A stretch of 64,000 bases of DNA, from contig NZ_VATY01000001.1 in assembly GCF_005885635.1 (NCBI RefSeq), positions 62,001-126,000 of the forward strand, in the 5' to 3' direction. This document shows, piece after piece, positions 1 to 64,000 of this stretch. Position 1 is the first letter of the stretch; the number at the start of each line of letters is the position of its first letter. A model generated the notes under the pieces. The model did not search any database and was not told where the DNA came from. It was given only the letters and a program-made list of their open reading frames with translations. The DNA comes from Maribacter algarum (ex Zhang et al. 2020). Its GTDB lineage: Bacteria > Bacteroidota > Bacteroidia > Flavobacteriales > Flavobacteriaceae. A program made the translations under genes and the position numbers.

Positions 1-594
1 TCCGGAGATAAATATTTTTTGTCCGTGAATTTTGTAATGGTCTCCATCGGGAGTGGCCGACGTCACAATATCGGATAAGGAACTACCCGCCTGCGGTTCA
101 GTCAAACACATGGTACCGCCCCATTGCCCCGTCAACATATTCGGCACATAGGTATCGTTCAATGCTTCGTTGGCAAAATGTGTAATCAGTTCTGCCGCAC
201 CTACCGTTAAACCGATATAGCCCGGCATATGGTTATTGGCCGCATCTTGTATAAATGCAGAGGAATGGGCTACCATAGCGGGCAACTGCATACCGCCATT
301 TTCATAGGGAAAAGACCCAGCAATAAGCCCCATTTCGCCACCGGCCTTCATATATTTCGTCACTTGCGGATGCACCACAATCTCCCCATCTTTAAAATGG
401 GCCGGCTTTTCATCCATCTCTTTGAAGTAGGGAAACAATTCTTTATCGGAAAAGTCTTTTACCGAATTCAATAATAGATCTACCGATTCTCTATCATAGT
501 CTGCATAGCGCTCTTGATCCAATACGTCTTGTAGGCCTTGAACCTTGTATAACAAGAATTTAAGCGTTTCGATATCTACATACTGATTTGCCAT
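1..594 (-). CDS. Acyl-CoA dehydrogenase, N-terminal part (gene cut by window edge)
   Basis: Flavin-dependent alpha,beta-dehydrogenation of acyl-CoA in fatty-acid beta-oxidation, in the cytoplasm. I translated it by hand from the ATG at 594 (protein starts MANQYVDIET). 198 codons are visible and the frame is still open at base 1. The FAD/substrate-loop signature CLTEPQAGSS lies near residue 166-175, followed by HYKIHGQKIFISG, typical of the middle domain. About 35 residues precede the usual N-terminal helical domain, as in the roughly 600-residue FadE5-like members. A 16-bp palindrome lies 52 bp upstream and could be its operator. The family is clear; the exact substrate class cannot be told from this part. 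Confidence 0.93.
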   Translation of the reverse strand, partial: MANQYVDIETLKFLLYKVQGLQDVLDQERYADYDRESVDLLLNSVKDFSDKELFPYFKEMDEKPAHFKDGEIVVHPQVTKYMKAGGEMGLIAGSFPYENGGMQLPAMVAHSSAFIQDAANNHMPGYIGLTVGAAELITHFANEALNDTYVPNMLTGQWGGTMCLTEPQAGSSLSDIVTSATPDGDHYKIHGQKIFISG

Positions 595-645
595 AGTTTT
601 GATTTTTTAAGGAGCTTCAAGGTACTAGAAATTTTACCCAAATTC

Positions 646-661
646 ATTAAACTGGTTTAAT
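646..661. promoter_or_regulatory. Perfect inverted repeat, possible operator
   Basis: ATTAAAC-TG-GTTTAAT: two perfect 7-bp arms with a 2-bp spacer, in the non-coding region 52 bp upstream of the acyl-CoA dehydrogenase start. The length and position fit a TetR- or FadR-type repressor site controlling beta-oxidation. No such regulator gene is in the window, so the role is inferred. Confidence 0.4.
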
Positions 662-822
662 AAAGCTGTTGAAAAGTATGATTATAACTTCTGATATAAA
701 AAGTAGGCTTTTACATCGGTTTTGTCAATATTTGGGGGTATATGGATGTATATTACATCTTAATAAAAAAGTTGTAGGTAATTTAACACAAACTACTTAA
801 TTCAAAAATATAGTTTCTTCAA

Positions 823-1014
823 ATGAATGATAAAGACCAGGTAAAGAAACTAGAAAAACAAGTCAGAAAACTATCTGGACAATTAAAAAAATTACGGAGA
901 CGGAATCGGGTAAATAAAAATATAAAAACTAGAGTAACCGGCTTTTTTAAAACCGTTATTGTTGGGCCTAGTTTGGAAAAAAGCATTCTGAAAATGAATT
1001 TGGCTTTGAATTAG
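823..1014 (+). CDS. Small basic coiled-coil protein, hypothetical
   Basis: 63 residues, very rich in Lys/Arg (MNDKDQVKKLEKQVRKLSGQ at the start). A heptad-like pattern over residues 5-30 suggests a short coiled coil. No signal peptide or family was recognised. It lies alone in the 560-bp gap between the acyl-CoA dehydrogenase and the next gene, preceded by an AT-rich stretch as is normal for Flavobacteriaceae. It could be a real small protein or a chance reading frame. The rest of the gap (595-822 and 1015-1154) shows only the palindrome at 646 and no other gene. Confidence 0.35.
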   Translation: MNDKDQVKKLEKQVRKLSGQLKKLRRRNRVNKNIKTRVTGFFKTVIVGPSLEKSILKMNLALN

Positions 1015-1154
1015 TGAAAATCAAAGATAGAGTGAGTATGACCAAAAAGAATAGACTTCCGTAAGGTTGGGAATTGAAATCATCCCCTAGCGAAGCTCAC
1101 AAACAAGAAAAACACAAGCCGCCATAACAACAAACACATAATCCAATAAAATAA

Positions 1155-1889
1155 ATGGGATGGAAATCATCAATAATACTGGTAAATACTGATATAGAAG
1201 TCAACGAAATTGAGCTATTGGAACGTTTGGGTTTTAATAAAATCAAAGCGACAGAGAAAGAATCTTTTGAAGTTGCGATTCATCCCAATGACAATCAGGT
1301 CTATATTGGTCGGTACAAGGGAAATTTAATCATCTGTACCCAAGAGCTACCCCTTACTTTTTTAGAAGAAACCATATCGAAAGGAGAAAAAGAGCTAGCA
1401 AGTTATTTTCCAAACACTGAAATCTGCTCACTTGTACTGCATAGCGTAGTTAATTTATGGGGTTACGCCATTTCAAAAAATGGACATAAAATGAGAGTAA
1501 GAGCCGGCAGCTCAGAAGATGGAACTTTTGCCGAATACGGTGAACCTTTAGAAGAAGAACTTGAACTGCTATCAAAATCAAAGATTGATGAAAATGGAAA
1601 CAGAGTCTATCAACTAGACGATTTTCCTAATGAAGTTTTTGAAGAAGACCAAGTCGGTGAAAATTTTGTTTTTAACATCTCAAAAAGATATTTCGGAGAA
1701 AGACTTGATGCTGCTGATGACTTATTGTTTGAGACAGAATTAAATGGGTATTCCGTTAATACCTCATCATTAAGTAGGCGAGAAAATACGAATCAAGAAA
1801 GGAAACCTAATAAATGGGTTATCTATTTACTGATAGCCGCTGCCATTATTATTTTTAGAATACTTAGAAAAACTTTTTTTAGTGATTGA
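1155..1889 (+). CDS. Tail-anchored hypothetical protein
   Basis: 244 residues, family not recognised with certainty. Residues 1-205 look cytoplasmic and acidic, with no signal peptide. Residues about 220-238 (KWVIYLLIAAAIIIFRIL) form a single hydrophobic helix followed by a short basic tail, which suggests a C-terminal membrane anchor with the bulk in the cytoplasm. The start MGWKSSIILVN faintly recalls DUF6928-type proteins, but I would not assign it. It is followed by another small membrane protein on the same strand with a 69-bp gap, so the two may be co-transcribed. Confidence 0.7.
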   Translation: MGWKSSIILVNTDIEVNEIELLERLGFNKIKATEKESFEVAIHPNDNQVYIGRYKGNLIICTQELPLTFLEETISKGEKELASYFPNTEICSLVLHSVVNLWGYAISKNGHKMRVRAGSSEDGTFAEYGEPLEEELELLSKSKIDENGNRVYQLDDFPNEVFEEDQVGENFVFNISKRYFGERLDAADDLLFETELNGYSVNTSSLSRRENTNQERKPNKWVIYLLIAAAIIIFRILRKTFFSD

Positions 1890-1958
1890 TAATCAAATCT
1901 CCACCACTGGTACTCGTCTTCCTTTAGATAGGGCATCTGCAAGTAAATATTTTAGAAA

Positions 1959-2468
1959 ATGAAGCTAATTCCATCCAGAAAAATAGAATTGTATACTTCT
2001 CTTCCCATAGAAGAAGTAGAAAAAATAATAGTGGAAAATGTTCAGGAAGCGAAAGGAATGGACTTTAGGTTAAGCAAACCAAAAAATCAAAAACTGTTTG
2101 AAGGCAATTACGCTAGAAATCAATTTGAAATTCAAAGGGTCATAAATTATAGAAACTCATTTTTACCCCAAATCAAGGGTAACATTTTACCTGCGACTAG
2201 TGGCTCCAAAATTATCGCAGAACTTAAAATGCATGACTTCGTGCTAGTTTTTATGCTGATATGGTTGGGTGGAGCTGCTTTGGCCTCTATTGGCACAATT
2301 TACAGTATACTTACCAATGGCATACAAAGTTTTTTTTCAGCTATACCATTGGTCATGCTAACTTTCGGTGCGGCTATGGTGTATTTCGCATTTAAATACG
2401 AAGCTGATAAAGCTGTAGACGAATTAAAACGAATCTTTAAAGCCAGACTAAGGGATAACCTTCGCTAG
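1959..2468 (+). CDS. Hypothetical membrane protein with two TM helices
   Basis: 169 residues, no family recognised. Residues 1-88 are polar and include a basic stretch. Two adjacent hydrophobic segments follow at about 90-112 (FVLVFMLIWLGGAALASIG) and 118-140, forming a hairpin, then a short charged C-terminal helix. The architecture suits a small inner-membrane protein with a cytoplasmic N-domain. It is probably paired with the tail-anchored protein just upstream. The stop codon is followed within a few bases by a perfect GCTCGTC/GACGAGC hairpin. Confidence 0.65.
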   Translation: MKLIPSRKIELYTSLPIEEVEKIIVENVQEAKGMDFRLSKPKNQKLFEGNYARNQFEIQRVINYRNSFLPQIKGNILPATSGSKIIAELKMHDFVLVFMLIWLGGAALASIGTIYSILTNGIQSFFSAIPLVMLTFGAAMVYFAFKYEADKAVDELKRIFKARLRDNLR

Positions 2469-2479
2469 CCCTTGCTAGT

Positions 2480-2496
2480 GCTCGTCTGCGACGAGC
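2480..2496. repeat. REP-like hairpin GCTCGTC-TGC-GACGAGC
   Basis: Perfect 7-bp arms around a 3-bp loop, right after the gene ending at 2468. The half-site with flanks (GGTACTCGTC) recurs in the intergenic gaps at 1909-1918 and 3806-3815, so this looks like a small dispersed intergenic repeat rather than a terminator. No T-tract follows. Confidence 0.45.
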
Positions 2497-2578
2497 AAAC
2501 AACCTTTTTAGGCAATCATGTGCACAGATTTTGTTATATTCCATTGAAAATCAATCATCTGTATTTTACAGCCCAAGC

Positions 2579-3397
2579 ATGAAAATTGAACAACCTATGA
2601 AGCAATTAACAACACTCTTATTCCTAACTTGTCTCAGCTTTTCAGTTTTAGAGGCTCAAGAAGCCAAAGAAAATGTGAGTCCCATAAGTTTCGATAAGTC
2701 CGTATTATCAGGCGTAGGCCTAGAAAAAATAGACCTAAAAGACGAACCCGAAAAAGACTTTTACCAAAAAAGATTGTATTGGGGCAAAGAGTTAGGCGTT
2801 TTCGTCGTCGGTACCGAAACTTGGACGAATACCATAACCAATTACCCTTTTGACGAGTTTATTTATATGTACAATGGAGAGGCCCTTGTAAAACCAATGG
2901 TAGGAAATTCTCAAATTTTCTATTCAGGGGAGTATTTTTTTGCTCCCAAAGGATTTCAAGGGGAATGGGAAGTAAAAGGAAATAATCAGATACATTACGA
3001 ATTATCGGTCATAACCACCGTTCGGGCAGATTCATCAAAAGTAATCAAGAATTCAAGTCATAAACGGTTTAAAAAATCGATATTGTCTGGTAATTCTATC
3101 CATTTAAACCAAGATGGGTTTTATGAGGAAGTGTTGGAAAAAGGCGCAGAACTGACCATAAAATTGATAGGGGAAAAATTAGGCGAACGCCCAATTCGCA
3201 CTACCGAAAAAGAGCAAATGATTCACATTCTAGCGGGCCAAGTTAACATCACCAATGTCGGAGCTGAGCAGTTTACCTACTATGCCGGTGATTTTTTCCT
3301 CATACCCCGAGGTCTTAGCGGAACATGGAAAAACGACGGCCACAATCTGGTAAAATATCTTTCCGTTGAACAAACTTCGGCTAATGCTACGCTGTAG
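2579..3397 (+). CDS. Secreted two-cupin protein
   Basis: Exported protein with two small beta-barrel (cupin) units of the Cupin_3 type: roughly residues 55-150 (PFDEFIYMYNGEALV ... GEYFFAPKGFQGEW) and 190-268 (EKEQMIHILAGQVNI ... GDFFLIPRGLSGTW). Each keeps the G(X)FF(X)P(X)G turn of the fold. A signal peptide ending near SVLEAQ precedes them. An in-frame TTG at 2531 would add a non-signal-like leader, so I chose the ATG at 2579; the ATG at 2597 (MKQLTTLLFL) is equally good. Cupin_3 members include ureidoglycine aminohydrolase-like proteins, but few metal-binding His are visible, so no activity is claimed. A VOC protein follows 19 bp downstream. Confidence 0.75.
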   Translation: MKIEQPMKQLTTLLFLTCLSFSVLEAQEAKENVSPISFDKSVLSGVGLEKIDLKDEPEKDFYQKRLYWGKELGVFVVGTETWTNTITNYPFDEFIYMYNGEALVKPMVGNSQIFYSGEYFFAPKGFQGEWEVKGNNQIHYELSVITTVRADSSKVIKNSSHKRFKKSILSGNSIHLNQDGFYEEVLEKGAELTIKLIGEKLGERPIRTTEKEQMIHILAGQVNITNVGAEQFTYYAGDFFLIPRGLSGTWKNDGHNLVKYLSVEQTSANATL

Positions 3398-3416
3398 CAG
3401 AAAATAAAAAATAGCT

Positions 3417-3797
3417 ATGCTAGTTGCACCCACCATAACCGCCTTCTTGCCTACAGCTAAACCGAAGGAGTCCAAACAATTTTATTGGCACACCCTCGGA
3501 TTGAAATTGCGGTCCGAAGATCCGTATGCCTTTGAATTTGAAGGAAATGGGCTAGTCTTGCGAATTACCATTGTCAATGAATTTACACCTCAGCCGTTCA
3601 CCGTTTTGGGTTTTCGAATAGATAAAATAGAATCTCAAGTAAAAACATTACAGGAAAAAGGAGTCGAATTCGAAAAGTATGGTGGTTTACAGCAAGATGA
3701 TTTAGGTATTTGGACATCACCCAGCAAAGCCAAAATTGCCTGGTTTAAAGACCCAGATGGAAATTTAATTTCATTGACGGAATACGAAAATGAATAA
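3417..3797 (+). CDS. VOC family protein (glyoxalase/bleomycin-resistance fold)
   Basis: 126 residues, the usual size of a single-module vicinal oxygen chelate protein. The N-terminal beta-alpha unit reads ITAFLPTAKPKESKQFYWHT and the C-terminal unit holds the hallmark KDPDGNLISLTEY. Members bind a metal and catalyse isomerisation, epoxide opening or dioxygenation, or bind antibiotics; the substrate cannot be told from sequence. It sits 19 bp after the secreted cupin gene and may be its operon partner. No signal peptide, so it is cytoplasmic. Confidence 0.85.
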   Translation: MLVAPTITAFLPTAKPKESKQFYWHTLGLKLRSEDPYAFEFEGNGLVLRITIVNEFTPQPFTVLGFRIDKIESQVKTLQEKGVEFEKYGGLQQDDLGIWTSPSKAKIAWFKDPDGNLISLTEYENE

Positions 3798-3913
3798 TAT
3801 TTGTTGGTACTCGTCCCGACCACAGGTCAAGACAGTGCGGTCTTGGGTTTAGTAGTGGTTAAGCACGATAGAAATATTTAGTATCTTAGGGCAACAACCT
3901 AAAACCTAGGGAT

Positions 3914-4279
3914 ATGGCTACAACTACACCCGAACACGACCAGCGTATTGCCGAAATGAAATTCTTTTCGGTTTATCCGCATTATGTAAACAGAATCGAG
4001 AAAAATGGCCGAACGGTAGCCGAATTGCACGAAGTGATTGAATGGCTCACCGGCTTTGATGAAAAGCAACTACAGGCCTTAATCGATGAAAAAGTTACCT
4101 TTAAAACCTTCTTCGAAAGAGCAACATTGAATCCGAATGCGGAACTTATCAAAGGAGTCATCTGCGGGTATCGTATCGAGGACATCGAAACACCATTGAC
4201 AAAACAGTGCCGCTATATGGACAAGCTAATCGATGAATTGGCTAAGGGAAGAAAAATGGAGAAGATATTAAGAGGTTAG
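3914..4279 (+). CDS. DUF2200 domain-containing protein
   Basis: 121 residues covering one DUF2200 domain. It has the family's characteristic start ([20 protein letters not shown]), the middle segment [11 protein letters not shown] and the C-terminal [21 protein letters not shown]. The function of this widespread small cytoplasmic family is unknown; its helical, acidic/basic make-up is typical. It appears to be a single-gene unit, with a repeat-containing gap on both sides. Its stop codon directly abuts the low-complexity repeat region at 4280-4379. Confidence 0.88.
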
Positions 4280-4334
4280 ATGCTCGGTGTCGGATGCTCG
4301 ATGTTAGAGACAAGATCGCTGCGCTGTTGGACTT

Positions 4335-4378
4335 TTGGATTGTTAGATTGTTGGATTGTTGGATTGTTGGATTGTTGG
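4335..4378. repeat. Tandem 8-bp repeat (TTGGATTG)
   Basis: About 5.5 copies of TTGGATTG (second copy TTAGATTG) lie between the DUF2200 stop and the next lipoprotein start. It is preceded at 4280-4308 by a related imperfect stretch (GATGCTCGGTGTCGGATGCTCG). The array keeps an open frame into the downstream gene. It looks like simple-sequence expansion in an intergenic spacer. Confidence 0.8.
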
Positions 4379-4384
4379 AAAATT

Positions 4385-5071
4385 ATGATAAGACTCTTAT
4401 TGCTATTCTTTTTGATTTCTATCCTATCCTGTGGTGATACGTCCGAATCAAAAAAGAAACCGGTTACCGAAGAACAGACTGAAAACCTAATTGGGGTTTT
4501 AGACACCATCTGGCAGAAGGAACAGACACCACTGCGATTGCGGGATTCTTTGATGCAGATTTATGGTACGGAATCTAAAGAAGCAGAAGTGTATCAAAAG
4601 GAGTATCGCAAAAACCACGCGGTCAACATCGTAAAAATCAAGGAAATTCTAAATCGTTCCGGTTGGCCAGAACTTACACTAATAGGCGAACAGGGCAATT
4701 TAACCATTTGCAATGTGCTGCAACATACGGATTTAGCAACGCGGGAACAGTACCTTCCTATGATGAAAAAGGCAGTTTTAGATAAAAAATTAGCGCCCAG
4801 ATTGTTAGTCCGTGCAGAAGATAGAATTGCCACCGACAAAGGGGAACTACAGATATATGGCGGGCAAATGAAGTATTATCCAGAAACCAAAAGCTTCAAT
4901 CTATGGCCTGTTTATGATCCTGCAAATATCGATGAAAGAAGAGCGAAAATCGGACTTGAACCTATTGCGGTATTTCTAAAACGTCGCTTTGATTTTGAAT
5001 GGAATCTTGAAGAACAAATGGAGAGAACAAGAGCTTTTGAAGCGAATAGGTTAGCTAGCCAAAATCAGTGA
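4385..5071 (+). CDS. DUF6624-like lipoprotein
   Basis: 228 residues from the ATG at 4385, chosen because it gives a clean lipoprotein signal (MIRLLLLFFLISILSCGD, lipidated Cys16). The upstream in-frame ATG at 4280 would translate the simple repeat. The mature part matches what I know of DUF6624: a helical segment ending SGWPELTLIGEQGN, then VLQHTDLATREQYLPMM, LAPRLLVRAEDRIA, QIYGGQMKYY and a C-terminal IDERRAKIGLEPI. Function is unknown. It is probably anchored in the outer or inner membrane facing the periplasm. Confidence 0.75.
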   Translation: MIRLLLLFFLISILSCGDTSESKKKPVTEEQTENLIGVLDTIWQKEQTPLRLRDSLMQIYGTESKEAEVYQKEYRKNHAVNIVKIKEILNRSGWPELTLIGEQGNLTICNVLQHTDLATREQYLPMMKKAVLDKKLAPRLLVRAEDRIATDKGELQIYGGQMKYYPETKSFNLWPVYDPANIDERRAKIGLEPIAVFLKRRFDFEWNLEEQMERTRAFEANRLASQNQ

Positions 5072-5088
5072 TACAAGAGGTTTAGAAA

Positions 5089-5598
5089 GTGGTTCGAAGT
5101 AAATTTAAATTCTGGTTTGTTTTCTGGTTCGTGTTTATGATAATCGCGTTGTCTGGAATTTTTTGGTTGCTTGCCAATTCAATTCACCATTTTATTTATA
5201 TCGATAGGAACACTACTACCTTACTTCTTGGCTTATTTTTTCTATTCATCTTCTTCATAGGAATCCTAGTTCTAAAGGAATTTAAATACATCGTCATACA
5301 TACGAAAGAGCGTCAATTGAAGTGGTATTCTATACTTGACCCCTTTGGAAAAAAAATCTATCTAAATGAATATTTAGGTATTATGAAAAATTCCGAATAC
5401 ACGGCCTACGAAGAAATCATCTCCATATATTTTATTGATAAAACTTGGACTACGTCGGGTAAAATAAATGGCCAATACTATTCTAATTTTGATGAAATAG
5501 TGACTGGTATCAATCTCAAAGAAGTACCGAACAAAAACTATGGATTTATCAATTATGTAAAACTCTTGTGCTTGGGCCGAGTTAAAATAAAGAAGTAG
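5089..5598 (+). CDS. Hypothetical membrane protein
   Basis: 169 residues from a GTG start at 5089 (no upstream ATG; an internal ATG would cut the first helix). Two hydrophobic segments, at about 7-30 and 43-63, are followed by a polar, beta-rich domain of about 100 residues that contains many Tyr and Ile (HTKERQLKWYSILDPFGKKI). No family recognised. It starts 17 bp after the DUF6624-like gene and is probably co-transcribed. It converges on the Crp/Fnr gene with a 13-bp gap. Confidence 0.65.
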   Translation: MVRSKFKFWFVFWFVFMIIALSGIFWLLANSIHHFIYIDRNTTTLLLGLFFLFIFFIGILVLKEFKYIVIHTKERQLKWYSILDPFGKKIYLNEYLGIMKNSEYTAYEEIISIYFIDKTWTTSGKINGQYYSNFDEIVTGINLKEVPNKNYGFINYVKLLCLGRVKIKK

Positions 5599-5611
5599 TT
5601 CGGTGCTTTAT

Positions 5612-6217
5612 CTACGTTTGATTCCTTCCCAAACGCTTACGAATCTTGGATAGGCCAACGGGGGTGAGTCCCAAATAGGAGGCTATTAGGTACTGAGGTA
5701 CACGTTGAAATAAATCAGGTCTTTTTTCCAGCAATCTTAAATAACGTTCTTCATTGCTTTTGCTACTCAAGCGTTCTACGCGCGTAAAGATTTTCATAAA
5801 GGCTTCTTGCATCGAAAGTCGTCCAAAGCGTTCCAATTGATGTGATTTGGTAAACGAATCCTCCGCATCAGATTTCTTTATAGCATATACCATAGTGGCT
5901 TCAGAAGCTTTTAAATAATAATTGGAGGATGTGCCTTTTACATAGGCCGGTAAATCAGTAAAAAAGACATCATCTGTGTAGAATTCAAGCACTTTTTGTT
6001 CACCATCTTCTAATTTGTAATAATAAATACAGCCTTTGGCGACATAGTAGAAATGGTCAACAAGCTGACCCGGTGAAACCAAAGCTTCTCCTTTTTTCAA
6101 TTCGATTTTTCGATACACCTGTAACCAATAATCCAAATGCTCTTCGTCAACTTTGTTGTACGAGAGGATTTTGTTTTTGAGATTTTGAAGAAAATCTACT
6201 TTATCGACTACATTCAT
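5612..6217 (-). CDS. Crp/Fnr family transcriptional regulator
   Basis: 201 residues: N-terminal cyclic-nucleotide-binding-like beta-barrel (about 15-120, with LKKGEALVSPGQLVDHFYYV and the RmlC-like turn LEFYTDDVFFTDLPAY) and a C-terminal winged helix (about 150-198, PQYLIASYLGLTPVGLSKIRKR) where TPVGLSKIRK is the recognition helix. The cAMP phosphate-binding Arg/Ser signature is absent, as in most Bacteroidota members, so the ligand is unknown. These often control adjacent stress or detoxification genes. A degraded copy of its first 21 codons lies at 10671-10732. Confidence 0.9.
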   Translation of the reverse strand: MNVVDKVDFLQNLKNKILSYNKVDEEHLDYWLQVYRKIELKKGEALVSPGQLVDHFYYVAKGCIYYYKLEDGEQKVLEFYTDDVFFTDLPAYVKGTSSNYYLKASEATMVYAIKKSDAEDSFTKSHQLERFGRLSMQEAFMKIFTRVERLSSKSNEERYLRLLEKRPDLFQRVPQYLIASYLGLTPVGLSKIRKRLGRNQT

Positions 6218-6284
6218 TGGGTTTCACATCGTTTTCAAGGCGACTTTAAAGATAGCTTTTTTTGGGCATTTTAAAGGTTTGCCT

Positions 6285-7481
6285 TTATTCGAATAGTAAT
6301 TCAATCATTTCATTTCTTCTCAACTCTCTAAGAATTGGCCGAATACTCTCGCCACTACCATTTACAAAATAAACGATGTACGATTGTGAATCAGGAAAGT
6401 AACGCATCACAGATCGTCGACCGTCATAACCACCATCATGACCATATGCTATGCCATAATCCGTATCCATTTGAAACCAACAAAGCCCAATACCTTGTAT
6501 TTTGTTCACTTTATTCTCCTCCCCATAGTTGAATTTATCAGGATGTAAAAAAGGAATTTCATCAAGGGTTGTTATTTCGTTTTTGGTTTCCTCGGAAACC
6601 AAGCTATTTCCATTCCAAAAAGTTTTTACAAAACGATGCAACTCCGCTACAGTAGAAACAGCCCCACCGGCCATAGAATGTGCTGCGAACGACCTTTGCG
6701 TAATATCTATGAAGTTACCCTTGCCGTTTTCGTCGAAATACCCACGTGTTAGGTCATCGGGAATGGTTCCGTCCTCATTGAAAAAACTATTGCTCATACC
6801 CAATGGGTCAAAAATTTTAGAAGTATAAAGTGCTGTCCCTGTTTGCCCTGTTAGTTGTTTTGCTATCATTCCTAAAAGCAAGAAATTCGAATTGGAGTAG
6901 TCTACTTTGGTACCCGGGGCAAAAACGGCAGGCTCTTTATATACCAATTCAAGTTCTTGCTTATCTGTCCAAACTCGAGTAGGGTCGTCGTAATATTTTA
7001 AGGAGTAGGCGATATCCAAATAGTCTGGAATACCGCTTGTATGCGTTAGTAAATTTTTAACGGTCACTTCTTTATAGTTGGCGATTTTATTAATCAAAGA
7101 ATCAGGCAAGAATTTCGTGATTGCATCATCAAAGCGCAACCGACCCTCTTCATATAGCTGAAAAATAAGTGTTGCGGTAAAAACTTTTGTCGAACTGCCG
7201 AGCTTATGTTTGTTGCATGAATTGAGGGTAATATTGTTGGGTATGTCCGCTAGCCCAGCCGCACCCGACCAAATTCCGTCAGGAGTTTCAATAAGCATTG
7301 AAATTCCCGGAAGGCCTTCTTGTACTTTTTCTTCTAAAAAATTGGTAAAACGCAAACTATCAGGATGGGTGTTTTGAACGCCTATGGCACAATCGAAGGC
7401 GCTTTTAGGAAAAACAGGGTCGTCTTTAACACAGCCCGAAATTAAAAGCGCTAAAGCTGCCATATATAATTTGTGATTCAT
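6285..7481 (-). CDS. Beta-lactamase-family serine hydrolase, lipoprotein
   Basis: 398 residues. A lipoprotein signal (lipobox LISGC, Cys17) leads into a class C beta-lactamase/D,D-peptidase fold. The nucleophile motif SxxK is S96-S-T-K99, the second motif YxN is Y195-S-N197, and the third is HDGG near residue 353. Members are esterases, D-aminopeptidases or transpeptidase-like enzymes acting in the periplasm; the real substrate cannot be predicted. It is the last gene of a three-gene operon: it starts 7 bp after the small outer-membrane protein gene, which follows another serine hydrolase. Confidence 0.9.
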   Translation of the reverse strand: MNHKLYMAALALLISGCVKDDPVFPKSAFDCAIGVQNTHPDSLRFTNFLEEKVQEGLPGISMLIETPDGIWSGAAGLADIPNNITLNSCNKHKLGSSTKVFTATLIFQLYEEGRLRFDDAITKFLPDSLINKIANYKEVTVKNLLTHTSGIPDYLDIAYSLKYYDDPTRVWTDKQELELVYKEPAVFAPGTKVDYSNSNFLLLGMIAKQLTGQTGTALYTSKIFDPLGMSNSFFNEDGTIPDDLTRGYFDENGKGNFIDITQRSFAAHSMAGGAVSTVAELHRFVKTFWNGNSLVSEETKNEITTLDEIPFLHPDKFNYGEENKVNKIQGIGLCWFQMDTDYGIAYGHDGGYDGRRSVMRYFPDSQSYIVYFVNGSGESIRPILRELRRNEMIELLFE

Positions 7482-7488
7482 ACTATTT

Positions 7489-8100
7489 TTAATTGAATGT
7501 ATATTTTAGTCCTATTCCCAACATCGTATTTGGTGTAAAGGGCAATCGACCTTTGGGTTTATACGGCGCCAAACTAAACGCCTCATATCGCACAAATACT
7601 TCTAGCGGAACGCCAAGTAAGGCATACAAATTCAAACCAGTTCCGATACCTAACGAAGGCATAAAATGCGGTGTGCCCCAATTCCTTTTTTCTTGGTATT
7701 GCCCATTCTCAATTTGGTACGTTGGCTGTGTCAAAAAAGAATGGGCATAGCCCACACCTAGAATGGCGTGTAGGTTAAATAGATTATTAAATCGAAGTTC
7801 AAATTTGGGTTTCCAAGCTAAAAATGCAACCTGATTGAAATTGGCATGATAATAATAACCTCCTTGAAAAATATGCGTGAACTGATAAACTCCTGCCCTA
7901 TTCTTTGAAGTTTCATAAGACAAAGTACCACCCCAATGTGTTTGAATGGCGTCAGTAGCTTCAAATGGCGTGGTTACCTTTTCATTAAATAGCGAAAGAC
8001 TTATAGACTCCACCCATTGCTCATTCGTCTCCTGAGCCTGAATTGATGACATACAAAGGACCGTTAGTATCAGTAATAAAAAATTTGATTGAAGCTTCAT
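7489..8100 (-). CDS. Small outer-membrane beta-barrel protein
   Basis: 203 residues with a signal peptide (MKLQSNFLLLILTVLCMSSIQAQ). The mature part is rich in alternating hydrophobic strands with Tyr/Phe/Gly and ends GIGLKYTFN, a terminal strand with aromatic penultimate residue as in BAM-assembled barrels. No specific family recognised. Tightly packed between two serine hydrolase genes (4 bp and 7 bp gaps), which suggests one transcript and perhaps a role in getting their substrate or product across the outer membrane. Confidence 0.75.
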   Translation of the reverse strand: MKLQSNFLLLILTVLCMSSIQAQETNEQWVESISLSLFNEKVTTPFEATDAIQTHWGGTLSYETSKNRAGVYQFTHIFQGGYYYHANFNQVAFLAWKPKFELRFNNLFNLHAILGVGYAHSFLTQPTYQIENGQYQEKRNWGTPHFMPSLGIGTGLNLYALLGVPLEVFVRYEAFSLAPYKPKGRLPFTPNTMLGIGLKYTFN

Positions 8101-8104
8101 CCTA

Positions 8105-9295
8105 TTATTCCCAGTTATGTTGTTTTAAAACTTCATGAATTTTCCCTATGCTAATATCATCCTCATCAATTAATTCTGCTCCTATATTGGTCATAAAGAA
8201 TGCCGCAATGTTCTTATTTTGGTTTATAGAAGTATATGTCATAACTCCAGGGTCAGAGCCGCTATGATATGGTGTTCCTCTTTCGGTCATTTCCCAAAAA
8301 ATACCACTCCCTATTTCTCCAAATTCTTTTCGCTCAAACATTTCTTTATAGGAACTTTTGGAAAGAAGTGTTCCTTTTTGATATAAACCTTTCAGCATTT
8401 CTATCAAGTACTTTGCAAAATCGGTTGTATTGGTTATCAGACCACCGTCGGCTTTGGTTATCAACGAATAATCTGGTACACGCAGCCCCTTTTTGAAATA
8501 TTTTGAAGCAAATTTATCAGCACCTTCTTCAGACAACTCCCATGTTGATTCATTCATTTGAAGGGGTTCAAAAATATATTTCTTGGTATATGCCTCATAA
8601 GGCATTCCAACCGCACTTTCGATTACAAAAGCTGCTAATGCCGCACCAATATTGCTATATCGATATGCTTTACCAGGCGCTTCTTTTGTGAAGTTTTTCT
8701 TTGAAAACCATTCTCCATTAACCCTTAAAGTCTTTTCCAAAAACTCAGCATTATCTAATTTTTCATTTTGTTGCAATAAGGAAATGTACTTTCTTACTCT
8801 TTTCGGTAGATGCGAATAATCTGCATTTGGTTCGTCAAGTAAATAACACTTATCATAAGTTCTTTCATCGTCTATACCAGACGTGTGGTTCGCTAAATGC
8901 CTAAGGGTAATCGGAGTTTTCTGAAACAGAGGATGAACCACTTTAAACGGCAAATAGGTATTGATATCAGTATCCAAATCAACGGCTCCCTGATCAATGG
9001 CTTTCATCAGAGCTACCGCAATAAAGGTCTTTGAAATCGAAGCAATATTTTGAGTAGTATGTGCGGTATATTTCTTTTTAGTTTCCAAATCTGCAAAGCC
9101 CATAGCTTGTTGATACATTACTTCTTTATCATTAACTACCACCACTGCGAAACCAGGCAAGGCAGAGCTTTCGAATATTGCCCGAATTTTGGAATTTAAT
9201 TCTTCAAGGGTATGTGTGCCTGAGTTAGGCTCTTGCTGCGCGAAACCGGAATAACTTAGTAGCACGAAGGTTCCTATAATAAATAGATTTCTCAT
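8105..9295 (-). CDS. Beta-lactamase-family serine hydrolase, secreted
   Basis: 396 residues from the ATG at 9295, which gives a clean signal peptide (MRNLFIIGTFVLLSYSGFAQ); an in-frame start at 9337 would add a charged leader. Class C beta-lactamase-like fold: SxxK at S86-I-S-K89, YSN in the segment KAYRYSNIGAA, and HSGS near the C-terminus as third motif. A periplasmic hydrolase of unknown substrate. First gene of the operon with the outer-membrane protein and the second hydrolase. The two hydrolases differ greatly, so this is not a recent duplication. Confidence 0.9.
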   Translation of the reverse strand: MRNLFIIGTFVLLSYSGFAQQEPNSGTHTLEELNSKIRAIFESSALPGFAVVVVNDKEVMYQQAMGFADLETKKKYTAHTTQNIASISKTFIAVALMKAIDQGAVDLDTDINTYLPFKVVHPLFQKTPITLRHLANHTSGIDDERTYDKCYLLDEPNADYSHLPKRVRKYISLLQQNEKLDNAEFLEKTLRVNGEWFSKKNFTKEAPGKAYRYSNIGAALAAFVIESAVGMPYEAYTKKYIFEPLQMNESTWELSEEGADKFASKYFKKGLRVPDYSLITKADGGLITNTTDFAKYLIEMLKGLYQKGTLLSKSSYKEMFERKEFGEIGSGIFWEMTERGTPYHSGSDPGVMTYTSINQNKNIAAFFMTNIGAELIDEDDISIGKIHEVLKQHNWE

Positions 9296-9383
9296 TTTTT
9301 GAATTAATTTTCTACAAAGCACCATAATACTTCGCACCTAGGCGCTCCTTTGGATGCAATGGGCCTTATTTCAGTTAATTCTG

Positions 9384-10517
9384 TTAGAGAGTTTTCTTGT
9401 ATTCTGAGGGAGATAAACCTGTTTCTCGCTTGAAGATGCGGTTGAAACTGGTCTTTGATTTAAAGCCACATTCATAAGCGATACCCAAAAGGGTAAGGTT
9501 TTCATATTCAGTAGCACCAAGCTTATTCTTAACGGCCTCGACCCTGTAGGTATTAATAAGGTCATAAAAGGTAGTTTTCATTTCTTGATTTAAAAATCCG
9601 GAAAGTTTCTTATCGGTTGTATCGACCATTTTCGCCAATTTACCCAAAGTAAGATCTTCATCTAAATAGGGTTTGTCAATTCGAAGTATATTTTCTAATC
9701 GTGTTTCTAAGACTTTTTTGTCCGCTGGGGTTAAACTCGAAGGGACATTTGTTTTTTCCTTGCTACTATTCGCCAAAGGTTCTTTTTTAATTAAAAAATC
9801 TGGCAAGAGCACTTTGGTTTGATTTATCCCGTAGTAACCTAAGTATGCAATCCAAATGATAACCGAAATAAGGGTAATATTTGCTGTTTGCCATTGCAAT
9901 TCAGTTACAAAAATTTCATATAAATCGATGAACAATTCGATACATGAAATTATTATGGCGCCTATTAACATTTTTTTTACCCAACGGAAATTACTCTCAT
10001 CTATTGAAGAATAATTCAATTGCATCGCATTTCTGTATTTATGAAATAATTTTAACGATATTAAAAGGTAAAATAAAAGGTATAGCATCAATGCAGCAAC
10101 AACATAGTCGCTATTTTCATTTAAATATTCAAAATAAGAGAAAGGATACTCTTCTTTGAAAATATAAATAAGCATGGGGATGGTTAAAAAGATAGTATGG
10201 AGCACTAGCGGTATAAAATGCAACCAATTTTTTTTGAGCAAGCTCTTGTTGTCTTCAAAGAGTGATTTGATATATAGATAAATTAGAGGCCCCAATAAGA
10301 CTTCTATACAGAAACTAAGCAGAAACGTAAGAACGAATAAAATAGCAATGTTGTGATTTTCTGCATAAGAGTTCAACAGAAAACAGCATAAGGTGGTAAA
10401 GAAAATTACCAATAGCTTTTGCGGTAGGGCTTTTTGTTCTGATTTTATCAATAGAAATAAAATCAATAGGGTGGCGAAAATTCCCCCGATTAAAACAAAA
10501 TCAATTAATAAGTCCAT
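9384..10517 (-). CDS. Membrane-anchored AraC family regulator
   Basis: 377 residues. The N-terminal half carries seven hydrophobic helices (first MDLLIDFVLIGGIFATLLIL). A linker to about 265 leads to a C-terminal double helix-turn-helix of AraC type: first HTH in LTLGKLAKMVDTTDKKLSGF, second in LTLLGIAYECGFKSKTSFNR, with the closing FKRETGLSPSEYKK signature. Such 7TM-AraC proteins of Bacteroidota likely sense an envelope or membrane signal and act directly on DNA. It lies just upstream of the serine hydrolase operon on the same strand, with an 88-bp gap, so that operon is a plausible target. Confidence 0.92.
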   Translation of the reverse strand: MDLLIDFVLIGGIFATLLILFLLIKSEQKALPQKLLVIFFTTLCCFLLNSYAENHNIAILFVLTFLLSFCIEVLLGPLIYLYIKSLFEDNKSLLKKNWLHFIPLVLHTIFLTIPMLIYIFKEEYPFSYFEYLNENSDYVVAALMLYLLFYLLISLKLFHKYRNAMQLNYSSIDESNFRWVKKMLIGAIIISCIELFIDLYEIFVTELQWQTANITLISVIIWIAYLGYYGINQTKVLLPDFLIKKEPLANSSKEKTNVPSSLTPADKKVLETRLENILRIDKPYLDEDLTLGKLAKMVDTTDKKLSGFLNQEMKTTFYDLINTYRVEAVKNKLGATEYENLTLLGIAYECGFKSKTSFNRIFKRETGLSPSEYKKTL

Positions 10518-10670
10518 TACCTACCTTTAAGCTCAAAAATAAGATTCTTTTTAATAGACACTTAAAAAAGGTTGTTGTTACGATACTAAGCAAAAACAGT
10601 ATATAACCTATTCAGGAAATTGCAGAATTTACTTCACTACCAATAATCGATTAATCAAATCAAAGACTTC

Positions 10671-10732
10671 GGTTTACGAGAGGATTTTGCTCTTGAGGTT
10701 TGTAGAAAATCCACTTTTTCGGTTGTGTTCAT
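10671..10732 (-). pseudogene. Remnant of a second Crp/Fnr gene (5' end)
   Basis: Read from the ATG at 10732, this encodes MNTTEKVDFLQ, then matches the start of the intact Crp/Fnr gene at 6217 (MNVVDKVDFLQNLKNKILS) after a one-base deletion (restored frame: Q-N-L-K-S-K-I-L-S), then a TAA. The DNA match covers about 62 bp and stops abruptly. The remaining part of the 331-bp gap 10518-10848 shows no other gene apart from the hairpin at 10816-10840. Confidence 0.7.
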
Positions 10733-10815
10733 AACGGAGCCAAACAGTCCCTAAATATAAGGATTTACAAAAAGCGGAAAAGACTTCTCCTAAAAAAACA
10801 GTACCTTAAGAGGAA

Positions 10816-10840
10816 TACAGAAGTACTAAAATACTTCGTA
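10816..10840. promoter_or_regulatory. Hairpin directly upstream of the MFS start codon
   Basis: TACaGAAGTA-CTAAAA-TACTTCGTA: a 9-bp stem with one bulged base, ending 8 bases before the ATG at 10849. It overlaps the space where the ribosome binds. It could influence translation or be a regulator site. Related TACGAAGTA words occur at 46757 and 57537, so it may also be a dispersed repeat. Confidence 0.35.
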
Positions 10841-10848
10841 CAACACCA

Positions 10849-12117
10849 ATGACCGAACCAACTGCAAATTTAACTGTCAAGTATCGCGGCTATACCCTCT
10901 TTATCCTCACCGTGGTATATGTCTTTAATTTTATCGACCGGCAGATTTTGGTCATTCTTCAGGAATCCATTAAACAAGAATTGGGCCTATCGGATACCCA
11001 GCTCGGTCTGATGTCCGGATTCACTTTTGCCATTTTCTATGTTTCCTTCGGAATTCCTATTGCACGCTTGGCGGATAAAGGCAATCGGAGAAATATTATT
11101 GCCATCTCCTTGGCCGTTTGGAGTGCTTTTACAGCACTCTCCGGAAGTGCTCAAAACTTTATACAATTGCTCCTTGCCCGAATCGGGGTTGGTATTGGCG
11201 AAGCTGGGGGAAGTCCTCCAGCACATTCCATTATCTCAGATTTGTATCCTGCTAAAAAAAGGGCAACGGCCTTGGCCATTTATTCCACGGGAATCTCCAT
11301 TGGTATCTTACTCGGGTTTCTACTGGGAGGATGGATAAATCAATATTTCGGTTGGCGAACTGCTTTTCTCGTGGTTGGTATTCCAGGGATTCTATTCGCA
11401 TTGATTCTTCGTTTCACGGTCAAAGAACCTCCCCGCGGACTTTCGGAAAAAGAAAAAGACCTTGCCGAACAACAACATTCCATGAAGGACGTATTTCGAT
11501 TGCTTCGGAATAAAAAATCTTTTCGTTATATCGCCGTAGGAGCTGGACTAGCGGCATATGTCAGCTATACAATAAGTTCATGGCTACCACCCTTTATGGC
11601 CAGGGTTCATGGAATGAGCAGTGGGGAAATCGGAACTTGGCTCTCCCTTATTTTCGGAATAGGAACAGGAGTTGGCTATTTTATGGGAGGATACTTGACC
11701 GACCGTCTTTCAAAAAAAGATATGCGTTGGTATTTGTGGCTTCCGGCCATGGCGCTTCTTTTTGCGATTCCCTTGGCTCTAGTGGCATTTTTCGCAACTG
11801 CGGCGAATACCACACTGTTTGCTATCATAATCCCAGCCTTCCTGAATTCATTGTATTTGGCACCTTGTATCGCACTTACGCATGGTATTGTGAACGTTCG
11901 AATGCGGGCTCTGGCCTCGGCAATACTATTTTTTGTGCTTAACATCATCGGTCTTGGATTCGGACCTTTCGTTGGTGGTATTATTAGTGATGCGCTGCAA
12001 CCTACGATGGGTGTTGATGCTTTACGTTGGGCGCTGAGCAATTCGGTAATCGCCAGTATTCTTAGTGCTTTTTGTTTTTACATAGCGTCAAAAAGCATTC
12101 GAAAAGATTTGATTTGA
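10849..12117 (+). CDS. MFS transporter (Spinster-like)
   Basis: 422 residues with twelve predicted hydrophobic helices and the major facilitator loop motif between TM2 and TM3 (GIPIARLADKGNRRNI, the G-x-x-x-D-R/K-x-x-R-R form). TM4-5 holds GVGIGEAGGSPPAHS, characteristic of the Spinster/MFS_1 group common in marine bacteria. Inner-membrane carrier; the substrate is not evident. It converges on the PVC cytochrome gene at the end of the uronate operon and may supply a related sugar acid. The Spinster-like assignment is more secure than any substrate. Confidence 0.9.
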   Translation: MTEPTANLTVKYRGYTLFILTVVYVFNFIDRQILVILQESIKQELGLSDTQLGLMSGFTFAIFYVSFGIPIARLADKGNRRNIIAISLAVWSAFTALSGSAQNFIQLLLARIGVGIGEAGGSPPAHSIISDLYPAKKRATALAIYSTGISIGILLGFLLGGWINQYFGWRTAFLVVGIPGILFALILRFTVKEPPRGLSEKEKDLAEQQHSMKDVFRLLRNKKSFRYIAVGAGLAAYVSYTISSWLPPFMARVHGMSSGEIGTWLSLIFGIGTGVGYFMGGYLTDRLSKKDMRWYLWLPAMALLFAIPLALVAFFATAANTTLFAIIIPAFLNSLYLAPCIALTHGIVNVRMRALASAILFFVLNIIGLGFGPFVGGIISDALQPTMGVDALRWALSNSVIASILSAFCFYIASKSIRKDLI

Positions 12118-12139
12118 TAAATTATAGAAAACCGAAGTG

Positions 12140-14404
12140 TTAGAATATTTTTAGAACCGGTTTTTCAGAACCGTGCTTTTTCGAAAATTCCTTTAGTTCT
12201 TGCTCTGTGTATTCAGCACCGCTTTTAGGTTTGATGGCCCGTAACTTGGATACCTCATCCTTATTTAGAAAGGTGGGTATATCGGAAAACGCATTCGTCA
12301 CATAAGCCATGACATCGGCAATATCCTTATCAGAAATCGTTTCGTTTCGTATCAGACCTGGCATGGCCAAATTGAATTCGTATTCTTGTCCATTCACTGA
12401 AACAGGACCTTGCAGTCCGTGAAGAATGATGAGTCCCAATCGTTGCGCATCGGCCACATGTTCCGAATTCATTAGTGGTGGTGCCAGTCCATCAATACCT
12501 TCGCCGTTTGCACCATGACAGGCGGCACAAATTTGTAAATACATTTTGCCTCCTACAGTCCTATTATCTTCCTCGAGGAACTTTCGCGAAAAAATAGGGT
12601 TAACAACTTCCTGCTCTTTATTTTTAATGGTATTTTCCAACCGGTCAATAATTTTTTCATCCTCCCATACCAGTAAAAAATTAAGTCCTCTCAAGAGTTC
12701 TTCTCCGCCATCAGCGAAACTACTTAACATGGCTTCTTGAACTATTGGATTCTCTTTGTATTTCTTAAGAATAAAAATAGCTTGATGAAAGAAAAATTTC
12801 CCTTCATAGGGCATCCATTTACCTAATGTGCTACTTATATATAAATCCAATTTTACTTCATCGCGTTTGAATATTTCTTTAAAAAGCGATAGAGCCTTGC
12901 TCCAATTCTCTTTCGTGGCAAATTGCTCTAACAAGACAATAGCATGAGCCGCAGCATCAGACGAACTTGATTTTGCCACCTTAGCCAAAAAATCAAAGTC
13001 TAAAGTATCCCATCCTTCTAAAACATTAAGCGCATGAATTTGAGCAAGTTCATTTTCCGAATTCAAGGCCAAATCTTTCAATTCAGATAGCACTTCTTTT
13101 TTCTCTTTAAAAATCAGATAATGCTGTGCGCGACTACGTATCCATCCATTTTTATGTTTTAGGAACTCTATCAGTTCGGTACCACTCAACCCATCAAAAT
13201 TGGGGATTTTTTCAACAATGGAACCTGATTGCTTTACTTTTAGAATGCGACCAAAATTGGTCAAGGTATCCAAACGGTTCTCTTCGGTCTTCTTTTTAAA
13301 ATACGGACTCAAATAGGCATGATGGCCAATAATGCCGCGATGCATATCTACGATATACATACTCCCATCCGGACCGTTTTTTAGCGTTACTGGACGGAAG
13401 CCTTCATCCGTAGAAGCCAAAAATTCCTTGCCTTCCCAAGCTTGTTTTGCGATTGTGGAATCTCCTGTAAAGGTCAAAATATTGCGTTTGATTAGGTTTC
13501 CTTCGGGAATACTTACAAACACATTCTGGTCATATCCCTCAGGAAAAACTCCACCTCGATATACCATTAGACCTGCCGCTGCTGTGGTATTCACCAAAAC
13601 ACTATCGGCAGTGAGTACTCCGGGAGCATACCCTCTATTCACGGCAGTAGCATGTAAAGGATATACACGTTGGTCATCCGTGAGCTTTCGATTTACGCCT
13701 GCTTTGGGTGTAAAATGCTTATTGCGAATCAAACGATTGGGCAATACATGATCGCCCAATAGTTGTTGCGAATTATTATTGTAATACAATCTTCCAAAGT
13801 TGTCATGCGAGATACCCCATTGTCCCCGAAAAGTTGTGGGTTCTTTTTTCCAAACCCCGTTTTTACGTTGGTACCTGAAATTTGACTTTGCGTTATAAAT
13901 CCAGTTGTCAATGTTTAATAGGAGTCCGTTTGGTTGATGTTCAGGATTTCCATCCGCTGCATAAATGGAATCCACAACAATGCGATTCACAGGCTTATCA
14001 TTTTCAATATCCACAAAGTACAGAAAAGGCGGTTCTGCATATAAAAGTCCCCCGTATACATGTGCTAAAGCTCTTGGCATCACTAGGCTATCCAAAAATA
14101 TTTTGGCCCGGTCGACCACTCCGTCGTTATCCAAATCCTCGAGGATTTTAATACTTCCGACAGGTTTATCCTCATCCGAACCTTGCATGTCGTTCATATA
14201 TCCCGGCATCTGAGCGACCCAAATTCTTCCTTTGGCATCAAAATCCATTGCTACAGGTGCCTCGAGTAAAGGTTCTGAAGCGATTAGTTCTAATTCAAAT
14301 CCATCTTCGATTTGATATCCATCCAAGGAAATAACCGGTTCCTCAAAAGAGGTCTGGCAAGAAAACAAAATGCAAAAAAGAAGTACGGAAATAATAAATC
14401 GCAT
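12140..14404 (-). CDS. PVC-type cytochrome c lipoprotein with beta-propeller (membrane-bound dehydrogenase-like)
   Basis: 754 residues: lipoprotein signal (ILFSC, Cys16); a long six- or seven-bladed propeller of the putative membrane-bound dehydrogenase type (about 25-390, starting DGFELELIASEPLLEAPVAM and including GPDGSMYIVDMHRGIIG); a HEAT-like helical region (about 400-600); and a C-terminal cytochrome c domain with heme motif C626-A-A-C629-H630 and likely axial Met681 in LAMPGL. The family is predicted to oxidise sugars or similar compounds in the periplasm and hand electrons to the respiratory chain. It starts 55 bp after dctM and is probably the last gene of the uronate operon. Confidence 0.88.
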   Translation of the reverse strand: MRFIISVLLFCILFSCQTSFEEPVISLDGYQIEDGFELELIASEPLLEAPVAMDFDAKGRIWVAQMPGYMNDMQGSDEDKPVGSIKILEDLDNDGVVDRAKIFLDSLVMPRALAHVYGGLLYAEPPFLYFVDIENDKPVNRIVVDSIYAADGNPEHQPNGLLLNIDNWIYNAKSNFRYQRKNGVWKKEPTTFRGQWGISHDNFGRLYYNNNSQQLLGDHVLPNRLIRNKHFTPKAGVNRKLTDDQRVYPLHATAVNRGYAPGVLTADSVLVNTTAAAGLMVYRGGVFPEGYDQNVFVSIPEGNLIKRNILTFTGDSTIAKQAWEGKEFLASTDEGFRPVTLKNGPDGSMYIVDMHRGIIGHHAYLSPYFKKKTEENRLDTLTNFGRILKVKQSGSIVEKIPNFDGLSGTELIEFLKHKNGWIRSRAQHYLIFKEKKEVLSELKDLALNSENELAQIHALNVLEGWDTLDFDFLAKVAKSSSSDAAAHAIVLLEQFATKENWSKALSLFKEIFKRDEVKLDLYISSTLGKWMPYEGKFFFHQAIFILKKYKENPIVQEAMLSSFADGGEELLRGLNFLLVWEDEKIIDRLENTIKNKEQEVVNPIFSRKFLEEDNRTVGGKMYLQICAACHGANGEGIDGLAPPLMNSEHVADAQRLGLIILHGLQGPVSVNGQEYEFNLAMPGLIRNETISDKDIADVMAYVTNAFSDIPTFLNKDEVSKLRAIKPKSGAEYTEQELKEFSKKHGSEKPVLKIF

Positions 14405-14459
14405 AGGAATCCGGAGTGCAAGCTTTTTTGTAAAGATAAGGATGACTACTCAATAATCA

Positions 14460-15770
14460 TTAGTCAATCAATCCAAATACCCTCGGTAGCCAAAGGGATA
14501 TCTCTGGAAGATAGGTAATCAGAAAAAGTACCGCTGTCATTGCTGCTAATAATGACAATAGAGGCTTAATCACTTTCGTCACAGGAACTTCCGCAACCCC
14601 ACTACCTACAAATAAAAGCGTACCGACCGGAGGGGTACAAATACCGATACATAGGTTCAAAACGATGACCATCCCAAATTGAACCGGATGCATGCCCAAG
14701 GCCATTGCCACAGGTAAAAAGATGGGGGTGAAAATAAGCACTGCAGGAGTCATATCCATAAAGGTTCCCACAATGAGCAGCACAATATTTATAATCAAAA
14801 AGATAACGATGGGATTACTCACATTGTCCAAAATGGTATCGGTCATCAATTGTGGAATCCCTTCAAAGGAAAACAACCATGACATTGCCATGGAGGTGGC
14901 AATCAAAAACATGACTATGGCGGTGGTCTTTGCGCTTTTCAGTAGCACGGGCCTCAAATCTGAAAACTTCAATTCCTTGTTTAAAAACCCTAACAATGCT
15001 GCATAAACCACAGCGATAGCCGCAGCTTCGGTTGCGGTGAAAATTCCTGCGACAATACCGCCCACTACGATTACCAAAAGGGTCAAACTCAAAACCGCAT
15101 TTTTGAAATCGGTAAATAATTTCTTGAAACCAACCCTTGGGGCTCTTGGCAATTTTTTCCGTTTGGCATAAATGTAGACCATAATCATTATCGCCAGACC
15201 CACCAGGATTCCAGGTAAATATCCCGCAACGAACAGTGCGGCCACAGAGGCAGTGCCGCCACTCGCCAATGCAAAAACTATTAAAACGTTACTAGGAGGA
15301 ATCAATAATCCCGTGGTTGACGAGCTGATATTCACTGCTGCACTGAATTCCCGAGGGTAGCCTTCCTTTTCCATTTTATCGGTAAGTGTGCTACCGATAG
15401 CCGAGGCTGCAGCGATGGCTGAACCCGAAATGGCACCAAATAGCATTGCCGAAATCACATTTACAAATGCCAAGCCTCCAGGCAAACTACCAATCAGGGA
15501 CTTCGCAAAATCAATCAAACGTTGAGCAATACCGCCTCTATTCATAAGCTCTCCAGCAAGTACAAAAAAGGGAATAGCCAACAAGGCAAAATTATCAATA
15601 CCGGTGGTCATGCGCTGACTTGCAGTCGTAATAGCCGGTAAGAATGTAATGTTCAACAACAATGTAAGCATGGTTGAAACTCCAATAGAATACGCAACCG
15701 GAACACCATAGGCCAACAATCCAAAAAAACTGACGAAAAGAACAATAATACTTATGATTTCAATACTCAT
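14460..15770 (-). CDS. TRAP transporter large permease, DctM type
   Basis: 436 residues, the usual length of the large TRAP membrane subunit, very hydrophobic with about 12 helices. Typical segments include LLAIPFFVLAGELMNRGGIA, SGSAIAAASAIGS and the C-terminal TPPVGTLLFVGSGVAEV. It catalyses Na+-driven uptake together with DctQ and the periplasmic DctP. The stop-start spacing to dctQ is one base. Placed directly after uxuA and dctP, it most likely imports a hexuronate (glucuronate, galacturonate or a mannonate relative) rather than a C4-dicarboxylate. Confidence 0.93.
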   Translation of the reverse strand: MSIEIISIIVLFVSFFGLLAYGVPVAYSIGVSTMLTLLLNITFLPAITTASQRMTTGIDNFALLAIPFFVLAGELMNRGGIAQRLIDFAKSLIGSLPGGLAFVNVISAMLFGAISGSAIAAASAIGSTLTDKMEKEGYPREFSAAVNISSSTTGLLIPPSNVLIVFALASGGTASVAALFVAGYLPGILVGLAIMIMVYIYAKRKKLPRAPRVGFKKLFTDFKNAVLSLTLLVIVVGGIVAGIFTATEAAAIAVVYAALLGFLNKELKFSDLRPVLLKSAKTTAIVMFLIATSMAMSWLFSFEGIPQLMTDTILDNVSNPIVIFLIINIVLLIVGTFMDMTPAVLIFTPIFLPVAMALGMHPVQFGMVIVLNLCIGICTPPVGTLLFVGSGVAEVPVTKVIKPLLSLLAAMTAVLFLITYLPEISLWLPRVFGLID

Positions 15771-16244
15771 CTATTCGAAGTTTAGTTTTTTGATATTGTA
15801 AAAGGAAAAGAACATGATTACAAGTCCACATATCGGAACTATGGAATACACAAATCCCAAAGGAACATTAAGGGCAGACGAAATCTGACCTAGACTCAAG
15901 GTGGTATATACCAAATTCCCACCACCGATTACCATGATAATCAGGGCAAAAAGTGCCATGACGATTTGAATTACCTTTTGTCTGGAATGTCTTTTGTTTT
16001 CTGGTAATTTTGACAAAAGGAAATCCATAGAAAGATGTCCTTCTTTTTGTCCGTTGATATAAGCTGCTCCCAAAACGGTTAGCCAAATCAACGCGAATCG
16101 TGCAAATTCTTCTGTAAACGAGCTTGGCTTTCCGACTGCATATCGCGAGATTACCTGCCAGACAACATCAATCACGAGCAAAGCGAATATGGTTACCAAA
16201 AGCCATTCTATGACCTTGTTCAGAAATTGATAGGTCTTCTCCAT
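15771..16244 (-). CDS. TRAP transporter small permease, DctQ type
   Basis: 157 residues with four hydrophobic helices (first at about 12-32, last near 130-150). It contains the family segment ARFALIWLTVLGAAYINGQKEGH. It forms the integral membrane complex with DctM and receives the loaded DctP. Its ATG shares one base with the dctP stop (TAATG), indicating translational coupling. Seen: size, helices and neighbours; uronate specificity is inferred from the operon only. Confidence 0.92.
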   Translation of the reverse strand: MEKTYQFLNKVIEWLLVTIFALLVIDVVWQVISRYAVGKPSSFTEEFARFALIWLTVLGAAYINGQKEGHLSMDFLLSKLPENKRHSRQKVIQIVMALFALIIMVIGGGNLVYTTLSLGQISSALNVPLGFVYSIVPICGLVIMFFSFYNIKKLNFE

Positions 16245-17239
16245 TAGTTTGCATTTATTTTATCAATGATAGCTTTCATCTTTGGGTCCTTCTTCATGTT
16301 TTCCATTATGGGCCTAGATTTTTCTTGGAAGGCCTCTTTGTTAGGATATGTGAACTGGACACCATTTTTTTTAAGCATCTCCATTTGCTCCGCAATCGTT
16401 TCCTTCCAATATCTTTTCTGGGCAACGACACTCTCTTTTGAGGCAGCACGAAGCCAATTCTTTTCTTGATCTGATAATTTGTCCCAGAATTTAGTACCGA
16501 TAATGACCACATCAGGAATCATCGTATGCTCATCAAAAGTGTAATACTTACAAACCTCAAAATGATTGGAAGTCACAAAAGAAGGAATATTATTCTCGGC
16601 TCCATCGACCACATTTTGTTGCAAAGCGGTATAGAGTTCACTGAAAGCCATTGGAGTTGCAGAAGCTCCTAAAGTGTTTGCCATAGAGACAGACATTTGG
16701 TCGTTTTGTACCCTAACTTTCAAGCCGGTTAAATCGTCAGGAGAATTAATAGGCTTTTCCTTTGTATAAAAACTTCGTGCTCCCGCATCATAAAAACACA
16801 AACCACGTAATAAATATTCACTGCCACTTGCCAACAGTTGTTCTCCAACTTCGCCCTCTAAATTTCTCCATAAATGGGCATCATCGCGAAATAAATAGGG
16901 AATAACGGTTATCTGATATTCCGGTGCGAAATTCGATAAGGCAGAGGCACTCACCTTCGTTATCGCTATACTTCCGATTTGCAAAAGCTCCAATACCTCG
17001 CGCTCTGAACCTAGTTGTCCGTCAGGAAAAACCTTGATTTGCAATTTACCTCCGGACTTTTCATTTAAGATACTTTGCATATCCAAAATTCCTTTGTGCA
17101 CCGGATGAGAAGTAGGCAATGAATGTGCAAAATAAAGCACCTTGGTGTCACTTACCGCTGCACATGAGGATAATATCAAACACAAAAGTGTAAGGGTTCC
17201 CAAAACAATAGACTTCTTAATAGCTTTTGGTTTTATCAT
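16244..17239 (-). CDS. TRAP transporter substrate-binding lipoprotein, DctP type
   Basis: 331 residues. Lipoprotein signal (LILSSC, Cys26), so it is tethered to the membrane rather than free in the periplasm. Typical DctP segments: FAHSLPTSHPVHKGILDM, LQIKVFPDGQLGSEREVLEL, and the ligand-contact region DLTGLKVRVQNDQMSVSMAN with Arg that binds the substrate carboxylate. Then MAFSELYTALQQNVVDGAEN, where the Asn/Asp pair is conserved. It overlaps the end of uxuA by 4 bp. The placement with mannonate dehydratase argues for a uronate ligand. Confidence 0.93.
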   Translation of the reverse strand: MIKPKAIKKSIVLGTLTLLCLILSSCAAVSDTKVLYFAHSLPTSHPVHKGILDMQSILNEKSGGKLQIKVFPDGQLGSEREVLELLQIGSIAITKVSASALSNFAPEYQITVIPYLFRDDAHLWRNLEGEVGEQLLASGSEYLLRGLCFYDAGARSFYTKEKPINSPDDLTGLKVRVQNDQMSVSMANTLGASATPMAFSELYTALQQNVVDGAENNIPSFVTSNHFEVCKYYTFDEHTMIPDVVIIGTKFWDKLSDQEKNWLRAASKESVVAQKRYWKETIAEQMEMLKKNGVQFTYPNKEAFQEKSRPIMENMKKDPKMKAIIDKINAN

Positions 17240-18432
17240 GCTTCAATTAAATTTTCGCGGATACCCTTTTCCAGACCTGAAAGTTGTGCCAAGCCCATTG
17301 CCCTTCCTATGAGGGAATAGCCAGAATAAAAATCAGCTTGTCGTTTTTTATCATCCAACAAAACATGACCATGGTCCGGACGCATGGGAATGGAAACTAT
17401 TTTGCCTTTTTCATGTCTTTTTATTTGTTCTTTGACAATAGCTTTCATGACTTTGTCGATTGGCACAGAGCCACCCAAGTGCTCTGCTTCATAAAAACTA
17501 CCATCTGCATTTCTCGCAACATTTCTTAAATGGATAAAATGGATTTTATCCCCAAAATCTTCCACGATTTTCACCAAATCATTAGCTCCGGATGCTCCCA
17601 AAGAACCAGAACAAAAAGTTAGTCCATTGCTAGGCGAAGGGCAGCATTCCAGTAAAAATTTCAGTTCTTCATAATTCGAAACAATTCTAGGAACCCCAAA
17701 AATCGAGAATGGCGGATCATCGGGATGTATGGCCATTTTCACCCCTAGTTTTTCCGCCTCTGGAATAATGGCATTCAAAAAATACGATAGGTTTTCTTGA
17801 AGTTGTTCTTTGCTAATCTCTAGAACAGTAGCGTGATTCTTTTTGAACTGGTCAAGTGCAATTAATTTTCTAGAACCAGGCATTCCTGCTAGAATTGATT
17901 CTTCTAACTTTTTTCTTTGCCCTTCCGATAATCCCTCGAAATAGTTTTTTGCTTCTTTGTAGATATCATCAGTATATGTCTGCTTTGCATTTTCCCTTTT
18001 CAAGATAAAGAGGTCAAAAGCTGCGGCAGCTATGGGACTATAGTACAAGGCGGAACCTCCAGACGGTAAAATATAGTCCAAATTGGTACGCGTCCAATCA
18101 ATCAACTGCATGAAATTATAGCAAACTACATAGATGCCGTTTGCAGCAAGGTTTTTTAAAGTCTGAATATAATTAGCGATGTAGGCATCTCTTTCTGGGA
18201 GTCCATATTTAATAGCCGTATGAATATTGACACTCTCCACCACTGACCATTCCAATCCTTGAGATTCGATTTCGTTTTTTAGCGATGCAATGGTCTCAAC
18301 GGACCAAACTTCACCTAAGGGAACTTCTTGGCAAGCAGCAACGACACCTTCTACTCCAATCTGTTTGATATCATCAAGCGTTACCCCAAAAGAAGGTCCG
18401 AACCATCGAAATGTTTTCTTTAAATACTCCAT
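17236..18432 (-). CDS. uxuA: Mannonate dehydratase
   Basis: 398 residues, the normal UxuA length. It dehydrates D-mannonate to 2-keto-3-deoxy-D-gluconate in the cytoplasm, the step after fructuronate reduction. TIM-barrel protein with N-terminal TFRWFGPSFGVTLDDIKQIG, metal-ligand segment MAIHPDDPPFSIFGVPRIVS, FCSGSLGASGANDL, HFIHLRNV and the C-terminal SIPMRPDHGHVLLDD. The metal (Mn2+/Fe2+) is bound by His/Cys/Asp in these segments. Overlaps dctP by 4 bp and lies 3 bp after the SDR gene. No uxaC, kdgK or kdgA is in the window. Confidence 0.97.
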   Translation of the reverse strand: MEYLKKTFRWFGPSFGVTLDDIKQIGVEGVVAACQEVPLGEVWSVETIASLKNEIESQGLEWSVVESVNIHTAIKYGLPERDAYIANYIQTLKNLAANGIYVVCYNFMQLIDWTRTNLDYILPSGGSALYYSPIAAAAFDLFILKRENAKQTYTDDIYKEAKNYFEGLSEGQRKKLEESILAGMPGSRKLIALDQFKKNHATVLEISKEQLQENLSYFLNAIIPEAEKLGVKMAIHPDDPPFSIFGVPRIVSNYEELKFLLECCPSPSNGLTFCSGSLGASGANDLVKIVEDFGDKIHFIHLRNVARNADGSFYEAEHLGGSVPIDKVMKAIVKEQIKRHEKGKIVSIPMRPDHGHVLLDDKKRQADFYSGYSLIGRAMGLAQLSGLEKGIRENLIEA

Positions 18433-18435
18433 TGA

Positions 18436-19254
18436 CTATACTCCTGAAAATGAATTGAACCCGCCATCTACATCAAAAATGCTTCCTGTCACGAAACTTG
18501 AAGCATCACTTAAAAGATAATGCACCATGCCGTTCAGTTCGGATGCATCACCAAAACGACCCATAGGCGTATTCTTGATGATATCATTTCCACGTGCGGT
18601 GTAAGAACCATCTTCATTGGTCAATAATCTTCGATTCTGATTTCCTATGAAAAATCCTGGGGCGATTGCGTTGACACGAATCTTATCTCCATGCTTCGAC
18701 GCAAGCTCATTCGCCATCCACTTAGTAAAAATATCTACGCCAGCCTTTGCCATGGAATATCCCAAAACTCTTGAAATAGTTTGTTTTGAGGCCATAGAAG
18801 ATATATTTACCACAGAGCCATGGCCTTGTTTTACCATCAATTCACTTAAAATTATAGTGGGGATTACAGTACCAAATAAATTGATATCCACCACTTTTCT
18901 TGTATCCCTCACTTCGATATCGCGAATCGTCTGGTCTGGTTTTAAAGTCGCTCCGGGAATGTTTCCTCCCGCAAGGTTCACGAGTCCGTCAAGACGTCCA
19001 AAATCTTTTTCAATGGTATCTTTTAAATTCTTCAACGCCTCTTCATTCATTACATCTACTACGAAAATATAGGTGCTGTTATCAGCGATAGTATTGAGTT
19101 CTTTTTGTTTGGCCTCAAGTTTGTCCAATGACCTGCCTAAAAGAAGTACATTGGCTCCGTTTTCAACAAGGTATTTTGCAATAGAACCTCCTAAGGCACC
19201 TGTGCCACCTGAAAGGGCGTAATTTTTATTATTTAATGATAATAGTTCACTCAT
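18436..19254 (-). CDS. SDR-family oxidoreductase, probable D-mannonate oxidoreductase (fructuronate reductase)
   Basis: 272 residues, classical short-chain dehydrogenase: nucleotide motif GGTGALGG (about 17-24), NLAGGN in place of NNAG, catalytic Ser in NISSMAS and YSMAK (Tyr and Lys of the active site). The C-terminal FVTGSIFDVDGGFN is typical. In Bacteroidota an SDR takes the place of the long-chain UxuB and reduces fructuronate to mannonate with NAD(P)H. The direct fusion to uxuA in one operon (3-bp gap) supports this. The exact substrate is inferred. Confidence 0.88.
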   Translation of the reverse strand: MSELLSLNNKNYALSGGTGALGGSIAKYLVENGANVLLLGRSLDKLEAKQKELNTIADNSTYIFVVDVMNEEALKNLKDTIEKDFGRLDGLVNLAGGNIPGATLKPDQTIRDIEVRDTRKVVDINLFGTVIPTIILSELMVKQGHGSVVNISSMASKQTISRVLGYSMAKAGVDIFTKWMANELASKHGDKIRVNAIAPGFFIGNQNRRLLTNEDGSYTARGNDIIKNTPMGRFGDASELNGMVHYLLSDASSFVTGSIFDVDGGFNSFSGV

Positions 19255-20637
19255 TTAATCTTCTTTTGCCATTTTATATGCGGCGATGGTTGTATAATAT
19301 TTTGTTATCATATTTGGAATTTCCCATTCGGGGAGTTCTCCTGCTTCCAAATATTGTAAATAATTATCGGTCACTTGTGCAAAATGTGCCTCATGACCGA
19401 TTTTGAATTCATCAGGAATATTGATTTTCCAGAGACCATCGGACATTTTTTCAGCTGTAGTTCCAGGAAATAACTTTTGAATCTGGGTATCGATAGCGCT
19501 TTGAAGTATGTCTTCAAAAGGGCTTTTTATGGAGGGTTGAATGTATAATACCGGTTTATAGTTTTCCTCGGCACCCTGTTTGATAATCAAATCACATTTG
19601 GTTCCTCGCATGATACTATAATGGGTATCTCCAGTTCCTTCTGGGGCTTGATAATTCCAAATCACGGAAACTTTGGCGTGCTTGCCTTTGATTTTGTAAA
19701 TCATTTCTCCATTGGAATACACGTTCAAACCATCTTTTGCTACATCTTTTTTAAGATATTCAGGATAGTCACTCAACTTCGTAACTTTCGTAAATTCCTC
19801 TAAACTAAGTACCGTTGGCCAACGCTTTGCCTTAAGCATTTCAACATCCGTAGAATCAATAATTTGTTCAGGAAAAGCTTCCCACTGCACCAAATCGACC
19901 AAATGGGTGGTTACATCCACTATTCCTTCTCCCTCTTCATTGACATCAAAAAACCAAGCCGGTCTAACCAAGGGGTTTCCAGAAACATATTTGAAAAAAT
20001 GATGGACACTTTCTTTGCTGATTGCAGGTTCATCTGGCGTACCATCCACCAATTCCCCAAATACCTTAGGTAAAGTGGAGAATAGTTTCTGCATCATAGT
20101 TGTTGATTCAAAACGTTCTGTCATGATATCATAAATCATCACTCCGTTCTCTTCAGCAATTTCGAAGGCCTCCTTCAGTTTTACAAATCCCTCAGGATTA
20201 ATGACCAGAGGTTTATCCGCATAAACGTTCAATCCGGCTTTTACCGCTTCTAAGATATAGTCGATTTTCTTGGAGTTCTTACCCGCAACCATCATTACAT
20301 TGCCTGGTTTCTGAGCAATCATTTGCTCGAGGTAGTCATCACCAAAATTCGTTTTTACATTCCATCCAGTCGGATGCTCAGCTCGTGTATTGTATTGCTC
20401 GATTTTGTTTAAAAAATCTTGAACTTCGGGACCTTCAGGAGCAAAAACATATACCGTTGAGTCCACTTGCGGATACATGGTTTTCTGAACCAGGGCCGAA
20501 TGAAAATGACCTGGATCCAATGTCATAAGTTTTACTTTATCCATAGTTGGTTCCTGCTTATTTTTCTCTTCGAACTGTTTTTCCGCGCACGAAAAGGAAA
20601 GACTTAATAGTAAAATTCCAATTAAATAGTTTTTCAT
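19255..20637 (-). CDS. Gfo/Idh/MocA-type oxidoreductase, lipoprotein
   Basis: 460 residues. Lipoprotein signal (SFSC, Cys17), so it acts outside the cytoplasm. It has a Rossmann-like N-domain (about 35-190, with NVMMVAGKNSKKID and NVYADKPLVI, the D/EKP motif whose Lys is usually catalytic) and a long C-terminal domain of the Oxidoreduct_C type found in Bacteroidota. The usual GxGxxG nucleotide motif is not evident near residue 35-50 (LDPGHFHSALVQ), so a tightly held or no nicotinamide cofactor is possible. Adjacent (no gap) to the SDR gene. Confidence 0.85.
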   Translation of the reverse strand: MKNYLIGILLLSLSFSCAEKQFEEKNKQEPTMDKVKLMTLDPGHFHSALVQKTMYPQVDSTVYVFAPEGPEVQDFLNKIEQYNTRAEHPTGWNVKTNFGDDYLEQMIAQKPGNVMMVAGKNSKKIDYILEAVKAGLNVYADKPLVINPEGFVKLKEAFEIAEENGVMIYDIMTERFESTTMMQKLFSTLPKVFGELVDGTPDEPAISKESVHHFFKYVSGNPLVRPAWFFDVNEEGEGIVDVTTHLVDLVQWEAFPEQIIDSTDVEMLKAKRWPTVLSLEEFTKVTKLSDYPEYLKKDVAKDGLNVYSNGEMIYKIKGKHAKVSVIWNYQAPEGTGDTHYSIMRGTKCDLIIKQGAEENYKPVLYIQPSIKSPFEDILQSAIDTQIQKLFPGTTAEKMSDGLWKINIPDEFKIGHEAHFAQVTDNYLQYLEAGELPEWEIPNMITKYYTTIAAYKMAKED

Positions 20638-20649
20638 TTTATATCAAAT

Positions 20650-22026
20650 CTAAACCTTGACAGAATCAGTTCCATAAGGCTTGCGTTGTTCTCTACGTAA
20701 CATGGCATTTGCCTCATCATCATTGACAAACATTTCCGTTTCTGGGTTCCAGTTTAGTTTTCTATCGAACTGCATAGCAATATCACTAATCAAACAGATG
20801 GTGCATGCTTTATGTCCTTTTTCAATTGGTGAAATTGGGACTTTTCGAGTTTTGATACAATCCAACCAGTTTCCATGTTGGTCATCAATTTTTTCTAAAT
20901 GGATTTCATTTTCCCCAATTACGGATTCCAATATTTTTGGGTCGGAAGCATTCAATGCTTTTGCACTTTTTTCCTTGTCAACTGGATCCGAAGCAGATGC
21001 TTGATAATCGCCACGGGAAACGAATATCCAACCGTCATCACCAATATATTTAATTCCATTTGTATAGCCACCGCTAGTGTATGTCGTCATACCATTTTCA
21101 TATTCATGTTTTACCAAGAAATCACCATGTACGTTCCAAAATCCGGACTTTGGAAATTCGGAAAGTGCCTCAACTGAAATCGGACCTGTAAGCTCTGTGT
21201 TCATTCCCCATGCCGCTGAATCGTAATGGTGTTGGCCCCATCCGGTAATCATTCCTGCACCGTAATTCCGATGTCGTAGCCAACCTGGGCGACTATAATC
21301 GTTCTGTGGATGTACGCCTATTTCATTGTAAGGCACTTCAGGTGTCGAACCCAACCACATGTCAAAATTTAAATTTTTAGGTATCGGCATTTCTGTCACT
21401 TCTGGGCCGCCAGGGTCTCCCGGTAATCCAATTTTTACGGTGTGAACTTTTCCTATTCTACCATTTCGAACTAATTCTGCGGCAACACGAAACTGCGGCA
21501 TGGCCCGTTGTTGTGTTCCCACTTGAAGAATCACATTCTTTTGTTGTACAGCAGCCTGTAGTTGTTGGCCTTCCCTTACCGTTAATGAGGTTGGTTTTTG
21601 CAGATAGATATCTTTTCCAGCCAAAGCAGCTTCCATAGCAGGTTGTGAATGCCAGTGGTCAGGCGTACTTATCATCACCGCATCAATATCTTTATTTAAG
21701 AGCATTTCACGATAATCACTATAAGTTTTAGTATCCATGTAATTTGCCTTGCCTGTTTTTTCCTGATAGGCCTGATCCAAAAAAATCTTTGCTTTAGTCA
21801 CTCGAATGGAATCTAAATCACAGACGGCCATAATTCTTGCCTCATCAAATTTTAAGGTGTCATGCATATCATGGCTGATCGCGATACGACCACAACCAAT
21901 CTGACCAATGTTTATTTTATTACTCGGTGCATCTTTGCCCAAAACACTTGCGGGAACAATGGATGGAAAACCAACTGCCGCAGCAGTCCCTAAAGCGGTT
22001 TTACTGATAAATTTTCTACGTTGCAT
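20650..22026 (-). CDS. Gfo/Idh/MocA oxidoreductase, Tat-exported
   Basis: 458 residues. Twin-arginine signal at the N-terminus (QRRKFISKTALGTAAAVGFP), so it is exported folded with its cofactor. Rossmann domain: NIGQIGCGRIAISHDMHD (GxGxxG-like), then STPDHWHSQPAMEAALAGKD and LQKPTSLTVREGQQL with the catalytic Lys in QKP. The C-terminal half has GWGQHHYDSAAWGM and INGIKYIGDDGWI-type segments of the family. Such exported enzymes oxidise or epimerise glycosides at C3 or work on other sugars in the periplasm. First gene of the uronate operon. Confidence 0.92.
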   Translation of the reverse strand: MQRRKFISKTALGTAAAVGFPSIVPASVLGKDAPSNKINIGQIGCGRIAISHDMHDTLKFDEARIMAVCDLDSIRVTKAKIFLDQAYQEKTGKANYMDTKTYSDYREMLLNKDIDAVMISTPDHWHSQPAMEAALAGKDIYLQKPTSLTVREGQQLQAAVQQKNVILQVGTQQRAMPQFRVAAELVRNGRIGKVHTVKIGLPGDPGGPEVTEMPIPKNLNFDMWLGSTPEVPYNEIGVHPQNDYSRPGWLRHRNYGAGMITGWGQHHYDSAAWGMNTELTGPISVEALSEFPKSGFWNVHGDFLVKHEYENGMTTYTSGGYTNGIKYIGDDGWIFVSRGDYQASASDPVDKEKSAKALNASDPKILESVIGENEIHLEKIDDQHGNWLDCIKTRKVPISPIEKGHKACTICLISDIAMQFDRKLNWNPETEMFVNDDEANAMLRREQRKPYGTDSVKV

Positions 22027-22168
22027 CTGTTCAGTCTATATTTAAGGTTAGTAGCTCGAAGTAATCGAATAACTCAATAAACCATTCTCCCATTTTTAAA
22101 AAAGGTAGTACTTAAAAGGAAAGGTCTAATAGCGTTTCTTATTTGGTCGGTTACTTCAAACTGCAATT

Positions 22169-22176
22169 CAAAATTA
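22169..22176 (-). promoter_or_regulatory. Possible Bacteroidota -7 promoter element for the uronate operon
   Basis: On the minus strand the sequence reads TAATTTTG, a full match to the TAnnTTTG -7 consensus of Bacteroidota promoters, about 143 bp before the first gene of the operon (start 22026). No convincing TTTG -33 element lies at the proper distance. Weakly supported. Confidence 0.3.
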
Positions 22177-22230
22177 TTCGGTAATTTACAAATCCTAATC
22201 GATTTTGGGTCAGGAAAGTTTGTCAAAAAC

Positions 22231-22242
22231 GTGAACGTTAAC
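22231..22242. promoter_or_regulatory. LacI-type operator-like palindrome
   Basis: GTGAACGTTAAC, an imperfect 12-bp palindrome centred on AACGTT, lies between the divergent uronate operon and the ThuA gene, 25 bp before the latter's ATG. The central CG with AA/TT flanks is typical of LacI/GalR-family operators. No LacI regulator gene is in the window. Confidence 0.35.
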
Positions 22243-22266
22243 GAAATAAAGCAAAAAGACTAAATA

Positions 22267-23187
22267 ATGCAAAGAATACTACTGTCCTTTTTAATGATTT
22301 TTCATTTCTTAAATAGCCATTCGCAAAGTATTGAGCCACTGGAAATCACTGATGAATGGCTAGCGTCTATCGAAAAATTAGCCCCCTCGAAGACTACAAT
22401 TAGTACGGACTCTAAAAAGAAAATACTTGTTTTTTCAAAGGCCACAGGGTTTTACCATTGGACTATTCCGCACAACATAGAAATGCTAAAAATACTCGCT
22501 AAAAAAACAGGTGCCTTCGAAGTACACGTGGGATATGACATTGAACAGTTCACCAAAAAAAACCTAAAAAAATATGATGCCATAATTTTGAATAATCCCA
22601 ATCCTGCTGGGCCTGAACGGGATTTGTTCTCTGACCTTTTAAAAGCGAACACCTCGCTAAGCGAGGAACAAATCAAAACACAGGCACCCAAATACGAAGA
22701 GAACCTCATCAATTACGTCTCTAAAGGCGGTGGCCTAATGCTTATGCATGGTGGGATAGTTGTACAGAACAATTCCGTTGCCTTTAGTAAAATGACCGGA
22801 GGGAGTTTTGATTATCACCCGAAACAACAAGAGATACATGTAAAAGAAGTTGATAAGAATCATCCCATGGTCAAAGCTTTTAAGGGTAACGGGCTTACAC
22901 ATGTTGATGAACCCTATTTCTTTAAAAATGCCTATTTCGACTATAATTTCAGACCATTACTTTATATGGAAGTAGATAAGATTGAAGGTATGAAAGAAGT
23001 GGCTGATGAGAAAGTTATTTATGTTTCTTGGATAAAAAGACATGGAAAGGGCAGAGTATTTTATAGTTCCCCATCGCATAATGCGCACAGTATGCAGAAT
23101 CCCGAATTGCTTCAATTCTTCTTAGATGGCATGCAATATGTTGTTGGTGATTTAAAGTGTGATGATTCCTCCATCGGGAAAAAATAA
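22267..23187 (+). CDS. ThuA domain-containing secreted protein
   Basis: 306 residues with a signal peptide (MQRILLSFLMIFHFLNSHSQ). The ThuA (glutamine-amidotransferase-like) domain spans about 45-290: KKILVFSKATGFYHWTIPHN, YDAIILNNPNP, GGGLMLMHGG, and late VSWIKRHGKGRVFYSSPSHN, with His residues conserved in the family. ThuA proteins are linked to disaccharide use and to pathways with Gfo/Idh oxidoreductases and PVC-type cytochromes, all of which lie just across the divergent promoter region. The reaction is unknown. It is exported, so it acts on extracytoplasmic sugars. Confidence 0.9.
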   Translation: MQRILLSFLMIFHFLNSHSQSIEPLEITDEWLASIEKLAPSKTTISTDSKKKILVFSKATGFYHWTIPHNIEMLKILAKKTGAFEVHVGYDIEQFTKKNLKKYDAIILNNPNPAGPERDLFSDLLKANTSLSEEQIKTQAPKYEENLINYVSKGGGLMLMHGGIVVQNNSVAFSKMTGGSFDYHPKQQEIHVKEVDKNHPMVKAFKGNGLTHVDEPYFFKNAYFDYNFRPLLYMEVDKIEGMKEVADEKVIYVSWIKRHGKGRVFYSSPSHNAHSMQNPELLQFFLDGMQYVVGDLKCDDSSIGKK

Positions 23188-23208
23188 TTATCTTACCAAA
23201 AAAATTCT

Positions 23209-23676
23209 ATGCGTTTTTCAAAACCTACTCTTATCCTAATCGTTTTGACTTTATTTTTGACTGCCTGTTCTAGTGATGACGGGCCATCTCAAACCGATGA
23301 AAATGCCAAGGTAATTGGCACTTATACTCTATCAGCGGTTAATGTAAGTCCGGCACAAGATGCAAATGATGATGGTACGGCGTCTACAAATCTTTTGGAT
23401 GAAATGACTTGCATCACCGGAACCCTTACAATAAATACTGATACATCTTGGAATCTCAATGTCATTCGAATCAACGTTACCAGCATTACCGGAGGATTAT
23501 TTTTTATTGACTGTGGAGACGCGGATACGAGCAAAGGTACTTGGACCTTTTCTAACAACCAGCTGAATCTCAATGGTAGCTTCGAACCTACGGTTTACAA
23601 CCTAAGCGGGGACACATTGACCCGTCAAATTGGAGATGATTTACCTGGGTTTCAAAGTGTTGCCTTTACCAAGTAA
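23209..23676 (+). CDS. Lipocalin-like lipoprotein
   Basis: 155 residues with a lipoprotein signal (FLTACSSDDG, Cys20) followed by an Asp-rich tether typical of surface lipoproteins of Flavobacteriaceae. The mature part (VIGTYTLSAVNVSPAQDA ... GTWTFSNNQLNLNGSF ... YNLSGDTLTRQI) has the repeating short-strand pattern of the lipocalin-like family. No enzymatic residues seen. It is 21 bp after the ThuA gene and probably co-transcribed. Could be a ligand-binding or simply a structural lipoprotein. Confidence 0.65.
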   Translation: MRFSKPTLILIVLTLFLTACSSDDGPSQTDENAKVIGTYTLSAVNVSPAQDANDDGTASTNLLDEMTCITGTLTINTDTSWNLNVIRINVTSITGGLFFIDCGDADTSKGTWTFSNNQLNLNGSFEPTVYNLSGDTLTRQIGDDLPGFQSVAFTK

Positions 23677-23766
23677 TAGTATCCGAATATACATTCCTTT
23701 TAGAGTGTAACTTTTATTACCATTGGCAAATACATTTTCTACTACATTTGCCCAAATTCTTAAAAA

Positions 23767-24324
23767 ATGGAAGTAATTCTTAAACCCTGGCCATGGTATG
23801 TTTCTGGTCCGCTTATCGCTTTGGTAATGGCAATTTTAGTTTTCTTCGGAAAGACCTTTGGAATGTCCTCAAACCTTCGAACCTTATGTTCTATTGGAGG
23901 TGCCGGAAAATACGCTGATTTTTTCAGATTCGATTGGAAAGCCCAAAAGTGGAATCTTACCGTAGTTCTAGGAGCGATTATTGGCGGGTTTATTGCCGTC
24001 CAATTTCTATCAGACGGCTCAGCAATCGATTTGAATCCAGAAACAATTGCTGACTTAAACACTTTGGGATTTCAAAATGCTGGTGCTACATTATTACCTG
24101 CGGAAATTTATCATTGGGATAGTATCATGACTTTTAAAGGTTTTTCCATCTTAGTCCTTGCCGGATTCTTGGTTGGGTTCGGAACCCGCTATGCCGGAGG
24201 TTGTACTTCAGGTCATGCGATTACTGGTTTAAGCAATCTACAACTCCCCTCTCTAATTGCAGTAATTGGATTTTTTATTGGAGGACTCCTAATGACTCAC
24301 TTTTTACTTCCCCTAATCTTTTAA
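23767..24324 (+). CDS. YeeE/YedE family sulfur transporter, first half
   Basis: 185 residues, hydrophobic, with about four or five helices. It carries the first half of a YeeE/YedE (DUF395) transporter: CSIGGAGKYADFF, then GFGTRYAGGCTSGHAITGLS, where the Cys in GGCTSGH is the conserved sulfur-handling residue of thiosulfate importers such as TsuA. The second half is a separate gene starting 3 bp after the stop. The pair probably assembles into one inner-membrane carrier for thiosulfate or other reduced sulfur. Starts 91 bp after the lipoprotein gene. Confidence 0.87.
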   Translation: MEVILKPWPWYVSGPLIALVMAILVFFGKTFGMSSNLRTLCSIGGAGKYADFFRFDWKAQKWNLTVVLGAIIGGFIAVQFLSDGSAIDLNPETIADLNTLGFQNAGATLLPAEIYHWDSIMTFKGFSILVLAGFLVGFGTRYAGGCTSGHAITGLSNLQLPSLIAVIGFFIGGLLMTHFLLPLIF

Positions 24325-24326
24325 GT

Positions 24327-24740
24327 ATGAAATTTTTAAAATTCTTATTCGTTGGTATTTTCTTCGGAATTATTCTTGTAAAATCGGAAGCCGTTTCTTG
24401 GTATCGTATTTTTGAAATGTTCAAGTTTCAATCTTTCCATATGTTTGGAATTATCGGTTCAGCAGTTTTTCTAGGGATTCTATTTCTATGGATTTTTAGA
24501 AGATTCAAGGTGAAAAGTATAGAAGGTAACGAAATACACTTAGCCCCAAAAGATAAAAGCTTTGCCCGATACATCATTGGAGGTACCATTTTTGGGCTTG
24601 GATGGGCATTAGCAGGTGCTTGTCCTGGACCTATGTACATACTTCTGGGTACTGGCGTTAGCAGTATGCTTTTGGTAATTGCCGCAGCAACTTTAGGCAC
24701 CTTTGTTTATGGAGTTCTTAAAAACAAACTTCCACACTAG
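24327..24740 (+). CDS. YeeE/YedE family sulfur transporter, second half (DUF6691-like)
   Basis: 137 residues from the ATG at 24327 (MKFLKFLFVGIFFGIILVKS), chosen because an earlier in-frame start would read inside the first half gene. Four hydrophobic helices. The conserved Cys lies in GLGWALAGACPGPMYILLG, the counterpart of the GGCTSGH Cys of the first half. With its partner it makes the complete eight- to nine-helix transporter. The gene end overlaps the convergent GH16 gene by 4 bp. Confidence 0.87.
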   Translation: MKFLKFLFVGIFFGIILVKSEAVSWYRIFEMFKFQSFHMFGIIGSAVFLGILFLWIFRRFKVKSIEGNEIHLAPKDKSFARYIIGGTIFGLGWALAGACPGPMYILLGTGVSSMLLVIAAATLGTFVYGVLKNKLPH

Positions 24741-25543
24741 TTCTTGTATACTCTTACATAATCAATAACAAATTCTTGAGGTAAGACACTGTCGTCAATA
24801 TCATGCCCCCCAAAATTACCTCCTATCGCACTATTTAAAATCAAATAAAATGGTTGGTCAAAAGGCCAAATTTCTTTGGTGTGCACTTTGGGTTCAAAAG
24901 AATACAGTAAATCCCCATCCACATAAAAATCTATTTTTTTGGGTGACCAGTCTGCAACATAGGTATGAAAACCTTCCTCAATATCATCAATCTTAGTCTT
25001 TTTGGTATTTATTGTTTCACCGTGGCTATCTTTTGTATGCAATGAGTTAAAAACGATATGAGGTTCCCGACCTACATATTCCAAAATGTCGATTTCACCA
25101 CAAAGGGGCCAACCGACCTCTCGATGGTTCGAACCTAACATCCAAATTGCGGGCCAAATACCTTTGCCAATTGGCAGCTTTGCTCTAGCTTCTACTCTAC
25201 CATATTGAAATTCGAACTTCTTCTCTGTCGTAATTCTTGTAGATGTATATGCAGTATCTTCCTTCCTGATTTGAATATGAAGAAACCCGTTTTTAAGGGT
25301 ATGATTTGTTTTGGTATAGATTTGAGGTTCGTTATTCCCCCATCCGCAGAGATTTGGGCAACCATCACCCAATTCATAGTTCCAGAGTTTTTCATTCAGA
25401 GAAGTTCCATCAAACTCTTCAGACCAAACCAAGGAATCGGATGCTACTTCGATGGAGTATTCAATTTGATTTGGTAGCATGGCGTTTTGACCAAATCCAT
25501 AAAAAAAAATAGCTGTAAAAATTAACAGAAATAGACTTTTCAT
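24737..25543 (-). CDS. GH16 endo-beta-1,3-glucanase (laminarinase)
   Basis: 268 residues from the ATG at 25543, which gives a signal peptide (MKSLFLLIFTAIFFYGFG). Single GH16 catalytic domain from VWSEEFDGTSLNEKLW to DYVRVYKN. Catalytic motif E150-I-D152-I-L-E155 (nucleophile E150, acid/base E155), with the strand GIWPAIWMLGSN before it and NSAIGGNFGG after it, typical of the laminarinase subgroup (GH16_3). It hydrolyses beta-1,3 links of laminarin outside the cell. It lacks a lipobox, so may be periplasmic or secreted. A terminator separates it from the larger GH16 upstream, so it likely has its own promoter or depends on read-through. Confidence 0.94.
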   Translation of the reverse strand: MKSLFLLIFTAIFFYGFGQNAMLPNQIEYSIEVASDSLVWSEEFDGTSLNEKLWNYELGDGCPNLCGWGNNEPQIYTKTNHTLKNGFLHIQIRKEDTAYTSTRITTEKKFEFQYGRVEARAKLPIGKGIWPAIWMLGSNHREVGWPLCGEIDILEYVGREPHIVFNSLHTKDSHGETINTKKTKIDDIEEGFHTYVADWSPKKIDFYVDGDLLYSFEPKVHTKEIWPFDQPFYLILNSAIGGNFGGHDIDDSVLPQEFVIDYVRVYKN

Positions 25544-25555
25544 ATCCAAAAAATT

Positions 25556-25586
25556 AAAAAAGCCAATGGCGGGGGAAACCATTGGC
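25556..25586 (-). terminator. Intrinsic terminator after the large GH16 gene
   Basis: Minus-strand reading: GCCAATGG-TTTCCCCCG-CCATTGGC hairpin (perfect 8-bp stem, 9-base loop), then TTTTTT. It sits 21 bp after the large GH16 stop and 18 bp before the small GH16 start. Confidence 0.8.
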
Positions 25587-25607
25587 CTTCATAAAACCTA
25601 ACTTAAA

Positions 25608-27716
25608 TTATTGATAAACTCTAATATAGTCTACTTCCATTGTGTCCTCTGTAAATGCCGGATCAATGCTTCCACCTAAGGTACCACCCATAGCAATGTT
25701 CATTATAAAGAAGAAATCACTATTAAAAGGCGTATCTGTTGTGTTTGCAAAACTGGTGTGAATCAACTCATCATCAACGACAAATTTGATGCTGTCGGCT
25801 GTCCATTCCATGGTATAATTATGGAATTCTGAAGTAGCTGTTGGCACGGAAGTAGAACTTGTAACTGCACTACCTCCAGAATTGCCCGGGTAATGTAAGG
25901 CACTAGAAACGACATTAGGATTATTACCAACATGTTCCATGATATCCATTTCTCCACAAGTAGGCCATCCCACTTCATCAAAGTTTGCTCCTAATGTCCA
26001 TAAGGCCGGCCATGTACCTCCAGCTGAAGGAAGTTTGGCTCTAATCTCAACTCTACCATACGTGAACTCATACAGGTTCTCTGATTTAATTCGAGCAGAG
26101 GTATACGCAGCATCTCCAGTTGGACTAACTCCGAAATCAAAGAATAGAACAAATCTGTCATAGTTAAACGTTGGATCAACGGCAGGGGCTGCAGCGCTAA
26201 GATCAAAAGTTAGGGTCTCCCATGCATTTGCTACCGTTGTATTCGCATCAATCTCAAGGAATTTAGTATTATCACCTTTGTCTTCAATCTTCAATCTAAC
26301 TACGGCACCTACTGCTGGAGACCACGTTTTAATGCTTATACTCGTAGAGTTCACTAAATCGAGTGGAGTATCCAAATCGAAAAAGGATCCGGCCCAGACT
26401 TCAGCGCCAACTGGTTTTGTTGACTGTGCAACTTTGCTTGTTGTATTTTCGCCACTGGCATCTGGATTATCAATAACTTCAGTACTAGTACCGCCAAAAC
26501 CTGTAAATGCAGGTGCTGTTCCTTCGAAATCTTCAATTGTAGAAGTTCCTCCACCTATAGCTACCAAGGTCACGTCATCATAGTAATGCAAAACATTTCC
26601 ATTATCTCCAGAGCCTATAGCAGTAATCTTTAGCATACCGCCTTCAACTTTAACATTTGCAGGATCATCGGTATAGGACTGGGCCTCACCATTACCCCAG
26701 CCACCGGCACCTAAATCATAGGTCCAGTTAGCCGGATTTGGCGCTCCATCAACGTCAAATTCATCAGACCAAACTAAGTTTGTAAATACAGTCTCTAAGC
26801 TTTCATCACCAGTATTCATTTGTGCTTCAGCAGTAAATCTATGGTACCAGGCTAAATCAGGATTCGCGGTGTCATATGTTCTGACATGTAACGAATTTTC
26901 AGTAATTGATAATATTTCATAAGTCGAAGAACCTACATAGTAGCCCATGAACCCTCCATCGGCAAAATCCATTTGGATTCCTGTTGTTTCAGTAGCGGGC
27001 ACATTACCATCAACCATTGATATGGTTACGGCCTTTTCACCTGAAGCATCAAAATCATAACAAAGATCCATATCTCCTGTACCCCCAGCTGCTGCAAGAT
27101 GTCCCACATTAAAATAAGTCTGTCCCTTGTTATCCAAAGAATAAGTTACTTCTCCGCTACTATTGATTGAAAAAGTCAATTCGTCATCACATAAACAATC
27201 TGAATCCTCGCTCCCACATTTTTCGAAAGCTTGGGCCGAGTACCATTTTGGGTACCACCAATCTCCGTCAATTCCTTCACGTGCAGGCCCAACTCCAAGG
27301 TGTCCAGGTTCAGAAGCCGCCAAAAACCAAGTTTTAGTTGTACCATTGGTCAACAAGTTAATTTCCGCGGGTATTTCGGCAGCAATACTTACAGATACCT
27401 GCACCGTTTCAGTAATACTAGATCCTGCTTCATCAAATGCAGTTATGGTAATTGTATATGTATTATCACCAGTCATATCATATGTTTTAACAATATAACC
27501 AGTTAGAGACTCAGCTGTTGTACCGTCACCAAAATCAAAAGTGTACGATTTTGCTCCCTGAGCTGTTGCCGTTATGGTAACTGTTCCCGAACCGTCCATA
27601 CTAACTTCTGAAGTCGCTGCAAGATTTGCCAATGGCAAAACAGCAGGACCATCGTCATCTTCACAACTCAAAGTGATTGCGAATAAACAAATAAATAGAT
27701 ACTTTAATTTTTTCAT
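25608..27716 (-). CDS. Multidomain GH16 laminarinase lipoprotein with PKD and an inserted CBM-like domain
   Basis: 702 residues from the ATG at 27716 (signal KKLKYLFICLFAITLSC, Cys18, followed by an acidic tether typical of surface export). Domains: PKD (about 29-110, YTFDFGDGTTAES); a module of about 185 residues (115-300) shared with the next gene; GH16 from WSDEF (316), interrupted at about 371-537, then resuming at AYTSARIKSEN; catalytic E589-M-D591-I-M-E594. The inserted part holds TIEDFEG ... FVLFFDFGVSPTGD, a carbohydrate-binding beta-sandwich. The role is surface degradation of beta-1,3-glucan. Start chosen against the in-frame 27803, which gives no signal. Confidence 0.92.
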   Translation of the reverse strand: MKKLKYLFICLFAITLSCEDDDGPAVLPLANLAATSEVSMDGSGTVTITATAQGAKSYTFDFGDGTTAESLTGYIVKTYDMTGDNTYTITITAFDEAGSSITETVQVSVSIAAEIPAEINLLTNGTTKTWFLAASEPGHLGVGPAREGIDGDWWYPKWYSAQAFEKCGSEDSDCLCDDELTFSINSSGEVTYSLDNKGQTYFNVGHLAAAGGTGDMDLCYDFDASGEKAVTISMVDGNVPATETTGIQMDFADGGFMGYYVGSSTYEILSITENSLHVRTYDTANPDLAWYHRFTAEAQMNTGDESLETVFTNLVWSDEFDVDGAPNPANWTYDLGAGGWGNGEAQSYTDDPANVKVEGGMLKITAIGSGDNGNVLHYYDDVTLVAIGGGTSTIEDFEGTAPAFTGFGGTSTEVIDNPDASGENTTSKVAQSTKPVGAEVWAGSFFDLDTPLDLVNSTSISIKTWSPAVGAVVRLKIEDKGDNTKFLEIDANTTVANAWETLTFDLSAAAPAVDPTFNYDRFVLFFDFGVSPTGDAAYTSARIKSENLYEFTYGRVEIRAKLPSAGGTWPALWTLGANFDEVGWPTCGEMDIMEHVGNNPNVVSSALHYPGNSGGSAVTSSTSVPTATSEFHNYTMEWTADSIKFVVDDELIHTSFANTTDTPFNSDFFFIMNIAMGGTLGGSIDPAFTEDTMEVDYIRVYQ

Positions 27717-27813
27717 TTTCTTTTTTTTAAGGTTAAAGTGCCACCTATGGCTGACGAGTTTTACAAAGCATTTATCAAGGTAGAATTTAAATACCTCGCT
27801 CAATTTTTAAATC

Positions 27814-29751
27814 CTATTTATGGAAATAGACGTTATCTACATAAATCGTTATCGCTCCAGATGGATCTCCAGAGTAAATTAGCTGAGCTATGTTAGCTGT
27901 ATTTACAAGACCAGTAAAATCTGTCAAAGGAATGTCCACACTAACCCATTCTCCTTGATTCGGATTAGTTATCGCGATTTCATGTTCCACATCGTCACCG
28001 CCGTCAAAAGCACCATCAGGTCCAAAGTCAACTAATTTGATTCTAACTTCGGTAGCATCTGCTGTCCAAATATCTGTATGGAAGTGTGTCATTGTCGTAG
28101 CATCAATCTGACTCGAAACGGTTTCAGCCCCAACAAAGTTTAATTCGCTATACTTTTTGACATCATCCCCTGCCACCATTATATCTTCTAAAGAAGCTTG
28201 GGACCAATCTGTTCTCCAAGTATCAACAGCTACATTCGTATAAGCATTACTAAACATTGAAATTACATCAGTAGCATCTAAAGATGGTGTCGGAGCAGCG
28301 CTTGTAGGTCCAGTAGGAGTCGTGGTACCAGCATCATAGAAGTACACGTTATCTATATACACTGTTAACGCACCGGAAGGGTCTCCAGAGTAAATCAACT
28401 GCGCTATATTAGCTTTAGTAGTCAATCCGGCGAAATCTGCCAAAGGAAGGTCTAAACTCACCCATTCTCCTTGAGCCGGACTTGACACCACAATCTCATG
28501 TTCAACATCATCTCCACCGTCAAAAGCTCCGTCGGCACCAAAATCAACTAATTTGATTCGTATTTCAGTTGCATCTGCGGTCCAAATATCTGTATGGAAA
28601 TGTGTCATCGCTGAGGCATCTATCTGACTTGATACGGTCTCAACACCAACAAAGTTCAACTCACTATATTTCTTAGTTGCATCACCAGCCACATCAACAT
28701 CTTCTAAGGTGGCCTGCGACCAATCCGTTCGCCATGTATCCACGGCAACATCGGTATAGGCATCGCTAAAGAGAGATATCACGTTCGCTGCGTCTACTGT
28801 TGGCACAGGGGCAGCAGCTGAAGGCTCCATATCGTTTCCGGGTGTAGGGGGAGTTGCTGGTTCTGAAGCAAACATATGGTACCAAGCCAAATCAGGATTG
28901 GCTGTATCGTAAGTTCTTACATGTAAAGAATTTTCAGTAATGGAAAGTATCTCATAAGTTGAAGAACCTACGTAGTATCCCATAAAACCACCATCAGCAA
29001 TATCCATTTGTATGCCAGTTGTTTGGTCATCAGGAACATTTCCAGATACCATAGATAAAGCTACAGACTTAGACCCTGAGGTATCAAAATCATAACATAA
29101 ATCCGTATCACCTGAACCTCCCGCCGCGGCAAGATGTCCAACATTGAAATACGTTTGCCCATTATTATTTAGTTCATAGGTAACTTCTCCAGCACTATTG
29201 ACAGAGAAGGTAAGTTCATCATCACACAAACAATCCGATTCTTCACTACCACATTTTTCGAAAGCCATTGCGGAGTACCACTTAGGATACCACCAATCCC
29301 CATCAATTCCTTCACGTGCAGGTCCAACCCCAAGGTGTCCTGGTTCAGAAGCTGCCAAATACCAAGTTTTAGTAGTACCACTTGTCAACAAATTAATTTC
29401 CGCGGGAATCTCGGCATCTACACTAACTGAAACTTGCACAGTTTCTGTGATACTAGATCCAGCTTCATCAATAGCTGTGATAGTTACAGTATACGTATTA
29501 TCCCCAGTCATCTCATAGGTCTTTACGATATAACCCGTTAGTGATTCACCTGTAGTTCCGTCACCAAAATCAAAAGTATATGATTTTGCTCCCTGCGCAG
29601 CAGCTCTGATGGTAACTGTACCGGAACCATCCATAGTAACTTCCGATGTGGCAGCAAGGTTTGCCAATGGCAAAACCACTGGGCTGTCGTCTTCCTCACA
29701 ACTCAAGGTGAATGCTAATAAACAGATTACTAAATACTTTAATTTTTTCAT
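27814..29751 (-). CDS. Surface glycan-binding lipoprotein with PKD and two CBM-like repeats
   Basis: 645 residues, no catalytic domain. Lipoprotein signal (LLAFTLSC, Cys18, then EEDD). PKD about 30-110 and a second module about 115-297, both nearly the same as in the GH16 lipoprotein downstream. After a Pro/Thr linker come two similar units of about 157 residues (316-472 and 487-643), each starting P-T-x-D-A-x-x-V-I-S and ending VYIDNVYF, a beta-sandwich binding fold. The likely role is to hold laminarin at the surface for the two GH16 enzymes, in the position of a SusE/SusF-type protein. No SusC/SusD genes are nearby. Confidence 0.85.
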   Translation of the reverse strand: MKKLKYLVICLLAFTLSCEEDDSPVVLPLANLAATSEVTMDGSGTVTIRAAAQGAKSYTFDFGDGTTGESLTGYIVKTYEMTGDNTYTVTITAIDEAGSSITETVQVSVSVDAEIPAEINLLTSGTTKTWYLAASEPGHLGVGPAREGIDGDWWYPKWYSAMAFEKCGSEESDCLCDDELTFSVNSAGEVTYELNNNGQTYFNVGHLAAAGGSGDTDLCYDFDTSGSKSVALSMVSGNVPDDQTTGIQMDIADGGFMGYYVGSSTYEILSITENSLHVRTYDTANPDLAWYHMFASEPATPPTPGNDMEPSAAAPVPTVDAANVISLFSDAYTDVAVDTWRTDWSQATLEDVDVAGDATKKYSELNFVGVETVSSQIDASAMTHFHTDIWTADATEIRIKLVDFGADGAFDGGDDVEHEIVVSSPAQGEWVSLDLPLADFAGLTTKANIAQLIYSGDPSGALTVYIDNVYFYDAGTTTPTGPTSAAPTPSLDATDVISMFSNAYTNVAVDTWRTDWSQASLEDIMVAGDDVKKYSELNFVGAETVSSQIDATTMTHFHTDIWTADATEVRIKLVDFGPDGAFDGGDDVEHEIAITNPNQGEWVSVDIPLTDFTGLVNTANIAQLIYSGDPSGAITIYVDNVYFHK

Positions 29752-30053
29752 TGTTTGTTTTCTTTAATTAGTTTGATTTCTTTTTCAATAATTGCACTGT
29801 CGTATCAAAAATTGGATGGCAAAGCAGGTACAAATAACATCGGGACAATTTATTATTCTATAAGGAGGAATCCACAAAAAGAACCCATACAAAAAACATA
29901 CAATTCAAAAAAAAGTCCTTAAAACGGCTATATCATCAATTATTGACGACCATTACAGCCATATTATCAATTTACAGGTTATCAAAGGTTTATACCCATA
30001 AATTCAGATTTGTATGGGTAATGTTGTGGTAAACAAGCGGAGTGTTGTAGTAT
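29752..30053. other. Gap between regulator and glycan-binding gene: probable promoter region
   Basis: 302 bp without a gene, upstream of the glycan-binding lipoprotein. It holds a perfect 8-bp inverted repeat TACCCATA-(12 bp)-TATGGGTA at 29993-30020, without a T-tract, so a regulator site is more likely than a terminator. No clear -7 element (TAnnTTTG) could be located on the minus strand. Confidence 0.4.
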
Positions 30054-32915
30054 TCAGATTTCCATTATATAGTCCGTAAGACCATCTTCGTGAGGAAGAT
30101 TCATTTTTTTACGCAAACGATAGCGTTTTACTTCAACGCTTCGAACAGAGATATTAAGTAATGGGGCAATCTCTTTTGAAGATAGATTTAATCTGAGATA
30201 AGCGCATAAACGCAAGTCGTTTGCCGTTAGTCCGGGATGCGTATTCTTCACTTTTTTTAGAAAATCTTTATCCGCATTATTAAAGGCATCCTCAAAGAAC
30301 TTCCAATCATCGGAGTTATTAATATTTCGGTCTATCGTACGAATGACGGACTTAACTTGCGGGTTTTCCTCACTGCCTTTAAGTTGATCTTTAATAGCAT
30401 TTAAAAACTCATTCTTTTTAATTATACTCATCGTTGAAATCGCCAGCTCTCTGTTCTTACTTTCAACTTCTTCTCGTAATTTCTCGTTTTTAATCTGAAT
30501 GATTTTCTTTTGAGATTTTAGCTTTTTACGCTTTAACTTCTTCTTGTTTTCATTCAAAAGTTGCTCTCGCTGTTTTTTATAATAGTTCTTATACAATCTG
30601 TGAATTAGAAGGGAGAGAAGCACAAATCCCAGTACATATATGAAGATTGCAAAGTTAGAGAGGTACCATGGTCTTTCAATTCTAAAGGCATAAGTGGCTG
30701 TATTCATTGAAAGGTGACCCCCTATTTTCGCCCTGACTTTAAATTCGTAATTACCAAATGGCAAATTCTCAAAAGATATATTTGAAGTACGCGACCAATC
30801 GCTCCAAACGTCATATATACCTTCCAATTGGTACTGATAATTGACTTCGGTATACTTGTCAAATTCGGGAACATTATATGAGAAGAACAGATTGTTCTTA
30901 GAAAATTCAAAGTGAGCGTTATTCTCTTTGGAAACTTTCTCTTTGGCAGAATCACTGGTTTTGTTGGATATGGAATTGATTAGAACTTGATACTCTTTAG
31001 AAGCTAACTTATTCAAATCTACGGTTAGGTAACCGTTGGAAATCCCTACTAAATACTTCTCATCGCCTAAGGGAGTTAAACTCTCAAAGCCTAAAACTCC
31101 TAGGTTTTTACGGACATATGCGGGAATTGCTATTTTGTTTATTTCGGAATTTGCATCAAACTTCCCTGGAGAAGCATAGGCAATACTATGGCTAGTAAAG
31201 CACCAAAGACGTTTTGATTTTTCGTCAGGAATGAAAATACCAATGGGGTTATCAGAGCCTTCATAAAATGCATTGGTAAGTAATGTGTCAAGAACAAATT
31301 TGGCTTGACTGGAATTGTATTTAAAAATTCCGTTATCACATGTATAAAGGATATCATCCAAGTAGGTGACCAAACTAGCACCAACACCTTTGGAAACTTC
31401 ATTTTCAACCTTGACGACTTTTCTATAATCCTTACTTAAATTCAATTTAAAAACACCTTTCAGTTCGCGATTTACGACTATTCGATTCTCGCCAACAAAT
31501 TCAAAAAAACGACTTGATATATCAAAACCTTCAACTTCATTTCTTAATGTCCATTTGCCATTGAGCTTTTCTAAAACACTTAAACCATTGAAATTTCCTT
31601 GAAGCAATAGATTATTGTGACTTGGAATAGGCTTCATATCCCACGTACCGGGGAAATCAGAAATGAGCTCTGCCCTGTCCTGTTCTATTTTAAAAGTACC
31701 TTTATTATGTCCACAGAAAAGAGTTATATTGATTACTTTCAACAACCAGACTTGACCCTCAGTACCTTTAACAAAACGGAAATCTTCATCACTATTGACG
31801 GGTTTATAAAATAGACCCTGATTGGTTCCCAAATACAAATAATCATTGAATATCGCAGATGCGTAAACTACTCCTAACTTTCCATTCTTATCAATGTACT
31901 CATTGAACGGAGAATCAATATTAACAACACTGATTCCGTTATCAAGAGCCAACCACAAATTGTTTTCTGTATCCTCAAAAAGGGATAATACAGTATTATT
32001 ATTAAGACCTTTTTCTTGGTTGATTTTTTGAAGTGTTTTACCTTCTTTATCAATATGTAAAATTCCATTAGAAATGGTTCCTAGAACAATGCTGTCATCA
32101 TCTAATTGAAGGCTGCTATAAACATTTATCAATGTAGACTGCTGTTTCAAGGAAGTTTTCCATTCTATTAAACTTCCATTAACCATAAAATAGAATTCTC
32201 CCTCTTCAGTTACAAGAAGCGGTTTATTCTCAATAGCAAATATTCCGGTGATTATGGAATTCTTGAGAATAGGGTCATCAGATACTAAAACAGATTTGCC
32301 GTTTTCAATTTTAAAGAGTCCATTCTCAGTGCTATGAAAATAGATAGTTCCATTAAAATTAAACATGTGAGCTTTAGTAGATTTAGAGTCAATCACCTTA
32401 ATGGTTTTGTCTGAAGTATTATAAATATAAATACGCTCAAGGCTTTGAAAGAGCACCCACTCATCTAACTCCACTATGTTCCAGAACTCCTCATCTTCTA
32501 GTAAAGGAAAAGTCAGGCCATTGCTTATTGAGGTGTATTCCAAGTCGCCCACAGCATTCTTTTCCCAAAAACCAAACTCCATGTAACAACCTGTATAAAC
32601 CGTATTGTCTAAAGCTTTTACAGACCGAATGGTTGAACCATTGGGTGATCCATACAATTTCCATACCGCACCATTGAATTCGAGGAGTCCACCATTATTG
32701 GCTGCATAGATGTTTTTTTGCTTGGACTGAGAAATACCCCAGTTTTGGTTTTCAGCACCATAATCAATTGGAGAAAAATTTTCAATTGGGGGAAGTTCTT
32801 GGGCAATCACTAATTTTTGTGAAGCCAATAAAGCGAATATGAATAGTATCCATATATACCTTAAGATAGGAATGTTTTCTTTGGAAGAAAAAGAGAGGCT
32901 AGACAATTTCAGCAC
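30054..32915 (-). CDS. Membrane-spanning sensor-regulator: Reg_prop propeller, Y_Y_Y domain and LuxR-type HTH
   Basis: 953 residues. A signal or first membrane segment (about 20-38), then a two-component-regulator-type beta-propeller with blade signatures such as VLSLFEDTENNLWLALDNGI; a Y_Y_Y domain near 690-748; a membrane helix at 752-775; a basic coiled coil at about 776-840; and a LuxR-type HTH at 893-953 (SSKEIAPLLNISVRSVEVKR). No histidine kinase or receiver domain, so it passes an extracellular glycan signal straight to DNA. The start is GTG at 32915, overlapping clpS by 17 bp; TTG at 32906 is an alternative. Likely activator of the laminarin genes. Confidence 0.88.
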   Translation of the reverse strand: MLKLSSLSFSSKENIPILRYIWILFIFALLASQKLVIAQELPPIENFSPIDYGAENQNWGISQSKQKNIYAANNGGLLEFNGAVWKLYGSPNGSTIRSVKALDNTVYTGCYMEFGFWEKNAVGDLEYTSISNGLTFPLLEDEEFWNIVELDEWVLFQSLERIYIYNTSDKTIKVIDSKSTKAHMFNFNGTIYFHSTENGLFKIENGKSVLVSDDPILKNSIITGIFAIENKPLLVTEEGEFYFMVNGSLIEWKTSLKQQSTLINVYSSLQLDDDSIVLGTISNGILHIDKEGKTLQKINQEKGLNNNTVLSLFEDTENNLWLALDNGISVVNIDSPFNEYIDKNGKLGVVYASAIFNDYLYLGTNQGLFYKPVNSDEDFRFVKGTEGQVWLLKVINITLFCGHNKGTFKIEQDRAELISDFPGTWDMKPIPSHNNLLLQGNFNGLSVLEKLNGKWTLRNEVEGFDISSRFFEFVGENRIVVNRELKGVFKLNLSKDYRKVVKVENEVSKGVGASLVTYLDDILYTCDNGIFKYNSSQAKFVLDTLLTNAFYEGSDNPIGIFIPDEKSKRLWCFTSHSIAYASPGKFDANSEINKIAIPAYVRKNLGVLGFESLTPLGDEKYLVGISNGYLTVDLNKLASKEYQVLINSISNKTSDSAKEKVSKENNAHFEFSKNNLFFSYNVPEFDKYTEVNYQYQLEGIYDVWSDWSRTSNISFENLPFGNYEFKVRAKIGGHLSMNTATYAFRIERPWYLSNFAIFIYVLGFVLLSLLIHRLYKNYYKKQREQLLNENKKKLKRKKLKSQKKIIQIKNEKLREEVESKNRELAISTMSIIKKNEFLNAIKDQLKGSEENPQVKSVIRTIDRNINNSDDWKFFEDAFNNADKDFLKKVKNTHPGLTANDLRLCAYLRLNLSSKEIAPLLNISVRSVEVKRYRLRKKMNLPHEDGLTDYIMEI

Positions 32916-33174
32916 TTAATCCTGCTTGCAGAAGTCTACTACAACGTGGTTCCAAATCACTGAATTCTCCTGTTTTCACAGTACATTTTCCGTTGTGGTG
33001 CACAATCAAAGCGCATTGTTCGGCTTGTTCAGGAATGTGATCACAAACATCGATTAAGGTATCGATAACATGATCAAAGGTATTTACGTCATCGTTAAAG
33101 AGAACGATTTCGTTTTGATCTGCGACCTGTTCCTCTAAAAGTAATTCTTCGGATATTTTCTCTTTCGTACTCAT
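32899..33174 (-). CDS. clpS: ClpS, adaptor of the Clp protease
   Basis: 91 residues. ClpS binds N-degron substrates and delivers them to ClpAP/ClpCP in the cytoplasm. Core motif: IVLFNDDVNTFDHVIDTLID (the N-end-rule pocket, with Asn-Asp-Asp), then AEQCALIVHHNGKCTVKTGE, both typical. The N-terminus has a short acidic extension. It follows prmA with a 32-bp gap in the conserved minus-strand operon, and its stop is overlapped by the following regulator. Confidence 0.96.
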   Translation of the reverse strand: MSTKEKISEELLLEEQVADQNEIVLFNDDVNTFDHVIDTLIDVCDHIPEQAEQCALIVHHNGKCTVKTGEFSDLEPRCSRLLQAGLSAEIV

Positions 33175-33206
33175 GCTATTCAGGGTTTAATAACCTAGTA
33201 ACACTC

Positions 33207-34043
33207 CTAAAATACATATTTTGCCGCTACCCAATTATTTTTTTCGAGGTTTTTTTCAAACTTTAACGCCACCTCGTTGCACTTGGAACTTATCATCGGT
33301 ATATCTTCCTCATAAAATCCACTAAGAAAAAGTATACCATTCGCATTCAAGCATTTAACATATTTAGGAATATCGGATAACAGAATATTCCGATTAATAT
33401 TCGCAATAATCACATCATACTTTTGGTCAATTAATAAGGCAGCATCACCCTCAAACACATTGACATGTTCACAATTATTTCGTGCTACATTTTCTTTGGT
33501 ATTCAAATAACACCAATGGTCGATATCAATTGCATCTATAGTTGCAGCCCCTTTCATAGCCGTTAATATAGCAAGTACTCCTGTTCCACTACCCATATCT
33601 AAAACGGCCTTTCCTTCATAGTTATGAGCCAAAATATGTTGCAACATCATGTGTGTCGTTTCGTGATGGCCCGTTCCGAAACTCATTTTGGGTTCAATAA
33701 CGATGTCAAACTCAACATCCGGTTTTTCATGAAAAGGAGCTCGAACGACGCAGGCATCATCTACCCGAATAGGCTTAAAATTCGATTCCCATGTCGCATT
33801 CCAGTTTTCTTGTTCAATCTCTTTTACTTGAAAACTGATTTCAAACATTTCGTTTTCCAGAATATGGATTGATTCCAAGATATTCTCTGACCAATCATTT
33901 TTTTGAATATATGCTAAAACTCCTTCTTCGTTTTCGACAAAACTTTCAAAGCCAGCTTCGCCTAGCTCTGCTACTAAAATGTCAGATGCTGGTTGAAGGG
34001 GATGTACTATGAAGTTGTATTCTATGTAGGTGATGTTGGGCAT
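33207..34043 (-). CDS. prmA: Ribosomal protein L11 methyltransferase
   Basis: 278 residues, the normal length. It trimethylates lysines of ribosomal protein L11 with S-adenosylmethionine in the cytoplasm. N-terminal substrate-recognition domain (about 1-95), then the Rossmann-like SAM domain with motif I VLDMGSGTGVLAILTAMKGA, motif KPMSFGTGHHETTHMML before it (PrmA signature PGxAFGTGxHxTT variant) and VIIANINRN as motif IV (N-I-N-x-N). Located between tpiA and clpS, as in many Flavobacteriaceae. Confidence 0.95.
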   Translation of the reverse strand: MPNITYIEYNFIVHPLQPASDILVAELGEAGFESFVENEEGVLAYIQKNDWSENILESIHILENEMFEISFQVKEIEQENWNATWESNFKPIRVDDACVVRAPFHEKPDVEFDIVIEPKMSFGTGHHETTHMMLQHILAHNYEGKAVLDMGSGTGVLAILTAMKGAATIDAIDIDHWCYLNTKENVARNNCEHVNVFEGDAALLIDQKYDVIIANINRNILLSDIPKYVKCLNANGILFLSGFYEEDIPMISSKCNEVALKFEKNLEKNNWVAAKYVF

Positions 34044-34198
34044 GGTACATATGGCTTTACGGTTTAGGATTTACCCCTCCGACATTCACTAAGAAAGAAC
34101 CTCTTTCCAATTTCGGTCAGCGCTTCAACTCGTCCAGAGCTCTCGCTGTATCACTCCTTAACAGGGGAGGGCATATTGAATATCTCTTCTAGAAAGGT

Positions 34199-34948
34199 CT
34201 AGATTGCTTTTATGATGGCTACGAAGTCATCTGCATTCAGCGAAGCTCCGCCAATGAGTCCACCGTCTACGTCTGGTTTTGAGAAAATTTCTTCTGCGTT
34301 AGCGGGTTTTACACTTCCACCGTAGAGTATTGTTACATTCTCTGCAATTCCTGCGTCAAAGGCACCTGCAATCGTTTTTCTGATAAAAGCGTGCATCTCT
34401 TGGGCCTGTTCAGGAGAGGCTGTTTCACCAGTTCCTATTGCCCATACGGGTTCGTAGGCCAAAATTATTTTACTCCAGGAACCTGCGTCCAATGAAAACA
34501 AAGCATTCTTCAATTGACTTTCTACAACAGCAAAGTGATTTCCTGATTTTCGATCCTCCAATTCTTCTCCGAAGCAAAACATGACTCTCATGTTTTTTGC
34601 CAAAGCGGCAGTAACCTTTTTAGCCAAGATTTCATCAGTTTCCCCGAAATAGGCCCGGCGTTCTGAGTGACCAATGATAACGGTATCGATTCCAATATGC
34701 AGAAGCATGTCCGCAGAGATTTCACCTGTGTAAGCGCCATTCTCAGCAAAATGCATGTTCTGTGCAATTACCTGTATGGTAGAAGATTCTAAATGACGAA
34801 CCGAAGTATTTAGATTCACATAGGTTGGGGCCACCATCACCTCAGCCTGGGTATCTGGTAGTTTTGCAGAAAGGGCGGTCAGCAATGCTTCCGTCTCTTC
34901 TAAATTCTTATTCATTTTCCAGTTTCCGGCAACAATCTTACTTCTCAT
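34199..34948 (-). CDS. tpiA: Triosephosphate isomerase
   Basis: 249 residues, the normal length. It interconverts dihydroxyacetone phosphate and glyceraldehyde 3-phosphate in glycolysis. All key motifs present: VAGNWKMNK (catalytic Lys), GHSERR (catalytic His), AYEPVWAIGTG (catalytic Glu and loop 6 start), LYGGSVKPANA (phosphate binding). It lies in the operon after the DoxX gene with a 32-bp gap. The 155 bp between it and prmA hold a GC-richer low-information stretch. Confidence 0.98.
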   Translation of the reverse strand: MRSKIVAGNWKMNKNLEETEALLTALSAKLPDTQAEVMVAPTYVNLNTSVRHLESSTIQVIAQNMHFAENGAYTGEISADMLLHIGIDTVIIGHSERRAYFGETDEILAKKVTAALAKNMRVMFCFGEELEDRKSGNHFAVVESQLKNALFSLDAGSWSKIILAYEPVWAIGTGETASPEQAQEMHAFIRKTIAGAFDAGIAENVTILYGGSVKPANAEEIFSKPDVDGGLIGGASLNADDFVAIIKAI

Positions 34949-34980
34949 CTTGTAAAAGGTTTAGTGTTTTAGGGCAATCC

Positions 34981-36078
34981 CTATTCAAATTTCAATTCGT
35001 CTAAATCGTTATGATGTACTTTTTGCTTTATAGTACCTTTTTCTAATACTAAAAACCCAGGATTAGACCTTACAATGGTTTTCAATGTTGTTTCATCGGT
35101 AAAATAAAACTCGAATTCAAGGTCATTATCTTGAATCAATTTCACAGTTTGTGCATTATTCGAAGCAGACATTCCGATTACCTTATACCCCTTCTTCATG
35201 GCAGCATCGGTTGTCCGTTTCACCTCGGCATATCTTGATTCATTGGTTTTTCTCAAATCGTAAGCTATAACCATGACCAATTTCGGTTCTTGTAATAAAG
35301 TTGAAGCAAAGTCTTCACCATCTTGCTCTATTGTAAAATCATGCACTGGTGGTTCATAGCCTTCCTGAATCTCAGTAGTTTTAACATCTATGAACTCACC
35401 GTCTACCTGCGGATAATCCCCATTGGTAACTATAACTTTTTCCTCGCCTCTTACGTTGAACTTCCATGCATATTCAAAAATGGCTTCCGGAGCCCCTTCG
35501 GGAACATTCATTCCATCCTCAATATTCTTTCCTATCTCATAGGGGCGAAAATCAATTACCGGCAAATGGTTCAATACATGATATACATAGAATCCTGAAA
35601 GTACTAAGGCAAAAAATACGATGAGTCGATTGGTTCTTACACTGAAAGCCGGGGCTATGTATTTTCTTCCTATAAACAGGAATATAATAAGTACTAATAG
35701 GACTATGTCTTTTGTAAACGATTCCCAAGGCGTAAGTTTAATTGCATCGCCAAAACAACCACAGTCTGTCACCTTATTGAAATAAGCAGAATAGAAGGTG
35801 AGAAAGGTAAAACCGATAATCATTAACAGCAGGCTCCAAACTGTAAATTTTGTTCTAAAACCGATAAGCAGCATCACTCCCACAAGTACTTCAAAAACAA
35901 CTACTATTATGGATATTGTGAGCGCATGAGGTTCAAAAAATGGGAGGTCTAGAACTCCTTGACTAAAATATTCTTCGAGCTTAAAAGAGAAACCGACTGG
36001 ATCGTTTAGCTTTATAAATCCACTAATAATGAATAAAATACCAACAAAAACTCTACTAAAACCAACTAAATACTTCAT
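34981..36078 (-). CDS. DoxX-family membrane protein (BT_3928 type)
   Basis: 365 residues. The N-terminal about 140 residues form four membrane helices of the DoxX type, starting YLVGFSRVFVGILFIISGFI and with DCGCFGDAIKLTPWES (a CxxC-like pair, possibly redox active). The C-terminal part is soluble and thioredoxin-like in pattern (KLVMVIAYDLRKTNESRYAE, then FYFTDETTLKTIVRSNPGFLVL) but lacks a visible CxxC. It is a Bacteroidota-specific combination of unknown function. It overlaps the DUF1599 gene by 4 bp in the operon leading to tpiA. Confidence 0.85.
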   Translation of the reverse strand: MKYLVGFSRVFVGILFIISGFIKLNDPVGFSFKLEEYFSQGVLDLPFFEPHALTISIIVVVFEVLVGVMLLIGFRTKFTVWSLLLMIIGFTFLTFYSAYFNKVTDCGCFGDAIKLTPWESFTKDIVLLVLIIFLFIGRKYIAPAFSVRTNRLIVFFALVLSGFYVYHVLNHLPVIDFRPYEIGKNIEDGMNVPEGAPEAIFEYAWKFNVRGEEKVIVTNGDYPQVDGEFIDVKTTEIQEGYEPPVHDFTIEQDGEDFASTLLQEPKLVMVIAYDLRKTNESRYAEVKRTTDAAMKKGYKVIGMSASNNAQTVKLIQDNDLEFEFYFTDETTLKTIVRSNPGFLVLEKGTIKQKVHHNDLDELKFE

Positions 36079-36626
36079 GTTTCGGGGTTACTTTCATCCA
36101 AATGAATCATAGCAAACACAGCATAATTTACCATATCTTGGTAGTTCGCTTCAATTCCTTCACTAACTAAGGTTTTACCTTTATTATCCTCAATCTGTTT
36201 TACACGAAGTAATTTCTGCAAAATCAAATCAGTCAAAGAACTAACACGCATGTCACGCCAAGCTTCACCATAGTCATGATTCTTATCTTCCATCAGACCT
36301 TTAGTCTCAGCTACATGTTTATCGTAAAGTTCAAAGGCTTTTTTGTTCAAAATATCAGGTTGTTCTGCTACCCCAAGTTCCAATTGAATCAAGGCCATAA
36401 TCGAATAGTTTATGATTCCGATAAATTCGGAACGTTCACCTTCATCCACTTTTCGCACTTCATTCTGCTGAAGTCCACGAATTCGTTGTGCTTTAATAAA
36501 AATTTGGTCGGTGAGTGAAGGAAGTCTTAGAATTCGCCAAGCACAACCGTAATCGGTCATCTTTTTAAGGAACAGGTCACGACAAACTTTGATGACGTCA
36601 TCGTATTGCTCAGAAGTATGCTGCAT
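36075..36626 (-). CDS. DUF1599 domain-containing protein (two tandem copies)
   Basis: 183 residues from the ATG at 36626 (an in-frame TTG at 36635 would add three residues). Two similar units are visible: MTDYGCAWRILRLPSLTDQI and later NHDYGEAWRDMRVSSLTDLI, each followed by a helix with Arg-Ile (KAQRIRGLQ, LLRVKQIED). This internal duplication is the DUF1599 hallmark. The proposed relation to nucleotide-modification enzymes is unproven. First gene of the operon into the DoxX gene and tpiA, divergent from folP. Confidence 0.9.
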   Translation of the reverse strand: MQHTSEQYDDVIKVCRDLFLKKMTDYGCAWRILRLPSLTDQIFIKAQRIRGLQQNEVRKVDEGERSEFIGIINYSIMALIQLELGVAEQPDILNKKAFELYDKHVAETKGLMEDKNHDYGEAWRDMRVSSLTDLILQKLLRVKQIEDNKGKTLVSEGIEANYQDMVNYAVFAMIHLDESNPET

Positions 36627-36720
36627 GAATATCAATGTAATTTGCGTAAATTTCGTTTAAAATTATGTGAATGTCAAAGTTCATGTGAATTACTTGTCTA
36701 TTCCAAACCAATTGCCAAAA

Positions 36721-36734
36721 CTATATCGATATAG
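36721..36734. promoter_or_regulatory. Perfect 14-bp palindrome before folP
   Basis: CTATATCGATATAG, a perfect palindrome ending 6 bases before the folP ATG at 36741, in the divergent gap with DUF1599. It could be a regulator site or a translation hairpin. No regulator is known for it. Confidence 0.35.
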
Positions 36735-36740
36735 AATCCT

Positions 36741-37580
36741 ATGACCATTAACTGTAAAGGTGAATTAATAGATTTGAACTTGCCCAAAATTATGGGAATT
36801 CTGAATATTACTCCAGATTCTTTTTTTGATGGTGGAAAATACAAAGATGAGAAGTCCATTCTTTTGCAAACCAAAAAAATGCTTGAAGAAGGTGCTACTT
36901 TTATAGATTTGGGTGCTTATAGTTCTAGACCAGGAGCCGAGGTTGTTTCAGAAGAAGAGGAGCTAGCAAGAATATTGCCTATTGTCGAATTGCTTACTAG
37001 GGAATTCCCTCAAATCGTATTATCTATTGATACATTTAGAAGCAACATTGCCTCAAAATGTTTGGAGGCAGGTGCCGCCTTGATCAACGATATTTCTGCA
37101 GGAAGAATCGATCACAAAATGTTGCCTACTATCGTTAAGAACAGAGTTCCCTACATCATGATGCATATGAAAGGTACCCCCCAGACTATGCAACAGGAAA
37201 CGAATTACAAGGAGCTACTTACAGACATCTTATATTACTTTTCAGAAAGAGTTTCGACAGCCAGAGCCTTAGGGATACATGATATTATTGTTGATCCAGG
37301 ATTTGGATTTGCTAAAACCAAAGAACAAAATTTCGAGCTCTTACAGAAGCTGGATTTATTTCAAAGTTTAAACTTGCCGATACTAGCAGGTGTGAGTAGA
37401 AAATCAATGATTTATAAAACTCTAGAGACAAATGCCGAAAATGCTCTAAATGGCACTACTGCTTTAAACATGATAGCATTAAGCAAAGGAGCCAATATTC
37501 TAAGGGTTCACGACGTTAAAGAAGCAGTAGAGTGTGTAAAACTCTATAAAAACCTAAACAATTATGTCCCAAGTTCTTAG
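36741..37580 (+). CDS. folP: Dihydropteroate synthase
   Basis: 279 residues. It joins 4-aminobenzoate to dihydropterin diphosphate in folate synthesis, in the cytoplasm. TIM-barrel motifs: GILNITPDSFFDGG (diphosphate loop), FIDLGAYSSRPGA, INDISAG, YIMMHMKGTP, IIVDPGFGFAKT and AGVSRKSM (Arg-Lys of the pterin pocket). Divergent from the DUF1599 gene, and followed 77 bp on by cdaA, a common Bacteroidota order. Confidence 0.97.
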   Translation: MTINCKGELIDLNLPKIMGILNITPDSFFDGGKYKDEKSILLQTKKMLEEGATFIDLGAYSSRPGAEVVSEEEELARILPIVELLTREFPQIVLSIDTFRSNIASKCLEAGAALINDISAGRIDHKMLPTIVKNRVPYIMMHMKGTPQTMQQETNYKELLTDILYYFSERVSTARALGIHDIIVDPGFGFAKTKEQNFELLQKLDLFQSLNLPILAGVSRKSMIYKTLETNAENALNGTTALNMIALSKGANILRVHDVKEAVECVKLYKNLNNYVPSS

Positions 37581-37657
37581 TTCGTTACTACTATCGATAT
37601 ATTTTAATTTGACTTATTGAAGTCTTATTTCCTAATTTTACCAAAACAGCGACCAAA

Positions 37658-38443
37658 TTGGATTTCCTAAATTTTATTGATCTTAAGATTACCGATCTGA
37701 TTGACATCGTTTTGGTGGCAATACTTCTCTACTATATTTACAAACTGGTTCGCGGTTCTGTAGCTATCAATATTTTCATCGGAATTGTTATCGTTTGGGG
37801 ATTTTGGAAACTTACCGAACTCCTTGGCATGAAGATGATAAGTAGTATGGTTGGTGCCTTCATGCAAGTCGGTTTAATTGCTTTGATAATTGTCTTTCAG
37901 CAAGAGATTCGAAAGTTCTTACTTATGATTGGTTCCACTAATTTTTCAAACAAAAAGAACTTTTTAAAACACTTCAAATTTTTAAAACAAGAAGGACTTT
38001 CTACCAGTATTAATGTTGATGCACTTCTATATGCGTGTCAAAACATGGCTACAACTCGAACAGGTGCTCTCATAGTAATAGAACAAAAACACTCCTTAGA
38101 TTTCGTAAAATCTTCTGGGGATAAGATGTATATCGAAATAACCCAGCCAATTATTGAAAGTATTTTCTATAAAAATAGTCCTCTTCATGATGGGGCCGTG
38201 GTTATCGTGAATAACTACATCGTTGCAACTCGAGTGATTTTACCCGTTTCAAATGAGCGAACCATTCCACTCCACTATGGCCTCCGTCATAGAGCTGCGG
38301 TAAGCATTACTGAAAAAACCGATGCCATAGGATTAGTTGTAAGTGAGGAGACGGGTAATATTTCCTGTATTAAAAATGGCGAGTTTATAACGTTTAAAGA
38401 TTTGACAGAACTATCTGCTATACTCAAGGAAGATCTTATTTAG
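37658..38443 (+). CDS. cdaA: Diadenylate cyclase CdaA
   Basis: 261 residues from a TTG start (no usable ATG upstream of the first helix). It makes the second messenger c-di-AMP from two ATP. Three membrane helices (about 15-85) precede a DAC domain with the key motifs DGA (LHDGAVVIVN) and RHR (LRHRAAVS) and GALIVIEQ. The protein acts at the inner membrane. It sits in the folP-cdaA-DUF3667 plus-strand group. Confidence 0.95.
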   Translation: MDFLNFIDLKITDLIDIVLVAILLYYIYKLVRGSVAINIFIGIVIVWGFWKLTELLGMKMISSMVGAFMQVGLIALIIVFQQEIRKFLLMIGSTNFSNKKNFLKHFKFLKQEGLSTSINVDALLYACQNMATTRTGALIVIEQKHSLDFVKSSGDKMYIEITQPIIESIFYKNSPLHDGAVVIVNNYIVATRVILPVSNERTIPLHYGLRHRAAVSITEKTDAIGLVVSEETGNISCIKNGEFITFKDLTELSAILKEDLI

Positions 38444-38449
38444 ATTTCT

Positions 38450-39217
38450 ATGGAATGTAAAAACTGTGAAAAATCTCTAAGAACAGATTATAGTTTTTGT
38501 TCAAATTGTGGAGCAAAAGTTATTCGTAATCGTCTTACTTTTAAAAATCTTTGGTATGATGTTACCGAGCGTTATTTCAATTTAGACAATACTTTTTTAA
38601 AAACTTTCCTCCATCTATTTACAAAACCGGAAATCGTAATCGATGGGTATATTAAGGGAATTCGAAAAAAGTATTTGAATCCCGTGAGTTATTTGGGAAT
38701 TGCCCTTACCCTTTCTGGGCTCCTATTATTTGTTCTTCGAAAATTTGCGCTGGAAAAAATAGATTTAGACACATTTGGTCAGTCGATGAAAACGGAAACT
38801 ACCAGAAAAATACTAAATGCTTCTCTAGATATCAGCTCCTTTACTTTTTTACTCTATATTCCATTGATTGCAATTGCTGGTTGGCTGATATTCAATAAAA
38901 AAAGTCACAACCTCTCTGAATACTCTGTAACGGGAATATACTCCCTTGCACACTATAGTATAATGACTTTTCCCTTTAGTTTAGCTCTTTGCCTATTGGC
39001 TCCAGAAAACTATCTTTCTTTATCATTTATTTTTATTGCCATTATGGCTGCCTACATTACTTATGTGGTTAATAGAATTCATGGTAAAAACATAGGACTA
39101 TCGCTTGCTTTTATATTGGCATTCGGAGTAGGTTTTATGATGGTAAGTATCTTTTTGAATATTATGTTCCTTCTTACCGGAATAATATCCATTCAAGATT
39201 TAGTGCCTCAAAGATAG
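38450..39217 (+). CDS. DUF3667 membrane protein with zinc ribbon
   Basis: 255 residues. It starts with a zinc-ribbon-like double CxxC (CKNCEKSL ... CSNCGAK), then the DUF3667 segment TFLHLFTKPEIVIDGYIKGI and KYLNPVSYLGIALTLSG, followed by four or five membrane helices. Function unknown. It lies 6 bp after cdaA, so the two are co-transcribed. It converges with the ABC exporter gene (3-bp gap). Confidence 0.88.
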   Translation: MECKNCEKSLRTDYSFCSNCGAKVIRNRLTFKNLWYDVTERYFNLDNTFLKTFLHLFTKPEIVIDGYIKGIRKKYLNPVSYLGIALTLSGLLLFVLRKFALEKIDLDTFGQSMKTETTRKILNASLDISSFTFLLYIPLIAIAGWLIFNKKSHNLSEYSVTGIYSLAHYSIMTFPFSLALCLLAPENYLSLSFIFIAIMAAYITYVVNRIHGKNIGLSLAFILAFGVGFMMVSIFLNIMFLLTGIISIQDLVPQR

Positions 39218-39220
39218 AGG

Positions 39221-40987
39221 TTAGGCTACTTCCTCGGCCATAAACTGAGCTTCATATAAATTGCTATAATACCCACCAGCTTTTAGAAGTTCTTTATGCG
39301 TACCTGTTTCCACAATGTTTCCAGCATCCATAACTATGATTTTATCGGCTTTTTTGATGGTAGCCAATCTGTGGGCAATGATTATTGAAGTACGGCCTTC
39401 AGTGATTTTTTCCGTTGCTCTTTGAATTAGTTGCTCGGAGTAGGTATCTACAGATGAAGTGGCTTCATCTAACACCAGAATACTGGGATTACTTACATAA
39501 GCCCTTAGAAAGGCAATCAGCTGACGCTGACCACTTGAAAGCATAGTGCCTCTTTCTTTCACATTATACTCATATCCGCCTGGAAGACTCGAAATAAATT
39601 CATCTACACCAATTTGCTTGGCTGCTTGTTCAATCATTTCAATTGTTACCGATTCATCTTTCAAGCTGATATTATTGGCAATCGTATCCGCAAAAAGAAA
39701 GACATCTTGAAGTACCACAGCGATATGTTTTCGAAGTGAAGCTAATCTGTAATCTTTGATATCAATTCCATCCACCAAAATAGCTCCTGAGTTTATCTCA
39801 TAAAAGCGGTTTAATAAATTAATAATGGTGGATTTACCCGCACCTGTTGCTCCTACTATGGCAACGGTTTCTCCTGTTTTTACACTAAATGAAATACCAT
39901 GTAAAACTTCTTCGTCTTTAAGGTATCCGAATCGAACCTGGGAAAATTTGATATTCCCTTCCATCTCAGCTTTTTCAACAGTACCCACATCAGGAATATT
40001 ACTTTCGGTATCCAAAATTTTAAAAACCCGATTGGCAGCCACCATTCCCATTTGAAGTGTATTAAACTTGTCCGCTATTTGACGTAAGGGCCTAAACAAC
40101 ATATCAATGAGTAATATAAAGGCGAAAATAGTCCCGAATTCTTCCTCTTCAAGACCCGAAACATTCTGAAGTCCACCATACCAGACAATGAGTCCGACCC
40201 CAATGGAAGAAACAATTTCTGCAATTGGGAAAAAGATAGAGTTATACCAAACCGTTTTCAACCAAGCATTTTGATGTTTTTCATTAATCTCCCTAAATTT
40301 TTCACTTTCAATCTTTTCCCTCGTGAACAATTGCACGATTTTCATACCGGTAATACGTTCTTGAACAAAGGAATTCAGATTAGAAACCTGAGAACGCACT
40401 TCAATAAAAGCGACTTTCATTGCCTTTTGAAAAAGACGGGTTGCATATCCGATTATCGGAAGAATTGCAAAAACTATAAGTGCCAATCGCCAGTTAATCA
40501 CTAGCATCACAGTTGCGGCAACTAGCATTTTTAACAGATCAGCAACAATTACAAAAAATCCTTGGCTGAAAATTTCGCCGATACGTTGCATGTCGGCTAC
40601 AGCTCGGGTCACTAGAACCCCTAAAGCGGAATTATCAAAATACTTCATCCGAAAGCCCAACATGCGCTTGAAGAGATTAATCCGAATATCCTTTATAACA
40701 GATTCACCCAGCCAGTTCGCATAGTAATTAAATAGCAATTGACAGGTAACTTGAGCGAACAAGACAGCAAGCATTGCAAGTGTCAACCATAGCAACTTCT
40801 CTTCATTACTTTTCTTAATGGCATCATCTATGATTTCACGAAGAAGCAACGGCGTTAGAATTGCAAAACCGGAAATTAAGATAGCAGCCAATGCAACACC
40901 ATAAAAGGTTGCTTTATAAGGGCGCGTATGGACTAACAAACGCTTAAACAGACGTTTGTCAAATGCTTTTCCTGAATCGTTATCCAT
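39221..40987 (-). CDS. ABC transporter, fused permease and ATPase (MsbA-like exporter)
   Basis: 588 residues, the usual half-transporter length. An N-terminal six-helix domain (about 20-320, starting LVHTRPYKATFYGVALAAIL) is followed by the nucleotide-binding domain: Walker A VGATGAGKSTI, Q-loop VLQDVFLF, signature LSSGQRQL, Walker B SILVLDEATSSVDT, and H-loop IIAHR. It likely exports lipid or drug-like substrates as a homodimer or heterodimer; the substrate is not evident. It overlaps truA by 8 bp on the same strand. Confidence 0.94.
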   Translation of the reverse strand: MDNDSGKAFDKRLFKRLLVHTRPYKATFYGVALAAILISGFAILTPLLLREIIDDAIKKSNEEKLLWLTLAMLAVLFAQVTCQLLFNYYANWLGESVIKDIRINLFKRMLGFRMKYFDNSALGVLVTRAVADMQRIGEIFSQGFFVIVADLLKMLVAATVMLVINWRLALIVFAILPIIGYATRLFQKAMKVAFIEVRSQVSNLNSFVQERITGMKIVQLFTREKIESEKFREINEKHQNAWLKTVWYNSIFFPIAEIVSSIGVGLIVWYGGLQNVSGLEEEEFGTIFAFILLIDMLFRPLRQIADKFNTLQMGMVAANRVFKILDTESNIPDVGTVEKAEMEGNIKFSQVRFGYLKDEEVLHGISFSVKTGETVAIVGATGAGKSTIINLLNRFYEINSGAILVDGIDIKDYRLASLRKHIAVVLQDVFLFADTIANNISLKDESVTIEMIEQAAKQIGVDEFISSLPGGYEYNVKERGTMLSSGQRQLIAFLRAYVSNPSILVLDEATSSVDTYSEQLIQRATEKITEGRTSIIIAHRLATIKKADKIIVMDAGNIVETGTHKELLKAGGYYSNLYEAQFMAEEVA

Positions 40988-41732
40988 GTTTCGTTGTGAT
41001 GGTATCGGGGTAGATAATACGTGTCAAATATAATCCTTTTGCTGGTACTGAGTAACCCGCTTTGCTCCTGTCTTTGCTATTTATGATTGATTTAACATCA
41101 GCTACTGTAGACTTTCCAGTTCCCACCTCTAAAAGCGTACCGACTATTGCACGAACCATATTCCGAAGGAATCGATTTGCTGTTATCGTGAACACTACTA
41201 TTTTATCTTTTTGAACCCAAGAAGCTTCTTTTATTTCACACAAATAGGTATGCACATCGGTATTCGATTTTGAAAAGCATTCAAAATCTTTGAACTTCAA
41301 TAAAAGGTCCGCTGCCTGATTCATTTTTGAAATATCCAAGGGATGTTTTACGTAGTAAGCCGAATCAGTATAAAACGGATTTTTTTCTTGGCATACCCAA
41401 TATTCATAGGTACGCTCCGAGGCATCAAATCGCGCATGCGCTTCTGGTAAGACTTCGAAAATTTCTTGTACTGCAATATCCTCGGGAAGAAAAGAATTCA
41501 ATTTGTAAATCAAATCTTCGCGGTCTACTATTTCACCTACTTCAAAATGAGCAAACATCTGCTTGGCATGAACTCCAGCATCTGTTCTACCCGCTCCCAT
41601 CAAAGAAACATCAGCTCGCAATAGGGTAGTAAACGCCTTTTCCAAAACCTGCTGAACCGTTATCGCATTTGGTTGGTTTTGCCAACCGTGGTAGGCTTTT
41701 CCGTTATATGAAAATTGGACAAAATATCTCAA
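40980..41732 (-). CDS. truA: tRNA pseudouridine(38-40) synthase
   Basis: 250 residues. It isomerises uridines 38-40 of the tRNA anticodon arm. The catalytic Asp lies in GRTDAGVHA; other signatures are FSYNGKAYHGWQNQP at the start, FVDR-like FEVGEIVDREDL, and the RFLRNMVRAIVGTLLEVG motif near the C-terminus. The start is a TTG at 41732, because no ATG fits before the first strand. Its 3' end overlaps the ABC gene start by 8 bp. Divergent from the phosphodiesterase gene. Confidence 0.96.
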   Translation of the reverse strand: MRYFVQFSYNGKAYHGWQNQPNAITVQQVLEKAFTTLLRADVSLMGAGRTDAGVHAKQMFAHFEVGEIVDREDLIYKLNSFLPEDIAVQEIFEVLPEAHARFDASERTYEYWVCQEKNPFYTDSAYYVKHPLDISKMNQAADLLLKFKDFECFSKSNTDVHTYLCEIKEASWVQKDKIVVFTITANRFLRNMVRAIVGTLLEVGTGKSTVADVKSIINSKDRSKAGYSVPAKGLYLTRIIYPDTITTKHG

Positions 41733-41808
41733 AGGTATTCTCTAGCTTTGCTGCAAAGATAGACGACCCTTCTGAATTCTAAAGTCAGAACCTGCAATTC
41801 CGCCAGAA

Positions 41809-42303
41809 ATGAAAAAAATCTTGTTGCTCTCAGATACCCATTCCCATATGGATGAGAAAATTCTAAAGTATGTCCGTCAGGCGGATGAAGTTTGGCATGC
41901 TGGTGATATCGGTAGTTTGGCCGTAACGGATGCTTTAGCAAAAAACAAACCTCTTCGAGCTGTTTTTGGCAATATTGATAATCATGTAATTCAAAAGGAA
42001 TTCCCTTTGGATAATAGATTTATGTGTGAGGGAGTTGATGTTCTAATGACTCATATTGGCGGTTATCCGCCAAAATATAATGGACGGACCCGGAAGATGG
42101 TGAAAGAAAATCCACCAAAACTTTTTATCTGCGGACATTCTCATATTCTAAAGGTGATGTGGGACAAACCTTTGGGAGTTTTGCATATGAACCCAGGAGC
42201 GTGCGGAAAACATGGTTTTCATCAAGTACGAACCATGTTGCGATTTGTGATTGATGGTGAAGAGATAAAAGATCTGGAGATTGTTGAGTTGGGGAAGCGA
42301 TAA
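41809..42303 (+). CDS. YfcE/MJ0936-type metallophosphoesterase
   Basis: 164 residues, the small calcineurin-like family. Metal-binding motifs: LLLSDTHSH (Asp, His), WHAGDIG (Asp), GNIDN (Asn), THIGG (His) and CGHSHILKV (His, His). It ends with NPGACGKHG, typical of the family. Members hydrolyse phosphodiesters such as cyclic nucleotides or bis-p-nitrophenyl phosphate in vitro; the natural substrate is unknown. It is a single gene, with a bidirectional-like hairpin before the next gene. Confidence 0.93.
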   Translation: MKKILLLSDTHSHMDEKILKYVRQADEVWHAGDIGSLAVTDALAKNKPLRAVFGNIDNHVIQKEFPLDNRFMCEGVDVLMTHIGGYPPKYNGRTRKMVKENPPKLFICGHSHILKVMWDKPLGVLHMNPGACGKHGFHQVRTMLRFVIDGEEIKDLEIVELGKR

Positions 42304-42359
42304 TACAAAAAATCAAATTTTAAGAAGCAATTTCCAACTTACTGGGGAGTGACAAGCAT

Positions 42360-42386
42360 AAAAAACCCGGGAACAACCCCGGGTTT
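42360..42386 (-). terminator. Intrinsic terminator of the DUF4293 gene
   Basis: Perfect stem AAACCCGGG/CCCGGGTTT with a 6-base loop at 42363-42386. On the minus strand it is followed by a run of T (TTTTTT including stem end). It lies 30 bp after the stop of the DUF4293 gene (42416). Confidence 0.85.
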
Positions 42387-42415
42387 CACGCACTAATAAA
42401 ACTAAGATGTTAGGT

Positions 42416-42826
42416 TTAACGCAAGCGATCCACAGATTTTACAAGATCTTCATCCTTCCTTATAGCTCTGTTGGCCAGAACTAAAAAAACGATAGAAAAT
42501 ACAGGAATGAGCATCCCAATACCCTTCTCAGAAACCAAAGTCTCTCCGGATAAGTTTAGCGATCGGTAAACGAAAAATCCTAGTAAAAAAAGATTTAATA
42601 TCATATTCAATCTGTTTACAACAAATTGATTCTTTCTGTTTTTGAATAAGAAAATTGCAATAAGGCCTAGGGCGCCTATACTGTAAAACGCAGTAGCGAC
42701 CAAAATATCATGTTTGGCAAAGAATTCCTCTCCATTGGCGTTTAACCAGAGATAAAGGAAAAATGGCAATACAGTCGCCAAAAGCGCTACAATTACTAGG
42801 TATATGGTCTGTATTCTTTGAATCAT
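42416..42826 (-). CDS. DUF4293 membrane protein
   Basis: 136 residues with four evenly spaced hydrophobic helices, starting MIQRIQTIYLVIVALLATVL, which is the typical DUF4293 opening. The C-terminus is NRAIRKDEDLVKSVDRLR. A Bacteroidota-specific inner-membrane family of unknown function, usually encoded next to rho as here. It is transcribed divergently from rho across 198 bp that must hold both promoters. Confidence 0.9.
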   Translation of the reverse strand: MIQRIQTIYLVIVALLATVLPFFLYLWLNANGEEFFAKHDILVATAFYSIGALGLIAIFLFKNRKNQFVVNRLNMILNLFLLGFFVYRSLNLSGETLVSEKGIGMLIPVFSIVFLVLANRAIRKDEDLVKSVDRLR

Positions 42827-43024
42827 TGTGAATTATTCACCACTCGGACTGCAAAAATACACGTCTTTTTAAAAAATATAGGTGCATTACTAAAAATAAT
42901 TTGTAATATTGTTTCGTTATTAGTTACAACACTTACCAAGAACGGGATATCTTTCCTCTGTAGTACCCAATTAACAATTTACTTCTTGATATTTTTCCAA
43001 AACGTATAATTTATACCATTCTTA

Positions 43025-44635
43025 ATGTTTGAGATTTCAGATTTAAAATCAAAAAAGCTACCTGAGCTTCAGGAAATCGCTAAGGGCCTTAATGTACCCA
43101 AGTACAAAACCCAAAAAAAATTAGACTTAGTTTATCAAATTTTAGACGTGCAAGCTGCTAACCCTAAGGCTGCTGCTGAGATTGCTCCAGTTGCAACGAG
43201 CCCTTCTGAAGAAAAGCCTAAGCCAAAACCAAGATCTCGGGCACGAGTAGTCAAAGAAGAAGAAAAGACAGAATCTCCTGCAGCCGAGAACAATAAAGAA
43301 GAAACTGTGGCTAAAGTTGAAACAAGTGAAACAACGCCACGACCTAGACCGCGACCGCGACCTCAAAATAATAACAACGGTAATCAAAAAAGAGATCAGC
43401 AAAAAAATTCGCAGCACAAAAATCAGCATAACAAAAAACCTCAGCACCAAAAAGGTAGAGAGGATAAGAATAATTTTGATAAAGACTTAAAGAATCGATA
43501 CAAGGAGCCTGAATTTGAATTCGATAGTATTATCGAAAGTGAAGGTGTACTTGATATCATGCAAGATGGTTACGGCTTCTTGCGTTCATCGGATTACAAT
43601 TATTTATCATCGCCTGATGATATTTATGTATCACAATCTCAGATTCGTTTATTCGGCCTAAAAACCGGAGATACCGTTTTAGGAAATGTTCGTCCTCCAA
43701 AAGAAGGTGAAAAGTATTTCCCTTTAATTAAGGTGAATAAGATTAATGGAATCGACCCTCAAATTGTTCGTGACCGTGTTTCCTTTGAACATTTGACACC
43801 TTTATTCCCTGACGAAAGATTCAGATTGGCCGAACGTCAATCTTCTATTTCAACTCGAATAATCGATTTGTTCTCCCCTATTGGGAAGGGCCAAAGAGGT
43901 ATGATTGTCTCTCAACCTAAAACAGGTAAGACGATGTTGTTGAAAGATATTGCCAACGGTATTGCAGCGAACCACCCAGAAGTTTATCAGATTATTCTTT
44001 TGATTGATGAACGTCCTGAAGAAGTTACCGATATGCAGCGTAATGTTCAAGGTGAAGTAGTCGCCTCAACTTTTGACAAGGAAGCGACTGAACATGTGAG
44101 AGTAGCCAATATTGTTCTTGAAAAGGCAAAACGTTTGGTAGAATGTGGTCATGATGTCGTGATTCTCTTGGATTCTATTACAAGACTTGCAAGAGCTTAC
44201 AATACTGTTCAACCTGCCTCTGGTAAGGTATTGAGTGGTGGTGTAGATGCGAATGCCTTGCATAAACCAAAACGTTTCTTCGGAGCCGCCCGTAATATTG
44301 AAGGTGGTGGATCTTTATCGATTATTGCTACTGCTCTTACTGATACAGGTTCGAAAATGGACGAAGTTATCTTCGAGGAATTTAAAGGTACGGGTAATAT
44401 GGAACTTCAATTGGATCGTAAGATTGCCAATAGAAGAATTTTCCCAGCTATCGACCTAACCTCTTCTAGCACACGAAGAGATGATTTGCTATTAGACAAA
44501 GATATCATTCAGCGTATGTGGATTATGCGTAAATATCTTGCGGACATGAATCCTGTAGAAGCTATGGAATTTATTGAGCAACGTTTCAAGCAAACCAAGA
44601 ACAATGAAGAGTTTTTGATGACAATGAATCAATAA
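43025..44635 (+). CDS. rho: Transcription termination factor Rho (extended N-terminus)
   Basis: 536 residues, longer than the about 420 of E. coli, with a disordered Lys/Arg/Asn/Gln-rich insertion at about 55-160 ([25 protein letters not shown]) typical of Bacteroidota. Order: Rho N-helical domain (1-45), insertion, cold-shock-like RNA-binding domain (about 165-250, [13 protein letters not shown]), then the ATPase with Walker A QPKTGKT near residue 300 and Walker [15 protein letters not shown]. Hexameric RNA helicase that terminates transcription. Followed by two terminator-like hairpins. Confidence 0.97.
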
Positions 44636-44662
44636 TTGCCTTAGCGGCAAATCACAAAATAT

Positions 44663-44711
44663 AAATCCTAAATTCCATAGCCTTTATAAGACCTGGGAGT
44701 TTGGGATTTTT
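44663..44711 (+). terminator. Intrinsic terminator after rho
   Basis: A 14-bp stem with two G-U pairs (AAATCCTAAATTCC against GGGAGTTTGGGATTT, arms 44663-44676 and 44696-44709) and a loop of 19 bases, ending in TTTTT. It lies about 28 bp after the rho stop. Confidence 0.6.
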
Positions 44712-44784
44712 CATGCGCTATATTTTTCCTTTTCAATATTCTTTCTTTTTTTTTCTGATTCCTCGTATTTTAAAATATCTTTAA

Positions 44785-44817
44785 GGAGGCAAAGAAGCTT
44801 TCTCCCCCATTTTTTTT
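44785..44817 (+). terminator. Second terminator-like hairpin before the next gene
   Basis: GGAG-(GC bulge)-AAAG-AAG-CTTT-CTCC followed by CCCA and eight T. It is 33 bp before the lipoprotein start at 44850, so it may be the last terminator of the rho transcript or an attenuator of the lipoprotein. Confidence 0.4.
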
Positions 44818-44849
44818 GCAAGAACAACAACCATTAAAACACTTATGTC

Positions 44850-45581
44850 ATGAAAAACCTTAAAAAGTGGTTTCCACTAGTGCTTGTATTTCTTTTCGTT
44901 TTCACTTTATCTAGTTGTAATGAAGAATGCCCTCCTTGTGAAGACCCCACGCCCGTTAAGGCTCCAGCTCAAATAGTTGAAGTAGATGATGCAAAAAAAA
45001 TGTATGACACCTATACTATTCGAAGGAAACCTTTGATTCGACGCTATGAGGATTCCATAAATCGCGGGAAGGATTATAATCGCGACGACAAAATGAAACA
45101 ACAGAAAATGCAGCAGAACCAGAAAGAAAATGCGGCTCAGGTTGATTCTTTCCCAGTCGCCAGATATGTTTACTATGATTATAAGACCATCAAAGATTAT
45201 CTGACCTATCTTGAGCAGGAAGCCAAGAACCAAGGAATAGAAATTTCTACTTTACGTTTTTACTTTTCGAATTATCCTGAGGGCATGGTAGTTAAGGACG
45301 CCCTACCACGCCAAAATTCAATTTTTATTATGCCCACCATCACCCAGGATAATCAGACCTATGGTTACTTCTTAGATGATAAGGAACAACTCTTACTCTT
45401 AAATGATGATTTAAAAGTTAGTAAAACGTCTTTTAAACCTAAGGCGGAGGACTCCGAAATGAAGGCTTCACTTTTTCCGGAATTTAAATCCTCCATCAAA
45501 GCTCCATCATATAGCTTGTTCGAAGGCGGTAAGAGTTATATTCTCAACGAAGGAGGTGTTAGACCTCCACCTTATAACTAG
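44850..45581 (+). CDS. Hypothetical lipoprotein
   Basis: 243 residues with a lipoprotein signal (FVFTLSSC, Cys23, followed by NEECPPCEDP). The mature part begins with a charged helix (DAKKMYDTYTIRRKPLIRRY) and is followed by a segment with AQVDSFPVARYVYYDYKTIK and a Pro/Tyr-rich tail ending GGVRPPPYN. No family recognised. It is followed 26 bp on by a multi-helix membrane protein on the same strand, a likely operon partner. Confidence 0.75.
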   Translation: MKNLKKWFPLVLVFLFVFTLSSCNEECPPCEDPTPVKAPAQIVEVDDAKKMYDTYTIRRKPLIRRYEDSINRGKDYNRDDKMKQQKMQQNQKENAAQVDSFPVARYVYYDYKTIKDYLTYLEQEAKNQGIEISTLRFYFSNYPEGMVVKDALPRQNSIFIMPTITQDNQTYGYFLDDKEQLLLLNDDLKVSKTSFKPKAEDSEMKASLFPEFKSSIKAPSYSLFEGGKSYILNEGGVRPPPYN

Positions 45582-45607
45582 TTTGAGTAGAATTTGCTAG
45601 CCCCATT

Positions 45608-46306
45608 ATGAAGTTTCTTGACACCATATTAGGTAATTCGTTTGTTGTAATCTATGCGGTTACTTTGGTAATGGCCCTATTTAGATATAGAAAATATTAT
45701 GAAACTCCATTACAATATTTACCGATTTTACTACTGTACACTTTACTAAACGAGATTCTTGGATTACTCGTAGTCCGATACGACTATTTTGACCTTTCGT
45801 TTGAAGCTACTTACGAAAATTACAATGTTATAATTTATAGTATTTATAATATTGTTTTCTTCCTTTACTTCTATTATTTGTTCAGAAGCTATGCCGAAAA
45901 AATGAATCAAAAAAAACAGATATTCTTCATAGGTATCCTATTTTGTGTAATTGCCCTATTTAACGTATTCATCCAAGACATAACAACCGAACATCAAATT
46001 CTAACTTACTTATTTGGGGGAATTACAATGATTTATCTATCTATTTCCTATCTGAAAAGCATATCAATTGCATTAGGTAAAAAGGACATCCTATTTTGGA
46101 TATCCATTGGCTTGCTAGTATTCTTTATAGGTTATTTACCAATTAAAGTTATTAGATACTTAAAAATAGAAAATATAGACTACATGATTGTATGGCGAGT
46201 TCATATGTTACTAATTCTCGCTATGTACTCTTGTTTTATAATCGGTTTTCTCCGAATGCGAGAAAAATTAAAAAAACCAATTATTGAATCTGAATATCAA
46301 GCATAA
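45608..46306 (+). CDS. Hypothetical seven-helix membrane protein
   Basis: 232 residues, hydrophobic throughout, with about seven helices (first at 8-25, last near 198-216, LLILAMYSCFIIGFLRM). Tyr-rich loops. No family recognised. Arranged like the sensor-type membrane proteins of Bacteroidota that lie next to lipoproteins, but without any attached catalytic or DNA-binding domain. The stop overlaps the T-tract of the rpsT terminator. Confidence 0.7.
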   Translation: MKFLDTILGNSFVVIYAVTLVMALFRYRKYYETPLQYLPILLLYTLLNEILGLLVVRYDYFDLSFEATYENYNVIIYSIYNIVFFLYFYYLFRSYAEKMNQKKQIFFIGILFCVIALFNVFIQDITTEHQILTYLFGGITMIYLSISYLKSISIALGKKDILFWISIGLLVFFIGYLPIKVIRYLKIENIDYMIVWRVHMLLILAMYSCFIIGFLRMREKLKKPIIESEYQA

Positions 46307-46333
46307 AAAATGCCCTAACTTTCGTTAGAGCAT
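46305..46333 (-). terminator. Intrinsic terminator of rpsT
   Basis: Minus strand: ATGCTCTAAC-GAAA-GTTAGGGCAT, a 10-bp stem with one mismatch, then TTTTTT. It lies 24 bp after the rpsT stop at 46357. Confidence 0.75.
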
Positions 46334-46356
46334 TGAAATATTTTACAAGTAAGGAA

Positions 46357-46608
46357 TTACATCGCAGCAACGTGCTTTGCTAATTTACTTTTAAGATTAG
46401 CCGCTTTGTTATTATGAATGATATTGCGTTTTGCCAAACGATCAATCATACTAACAACACCAGGTAACAAAGCCTCAGCATCTTTCTTCTTCTCTTCAGA
46501 ACGCAATTTTTTCAATGCGTTACGCATTGTTTTGTGTTGGTATCTGTTGCGAAGGCGTACCGCTTCGTTTCTTCTAATTCTCTTTAATGCTGACTTGTGA
46601 TTTGCCAT
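46357..46608 (-). CDS. rpsT: Ribosomal protein S20
   Basis: 83 residues, normal size. Lys/Arg-rich helical protein of the small ribosomal subunit that binds the 5' domain of 16S rRNA. It begins [20 protein letters not shown] and has the conserved helix [20 protein letters not shown]. Single gene, followed by its own terminator and preceded by the tRNA-Glu genes. Confidence 0.98.
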
Positions 46609-46668
46609 CTTTTATTTCTTAATTATGTTTTCTAAAATCCTTCTTCGCCAATCTCACTCGAACTTTTG

Positions 46669-46740
46669 TAGCCCGTAGGGGAATCGAACCCCTGTTACCA
46701 GGATGAAAACCTGGCGTCCTAACCCCTAGACGAACGGGCC
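46669..46740 (-). tRNA. tRNA-Glu (anticodon TTC), copy 1
   Basis: 72 bases, minus strand. Acceptor stem GGCCCGT/ACGGGCT (first pair G-U), D-loop AGGGGTTA, anticodon stem CCAGG/CCTGG with loop TTTTCAT (anticodon TTC), T-arm CAGGGG-TTCGATT-CCCCT, discriminator A. CCA is not encoded. Confidence 0.96.
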
Positions 46741-46833
46741 ATTATTTACGGATCGAAGTTCAAAATACGAAGTAGGAAATAAAAATTTATAATTCTTAAC
46801 TTCTAACCTTGTACCTTCAACCTCTTACTTTAG

Positions 46834-46905
46834 TAGTCCGTAGGGGAATCGAACCCCTGTTACCAGGATGAAAACCTGGCGTCCTAACCCCTAGACGAAC
46901 GGACC
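46834..46905 (-). tRNA. tRNA-Glu (anticodon TTC), copy 2
   Basis: 72 bases, minus strand, same as copy 1 except for the third acceptor pair (T3-A70 in GGTCCGT/ACGGACT instead of C3-G70). Anticodon loop TTTTCAT. CCA is not encoded. It lies 93 bp from copy 1, between rpsT and proS. Confidence 0.96.
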
Positions 46906-46986
46906 ATTATATTGCACAAAATGCGGATGCAAAAATACAATTATTTTTTACTATCACAACACCTGAATATAATTTCTTTACATCTT

Positions 46987-48462
46987 TTAATATGCTTTTG
47001 CAAAAAGCACTCGATGAGATGATGGTTTTCCTGTAACCATGCAGCTTCCCTCCTCTTCTTTGACATCAATCGGAATGCATCTTATGGTAGCTTTTGTCTC
47101 TTCTTTAATTCTGTCCTCGGTTTCGATGGTACCATCCCAGTGAGCAGATATAAATCCACCTTTTTCTTCCAATACTTTTTTGAATTCTTCGTACGAATCC
47201 ACATTGGTAATATGTTCCTTTCGATAATCAAAGGCTTTTTGATAAATGTTCTTTTGAATATGATCCATCAAGAACTCAATTTTTGCAACCACCTCATCAG
47301 CAGGAACCGTTTCTTTTTCCAAAGTATCCCTTCTTGCGACTTCATAAGTCCCATTTTCCAAGTCCCGCTGACCAATTGCCAAACGCACAGGAACCCCCTT
47401 CAATTCATATTCATTGAACTTGAAGCCAGGTTTATGTGTATCGCGATTATCGAATTTTACTGAAATACCTTTTGCTCGTAACTCTTTTACCAATGGACCA
47501 ATTTTTTCAGATATTACATCCAACTGATCCAATCCTTTATAAATGGGAACAATAACCACTTGTATCGGGGCTAATTTTGGAGGAAGCACCAATCCGTTAT
47601 CATCGCTATGCGTCATTACCAATGCGCCCATCAATCTAGTAGAAACTCCCCAAGAAGTGGCCCAAACATGTTCTTTCTGCCCTTCTTTATTGGCGAATTT
47701 CACATCAAAAGCTTTGGCGAAATTTTGTCCTAAAAAGTGCGAAGTACCTGCTTGTAAAGCTTTTCCATCCTGCATTAAAGCCTCTATGCAGTAGGTTTCC
47801 AGGGCACCGGCAAAACGTTCACTCTCCGTTTTTAATCCTTTAATAACGGGCACTGCCATATGTTTTTCGGCAAATTCCGCATAAACGTTCATCATTAGCT
47901 CAGCTTCTGCAATTGCTTCCTTTTCCGTAGCATGCGCTGTATGACCTTCTTGCCATAAGAATTCCGCTGTACGTAAAAATAGTCTTGTACGCATTTCCCA
48001 GCGCACGACATTTGCCCATTGATTAATCAATAAAGGTAAATCTCGATAGGATTGAATCCATCTTCGATAGGTATCCCAAATAATGGTTTCGGAGGTGGGT
48101 CTTACTATCAATTCTTCCTCCAATTTTGCATCTGGATCAACGATGATGCCACTTCCATCCTCTGCATTTTTCAACCTGTAATGCGTTACCACAGCACATT
48201 CCTTAGCAAAGCCTTCCACATGGCTAGCTTCCTTACTCAGATACGATTTCGGAATGAACAACGGAAAATAGGCATTTTCATGACCTGTTTCCTTGAACAT
48301 CTTATCCAAACCTGCCTGCATTTTTTCCCAAATGGCAAATCCATATGGTTTTATAACCATACACCCACGAACTCCCGAGTTTTCGGCTAAATCAGCCTTT
48401 ACAACGAGTTCATTGTACCATTTGGAATAATCTTCTTTTCTTGTCGTTAAATTTTTACCCAT
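46987..48462 (-). CDS. proS: Prolyl-tRNA synthetase (archaeal-type)
   Basis: 491 residues, the size of the archaeal/eukaryotic-type ProS (type 3) without the bacterial editing insertion. Class II motifs: motif 1 around [17 protein letters not shown]; motif 2 [20 protein letters not shown]; motif 3 [20 protein letters not shown] with the class II Gly-Arg. C-terminal anticodon domain starts near [13 protein letters not shown]. It charges tRNA-Pro in the cytoplasm. Divergent from the Trp/Gly-rich lipoprotein. Confidence 0.97.
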
Positions 48463-48555
48463 TTCTTAAGTTTGGCACAGAACTTGTGTTAATAAAATCG
48501 TAATAGTTGGTAAAACTAACTATTTTTATAATGTTCAACAATTTAAATTACAACG

Positions 48556-49896
48556 ATGATACAATCCCTACACCTCCAAAAAATTCGTAATGCGGCCTTA
48601 GTCGCACTGGTCGGTCTTTTCGTAGTTTCATGCGGTTCTTACCAACAGGCATCTTATTATGATAACGATGGTATTTACGGGTCTGACGAAAACCGTGTTT
48701 CTGTTGATAGAGCTCCTAGAAAAGCACCTCAGGCAAAGCAGAAACAAGGGAGTAACACGTATGCAGACTATTTTGGACAAAAAGCGGATGAAATTTCAGA
48801 AAGTGAGATTTTTACGGATGTTGATTCCTATTCAAGCGCTGTAGAAAATGATAGTATCACAGAGGGAGATTTAACCGAGTACTACACTTCTGAGAATGAT
48901 TATGCCGGAAATGCAGGATGGGGAGATAACCCGACCAGCGTTAGTATAAACATTTATGATAATGGATGGAACAACTGGGGCTGGGGTGGTGCTGGATTCG
49001 GATGGGGATGGAATGACCCTTGGTTATGGAACCGTGGTTTCGGATGGAACAACTGGGGCTGGGGCCGAGGCTTCGGCTGGAATCGTTGGAATAGATGGAA
49101 CAACTGGGGCTGGGGAGGCTACGGTGGATGGGGCTGGAACAACTGGGGCTACGGAGGTTTTGGTTGGGCAAATGCTTGGTGTCCTCCATTTGGTTACGGT
49201 TATGCAAATCAAGGCTTTTATGGAAATAGAGGTTATGCATATAACTCAGGTAGACGCGGATATTACAATGGTAGTAGAGCGCTAACAAGAACGAATTCAC
49301 GGGTGGCACTTAGCCGAGGTAGATCTAATTTGAATACCTCTAGAAGCGGCACAACATCTAGATATAGAAGTAACAGAACCACGGGAAGATCGAGTATTGG
49401 GAGAGGAACTACGGCGCGAAGTACAAGAAGCAACAGGAGTGGTATCGCTTCAAGACGTACTGTTGGGGTAGATAGAAATCGTTCGTATAGAACAAGCAGA
49501 AGCACAAGAGCAACACCACGTTATAACAGCTCTTCAAGAAGCACTCAATACAGGAGAAGCACTACGCCACGCAGCAGCGGTTATTCAAGAGGAACAGCCT
49601 CTCGAAGTACTTCAAGATATTCAGCACCAAGAACCTCAACCTATAGAAGTTCTGGAAGTAGAACAAGAAGTAGCGGTTCTTATGGCAGAAGCTCTTCACC
49701 TCGAAGCAGCGGAGGTAGCTATAGATCGTCTGGTAGAAGCTCAAGTTCTAGAAGTAGCGGAAGTTATAGAAGTTCAGGAAGCAGCTCAAGAAGTTCGGGA
49801 AGCTACAGGAGTTCTGGCGGTTCTTCAAGATCATCTTCTTCTGGAAGATCTTCAGGAGGCGGTAGATCGTCAAGCAGAGGTGGGGGAAGACAATAG
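48556..49896 (+). CDS. Lipoprotein with Trp/Gly-rich and Arg/Ser-rich low-complexity regions
   Basis: 446 residues. Lipoprotein-like signal (VGLFVVSCGS, Cys26), a charged segment to about 130, a Gly/Trp/Asn-rich region of repeated NNWGWG blocks (about 135-210), a Gly/Tyr-rich stretch to about 245, and a C-terminal Arg/Ser-rich region of about 200 residues with many RSSG, SRSSGSYR and TSRYR units. The type occurs next to proS and a FadL-like gene in Flavobacteriaceae. Function unknown; it may build or bind extracellular material. Four copies of one 18-base DNA unit encode the NNWGW blocks. Confidence 0.8.
   Translation: MIQSLHLQKIRNAALVALVGLFVVSCGSYQQASYYDNDGIYGSDENRVSVDRAPRKAPQAKQKQGSNTYADYFGQKADEISESEIFTDVDSYSSAVENDSITEGDLTEYYTSENDYAGNAGWGDNPTSVSINIYDNGWNNWGWGGAGFGWGWNDPWLWNRGFGWNNWGWGRGFGWNRWNRWNNWGWGGYGGWGWNNWGYGGFGWANAWCPPFGYGYANQGFYGNRGYAYNSGRRGYYNGSRALTRTNSRVALSRGRSNLNTSRSGTTSRYRSNRTTGRSSIGRGTTARSTRSNRSGIASRRTVGVDRNRSYRTSRSTRATPRYNSSSRSTQYRRSTTPRSSGYSRGTASRSTSRYSAPRTSTYRSSGSRTRSSGSYGRSSSPRSSGGSYRSSGRSSSSRSSGSYRSSGSSSRSSGSYRSSGGSSRSSSSGRSSGGGRSSSRGGGRQ
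48967..49150 (+). repeat. In-frame DNA repeat in the Trp/Gly region
   Basis: Copies of TGGAACAACTGGGGCTGG at 48967, 49045 and 49096, and a partial copy at 49135, spaced by 78, 51 and 39 bp (all multiples of three). Confidence 0.85.
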
Positions 49897-49933
49897 ACTC
49901 CAAACATTCAGGAACCAGATTAAAATTAAAAAA

Positions 49934-51439
49934 ATGAAAAGAAACTTAACTTTCATAATACTATTGGTATGTTCACTTGCCAGTGCTCAAAACATTTCTG
50001 ATGTATTACGGTATAGCTCGGAAAACATTCAAGGAACAGCTCGTTATCAAGGAATGGGAGGTGCATTTGGAGCCCTCGGCGGCGATTTATCGGCATTGAA
50101 TATCAACCCGGCAGGTTCGGCAATATTTAATAATAACCTGGGTACAGTTTCCGGAACCGTCTACAATCGTGATAATGTTATTACCTATGGAGGAAATGCT
50201 ACTGCCACTTCACCAAACTATTTGGACATCAATCAGGCAGGCGGCGTTTTAGTATTCAAAAGTACACTACCCACTAGTCCATGGAGCAAAGTAGCTCTAG
50301 CTCTTAACTATGATGTTACCGAAAACTTTGACGATAATATCTTTGCTTCGGGTACAACCAATGAAGGTATCGATAATTACTTTTTAAATTTTGCCCAAGG
50401 AGTTCCTTTCGGAGATATAACGTTACGGGAAGGCGAATTTATCGAGGAAGCATATTTAGATATAGGAGCGAACTTAGGTTTTGGAGACCAACAGGCTTTC
50501 TTAGGATATTTTGGTGGTTTGATTGACCCAGCTCAAATGGAAAACGACAACACAGCATACATTAGCAATGCTGATTATACCACCGTTAATCAAGAGTTTT
50601 CGAGAATCACCTCAGGATACAACAGCAAGTTTACCTTGAACCTTGCCTCTCAATATAGAGAGCGATTAAGTATAGGTGCATCTGTAAATTTCCACAGTAT
50701 TCTTTACAACAGGAACGACCAGTTCACAGAAACAGGATACAATGCTGATTCTGAAATACAGCGAACAACTTTTGACAACAGACTATTTACACAAGGATCG
50801 GGGTTTTCTCTTAATGTAGGTGCCATCGCCAAACTAAGTGACTTCCTTCGCATTGGTGGAAGTTACCAATCTCCTACGTGGTATCGATTGGAAGACGAGC
50901 TTTCCCAAAGCATTTCTTCTGATTTGGCAGATGACAATATCAACTTCATCAATTTTGATCAAGTAAATATTTTTCCTACTTATAAATTGAGAGTTCCCGG
51001 AAAAGTGATGGGTAGTTTGGCTTTGATTTTTGGCAAAAACGGACTCCTAAGTTTTGATTATTCGTTTCAGGACTTCTCGGAAGCCAAGTTAGGCCCGGTA
51101 GATGATGTCAATTTTGCATCTGTAAACTCTGATGTTTCAAGAGATTTAGGCACGGTAAATACATTTCGCTTGGGAGGAGAGTATCGAATAGATAGATTTA
51201 GCCTTAGAGCCGGTTATCGCTTTGATGAGAGCCCTTATGAAAGCTTAAATACCGTTGGCGATTTGGAATCGATTTCAGGTGGAATTGGATATAATTTTGG
51301 TGGTAGTCGTTTGGATTTAGCAATTAACAGAACAGAGCGTGATGTGGCGCAGCGTTTGTTTGATACCGGAATTAATTCTACTGCGTTGGTTAATGGTGTT
51401 TCTATGAACGGAACATTAAGTTATACCGTAAATTTTTAG
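49934..51439 (+). CDS. OmpP1/FadL-type outer membrane transport protein
   Basis: 501 residues from the ATG at 49934 (signal KRNLTFIILLVCSLASAQ). An earlier in-frame start would run inside the preceding gene. The N-terminal hatch of FadL type reads ARYQGMGGAFGALGGDLSAL and INPAGSAIFNN; the rest is a 14-strand-like barrel pattern ending NGVSMNGTLSYTVNF. FadL proteins carry hydrophobic compounds across the outer membrane. It follows the Trp/Gly-rich lipoprotein with a 37-bp gap. Confidence 0.9.
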   Translation: MKRNLTFIILLVCSLASAQNISDVLRYSSENIQGTARYQGMGGAFGALGGDLSALNINPAGSAIFNNNLGTVSGTVYNRDNVITYGGNATATSPNYLDINQAGGVLVFKSTLPTSPWSKVALALNYDVTENFDDNIFASGTTNEGIDNYFLNFAQGVPFGDITLREGEFIEEAYLDIGANLGFGDQQAFLGYFGGLIDPAQMENDNTAYISNADYTTVNQEFSRITSGYNSKFTLNLASQYRERLSIGASVNFHSILYNRNDQFTETGYNADSEIQRTTFDNRLFTQGSGFSLNVGAIAKLSDFLRIGGSYQSPTWYRLEDELSQSISSDLADDNINFINFDQVNIFPTYKLRVPGKVMGSLALIFGKNGLLSFDYSFQDFSEAKLGPVDDVNFASVNSDVSRDLGTVNTFRLGGEYRIDRFSLRAGYRFDESPYESLNTVGDLESISGGIGYNFGGSRLDLAINRTERDVAQRLFDTGINSTALVNGVSMNGTLSYTVNF

Positions 51440-51464
51440 AGAAGAATAGTACACCAGTTTCGAC

Positions 51465-51506
51465 AAAGAAGAAGGCCATTTCACTAGTGAAATGGCCTTC
51501 TTCTTT
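51465..51506. terminator. Perfect 42-bp palindrome, bidirectional terminator
   Basis: A palindrome with 21-bp arms meeting at ACTAGT, no mismatch, A-rich on the left end and T-rich on the right. It stands between the convergent FadL-type gene (ends 51439) and the T9SS type B gene (ends 51525) and would end transcription from both sides. Confidence 0.9.
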
Positions 51507-51524
51507 AGGTCTTATCAAATTTTT

Positions 51525-52973
51525 CTACCGTTTTAAAGTAAAATGGGTCTTCCTTGTTTTCGCTACTATAGCACCATCTTCTTGTTCTCCATATTCGAAC
51601 CTGAACCAATAATCTGATGAAGGCATAGGTTTGCCATTAAAAGTACCGTCCCAACCTCCCACTGTACCTAGTTGTTTCAATAGTTTCCCATAGCGGTCAA
51701 AAACGAATACTACAGGGTCCTCTAAAGTTTCTATACCAAATACGTTCCAGGTTTCGTGCATTCCGTCCCCATTTGGAGTGAAAAACTTCGGATATCCAAC
51801 AACCAAAAATTCAATGGGTTCGGTCGTTCCACATCCGTTTTTGTCGTTGATGATAACCGTGTTCAATCCTGGCGGAACATCAAGAAAAATAGGATCATCT
51901 TGAAACTCACCTCCGTTTATGGCAAATTCATAGCTGCTATCGCCGTCGACAAAAAACTCAATATTATTTTGATCGGGGTCAATGGATAAGTTTGATTCCA
52001 AAGTTTCAACCCGATCTAACACAGGTACTCCGTAGAAGGTAATCAATATCCCTCCCACATCCGCAACGGTGGCAGGTGAACCAGAAATTGTTGTTATTTC
52101 AGCAAAGTACCTCCCCGAATTTGGACTAGTTACTACATATTCGGCTCCGAAGGGGCCCGTACCAGTAAGCGTATCATCAATTGTACCATCGTCATCATAA
52201 TCAACAGACCAAGCCACATTCGCAATGTCTGCCCCGGCCGGCGTATTCAAAGCACTTAGGGTAATATCTGGGTCGCCTTCACAGGCAACAATGTCCAATC
52301 CTAAGAACTCGTCTCTCAAAGTACAGTCTATTGCCGTATCCTGGTTTGCATCAACCGAACTTCCAGTAAAGGTGAACATAAAAGACTCAGGGTCATCATT
52401 AAAGTTGATATTGTAATTATTGATGAGTATATAATAAATTTCACCCGGTTGTACATCCAACCATTCATCATAGGTATTTAAACTTTGCTTTACGAATGGT
52501 GCTCCTTCTTCACCGCTTATAGGGTTGACACCAATTCCAGTAAAACCAGTATCATTCACTTCATAATTACAACGTATGGGCTGCGCGGTTCCGTTACTAA
52601 TATCTCCACAAGCAACATCAGGACCGTATACGGCAAAATCCCATTCTGCGGTTATCGTAGTTCCTGATACTGGTAATGCCTCAATATCAAAACCAACTTG
52701 CCCCCCAGTGCCAGCTCTAAAAACAAACCAAGAAGTGTTATTCTCGACATTTGCTGAACTATTACTGCCTTTTTCTAAACAACCAGTTTGAAGAATGACG
52801 TCGGGATCAAAATCATCGATATCGCCATTACCATCTACAGCGGGCATTATAGTAACAAGTCCATCCGCACATATGGGAATAGCGGTTCTACAATCAGCTG
52901 AATTGGGGCTTTGAGCGTTTGCTGAGGGGGAGAATAAAAACAAACAGCACAGGACACAAAGAAGTGTTCGCAT
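51525..52973 (-). CDS. T9SS type B sorting domain-containing protein
   Basis: 482 residues. Signal peptide (MRTLLCVLCCLFLFSPSANA), an N-terminal unit with DCRTAIPICADG and NNTSWFVFRAGTGGQVGFDI, a middle PKD-like part, and the gliding-motility-associated C-terminus (about 395-482): KFFTPNGDGMHETWNVFGIE, VFVFDRYGKLLKQL, GWDGTFNGKPMPSSDYWFRF, ending HFTLKR. This tail routes it through the type IX secretion system to the surface. Adhesive or structural role likely. A paralogue lies next to it. Confidence 0.9.
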   Translation of the reverse strand: MRTLLCVLCCLFLFSPSANAQSPNSADCRTAIPICADGLVTIMPAVDGNGDIDDFDPDVILQTGCLEKGSNSSANVENNTSWFVFRAGTGGQVGFDIEALPVSGTTITAEWDFAVYGPDVACGDISNGTAQPIRCNYEVNDTGFTGIGVNPISGEEGAPFVKQSLNTYDEWLDVQPGEIYYILINNYNINFNDDPESFMFTFTGSSVDANQDTAIDCTLRDEFLGLDIVACEGDPDITLSALNTPAGADIANVAWSVDYDDDGTIDDTLTGTGPFGAEYVVTSPNSGRYFAEITTISGSPATVADVGGILITFYGVPVLDRVETLESNLSIDPDQNNIEFFVDGDSSYEFAINGGEFQDDPIFLDVPPGLNTVIINDKNGCGTTEPIEFLVVGYPKFFTPNGDGMHETWNVFGIETLEDPVVFVFDRYGKLLKQLGTVGGWDGTFNGKPMPSSDYWFRFEYGEQEDGAIVAKTRKTHFTLKR

Positions 52974-53094
52974 AGATTTAGGGCTAAATAGGATATAATT
53001 GTATAAATACTATAACTCCGTGAAGTCCTATTTAGTATGTTTTTACCGACAATTCATGCCGTTAATCGATAAAATGCATCTACAAATTAAATAT

Positions 53095-54900
53095 CTAGCG
53101 TTTTAAGGAGAAGTGATTGTTGATATATTTAGCCTCGGTAATTTGCCCATTGGTGTCCTTATAAGTAAGCTTAAACCAATAATCTGAAGAAGGCAAAGGT
53201 TTTCCCGCAAAAGTACCATCCCAACCTTGACTATTACCTGTTAATTGCGCCAAAAGTTTTCCGTATCGATCATAAATAGATACTAACGGGTTTTCCAAAT
53301 TCCCAACACCTGCTATCTGCCAATAGTCATGCATACTATCACCATTGGGAGTGAAAAACTTAGGAAATCCCACAACTACGATTTGTTCCGTTACAGATCC
53401 ACAACCCCTAATATCATTCACGGTTAGGGTATGGGTTCCAGCCAAAACATCATTAAAAATTGGAGAAGATTGGAATGAACCGTTATCCATTTGATATTCC
53501 CAATCACCTTCTTCCTCCGTGAAAACAGTCACCGTATTCTCTTCTTCTAAATCTTCAATTTCAATATCTGAAATCACAGGCGGATTGGAGACTATAACGG
53601 TTACCTCTTTAGAATTTGAACAGCTGACACCATTCTGAGTATTGGTCACAGTAATCTCGTATATACCTGCTTGCGCAACATCAATACTAGATGACAATTC
53701 ACCTGAGTCCCAACTATAACTATGAAAAGGCCTTGTAACAGATGAACCGATAGTAACACTTGATGCACCATCGCATAGAAAAACCTCTGAAGGAAAATCC
53801 AAGACAGGGGTTTCTAAACGAATCAGTTGAAACTGTTGAGAAGCATCATAGCAATCTGGATTTTGTACGGAAGTAACACGAACATAAATCGTCTTTGTGG
53901 CCGATGGAATAGTAAATAACTTAGGAATTACATTAGTACCACTATTGGCATCAGCCAATGTATTGTGATAACTTACTACAAAATCATCCGAGCTTTGACT
54001 TCCTAAAGCTGCTATGTCTTTTACTGATAAATCAAAAGTGGTATCTTCAGAGCAGGCAGCCTCATCAGTTAGCGGAAATGCATTAGGCATTGTTGAATAA
54101 CCAACATGAACGTCACTGATGATATTATTACCAGCAGGACGTACCACTTCTACGCGATAAGTTGCTGAACTAGAAACAACCAGCACGGAGGAATTCTCAC
54201 CAACAATCGGTTCAAAACCTGCACCTATATCGGTAAACCAGTTATAAGTTACGGCATCGGATGTTGTAGCATTCAAAGTAACATTTGTTCCTTCGCAGGC
54301 TGAAATCGGTGGTCCTAAAAGATTGCTTACAATAGAGCAATCAAGCGCATCAAAAGGGTTGGTAACAAATATATTTCCTGAAAACTGAATGGAAAAACCA
54401 GAATTGCTATTACTGAAATTATTGATTAGGAGATAATAATCTTCACCAGGAGCAACTTCAATCCAATCTTCATATTGAATATTGCTAGCATTACCTGTGG
54501 GATCTTCACCGATACCTAAAAAGGAGTCTTGATCTTGATTATCAAAAAAGTTACATCGAATTGGTTCACCCAAAGTACTACAATCACCAGCTTTGTATAG
54601 AGCAAAATCCCAATCTTCAGAAGTGTCGATTCCAATATTAAAACCCAACTGACCTGTGGCACCCGTTCGAAAACGATACCAAGCAGAATTCGATTCTATG
54701 GCGTTTGTGATAGTTTCTTCCAAACAGCCACTCTTCGCAGCGCCGTTAAAGTCGTCAACGCCGAAACCATTAGTTCCACCATTAACCGGAGTATCATTAC
54801 AAATAGGAATAGCATTGCCACAATCAGGAGAAACCTGAGCGGAGAGGGTAAAAATCCCAAAAAACAGTAATGCGCTAAAAAGTACACAAATACGCTTCAT
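53095..54900 (-). CDS. T9SS type B sorting domain-containing protein
   Basis: 601 residues from the ATG at 54900 (signal MKRICVLFSALLFFGIFTLS); the in-frame start at 54942 gives no signal. Same plan as its neighbour: N-terminal DCGNAIPICNDT and SAWYRFRTGATGQLGFNI, a longer middle with Ig/PKD-like units, and the C-terminal FFTPNGDSMHDYWQIAGVGN, VSIYDRYGKLLAQL, GWDGTFAGKPLPSSDYW, ending NHFSLKR. Exported by T9SS. The pair is a tandem duplication that has since diverged and changed in length. 121 bp without a terminator separate them. Confidence 0.9.
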   Translation of the reverse strand: MKRICVLFSALLFFGIFTLSAQVSPDCGNAIPICNDTPVNGGTNGFGVDDFNGAAKSGCLEETITNAIESNSAWYRFRTGATGQLGFNIGIDTSEDWDFALYKAGDCSTLGEPIRCNFFDNQDQDSFLGIGEDPTGNASNIQYEDWIEVAPGEDYYLLINNFSNSNSGFSIQFSGNIFVTNPFDALDCSIVSNLLGPPISACEGTNVTLNATTSDAVTYNWFTDIGAGFEPIVGENSSVLVVSSSATYRVEVVRPAGNNIISDVHVGYSTMPNAFPLTDEAACSEDTTFDLSVKDIAALGSQSSDDFVVSYHNTLADANSGTNVIPKLFTIPSATKTIYVRVTSVQNPDCYDASQQFQLIRLETPVLDFPSEVFLCDGASSVTIGSSVTRPFHSYSWDSGELSSSIDVAQAGIYEITVTNTQNGVSCSNSKEVTVIVSNPPVISDIEIEDLEEENTVTVFTEEEGDWEYQMDNGSFQSSPIFNDVLAGTHTLTVNDIRGCGSVTEQIVVVGFPKFFTPNGDSMHDYWQIAGVGNLENPLVSIYDRYGKLLAQLTGNSQGWDGTFAGKPLPSSDYWFKLTYKDTNGQITEAKYINNHFSLKR

Positions 54901-55037
54901 AAGTAGGTCTAAAATTAGGGACACCCTAAAGATAATCTGCAATACTCCTTAACACTAATTTATGTTGTGTAATGCCCGAAATAGAATATAAAGTGCCATA
55001 TTATGTATATCTTTGCTGTTCGTTAAAGTCATATTAA

Positions 55038-55718
55038 ATGAAAATTGACAGCACTTTGAAAGAGCATTTTGAGGAGATGGGAGACGGTCATGTTTCTTCC
55101 TCTGAGGACACCCCTTTACGAGATGATGCATTTGTATTGAACGAAGAGGAAAAGATTGAAAGAATTAAGGAAAATGTTAGGGAGATTATGTTGACTCTTG
55201 GCCTTGATCTTGATGATGATAGTTTAAAAGGAACTCCTAATCGCGTTGCAAAAATGTTCGTTAATGAGATTTTTGGAGGATTAGACCCCGAAAAAAAACC
55301 GAATTCTTCAACTTTTGAAAATAAATACAAGTACAATGAAATGTTGGTGGAGAAAAACATTACGTTATATTCTACCTGTGAACATCACTTACTTCCAATT
55401 GTTGGGAAAGCACATATTGCATATATTTCAAATGGAACTGTTGTTGGACTTTCAAAAATGAACCGTATCGTTGACTATTTTGCTAAACGACCTCAGGTTC
55501 AAGAGCGCCTGAATATTCAGATTGTGCGAGAATTGCAAAAAGTATTGGGCACAGAAGATGTTGCCTGCGTTATCGATGCAAAACACCTTTGCGTAAATTC
55601 TAGAGGAATTCGTGATATAGATAGTAGCACAGTTACTGCGGAATACGGTGGAAAATTCAAAGAAGAACCTGTACGCCGTGAATTTTTAGATTATCTTAAT
55701 TTAGACACCAATTTCTAA
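55038..55718 (+). CDS. folE: GTP cyclohydrolase I
   Basis: 226 residues. It converts GTP to dihydroneopterin triphosphate, the first step of folate and pterin synthesis. Motifs: STCEHHLLPIVGKAHIAYI (zinc Cys, His, His), GLSKMNRIVDYFAKRPQVQE (phosphate-binding), VACVIDAKHLCVNSRGI (second zinc Cys). The N-terminal 45 residues are a variable extension. Fifteen bp separate it from cysS, so the two share a transcript. Confidence 0.97.
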   Translation: MKIDSTLKEHFEEMGDGHVSSSEDTPLRDDAFVLNEEEKIERIKENVREIMLTLGLDLDDDSLKGTPNRVAKMFVNEIFGGLDPEKKPNSSTFENKYKYNEMLVEKNITLYSTCEHHLLPIVGKAHIAYISNGTVVGLSKMNRIVDYFAKRPQVQERLNIQIVRELQKVLGTEDVACVIDAKHLCVNSRGIRDIDSSTVTAEYGGKFKEEPVRREFLDYLNLDTNF

Positions 55719-55733
55719 CCCTTTGCTCCAATA

Positions 55734-57215
55734 ATGCAATTGTACCAGAATCAACAACTTAAAGTTTATAATTCCCTTTCAGGCAAAAAAGAAATTTTCC
55801 AACCTTTAAACGAAGGTCACATCGGAATGTACGTGTGTGGCCCTACGGTTTACAGCAATGTACATTTAGGCAACTGCAGAACTTTCATGTCTTTTGATAT
55901 GATATTTCGGTATTTCAAACACTTAGGTTATAAGGTCCGATACGTCAGAAACATAACGGATGCTGGGCATTTGGTGGATGACGCTGAAGATGGTGAAGAT
56001 AAAATTGCCAAAAAAGCGCGTTTGGAGCAGTTAGAGCCAATGGAGGTTGTACAACGCTACACCGTGGATTTTCATAACATTCTTCAAAAATTTAACTTTC
56101 TACCTCCGAGCATAGAACCTACGGCGACTGGGCATATTATCGAGCAAATAGAAATCATAAAAGATATTCTGGAAAAAGGATATGCTTATGAAAGGAATGG
56201 CTCGGTCTATTTTGACGTCATCAAGTTCAATGAAACAAATGAATACGGAAAGTTAAGCGGACGTAAGTTGGAAGACATGATTGCCAATACGCGTGTACTC
56301 GCTGCTCAAGATGAAAAGAAAAGTCCACAAGATTTTGCACTTTGGAAAAAAGCGGAGCCAGAACATATTATGCGCTGGCCTTCCCCCTGGGGTGATGGTT
56401 TCCCGGGATGGCATCTTGAGTGTACCGCAATGAGCACAAAATATCTTGGAGAAACTTTTGACATTCATGGTGGAGGAATGGATTTGAAATTTCCACATCA
56501 CGAATGTGAAATCGCTCAAGCGGAAGCAAGTAATGGTCATTCTCCTGTTCGCTATTGGTTGCATGCTAATATGCTTACCATGAATGGTAAGAAAATGGCG
56601 AAATCTACAGGCAATAATATCCTCCCTGGGGAAATATTTACCGGAGATAATAAAATACTTAGCAAAGCCTTTATGCCATCTGTCGTTCGCTTCTTCATGA
56701 TGCAGGCACATTACACAAGTATACTAGATTTGAGTAATGATGCACTTTTAGCATCTGAAAAAGGATACAATCGTCTGATGGATGCTTTGAAAAACCTTGA
56801 TGGCTTAGAAACGGGAAAATCCTCCAGTTTCGATGTGCAATTATGGCGACAAGAGTGCTATGATGCAATGAACGATGATTTCAACACTCCTATTTTAATA
56901 GCCAAAATGTTTGATGCAGTAAAACACATCAACTTGGTTAAGGAAGGAAATGAAAGTATCACAGTAGAAGACAAATCAAAGTTACAAGTCATCTTAAATG
57001 GATTCATATTTGATGTATTAGGACTTGAGAGCAAAACTGATATTGGTACAGATTCTGATAAACTATCAGGAGTTGTGGACTTATTGATTCAGCTTCGAAA
57101 AGATGCAAGAGACAATAAAGATTTTGAAACTTCAGATAAGATTAGAGATCAATTGGCTGAAATGGGTATTCAATTGAAAGACGGTAAAGAAGGTACTACT
57201 TTTAGTGTTTCTTAA
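55734..57215 (+). CDS. cysS: Cysteinyl-tRNA synthetase
   Basis: 493 residues. Class I synthetase for cysteine. HIGH-region [19 protein letters not shown] (zinc Cys in CGPT; HLGN for HIGH), other zinc ligands in HLECTAMS and HHECEIAQ, and the second signature is KKMAKSTGN, i.e. KMAKS instead of KMSKS. C-terminal DALR-type helical domain from about 350. The Ser to Ala change within KMSKS is unusual but known in the phylum. Co-transcribed with folE. Confidence 0.97.
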
Positions 57216-57245
57216 TTTATCAAATATCAAACCCCCAATTTCGGC

Positions 57246-57271
57246 AGATTCCTGCCTTCACGGGAATGACA
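57246..57271. repeat. Short dispersed repeat of the GGAATGAC type
   Basis: In the 73-bp gap between cysS and yidD: ATTCCTG-CCTTCA-CGGGAAT, a 7-bp inverted repeat with one G-T pair, flanked by TGAC. Reverse-read it is the common CATTCCCG...CAGGAATC intergenic repeat of many bacteria. Confidence 0.5.
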
Positions 57272-57288
57272 ATTAAAGTAAGTTTTTG

Positions 57289-57510
57289 ATGAAAAAGATA
57301 CTGATAGCTCCATTTGTTTTTCTTGTGCGTTTCTATCAGCAGGCGATTTCTCCGTATACCCCTGCAACTTGTCGCTACTCCCCGACCTGTTCGCAATATA
57401 CCCTTGAAGCTCTAAAAAAACATGGTCTTTTTAAAGGTAGCTGGTTGTCTATAAAACGAATTCTTAGCTGTAATCCTTGGGGTGGAAAAGGATATGACCC
57501 AGTCCCTTAA
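57289..57510 (+). CDS. yidD: Membrane protein insertion efficiency factor YidD
   Basis: 73 residues from the ATG at 57289 (an in-frame TTG precedes it by one codon). It assists YidC in membrane protein insertion. Typical motifs: [20 protein letters not shown] (Cys pair) and [20 protein letters not shown], ending DPVP. An amphipathic helix at the start anchors it to the inner membrane. It lies 78 bp before lgt; its usual rnpA/yidC partners are absent here. Confidence 0.95.
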
Positions 57511-57525
57511 AATACACTCAAATAC

Positions 57526-57545
57526 TACTTCTTCGATACGAAGTA
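57526..57545. repeat. Hairpin with TACGAAGTA word
   Basis: TACTTC-TTCGATAC-GAAGTA: a 6-bp stem between yidD and lgt, followed by ACTTTATACTAAATACTT. It shares its word with the hairpin at 10816-10840. Confidence 0.35.
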
Positions 57546-57588
57546 CTTTATACTAAATACTTATCTTAGTCGCTCAAAATAAATCTAC

Positions 57589-58542
57589 ATGTACTTTTTA
57601 GGAATTACCTGGAATCCGAATGAAACTCTTTTCAGCCTTGGACCTCTACAAATCAAATACTACAACCTACTTTGGATAGCCACCTTTGCTATTGGTTGGT
57701 TTTTGATGAAGCGTATTTTTACCAATGAAAAGAAGACGGTTGATCAACTGGATTCGCTTTTTATTTATATGGTTTTGGCCACAATGTTAGGCGCCCGTTT
57801 AGGACATGTATTTTTCTACGATTGGCCTTACTATTCAGATCATTTACTGGAAATACTTCTGCCCATTCGAGAAAGTGCAGAAGGAAGTATTTTAGGTTTT
57901 ATTGATGGATATGAATTTACAGGTTTTACAGGACTAGCAAGTCATGGTGCTACAATAGGAATCATCCTTGCTGTTTTTCTATATATTAGAAAAAACCCTG
58001 AGTTTAAACCACTTTGGATTATGGATCGCTTGGCAATTGTCGCCGCGATTGGAGCATTTTGTGTTCGACTAGGAAATTTTTTCAACTCTGAGATTATTGG
58101 CAAGAAAGTTGAGGAATCGTTCATCTTCGCTACTCGTTTTGTCCGAGATAGTATCGGACAAGGTCAAGCCATGTCAATCACCAAGGAAAAAACGGTAAAT
58201 GCTGCCTATGACGCATTGGTATCAAAACCGGAGTTTTCAGAGTATATTAAAGACATTCCATATAGACATCCAGCTCAACTCTATGAGGGAGTTGGTTATC
58301 TTATGCTGTTCTTTCTTCTGTACTATCTTTATTGGAAAACAGATAAGAAGGACAAACCCGGATTTTTGTTTGGAACATTTACGGTGGTACTGTGGGGTAT
58401 CCGATTTTTAGCTGAGTTCGTCAAAGAACGTCAAAATGAATTGGACGAGTCTTTCACCTTAGCTATCGGTCAAATGTTGAGTATTCCATTTATTCTTATT
58501 GGTCTTTACTTTATGTTTCGACCAACTGCTAGTAAGCAGTAA
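57589..58542 (+). CDS. lgt: Prolipoprotein diacylglyceryl transferase
   Basis: 317 residues with seven membrane helices. It transfers diacylglycerol to the lipobox Cys of prolipoproteins at the inner membrane. Motifs: LGPLQIKYYNLLWIATF (first helix), LGARLGHVFFYDW (catalytic His region), GLASHGATIGIILA, the signature RLGNFFNSEIIG and RHPAQLYEG. It serves the many lipoproteins of this window. In a plus-strand group with yidD and the DUF192 lipoprotein. Confidence 0.97.
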   Translation: MYFLGITWNPNETLFSLGPLQIKYYNLLWIATFAIGWFLMKRIFTNEKKTVDQLDSLFIYMVLATMLGARLGHVFFYDWPYYSDHLLEILLPIRESAEGSILGFIDGYEFTGFTGLASHGATIGIILAVFLYIRKNPEFKPLWIMDRLAIVAAIGAFCVRLGNFFNSEIIGKKVEESFIFATRFVRDSIGQGQAMSITKEKTVNAAYDALVSKPEFSEYIKDIPYRHPAQLYEGVGYLMLFFLLYYLYWKTDKKDKPGFLFGTFTVVLWGIRFLAEFVKERQNELDESFTLAIGQMLSIPFILIGLYFMFRPTASKQ

Positions 58543-58587
58543 TCGGTTGGCAGTTGTCAAATATTTCTTTTGATCAAACTCAAATCT

Positions 58588-59076
58588 ATGAACAATTTAA
58601 AGTGTATTGTAATTATCAGTTTGATTGGCATATTGTTTAGTTCTTGCAAAGAAGAACCGAAAAAGGTAATTAAGACCGAGCCTATAACTTTTACGAAGGA
58701 AGGTGAATTAACCATTACCAAACAAAAAGTAGATACGCTCATCACCAAACTGGATATCGAGTTTGCCGAATCTGAATACGAGACACAAACAGGATTGATG
58801 TACCGAAAAAGTATGGAAGACCATCAGGGAATGCTCTTTGTTTTTCCTGACGAGCAAATGCATTCTTTCTACATGAAGAATACCGAAATTCCGCTTGACA
58901 TTATTTTCCTCAAATCAGATTTGACTATTGCAAGTTTCCAAGAAAACGCTCAACCCCTGAATGAAACTGGACTCTCCTCACAGGTGCCGATTCAATATGT
59001 TCTTGAGGTTAACGCGGGGTTAGCTGAAAAGTGGCTTTTAGAAGTCGGTGATAAAATAGAATACCAAAAAAAATAG
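58588..59076 (+). CDS. DUF192 lipoprotein
   Basis: 162 residues from the ATG at 58588; an in-frame TTG at 58570 is less likely. Lipoprotein signal (GILFSSC, Cys17) and a single DUF192 domain: TKLDIEFAESEYETQTGLMY, GMLFVFPDEQMHSFYMKNTE and IPLDIIFLKSDLTIASF, then QYVLEVNAGLAEKW. The family may bind small ligands or metals in the periplasm; function unproven. It follows lgt by 45 bp and precedes the hydrolase gene by 5 bp. Confidence 0.92.
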   Translation: MNNLKCIVIISLIGILFSSCKEEPKKVIKTEPITFTKEGELTITKQKVDTLITKLDIEFAESEYETQTGLMYRKSMEDHQGMLFVFPDEQMHSFYMKNTEIPLDIIFLKSDLTIASFQENAQPLNETGLSSQVPIQYVLEVNAGLAEKWLLEVGDKIEYQKK

Positions 59077-59081
59077 CTGTT

Positions 59082-59951
59082 TTGGTGGAAGTCCAAAAAA
59101 AAGAATTGAGCATTCAAACCGCAAATGGGAAACCTATTGCAGTTACAAAATTCTTTTCGAAAAACTCAATTAATCAAGTAATTGTAATTTCCTCAGCGAC
59201 GGGGGTATTACAGAAGTATTACTCACATTTTGCAGATTTCTGTGCATCAAAAGGAATTGTTGTTTACACTTTTGACTATGGTGGCATTGGCAAATCTATT
59301 TCATCCTTGGTGGAATTAAAAAAACACGTCGAAAACCTAACAAGTTGGGGCAAAAATGACCAAGCTGCGGTTGTTGCTTTTGCTAAGGAAGAAAATCTTG
59401 ATGCAACCCTATCACTTATCACGCATAGTGTTGGAGGACAAATATTTGGATTTAATCCTAATCATCTATTAATTGATAAAGTGATAATGATAGCTTCCCA
59501 AAGTGGTTATTGGAAAGATTTCGAAGGATTTCATGGAATAAAAATGTGGTTGTTTTGGTATGTTATAATTCCGACTTTAACTCCCCTATTTGGATATTTT
59601 CCCTCAAAAAAGCTTGGTTTGTTTGAAAACCTACCTAAAAATATGGTTTTTGAATGGGCTTCATGGGGAAAGAAAAAAGACTATCTAATGCACTTTAAGA
59701 ATGAATCGGATTATCTATTCGAAGATATTAGAATACCGATTCTAGCTTGGAGTTTTCCAAAGGATTCATTTGCGCCAAAAAAAACAGTAGATTGGTTGGC
59801 GAACCAATATGTAAATTCTCAAGTGACCCGCATACATTATCCTGCTGAAAATCAAAAACAGCCTGGACATTTTGGATTTTTCAAAAGAAGTTTCAAAGAA
59901 CTTTTATGGGAAAAAAACCTTAACTGGATTCTTACCAATAATCTATTATGA
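59082..59951 (+). CDS. Alpha/beta hydrolase (COG4757-like)
   Basis: 289 residues from TTG at 59082 or GTG at 59085 (no ATG in range). The hydrolase core reads INQVIVISSATGVLQKYYSH, VVYTFDYGGIGKSI and the nucleophile elbow ITHSVGGQIFG, where Thr replaces the first Gly of GxSxG. A later Asp lies in WSFPKDSF and His in PGHFGFF, completing a plausible triad. Cytoplasmic esterase- or acylase-like protein, substrate unknown. Its last codon overlaps the GNAT gene start (ATGA). Confidence 0.85.
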   Translation: MVEVQKKELSIQTANGKPIAVTKFFSKNSINQVIVISSATGVLQKYYSHFADFCASKGIVVYTFDYGGIGKSISSLVELKKHVENLTSWGKNDQAAVVAFAKEENLDATLSLITHSVGGQIFGFNPNHLLIDKVIMIASQSGYWKDFEGFHGIKMWLFWYVIIPTLTPLFGYFPSKKLGLFENLPKNMVFEWASWGKKKDYLMHFKNESDYLFEDIRIPILAWSFPKDSFAPKKTVDWLANQYVNSQVTRIHYPAENQKQPGHFGFFKRSFKELLWEKNLNWILTNNLL

Positions 59952-60469
59952 GCAAATATCTTCTTACAGGTCTTGAAACTGAGCGTTTACGCTTCCGTAA
60001 ATTAGAGCGTACAGATTTTGAAACTTGGCTACCCTTTCACCAAGAGCCCCTAAGTACTGAATTTTGGATAGGACTACCCGAAGACCCAGTGGAAGCCTGT
60101 CAACATTGGTTTGATAAAGCTTTTCACCGTTACGATAACGATCTTGGGGGAATGAATGTACTAATACATAAGGAGACCAATGAATTTATCGGGCAATGCG
60201 GATTGCTAATCCAAACTGTTGACGGCATCAAAGAACTTGAAGTTGGGTATTCTATGCTTCCTAAATATTGGAGGCAAGGCTATGCCACAGAAGCTGCGCA
60301 AAAATGTAAAGCCTTTGCCATTGAAAATAATTTAGCCACATCGCTGATTTCTATTATTAATGTAGATAACATTCCATCGCAGAAAGTAGCCATCAATAAT
60401 GGCATGCATTTGGACAAGACAACAATTTTTAATGAAAACCCTTCTCATATCTTTAGAATACAATTATAA
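59948..60469 (+). CDS. GNAT family N-acetyltransferase
   Basis: 173 residues, RimJ/RimL-like. It transfers an acetyl group from acetyl-CoA to an amine. N-terminal TERLRFRKLERTDFETWLPF, acetyl-CoA loop WRQGYATEAAQKCKAFAIEN, C-terminal NIPSQKVAINNGMHLDKT. The acceptor is not predictable. Overlaps the hydrolase gene by 4 bp, and the next ABC gene begins 2 bp after its stop, so the three are co-translated. Confidence 0.92.
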   Translation: MSKYLLTGLETERLRFRKLERTDFETWLPFHQEPLSTEFWIGLPEDPVEACQHWFDKAFHRYDNDLGGMNVLIHKETNEFIGQCGLLIQTVDGIKELEVGYSMLPKYWRQGYATEAAQKCKAFAIENNLATSLISIINVDNIPSQKVAINNGMHLDKTTIFNENPSHIFRIQL

Positions 60470-60471
60470 GT

Positions 60472-61707
60472 ATGAAACATTGGGCCGTTTTCATTACAAA
60501 TGATTCCAACAAATCAAGATTTGTTCATAGGCTCTTAGCTGGCAACGTTCCTGAGCTTGCCTTCCCAAAAGGTTTTAGAGGGGCTTTGTTATCAAAGTTA
60601 GCTCTTGAACGCTTCATGGATGAGGAAGACCGCCACGGCACTAAAATAATCACTCAAGGAACACAACAAGCACTAAGAACCATGTCAAGTGGTGAGCAAA
60701 AAAAGGCATTACTCAATCACCTTTTTGAAAATGACCATGATTTTATAGTGCTAGACAACCCATTTGATAATTTGGATACAGGGTCGCAAAAAGAACTTAC
60801 TAAAACTTTAGAAGAAAAATCCAAACAAACCATATTCATTCAGATAATAAGTCGAAAAGAAGATTTGCTTTCCTTTATCGAGAATTTTGGGAGTCTCAAG
60901 AAAGATGAACTATCGATTAACCAGACATTGGAAAAAACATTCACATCTAATGAAGTTCCCCATTATGTTGGAAGTATACCCAATGCGCTGAATCCAATTG
61001 AGTTTAATCATGACATACTAATTCAATTAAAAGATGTTACCGTTAAGTTTGGCAATAAGACTGTTTTACAAAAGCTAAACTGGACAATCAAGAAAGGAGA
61101 GTTCTGGCAACTGTTTGGTAAAAATGGAAGTGGTAAAACTACCATTCTATCCATGGTAACGGGTGAGAACCCGAAAGGCTATGGTCAAAACTTGTTTCTC
61201 TTTGGAAAAAAGAAAGGTAGTGGGGAAAGTATTTGGGACGTAAAAAAAAACATCGGCTATTTCACTCCTGCCATGACCGATAAATTTAAGGGCTATCATA
61301 CCATCGAAAATATGTTAGTTTCAGGTTTGAATGATTCTATTGGACTCTATCTAAAACCAACAGAGTCGCAATTAAGATTGGCTAAAAAATGGCTAAAACT
61401 AATCAACTTATGGGAGGAGAAAGACACTCTTTTTCATGATTTATCTGCGGGTCAAAAACGGTTGGTTATGACTACGCGGGCAATGATTAAACGCCCATTG
61501 TTACTCATCTTGGATGAACCTACAGCTGGTCTGGACGATGCTTCTGCAAAACTATTGGTCGATTTGGTAAACAAAATTTCGAGAGAAAGTGACACGGCGA
61601 CTATATTCGTTTCCCACAGAAAAGAACCAGGGCTAGATCCTGATTTCATTTATGAGCTGCAGATGCAAGAAAATGGATCAACTGGTCGAGTAATCTCTTC
61701 CCTTTAA
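60472..61707 (+). CDS. ABC-type ATPase with two nucleotide-binding halves (ModF-like), first half degenerate
   Basis: 411 residues. The second half (about 183-411) is intact: Walker A GKNGSGKT at 216-223, signature LSAGQKRLVM, Walker B LLILDEPTAGLDD and H-loop FVSHR. The first half keeps a signature (MSSGEQKKAL near 71-80) and a Walker-B-like FIVLDNPFDNLD but has no Walker A P-loop. It resembles ModF/YlmA-type soluble ATPases. No membrane subunit lies nearby. Last gene of the lgt-side group; it converges with secDF. Confidence 0.88.
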   Translation: MKHWAVFITNDSNKSRFVHRLLAGNVPELAFPKGFRGALLSKLALERFMDEEDRHGTKIITQGTQQALRTMSSGEQKKALLNHLFENDHDFIVLDNPFDNLDTGSQKELTKTLEEKSKQTIFIQIISRKEDLLSFIENFGSLKKDELSINQTLEKTFTSNEVPHYVGSIPNALNPIEFNHDILIQLKDVTVKFGNKTVLQKLNWTIKKGEFWQLFGKNGSGKTTILSMVTGENPKGYGQNLFLFGKKKGSGESIWDVKKNIGYFTPAMTDKFKGYHTIENMLVSGLNDSIGLYLKPTESQLRLAKKWLKLINLWEEKDTLFHDLSAGQKRLVMTTRAMIKRPLLLILDEPTAGLDDASAKLLVDLVNKISRESDTATIFVSHRKEPGLDPDFIYELQMQENGSTGRVISSL

Positions 61708-61733
61708 CATTACCTATCCAAAATACTACGAAC

Positions 61734-61763
61734 AAAAAAAGAGCCACACCAAAGTGCAGCTCT
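61734..61763 (-). terminator. Intrinsic terminator of secDF
   Basis: Minus strand: AGAGC-TG-CAC-TTTG-GTG-TG-GCTCT (outer 5 bp, inner 3 bp, two mismatched pairs), followed by seven T. It starts 26 bp after the secDF stop at 61789. Confidence 0.7.
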
Positions 61764-61788
61764 CTTCGAGAAATAAAATTTGAGTTAG

Positions 61789-64000
61789 TTATTTCTTTTC
61801 TTCTTGTCCAGTTTTGACGCTCTTCTTTAAGCTATCGAACATTACCGGTGTTGCGATAAACAATGATGAATAAGTACCGACAATAATACCTATAATCATC
61901 GCAAACATAAACCCTCGAAGTGAATCACCACCAAAAACAAAGATGGCCAATAATACCACCAAAGTAGTAAGCGAAGTATTCAAGGTTCTACTTAATGTAC
62001 TGTTCAAAGCTAAATTTACGTTCTCACCTGAACGCCATCCTTTCTCTCCGATAATCTCACGTATTCGGTCAAATACTACCACCGTATCATTCAGGGAGTA
62101 TCCAATAACGGTTAGGATTGCCGCAATAAAAGCTTGGTCGATTTCCATGTTAAAAGGCATAATAGTCCCGAAAATAGAAAAGATACCCAATACAATTAGA
62201 ACGTCGTGGAATACGGCGGTAACAGCTCCCAAAGAAAACTGCCATTTACGGAATCGTAGCAATATGTAGAGGAATACCACCGCAAGTGACCCTATAATTG
62301 CTAAGAATGCATTCTTCTTAATATCATCCGCAATTGTGGGTCCCACTTTCATGGACTTCATTATGCCTATGGCATCATCACCACTACCGATTATAAAATC
62401 TGCTTTGCTGGTTTCCGAAGGTAAATATTTCTGTAAGGAAGTATATAGTTTATCATTGATTTCCTCATCAACCTCTATTCCCTCAACATCTACTTTATAT
62501 GGGGTTGTAATTTTAATCTGATTCGCTTCCCCGAAAGTTTTTACGTTAGTTCCACTTCCAAAGACATCGTTCAACTCTGATGCAATCTCAGAAGGATTTA
62601 CAGATTTCTCAAAACGTACTTGATACGATCGTCCACCAACGAAATCTACACCTTGCTGAAGACCCTGAGTGAATAGTGAGAACAATCCAACACCTACCAA
62701 AATAGCAGAAAGCACATAGGCAATTTTTCGTTTCCCTAAGAAATTGATATTTATGTTCTGGAATAAGTTTTTGGTAAGGGCAGTAGAAAAATCCAGTGTT
62801 CTTCCCTTTCCAGAAATGTACCAATCTACCAACAGTCTTGTAATAAAAATTGCTGTAAACAATGAGGTAGCAATACCAATTAATAATGTAGTCGCGAAAC
62901 CTTTAATGGGTCCTGAACCAAATACCAAAAGTATTAAGGCCGTAAGTCCTGTTGTGATATTCGCATCAAGAATTGACGAAAGCGCGTTGCTGAAACCATC
63001 GGCAACAGCTTGGCCTTTTCCTTTTCCTTTTTTCAATTCTTCTTTAATCCTTTCAAAAATAAGTACGTTGGCGTCCACTGACATACCTATTGTCAATACA
63101 ATACCAGCTATCCCTGGAAGGGTCAATACAGCCTCAATATTGGTTAGAACTCCGAAGATTAATAGAATGTTAAAAAGCAAAGCGATATCTGCAAAAAGTC
63201 CTGCTTTACCATAGTAGAAAACCATCCAAACCAAGACAATTATCATGGCAATAATAAAAGACATTAAACCGCTATCTATCGCTTCTTGCCCTAGAGAAGG
63301 ACCTACAATTTCGGATTGAATGATTTCCGCCGTTGCCGGTAATTTACCAGCACGTAGCACATTCGCAATATCTTTTGTTTCGGTAACTGTAAAGGTTCCT
63401 GAAATTTCGGTGTTTCCACCAGAAATACCTCCTACAACCGAACAACCAGGAGCTGTGTACACCTTATCATCTAGTACAACTGCTATACCCGTATCATTCA
63501 AATTCGCATCACTCGTAAGTTCTTGCCAGTCTTTTGCACCCTTTGAATTCATGTTCATGGTTACAACGGGCTTGCCATCCATACCGAAATCTCCGCGTGC
63601 ATCGCTTATAACATCTCCACTCATTCTTGGGATGCCATCTCTATTTGATTGTAAAGCAAATAAATTTAAAATCTCTTCATCTTCGGTAGCCGCGCGCTCC
63701 CAAGCAAACTTTGTAAACTGAATGTCATTAGGCAACAAACGAAGTACTTCCGGCATTCTCAAATACGAATTAATAGTAGCCGTATCCTTGATAGCGGCAC
63801 TAAAAACTGCATAAGTTCCCCCTTTTGGAGGACCCAAAATATCGAGCAATGGGTTTACTTGTTGCGTTAAGTCCAAAGAATCTGAAGTTACATCCGATAA
63901 AAGAGAATCCAATTCAGATTCTGGTTTTACCTCTTCCTCTACTGGTTTAATATCAACAATGCTCTTTAATTTTTCATTGGCCTGAATAATGAATTGGCTA
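61789..64000 (-). CDS. secDF: Protein translocase subunit SecDF (5' end cut by window edge)
   Basis: Fused SecD-SecF, 736 codons visible. The frame stays open through the window end, so a TTG codon at 63912 is internal and not a start. Uses the proton-motive force to pull proteins out of SecYEG. SecD part: NIEAVLTLPGIAGIVLTIGM, SVDANVLIFERIKEELKKGK and VADGFSNALSSILDANITTG. SecF part: VDFVGGRSYQVRFEK, VIGYSLNDTVVVFDRIREI and NSTLSRTLNTSLTTL. About 250 N-terminal residues lie outside the window. Followed by a terminator; convergent with the ModF-like gene. Confidence 0.97.
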   Translation of the reverse strand, partial: SQFIIQANEKLKSIVDIKPVEEEVKPESELDSLLSDVTSDSLDLTQQVNPLLDILGPPKGGTYAVFSAAIKDTATINSYLRMPEVLRLLPNDIQFTKFAWERAATEDEEILNLFALQSNRDGIPRMSGDVISDARGDFGMDGKPVVTMNMNSKGAKDWQELTSDANLNDTGIAVVLDDKVYTAPGCSVVGGISGGNTEISGTFTVTETKDIANVLRAGKLPATAEIIQSEIVGPSLGQEAIDSGLMSFIIAMIIVLVWMVFYYGKAGLFADIALLFNILLIFGVLTNIEAVLTLPGIAGIVLTIGMSVDANVLIFERIKEELKKGKGKGQAVADGFSNALSSILDANITTGLTALILLVFGSGPIKGFATTLLIGIATSLFTAIFITRLLVDWYISGKGRTLDFSTALTKNLFQNININFLGKRKIAYVLSAILVGVGLFSLFTQGLQQGVDFVGGRSYQVRFEKSVNPSEIASELNDVFGSGTNVKTFGEANQIKITTPYKVDVEGIEVDEEINDKLYTSLQKYLPSETSKADFIIGSGDDAIGIMKSMKVGPTIADDIKKNAFLAIIGSLAVVFLYILLRFRKWQFSLGAVTAVFHDVLIVLGIFSIFGTIMPFNMEIDQAFIAAILTVIGYSLNDTVVVFDRIREIIGEKGWRSGENVNLALNSTLSRTLNTSLTTLVVLLAIFVFGGDSLRGFMFAMIIGIIVGTYSSLFIATPVMFDSLKKSVKTGQEEKK

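Follow-up and report, generated by a model that had tools for sequence, protein, structure and literature searches.

An X584-type domain nested, apparently in circularly permuted order, within the GH16 domain of a putative Maribacter algarum laminarinase

The window analyzed here is a stretch of 64,000 nucleotides of Maribacter algarum (contig NZ_VATY01000001.1, positions 62,001 to 126,000). The gene at 25608-27716 on the minus strand encodes, as an earlier note on this DNA had stated, a protein of 702 residues (codons 25611-27716), the features of which are collected in Table 1 together with those of the adjoining genes. The reading as a lipoprotein was made by eye and agrees with the lipoprotein signal described for a Maribacter homologue (Kalenborn 2024, PMC11345257). 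The N-terminal region that resembles PDB 7kv5 is probably glycan-binding.

Table 1. Features of the GH16 gene and of two adjoining genes; positions refer to the window.
Feature	Residues	Position	Strand	Evidence or remark
Signal peptide and lipobox cysteine	1-18	27663..27716	-	MKKLKYLFICLFAITLSC; lipoprotein reading by eye
N-terminal region resembling PDB 7kv5 'PKD domain protein'	8-295	26832..27695	-	phmmer E 8.1e-20, chain 12-287
PKD domain	31-109	27390..27626	-	Pfam PKD_4, E 3.2e-07
GH16 catalytic domain, piece 1	310-366	26619..26789	-	PDB 4bq1, first stretch 310-368
Front strand of the insert, corresponding to the last strand of the normal-order domain	374-385	26562..26597	-	NVLHYYDDVTLV; segment (window) test, model strand list
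Linker from front strand to body	386-392	26541..26561	-	DD-to-FE distance 19, inside the inter-unit range of tandem arrays
Insert body, X584 homologue	393-535	26112..26540	-	Normal-order profile; 8qx6
GH16 catalytic domain, piece 2	537-702	25611..26108	-	Pfam Glyco_hydro_16, E 5.1e-25 (538-698); PDB 4bq1, 537-702
GH16 catalytic motif E589-x-D591-x-x-E594	589-594	25935..25952	-	GEMDIMEH at 588-595
Second GH16 gene, without insert		24740..25582	-	Pfam Glyco_hydro_16, E 8.7e-25; plain loop IRKEDTAYTSTRI
Neighbour lipoprotein gene		27817..29751	-	N-terminal 297 residues almost the same as in the GH16 gene, then two other beta domains

The neighbour lipoprotein gene and the GH16 gene are identical in 258 of 297 amino acids and in 713 of 891 nucleotides at their N-terminal ends and diverge thereafter. 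Judged by these identities, the N-terminal module appears to have been copied between the two genes, and modules thus do move between neighbours here. The C-terminal half of the neighbour (27817-28850) contains two tandem domains (TWRTDWSQ ... VYIDNVYF), for which no Pfam match above the Pfam cut-off was found and which probably represent another uncharacterised binding module. At 23767-24740, two overlapping membrane-protein frames resemble, by eye, a YeeE/YedE-type transporter pair. A large sensor-like protein with a C-terminal helix-turn-helix, likewise read by eye, adjoins the laminarinase genes at 30054-32915 and is possibly their regulator.

The closest laminarinases in the PDB align with the protein in two pieces, at about residues 310-368 and 537-702, leaving a gap of approximately 165 residues. 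The GH16 motifs WSDEF (316-320) and GGMLKITA (359-366) are located ahead of this gap, and AYTSARIKSEN (537-547) follows it. The E, D and E columns of the motif E-x-D-x-x-E, which we take to be the GH16 catalytic residues, are invariant in an alignment of 31 rows, from which locus L015 is absent due to the motif filter (its motif reads GEIDVME). In an AlphaFold2 model, the GH16 part matches endo-1,3-glucanase structures across the gap (Foldseek; top match 3azx, E 4.7e-19), which are presumably members of GH16 subfamily 3. The TM score by target length was 0.76-0.86 for 20 of the first 23 matches, with rmsd values of 2.6-10.4 among those 23, the large model being of middling confidence (mean pLDDT 79.5, pTM 0.60). 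According to this model, the GH16 fold appears to close on both sides of the insert. By family, the protein is a predicted surface lipoprotein laminarinase of GH16_3 type. A tryptophan on either side of finger 3, a feature given by Kalenborn 2024 (PMC11345257), is present as well (GGTWPALWTLGANFDEVGWP). Laminarinase activity is reported for Maribacter strains with homologues, not for the present protein.

Residues 374-535 break the GH16 domain between KITA (366) and YTSARI (538), the insert thus sitting inside a single catalytic domain, flanked by the strand that ends in KITA and by the YTSARI strand. The insert opens with NVLHYYDDVTLV (374-385), continues with TIEDFEG (393-399) and closes with FFDFGVSPTGD (525-535). 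The plain GH16 loop measures 6-9 residues from the KITA-like strand to YTSAR in 26 of 27 insert-free rows and 13 residues in L070. By searching genome contigs, the insert was found at the same place and in open frames in 25 of 31 loci of other genomes, the remaining six (L026-L030, L032) being without it. Because of this recurrence, the insert is neither chance nor a single assembly error. The named carriers are Maribacter, Zobellia and Eudoraea, and the rest are Flavobacteriaceae. Among the matches listed, seven of the 299 sampled genomes of the window's family, its own included, contain the nested form; no other listed match covers the nested model in full, and the listing extends to scores far below those of the seven. 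Within the window's own genome, no second copy of the insert was detected at E up to 0.1. The proposal of the earlier note that a domain is inserted within the GH16 domain was thus confirmed by the split of the GH16 matches and by the conservation of the insert, with its residue numbers right to within a few residues; the search for other GH16 proteins of nested order that it had recommended yielded further carriers, and 29 nested proteins are examined below.

Kalenborn 2024 (PMC11345257) puts the interruption after strand 5. Following the alternation of loops along the sequence, the site should be finger 2, between finger 1 and finger 3. Fingers 1 and 3 flank the negative subsites in Crouch 2020 (PMC7419316), and finger 2 is described there as variable, lying over finger 1 in one enzyme and away from the cleft in another.

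A profile of seven normal-order units finds the insert body with 143.0 bits (E 2.4e-41) at model positions 6-148 of 160. Residues 373-539 alone match PDB 8qx6 (E 9.8e-06), entitled "Novel laminarin-binding CBM X584". The normal-order profile aligns with the same entry end to end (2-152 against 5-163 of 165; E 9e-17), closing with FYIDDIE; 8qx6 was its one clear PDB match, two more being partial at 0.05 and 0.083. Likewise, the best fold match of the AlphaFold2 model of a normal unit, the first residue of which was read as M from a TTG codon, was 8qx6 (E 7.2e-07; TM 0.80 by query length and 0.73 by target length). The X584 family, from Christiangramia forsetii, is presumably the one now called CBM102. 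No CBM family appeared among the Pfam matches at E up to 1.

The seven-unit profile matches 153 of the 299 family genomes at E up to 1e-5 (among the matches listed). Two or three normal-order copies with the pattern LPxTFE ... FFNFGxxGTGxTYYFDDI are found in the glycan-binding genes of L028, L030 and L032. On the basis of these alignments, the insert is classified as homologous to a domain of flavobacterial glycan-binding proteins, where its order is the normal one and tandem copies are frequent. Homology to X584 (8qx6) is clear for the insert body as well as for the moved strand; X584 has the normal strand order and occurs free or in tandem, whereas the order in the insert is rotated and the domain nested. 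Aromatic residues common to normal units are mostly kept in nested units (F17, aromatic 51, W75, W109, F114, Y125, F131, F132, F134, Y144 and aromatic 145, in the numbering of a 152-position profile); the exceptions are positions 12, 64 and 143, where the residue differs. By homology, the insert would be expected to bind laminarin.

The strand YYFDDI is the last one in normal-order copies and the first one in all 29 nested GH16 proteins examined. Nested copies match the 160-position profile only from 4-14 to 141-148, and the missing strand is located in front as a HYYDDVTLV-like stretch. To each nested body, every 12-residue window (segment) of its own protein was added and scored against a profile of 62 normal units; 0, 3 or 5 residues were removed from the body end, equally for all segments, and a best segment at most 3 residues from the labelled strand was counted as a hit. 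The front strand was the best completion in 29 of 29 proteins, each with 684-719 segments, although as relatives they do not represent 29 independent tests. It gained 9.8-19.0 bits, as compared to 4.8-9.6 bits for the best segment elsewhere, and the smallest lead was 3.0 bits (L022). For the protein of the window (691 segments), the body scored 160.4 bits, rising to 171.8 with the front strand and to 165.4 with the best other segment; the best register was one residue off the labelled strand. L015 was included in the segment test and in the insert trees; L001 and L066-L068, duplicates of the window or of other loci, entered neither the test nor the trees.

The 62 distinct normal units were picked for an end-to-end match to the 160-position profile, and their YYFDDI ending is therefore partly a matter of choice. 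Outside this set are 25 partial or weak matches, one of which is a cut piece of a nested GH16. Among 17 others with at least 48 bits, 13 reach the last strand and four stop at position 121-123. Normal units matching the profile only to 121-123 were seen in L034, L043, L039 and L063:4839-7061 and may form a subgroup in which, as in 8qx6, a loop is longer. The last seven left-out matches (9-20 bits) belong to the more distant domain that is represented by VYIDNVYF of the neighbour gene.

In the AlphaFold2 model of the nested form, ten strands were predicted in residues 374-527, nine of which have a counterpart in the normal unit when compared by eye. The last of the ten strands of the normal unit, TYYFDDIQL (140-148), is the first in the nested model (model positions 71-83, i.e., residues 374-386), and the normal-unit strand 12-17 has no called counterpart. 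Rotation of the whole insert through 170 start points gave no useful gain against the seven-unit profile (best 141.4 bits, unrotated 140.6 bits) because junction residues sit between body and strand. A domain of normal order at this GH16 position, which the earlier note had named as a finding against its proposal, was not seen in the 299 family genomes among the matches listed, and all seven matches of the whole nested model end before the last strand of the normal profile. The suggestion that the last strand had moved to the front is thus borne out by the segment test, by 8qx6 closing with the same strand and by the strand lists of the models (compared by eye). The yardstick used for it, VYIDNVYF of the neighbour gene, had to be replaced, since the domain to which it belongs is far more distantly related (8.9 and 9.5 bits against the 62-unit profile); the close yardstick is the X584-type unit. 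A nested and circularly permuted insert is supported, and in this reading the front strand would pair inside the sandwich.

Different explanations of the strand order were weighed against this reading. An X584 homologue could simply have lost its last strand, YYDDVTLV being an unrelated strand of an enlarged GH16 loop, so that no permutation took place. The front motif is indeed short, it raises the score by little and leads by no more than 3.0 bits in L022, and its place in the models was read from strand lists. However, no segment of any of the 29 related proteins (684-719 each) completes the body better than the front one, all 29 nested units have Y144, D146 and an aromatic residue at 145, and the spacing between front strand and body equals the spacing in tandem arrays, which makes a loss quite improbable. 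The order of the insert could also be the normal one if the register chosen for the reference units was wrong, as any start is possible in an array and many of the reference units come from arrays. This is very hard to reconcile with the last units of L028, L030 and L032, which close with YYFDDI (or YYFDNI) where the frame ends, with the LPxxFE at which the units of these genes begin, and with the same register in genes with a single strong unit (L049, L051, L062) and in the solved single domain 8qx6.

With regard to the identity of the insert, a derivation from Bacteroides fluxus BfSGBP-B is suggested by Kalenborn 2024 (PMC11345257) with 29% over 290 residues. A stretch of 290 residues cannot be the insert of 165 residues, and we regard this derivation as scarcely credible. 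The match to 7kv5, which we take to be BfSGBP-B, is found at residues 8-295, ahead of the GH16 domain, and a search with residues 373-539 alone recovers 8qx6 but, at E up to 1, no match to 7kv5. By these alignments, the published match appears to fit the N-terminal part of the protein, not the insert. Finally, the permutation may be right and the nested domain may nevertheless serve as a structural spacer or contact surface that has lost glucan binding, which is compatible with the anatomy described here. The expected glucan binding of the insert is drawn from homology, and the changed aromatic positions 12, 64 and 143 would fit such a loss; on the other hand, the nested units retain most of the aromatic positions that normal units have in common, family assignment makes the enzyme a laminarinase, and the entry of the solved relative bears the title of a laminarin-binding module. 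A mere spacer is therefore considered rather unlikely, yet deserving of attention.

The 28 distinct nested bodies form one clade with a support of 100/100 in a tree of 89 rows, from which the long-branch unit L058_388 was dropped and in which the bootstrap was not fully settled; without the units of L063 and L064, the support of the nested clade was 100/99. Among the 61 normal units, no resolved sister of this clade was obtained, the nearest normal unit having a support of 9/73. The moved strand lies at a distance of 18-20 residues from the body in all 29 nested proteins, and the inter-unit distances in tandem arrays are 13-21 residues in 16 of 17 cases and 38 in one, the value of 13 being measured from the second DN (18 from the first). 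Since the nested copies form one clade and their strand-to-body distance is like the inter-unit distance of tandem arrays, a single origin of the rotation is probable.

The nested GH16 gene of L063 and of L064 is immediately preceded by a gene with tandem normal units. The order there is operon-like (L063:314-9167, L064:3821-13180), with two long genes (~1000 and ~500 residues) followed by the tandem X584 gene and the nested GH16 gene; from size and place only, the two long genes are likely SusC and SusD. The tandem gene beside the nested gene in L063 or L064 was considered as direct donor, for which the tree gave no support.

In a GH16 tree calculated without the insert columns (53 rows, of which 26 are carriers), the carriers are found in two places, and a single clade was not rejected (AU p 0.06). 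L015 and L071-L077 were left out of this tree, and 16 of the 23 loci L078-L100 were included; of the others, L078 repeats L069 and six gave no row under the motif filter. Independent origins, considered due to the two places of the carriers, were set aside, as the single insert clade favours one permutation with subsequent loss or transfer. The insert-free sister of the main nested GH16 group is L069, from the genus of the window. At L069:5237-9020, a gene with one strong normal X584 unit adjoins the insert-free GH16 of 547 residues.

The favoured reading as a whole, i.e., a nested and permuted X584-type module of single origin with a role at the cleft, is given a probability of about 0.8. An X584-type, putatively laminarin-binding module is nested in the loop between two neighbouring strands of the GH16_3-type catalytic domain. 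The turn that normally connects its last two strands (FFDFG..GTG / YYFDDI) would have been cut, and a linker resembling those that connect the units of tandem arrays would join the old C-terminal strand to the start of the body. The new ends would then be the strands flanking the cut turn, running almost directly into the two strands of the GH16 hairpin. In this position, the module, acting together with the N-terminal glycan-binding part, could fix a laminarin chain almost rigidly in place and orientation next to that end of the cleft where the negative subsites lie; the chain would thereby remain close to the active site for repeated cuts. One unit length copied from a tandem array but starting in the wrong register could have produced the rotated order at a stroke. 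We would put at even odds the wider proposition that the nested module arose by out-of-register sampling of a tandem repeat, is nearly linkerless, holds the glucan at a fixed angle and was gained once, to be kept or passed between the GH16 backbones of Maribacter, Zobellia, Eudoraea and relatives. If true, cutting a repeat unit at one of its inner turns would leave both ends adjacent and so allow the unit to be placed in an enzyme beta hairpin.

The insert of an already studied marine laminarinase, published as a domain of unknown function, would hereby gain a likely identity, and a reason is offered why family libraries miss it. The arrangement would also be a natural example of a rule of protein engineers, namely to permute a domain until its ends meet and then to insert it in a loop. 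Insert-free relatives, including L069 of the same genus, allow a direct test of what the module contributes to laminarin cutting, which is a large carbon flux in the sea. No published report of the rotation or of the X584 identity of the insert was found in the literature searched; a paper that reportedly describes CBM102 and CBM103 may mention them. CBM36 and CBM60 are a naturally circularly permuted CBM pair, and RoCBM21 is said to have been permuted by engineering. These are circular permutations of a binding module as in the present case; to our knowledge, they are not nested in a catalytic domain.

The interruption as such had been reported: in the Maribacter forsetii GH16_3 laminarinase and 57 homologues, the GH16 domain is interrupted by a "domain of unknown function" (Kalenborn 2024, PMC11345257), and for this reason the newness that the earlier note had claimed is partly lost. 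The M. forsetii enzyme has the same layout of approximately 700 residues, with a lipoprotein signal, a PKD domain, a glucan-binding part and a GH16 domain interrupted after strand 5. The protein of the window belongs to this homologue group, and several of the relatives found here are species named there. The insert is likened in that paper to BfSGBP-B, and its main text contains neither the rotation nor CBM102. SusG (CBM58 within GH13) and Xyn10C-like xylanases (CBM4 within GH10) are likewise surface enzymes of Bacteroidota with a CBM inserted in the catalytic domain, but they belong to other families, and no change of strand order is described for their inserted modules in the passages on them (PMC7848910). 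In SusG and Xyn10C-type enzymes, the inserted CBMs support binding and are fairly independent of the catalytic part in their action (PMC7848910), which speaks for binding and not for tight coupling. In the laminarinase described here, a more rigid link to the catalytic part is suggested by the fact that linkers are nearly absent.
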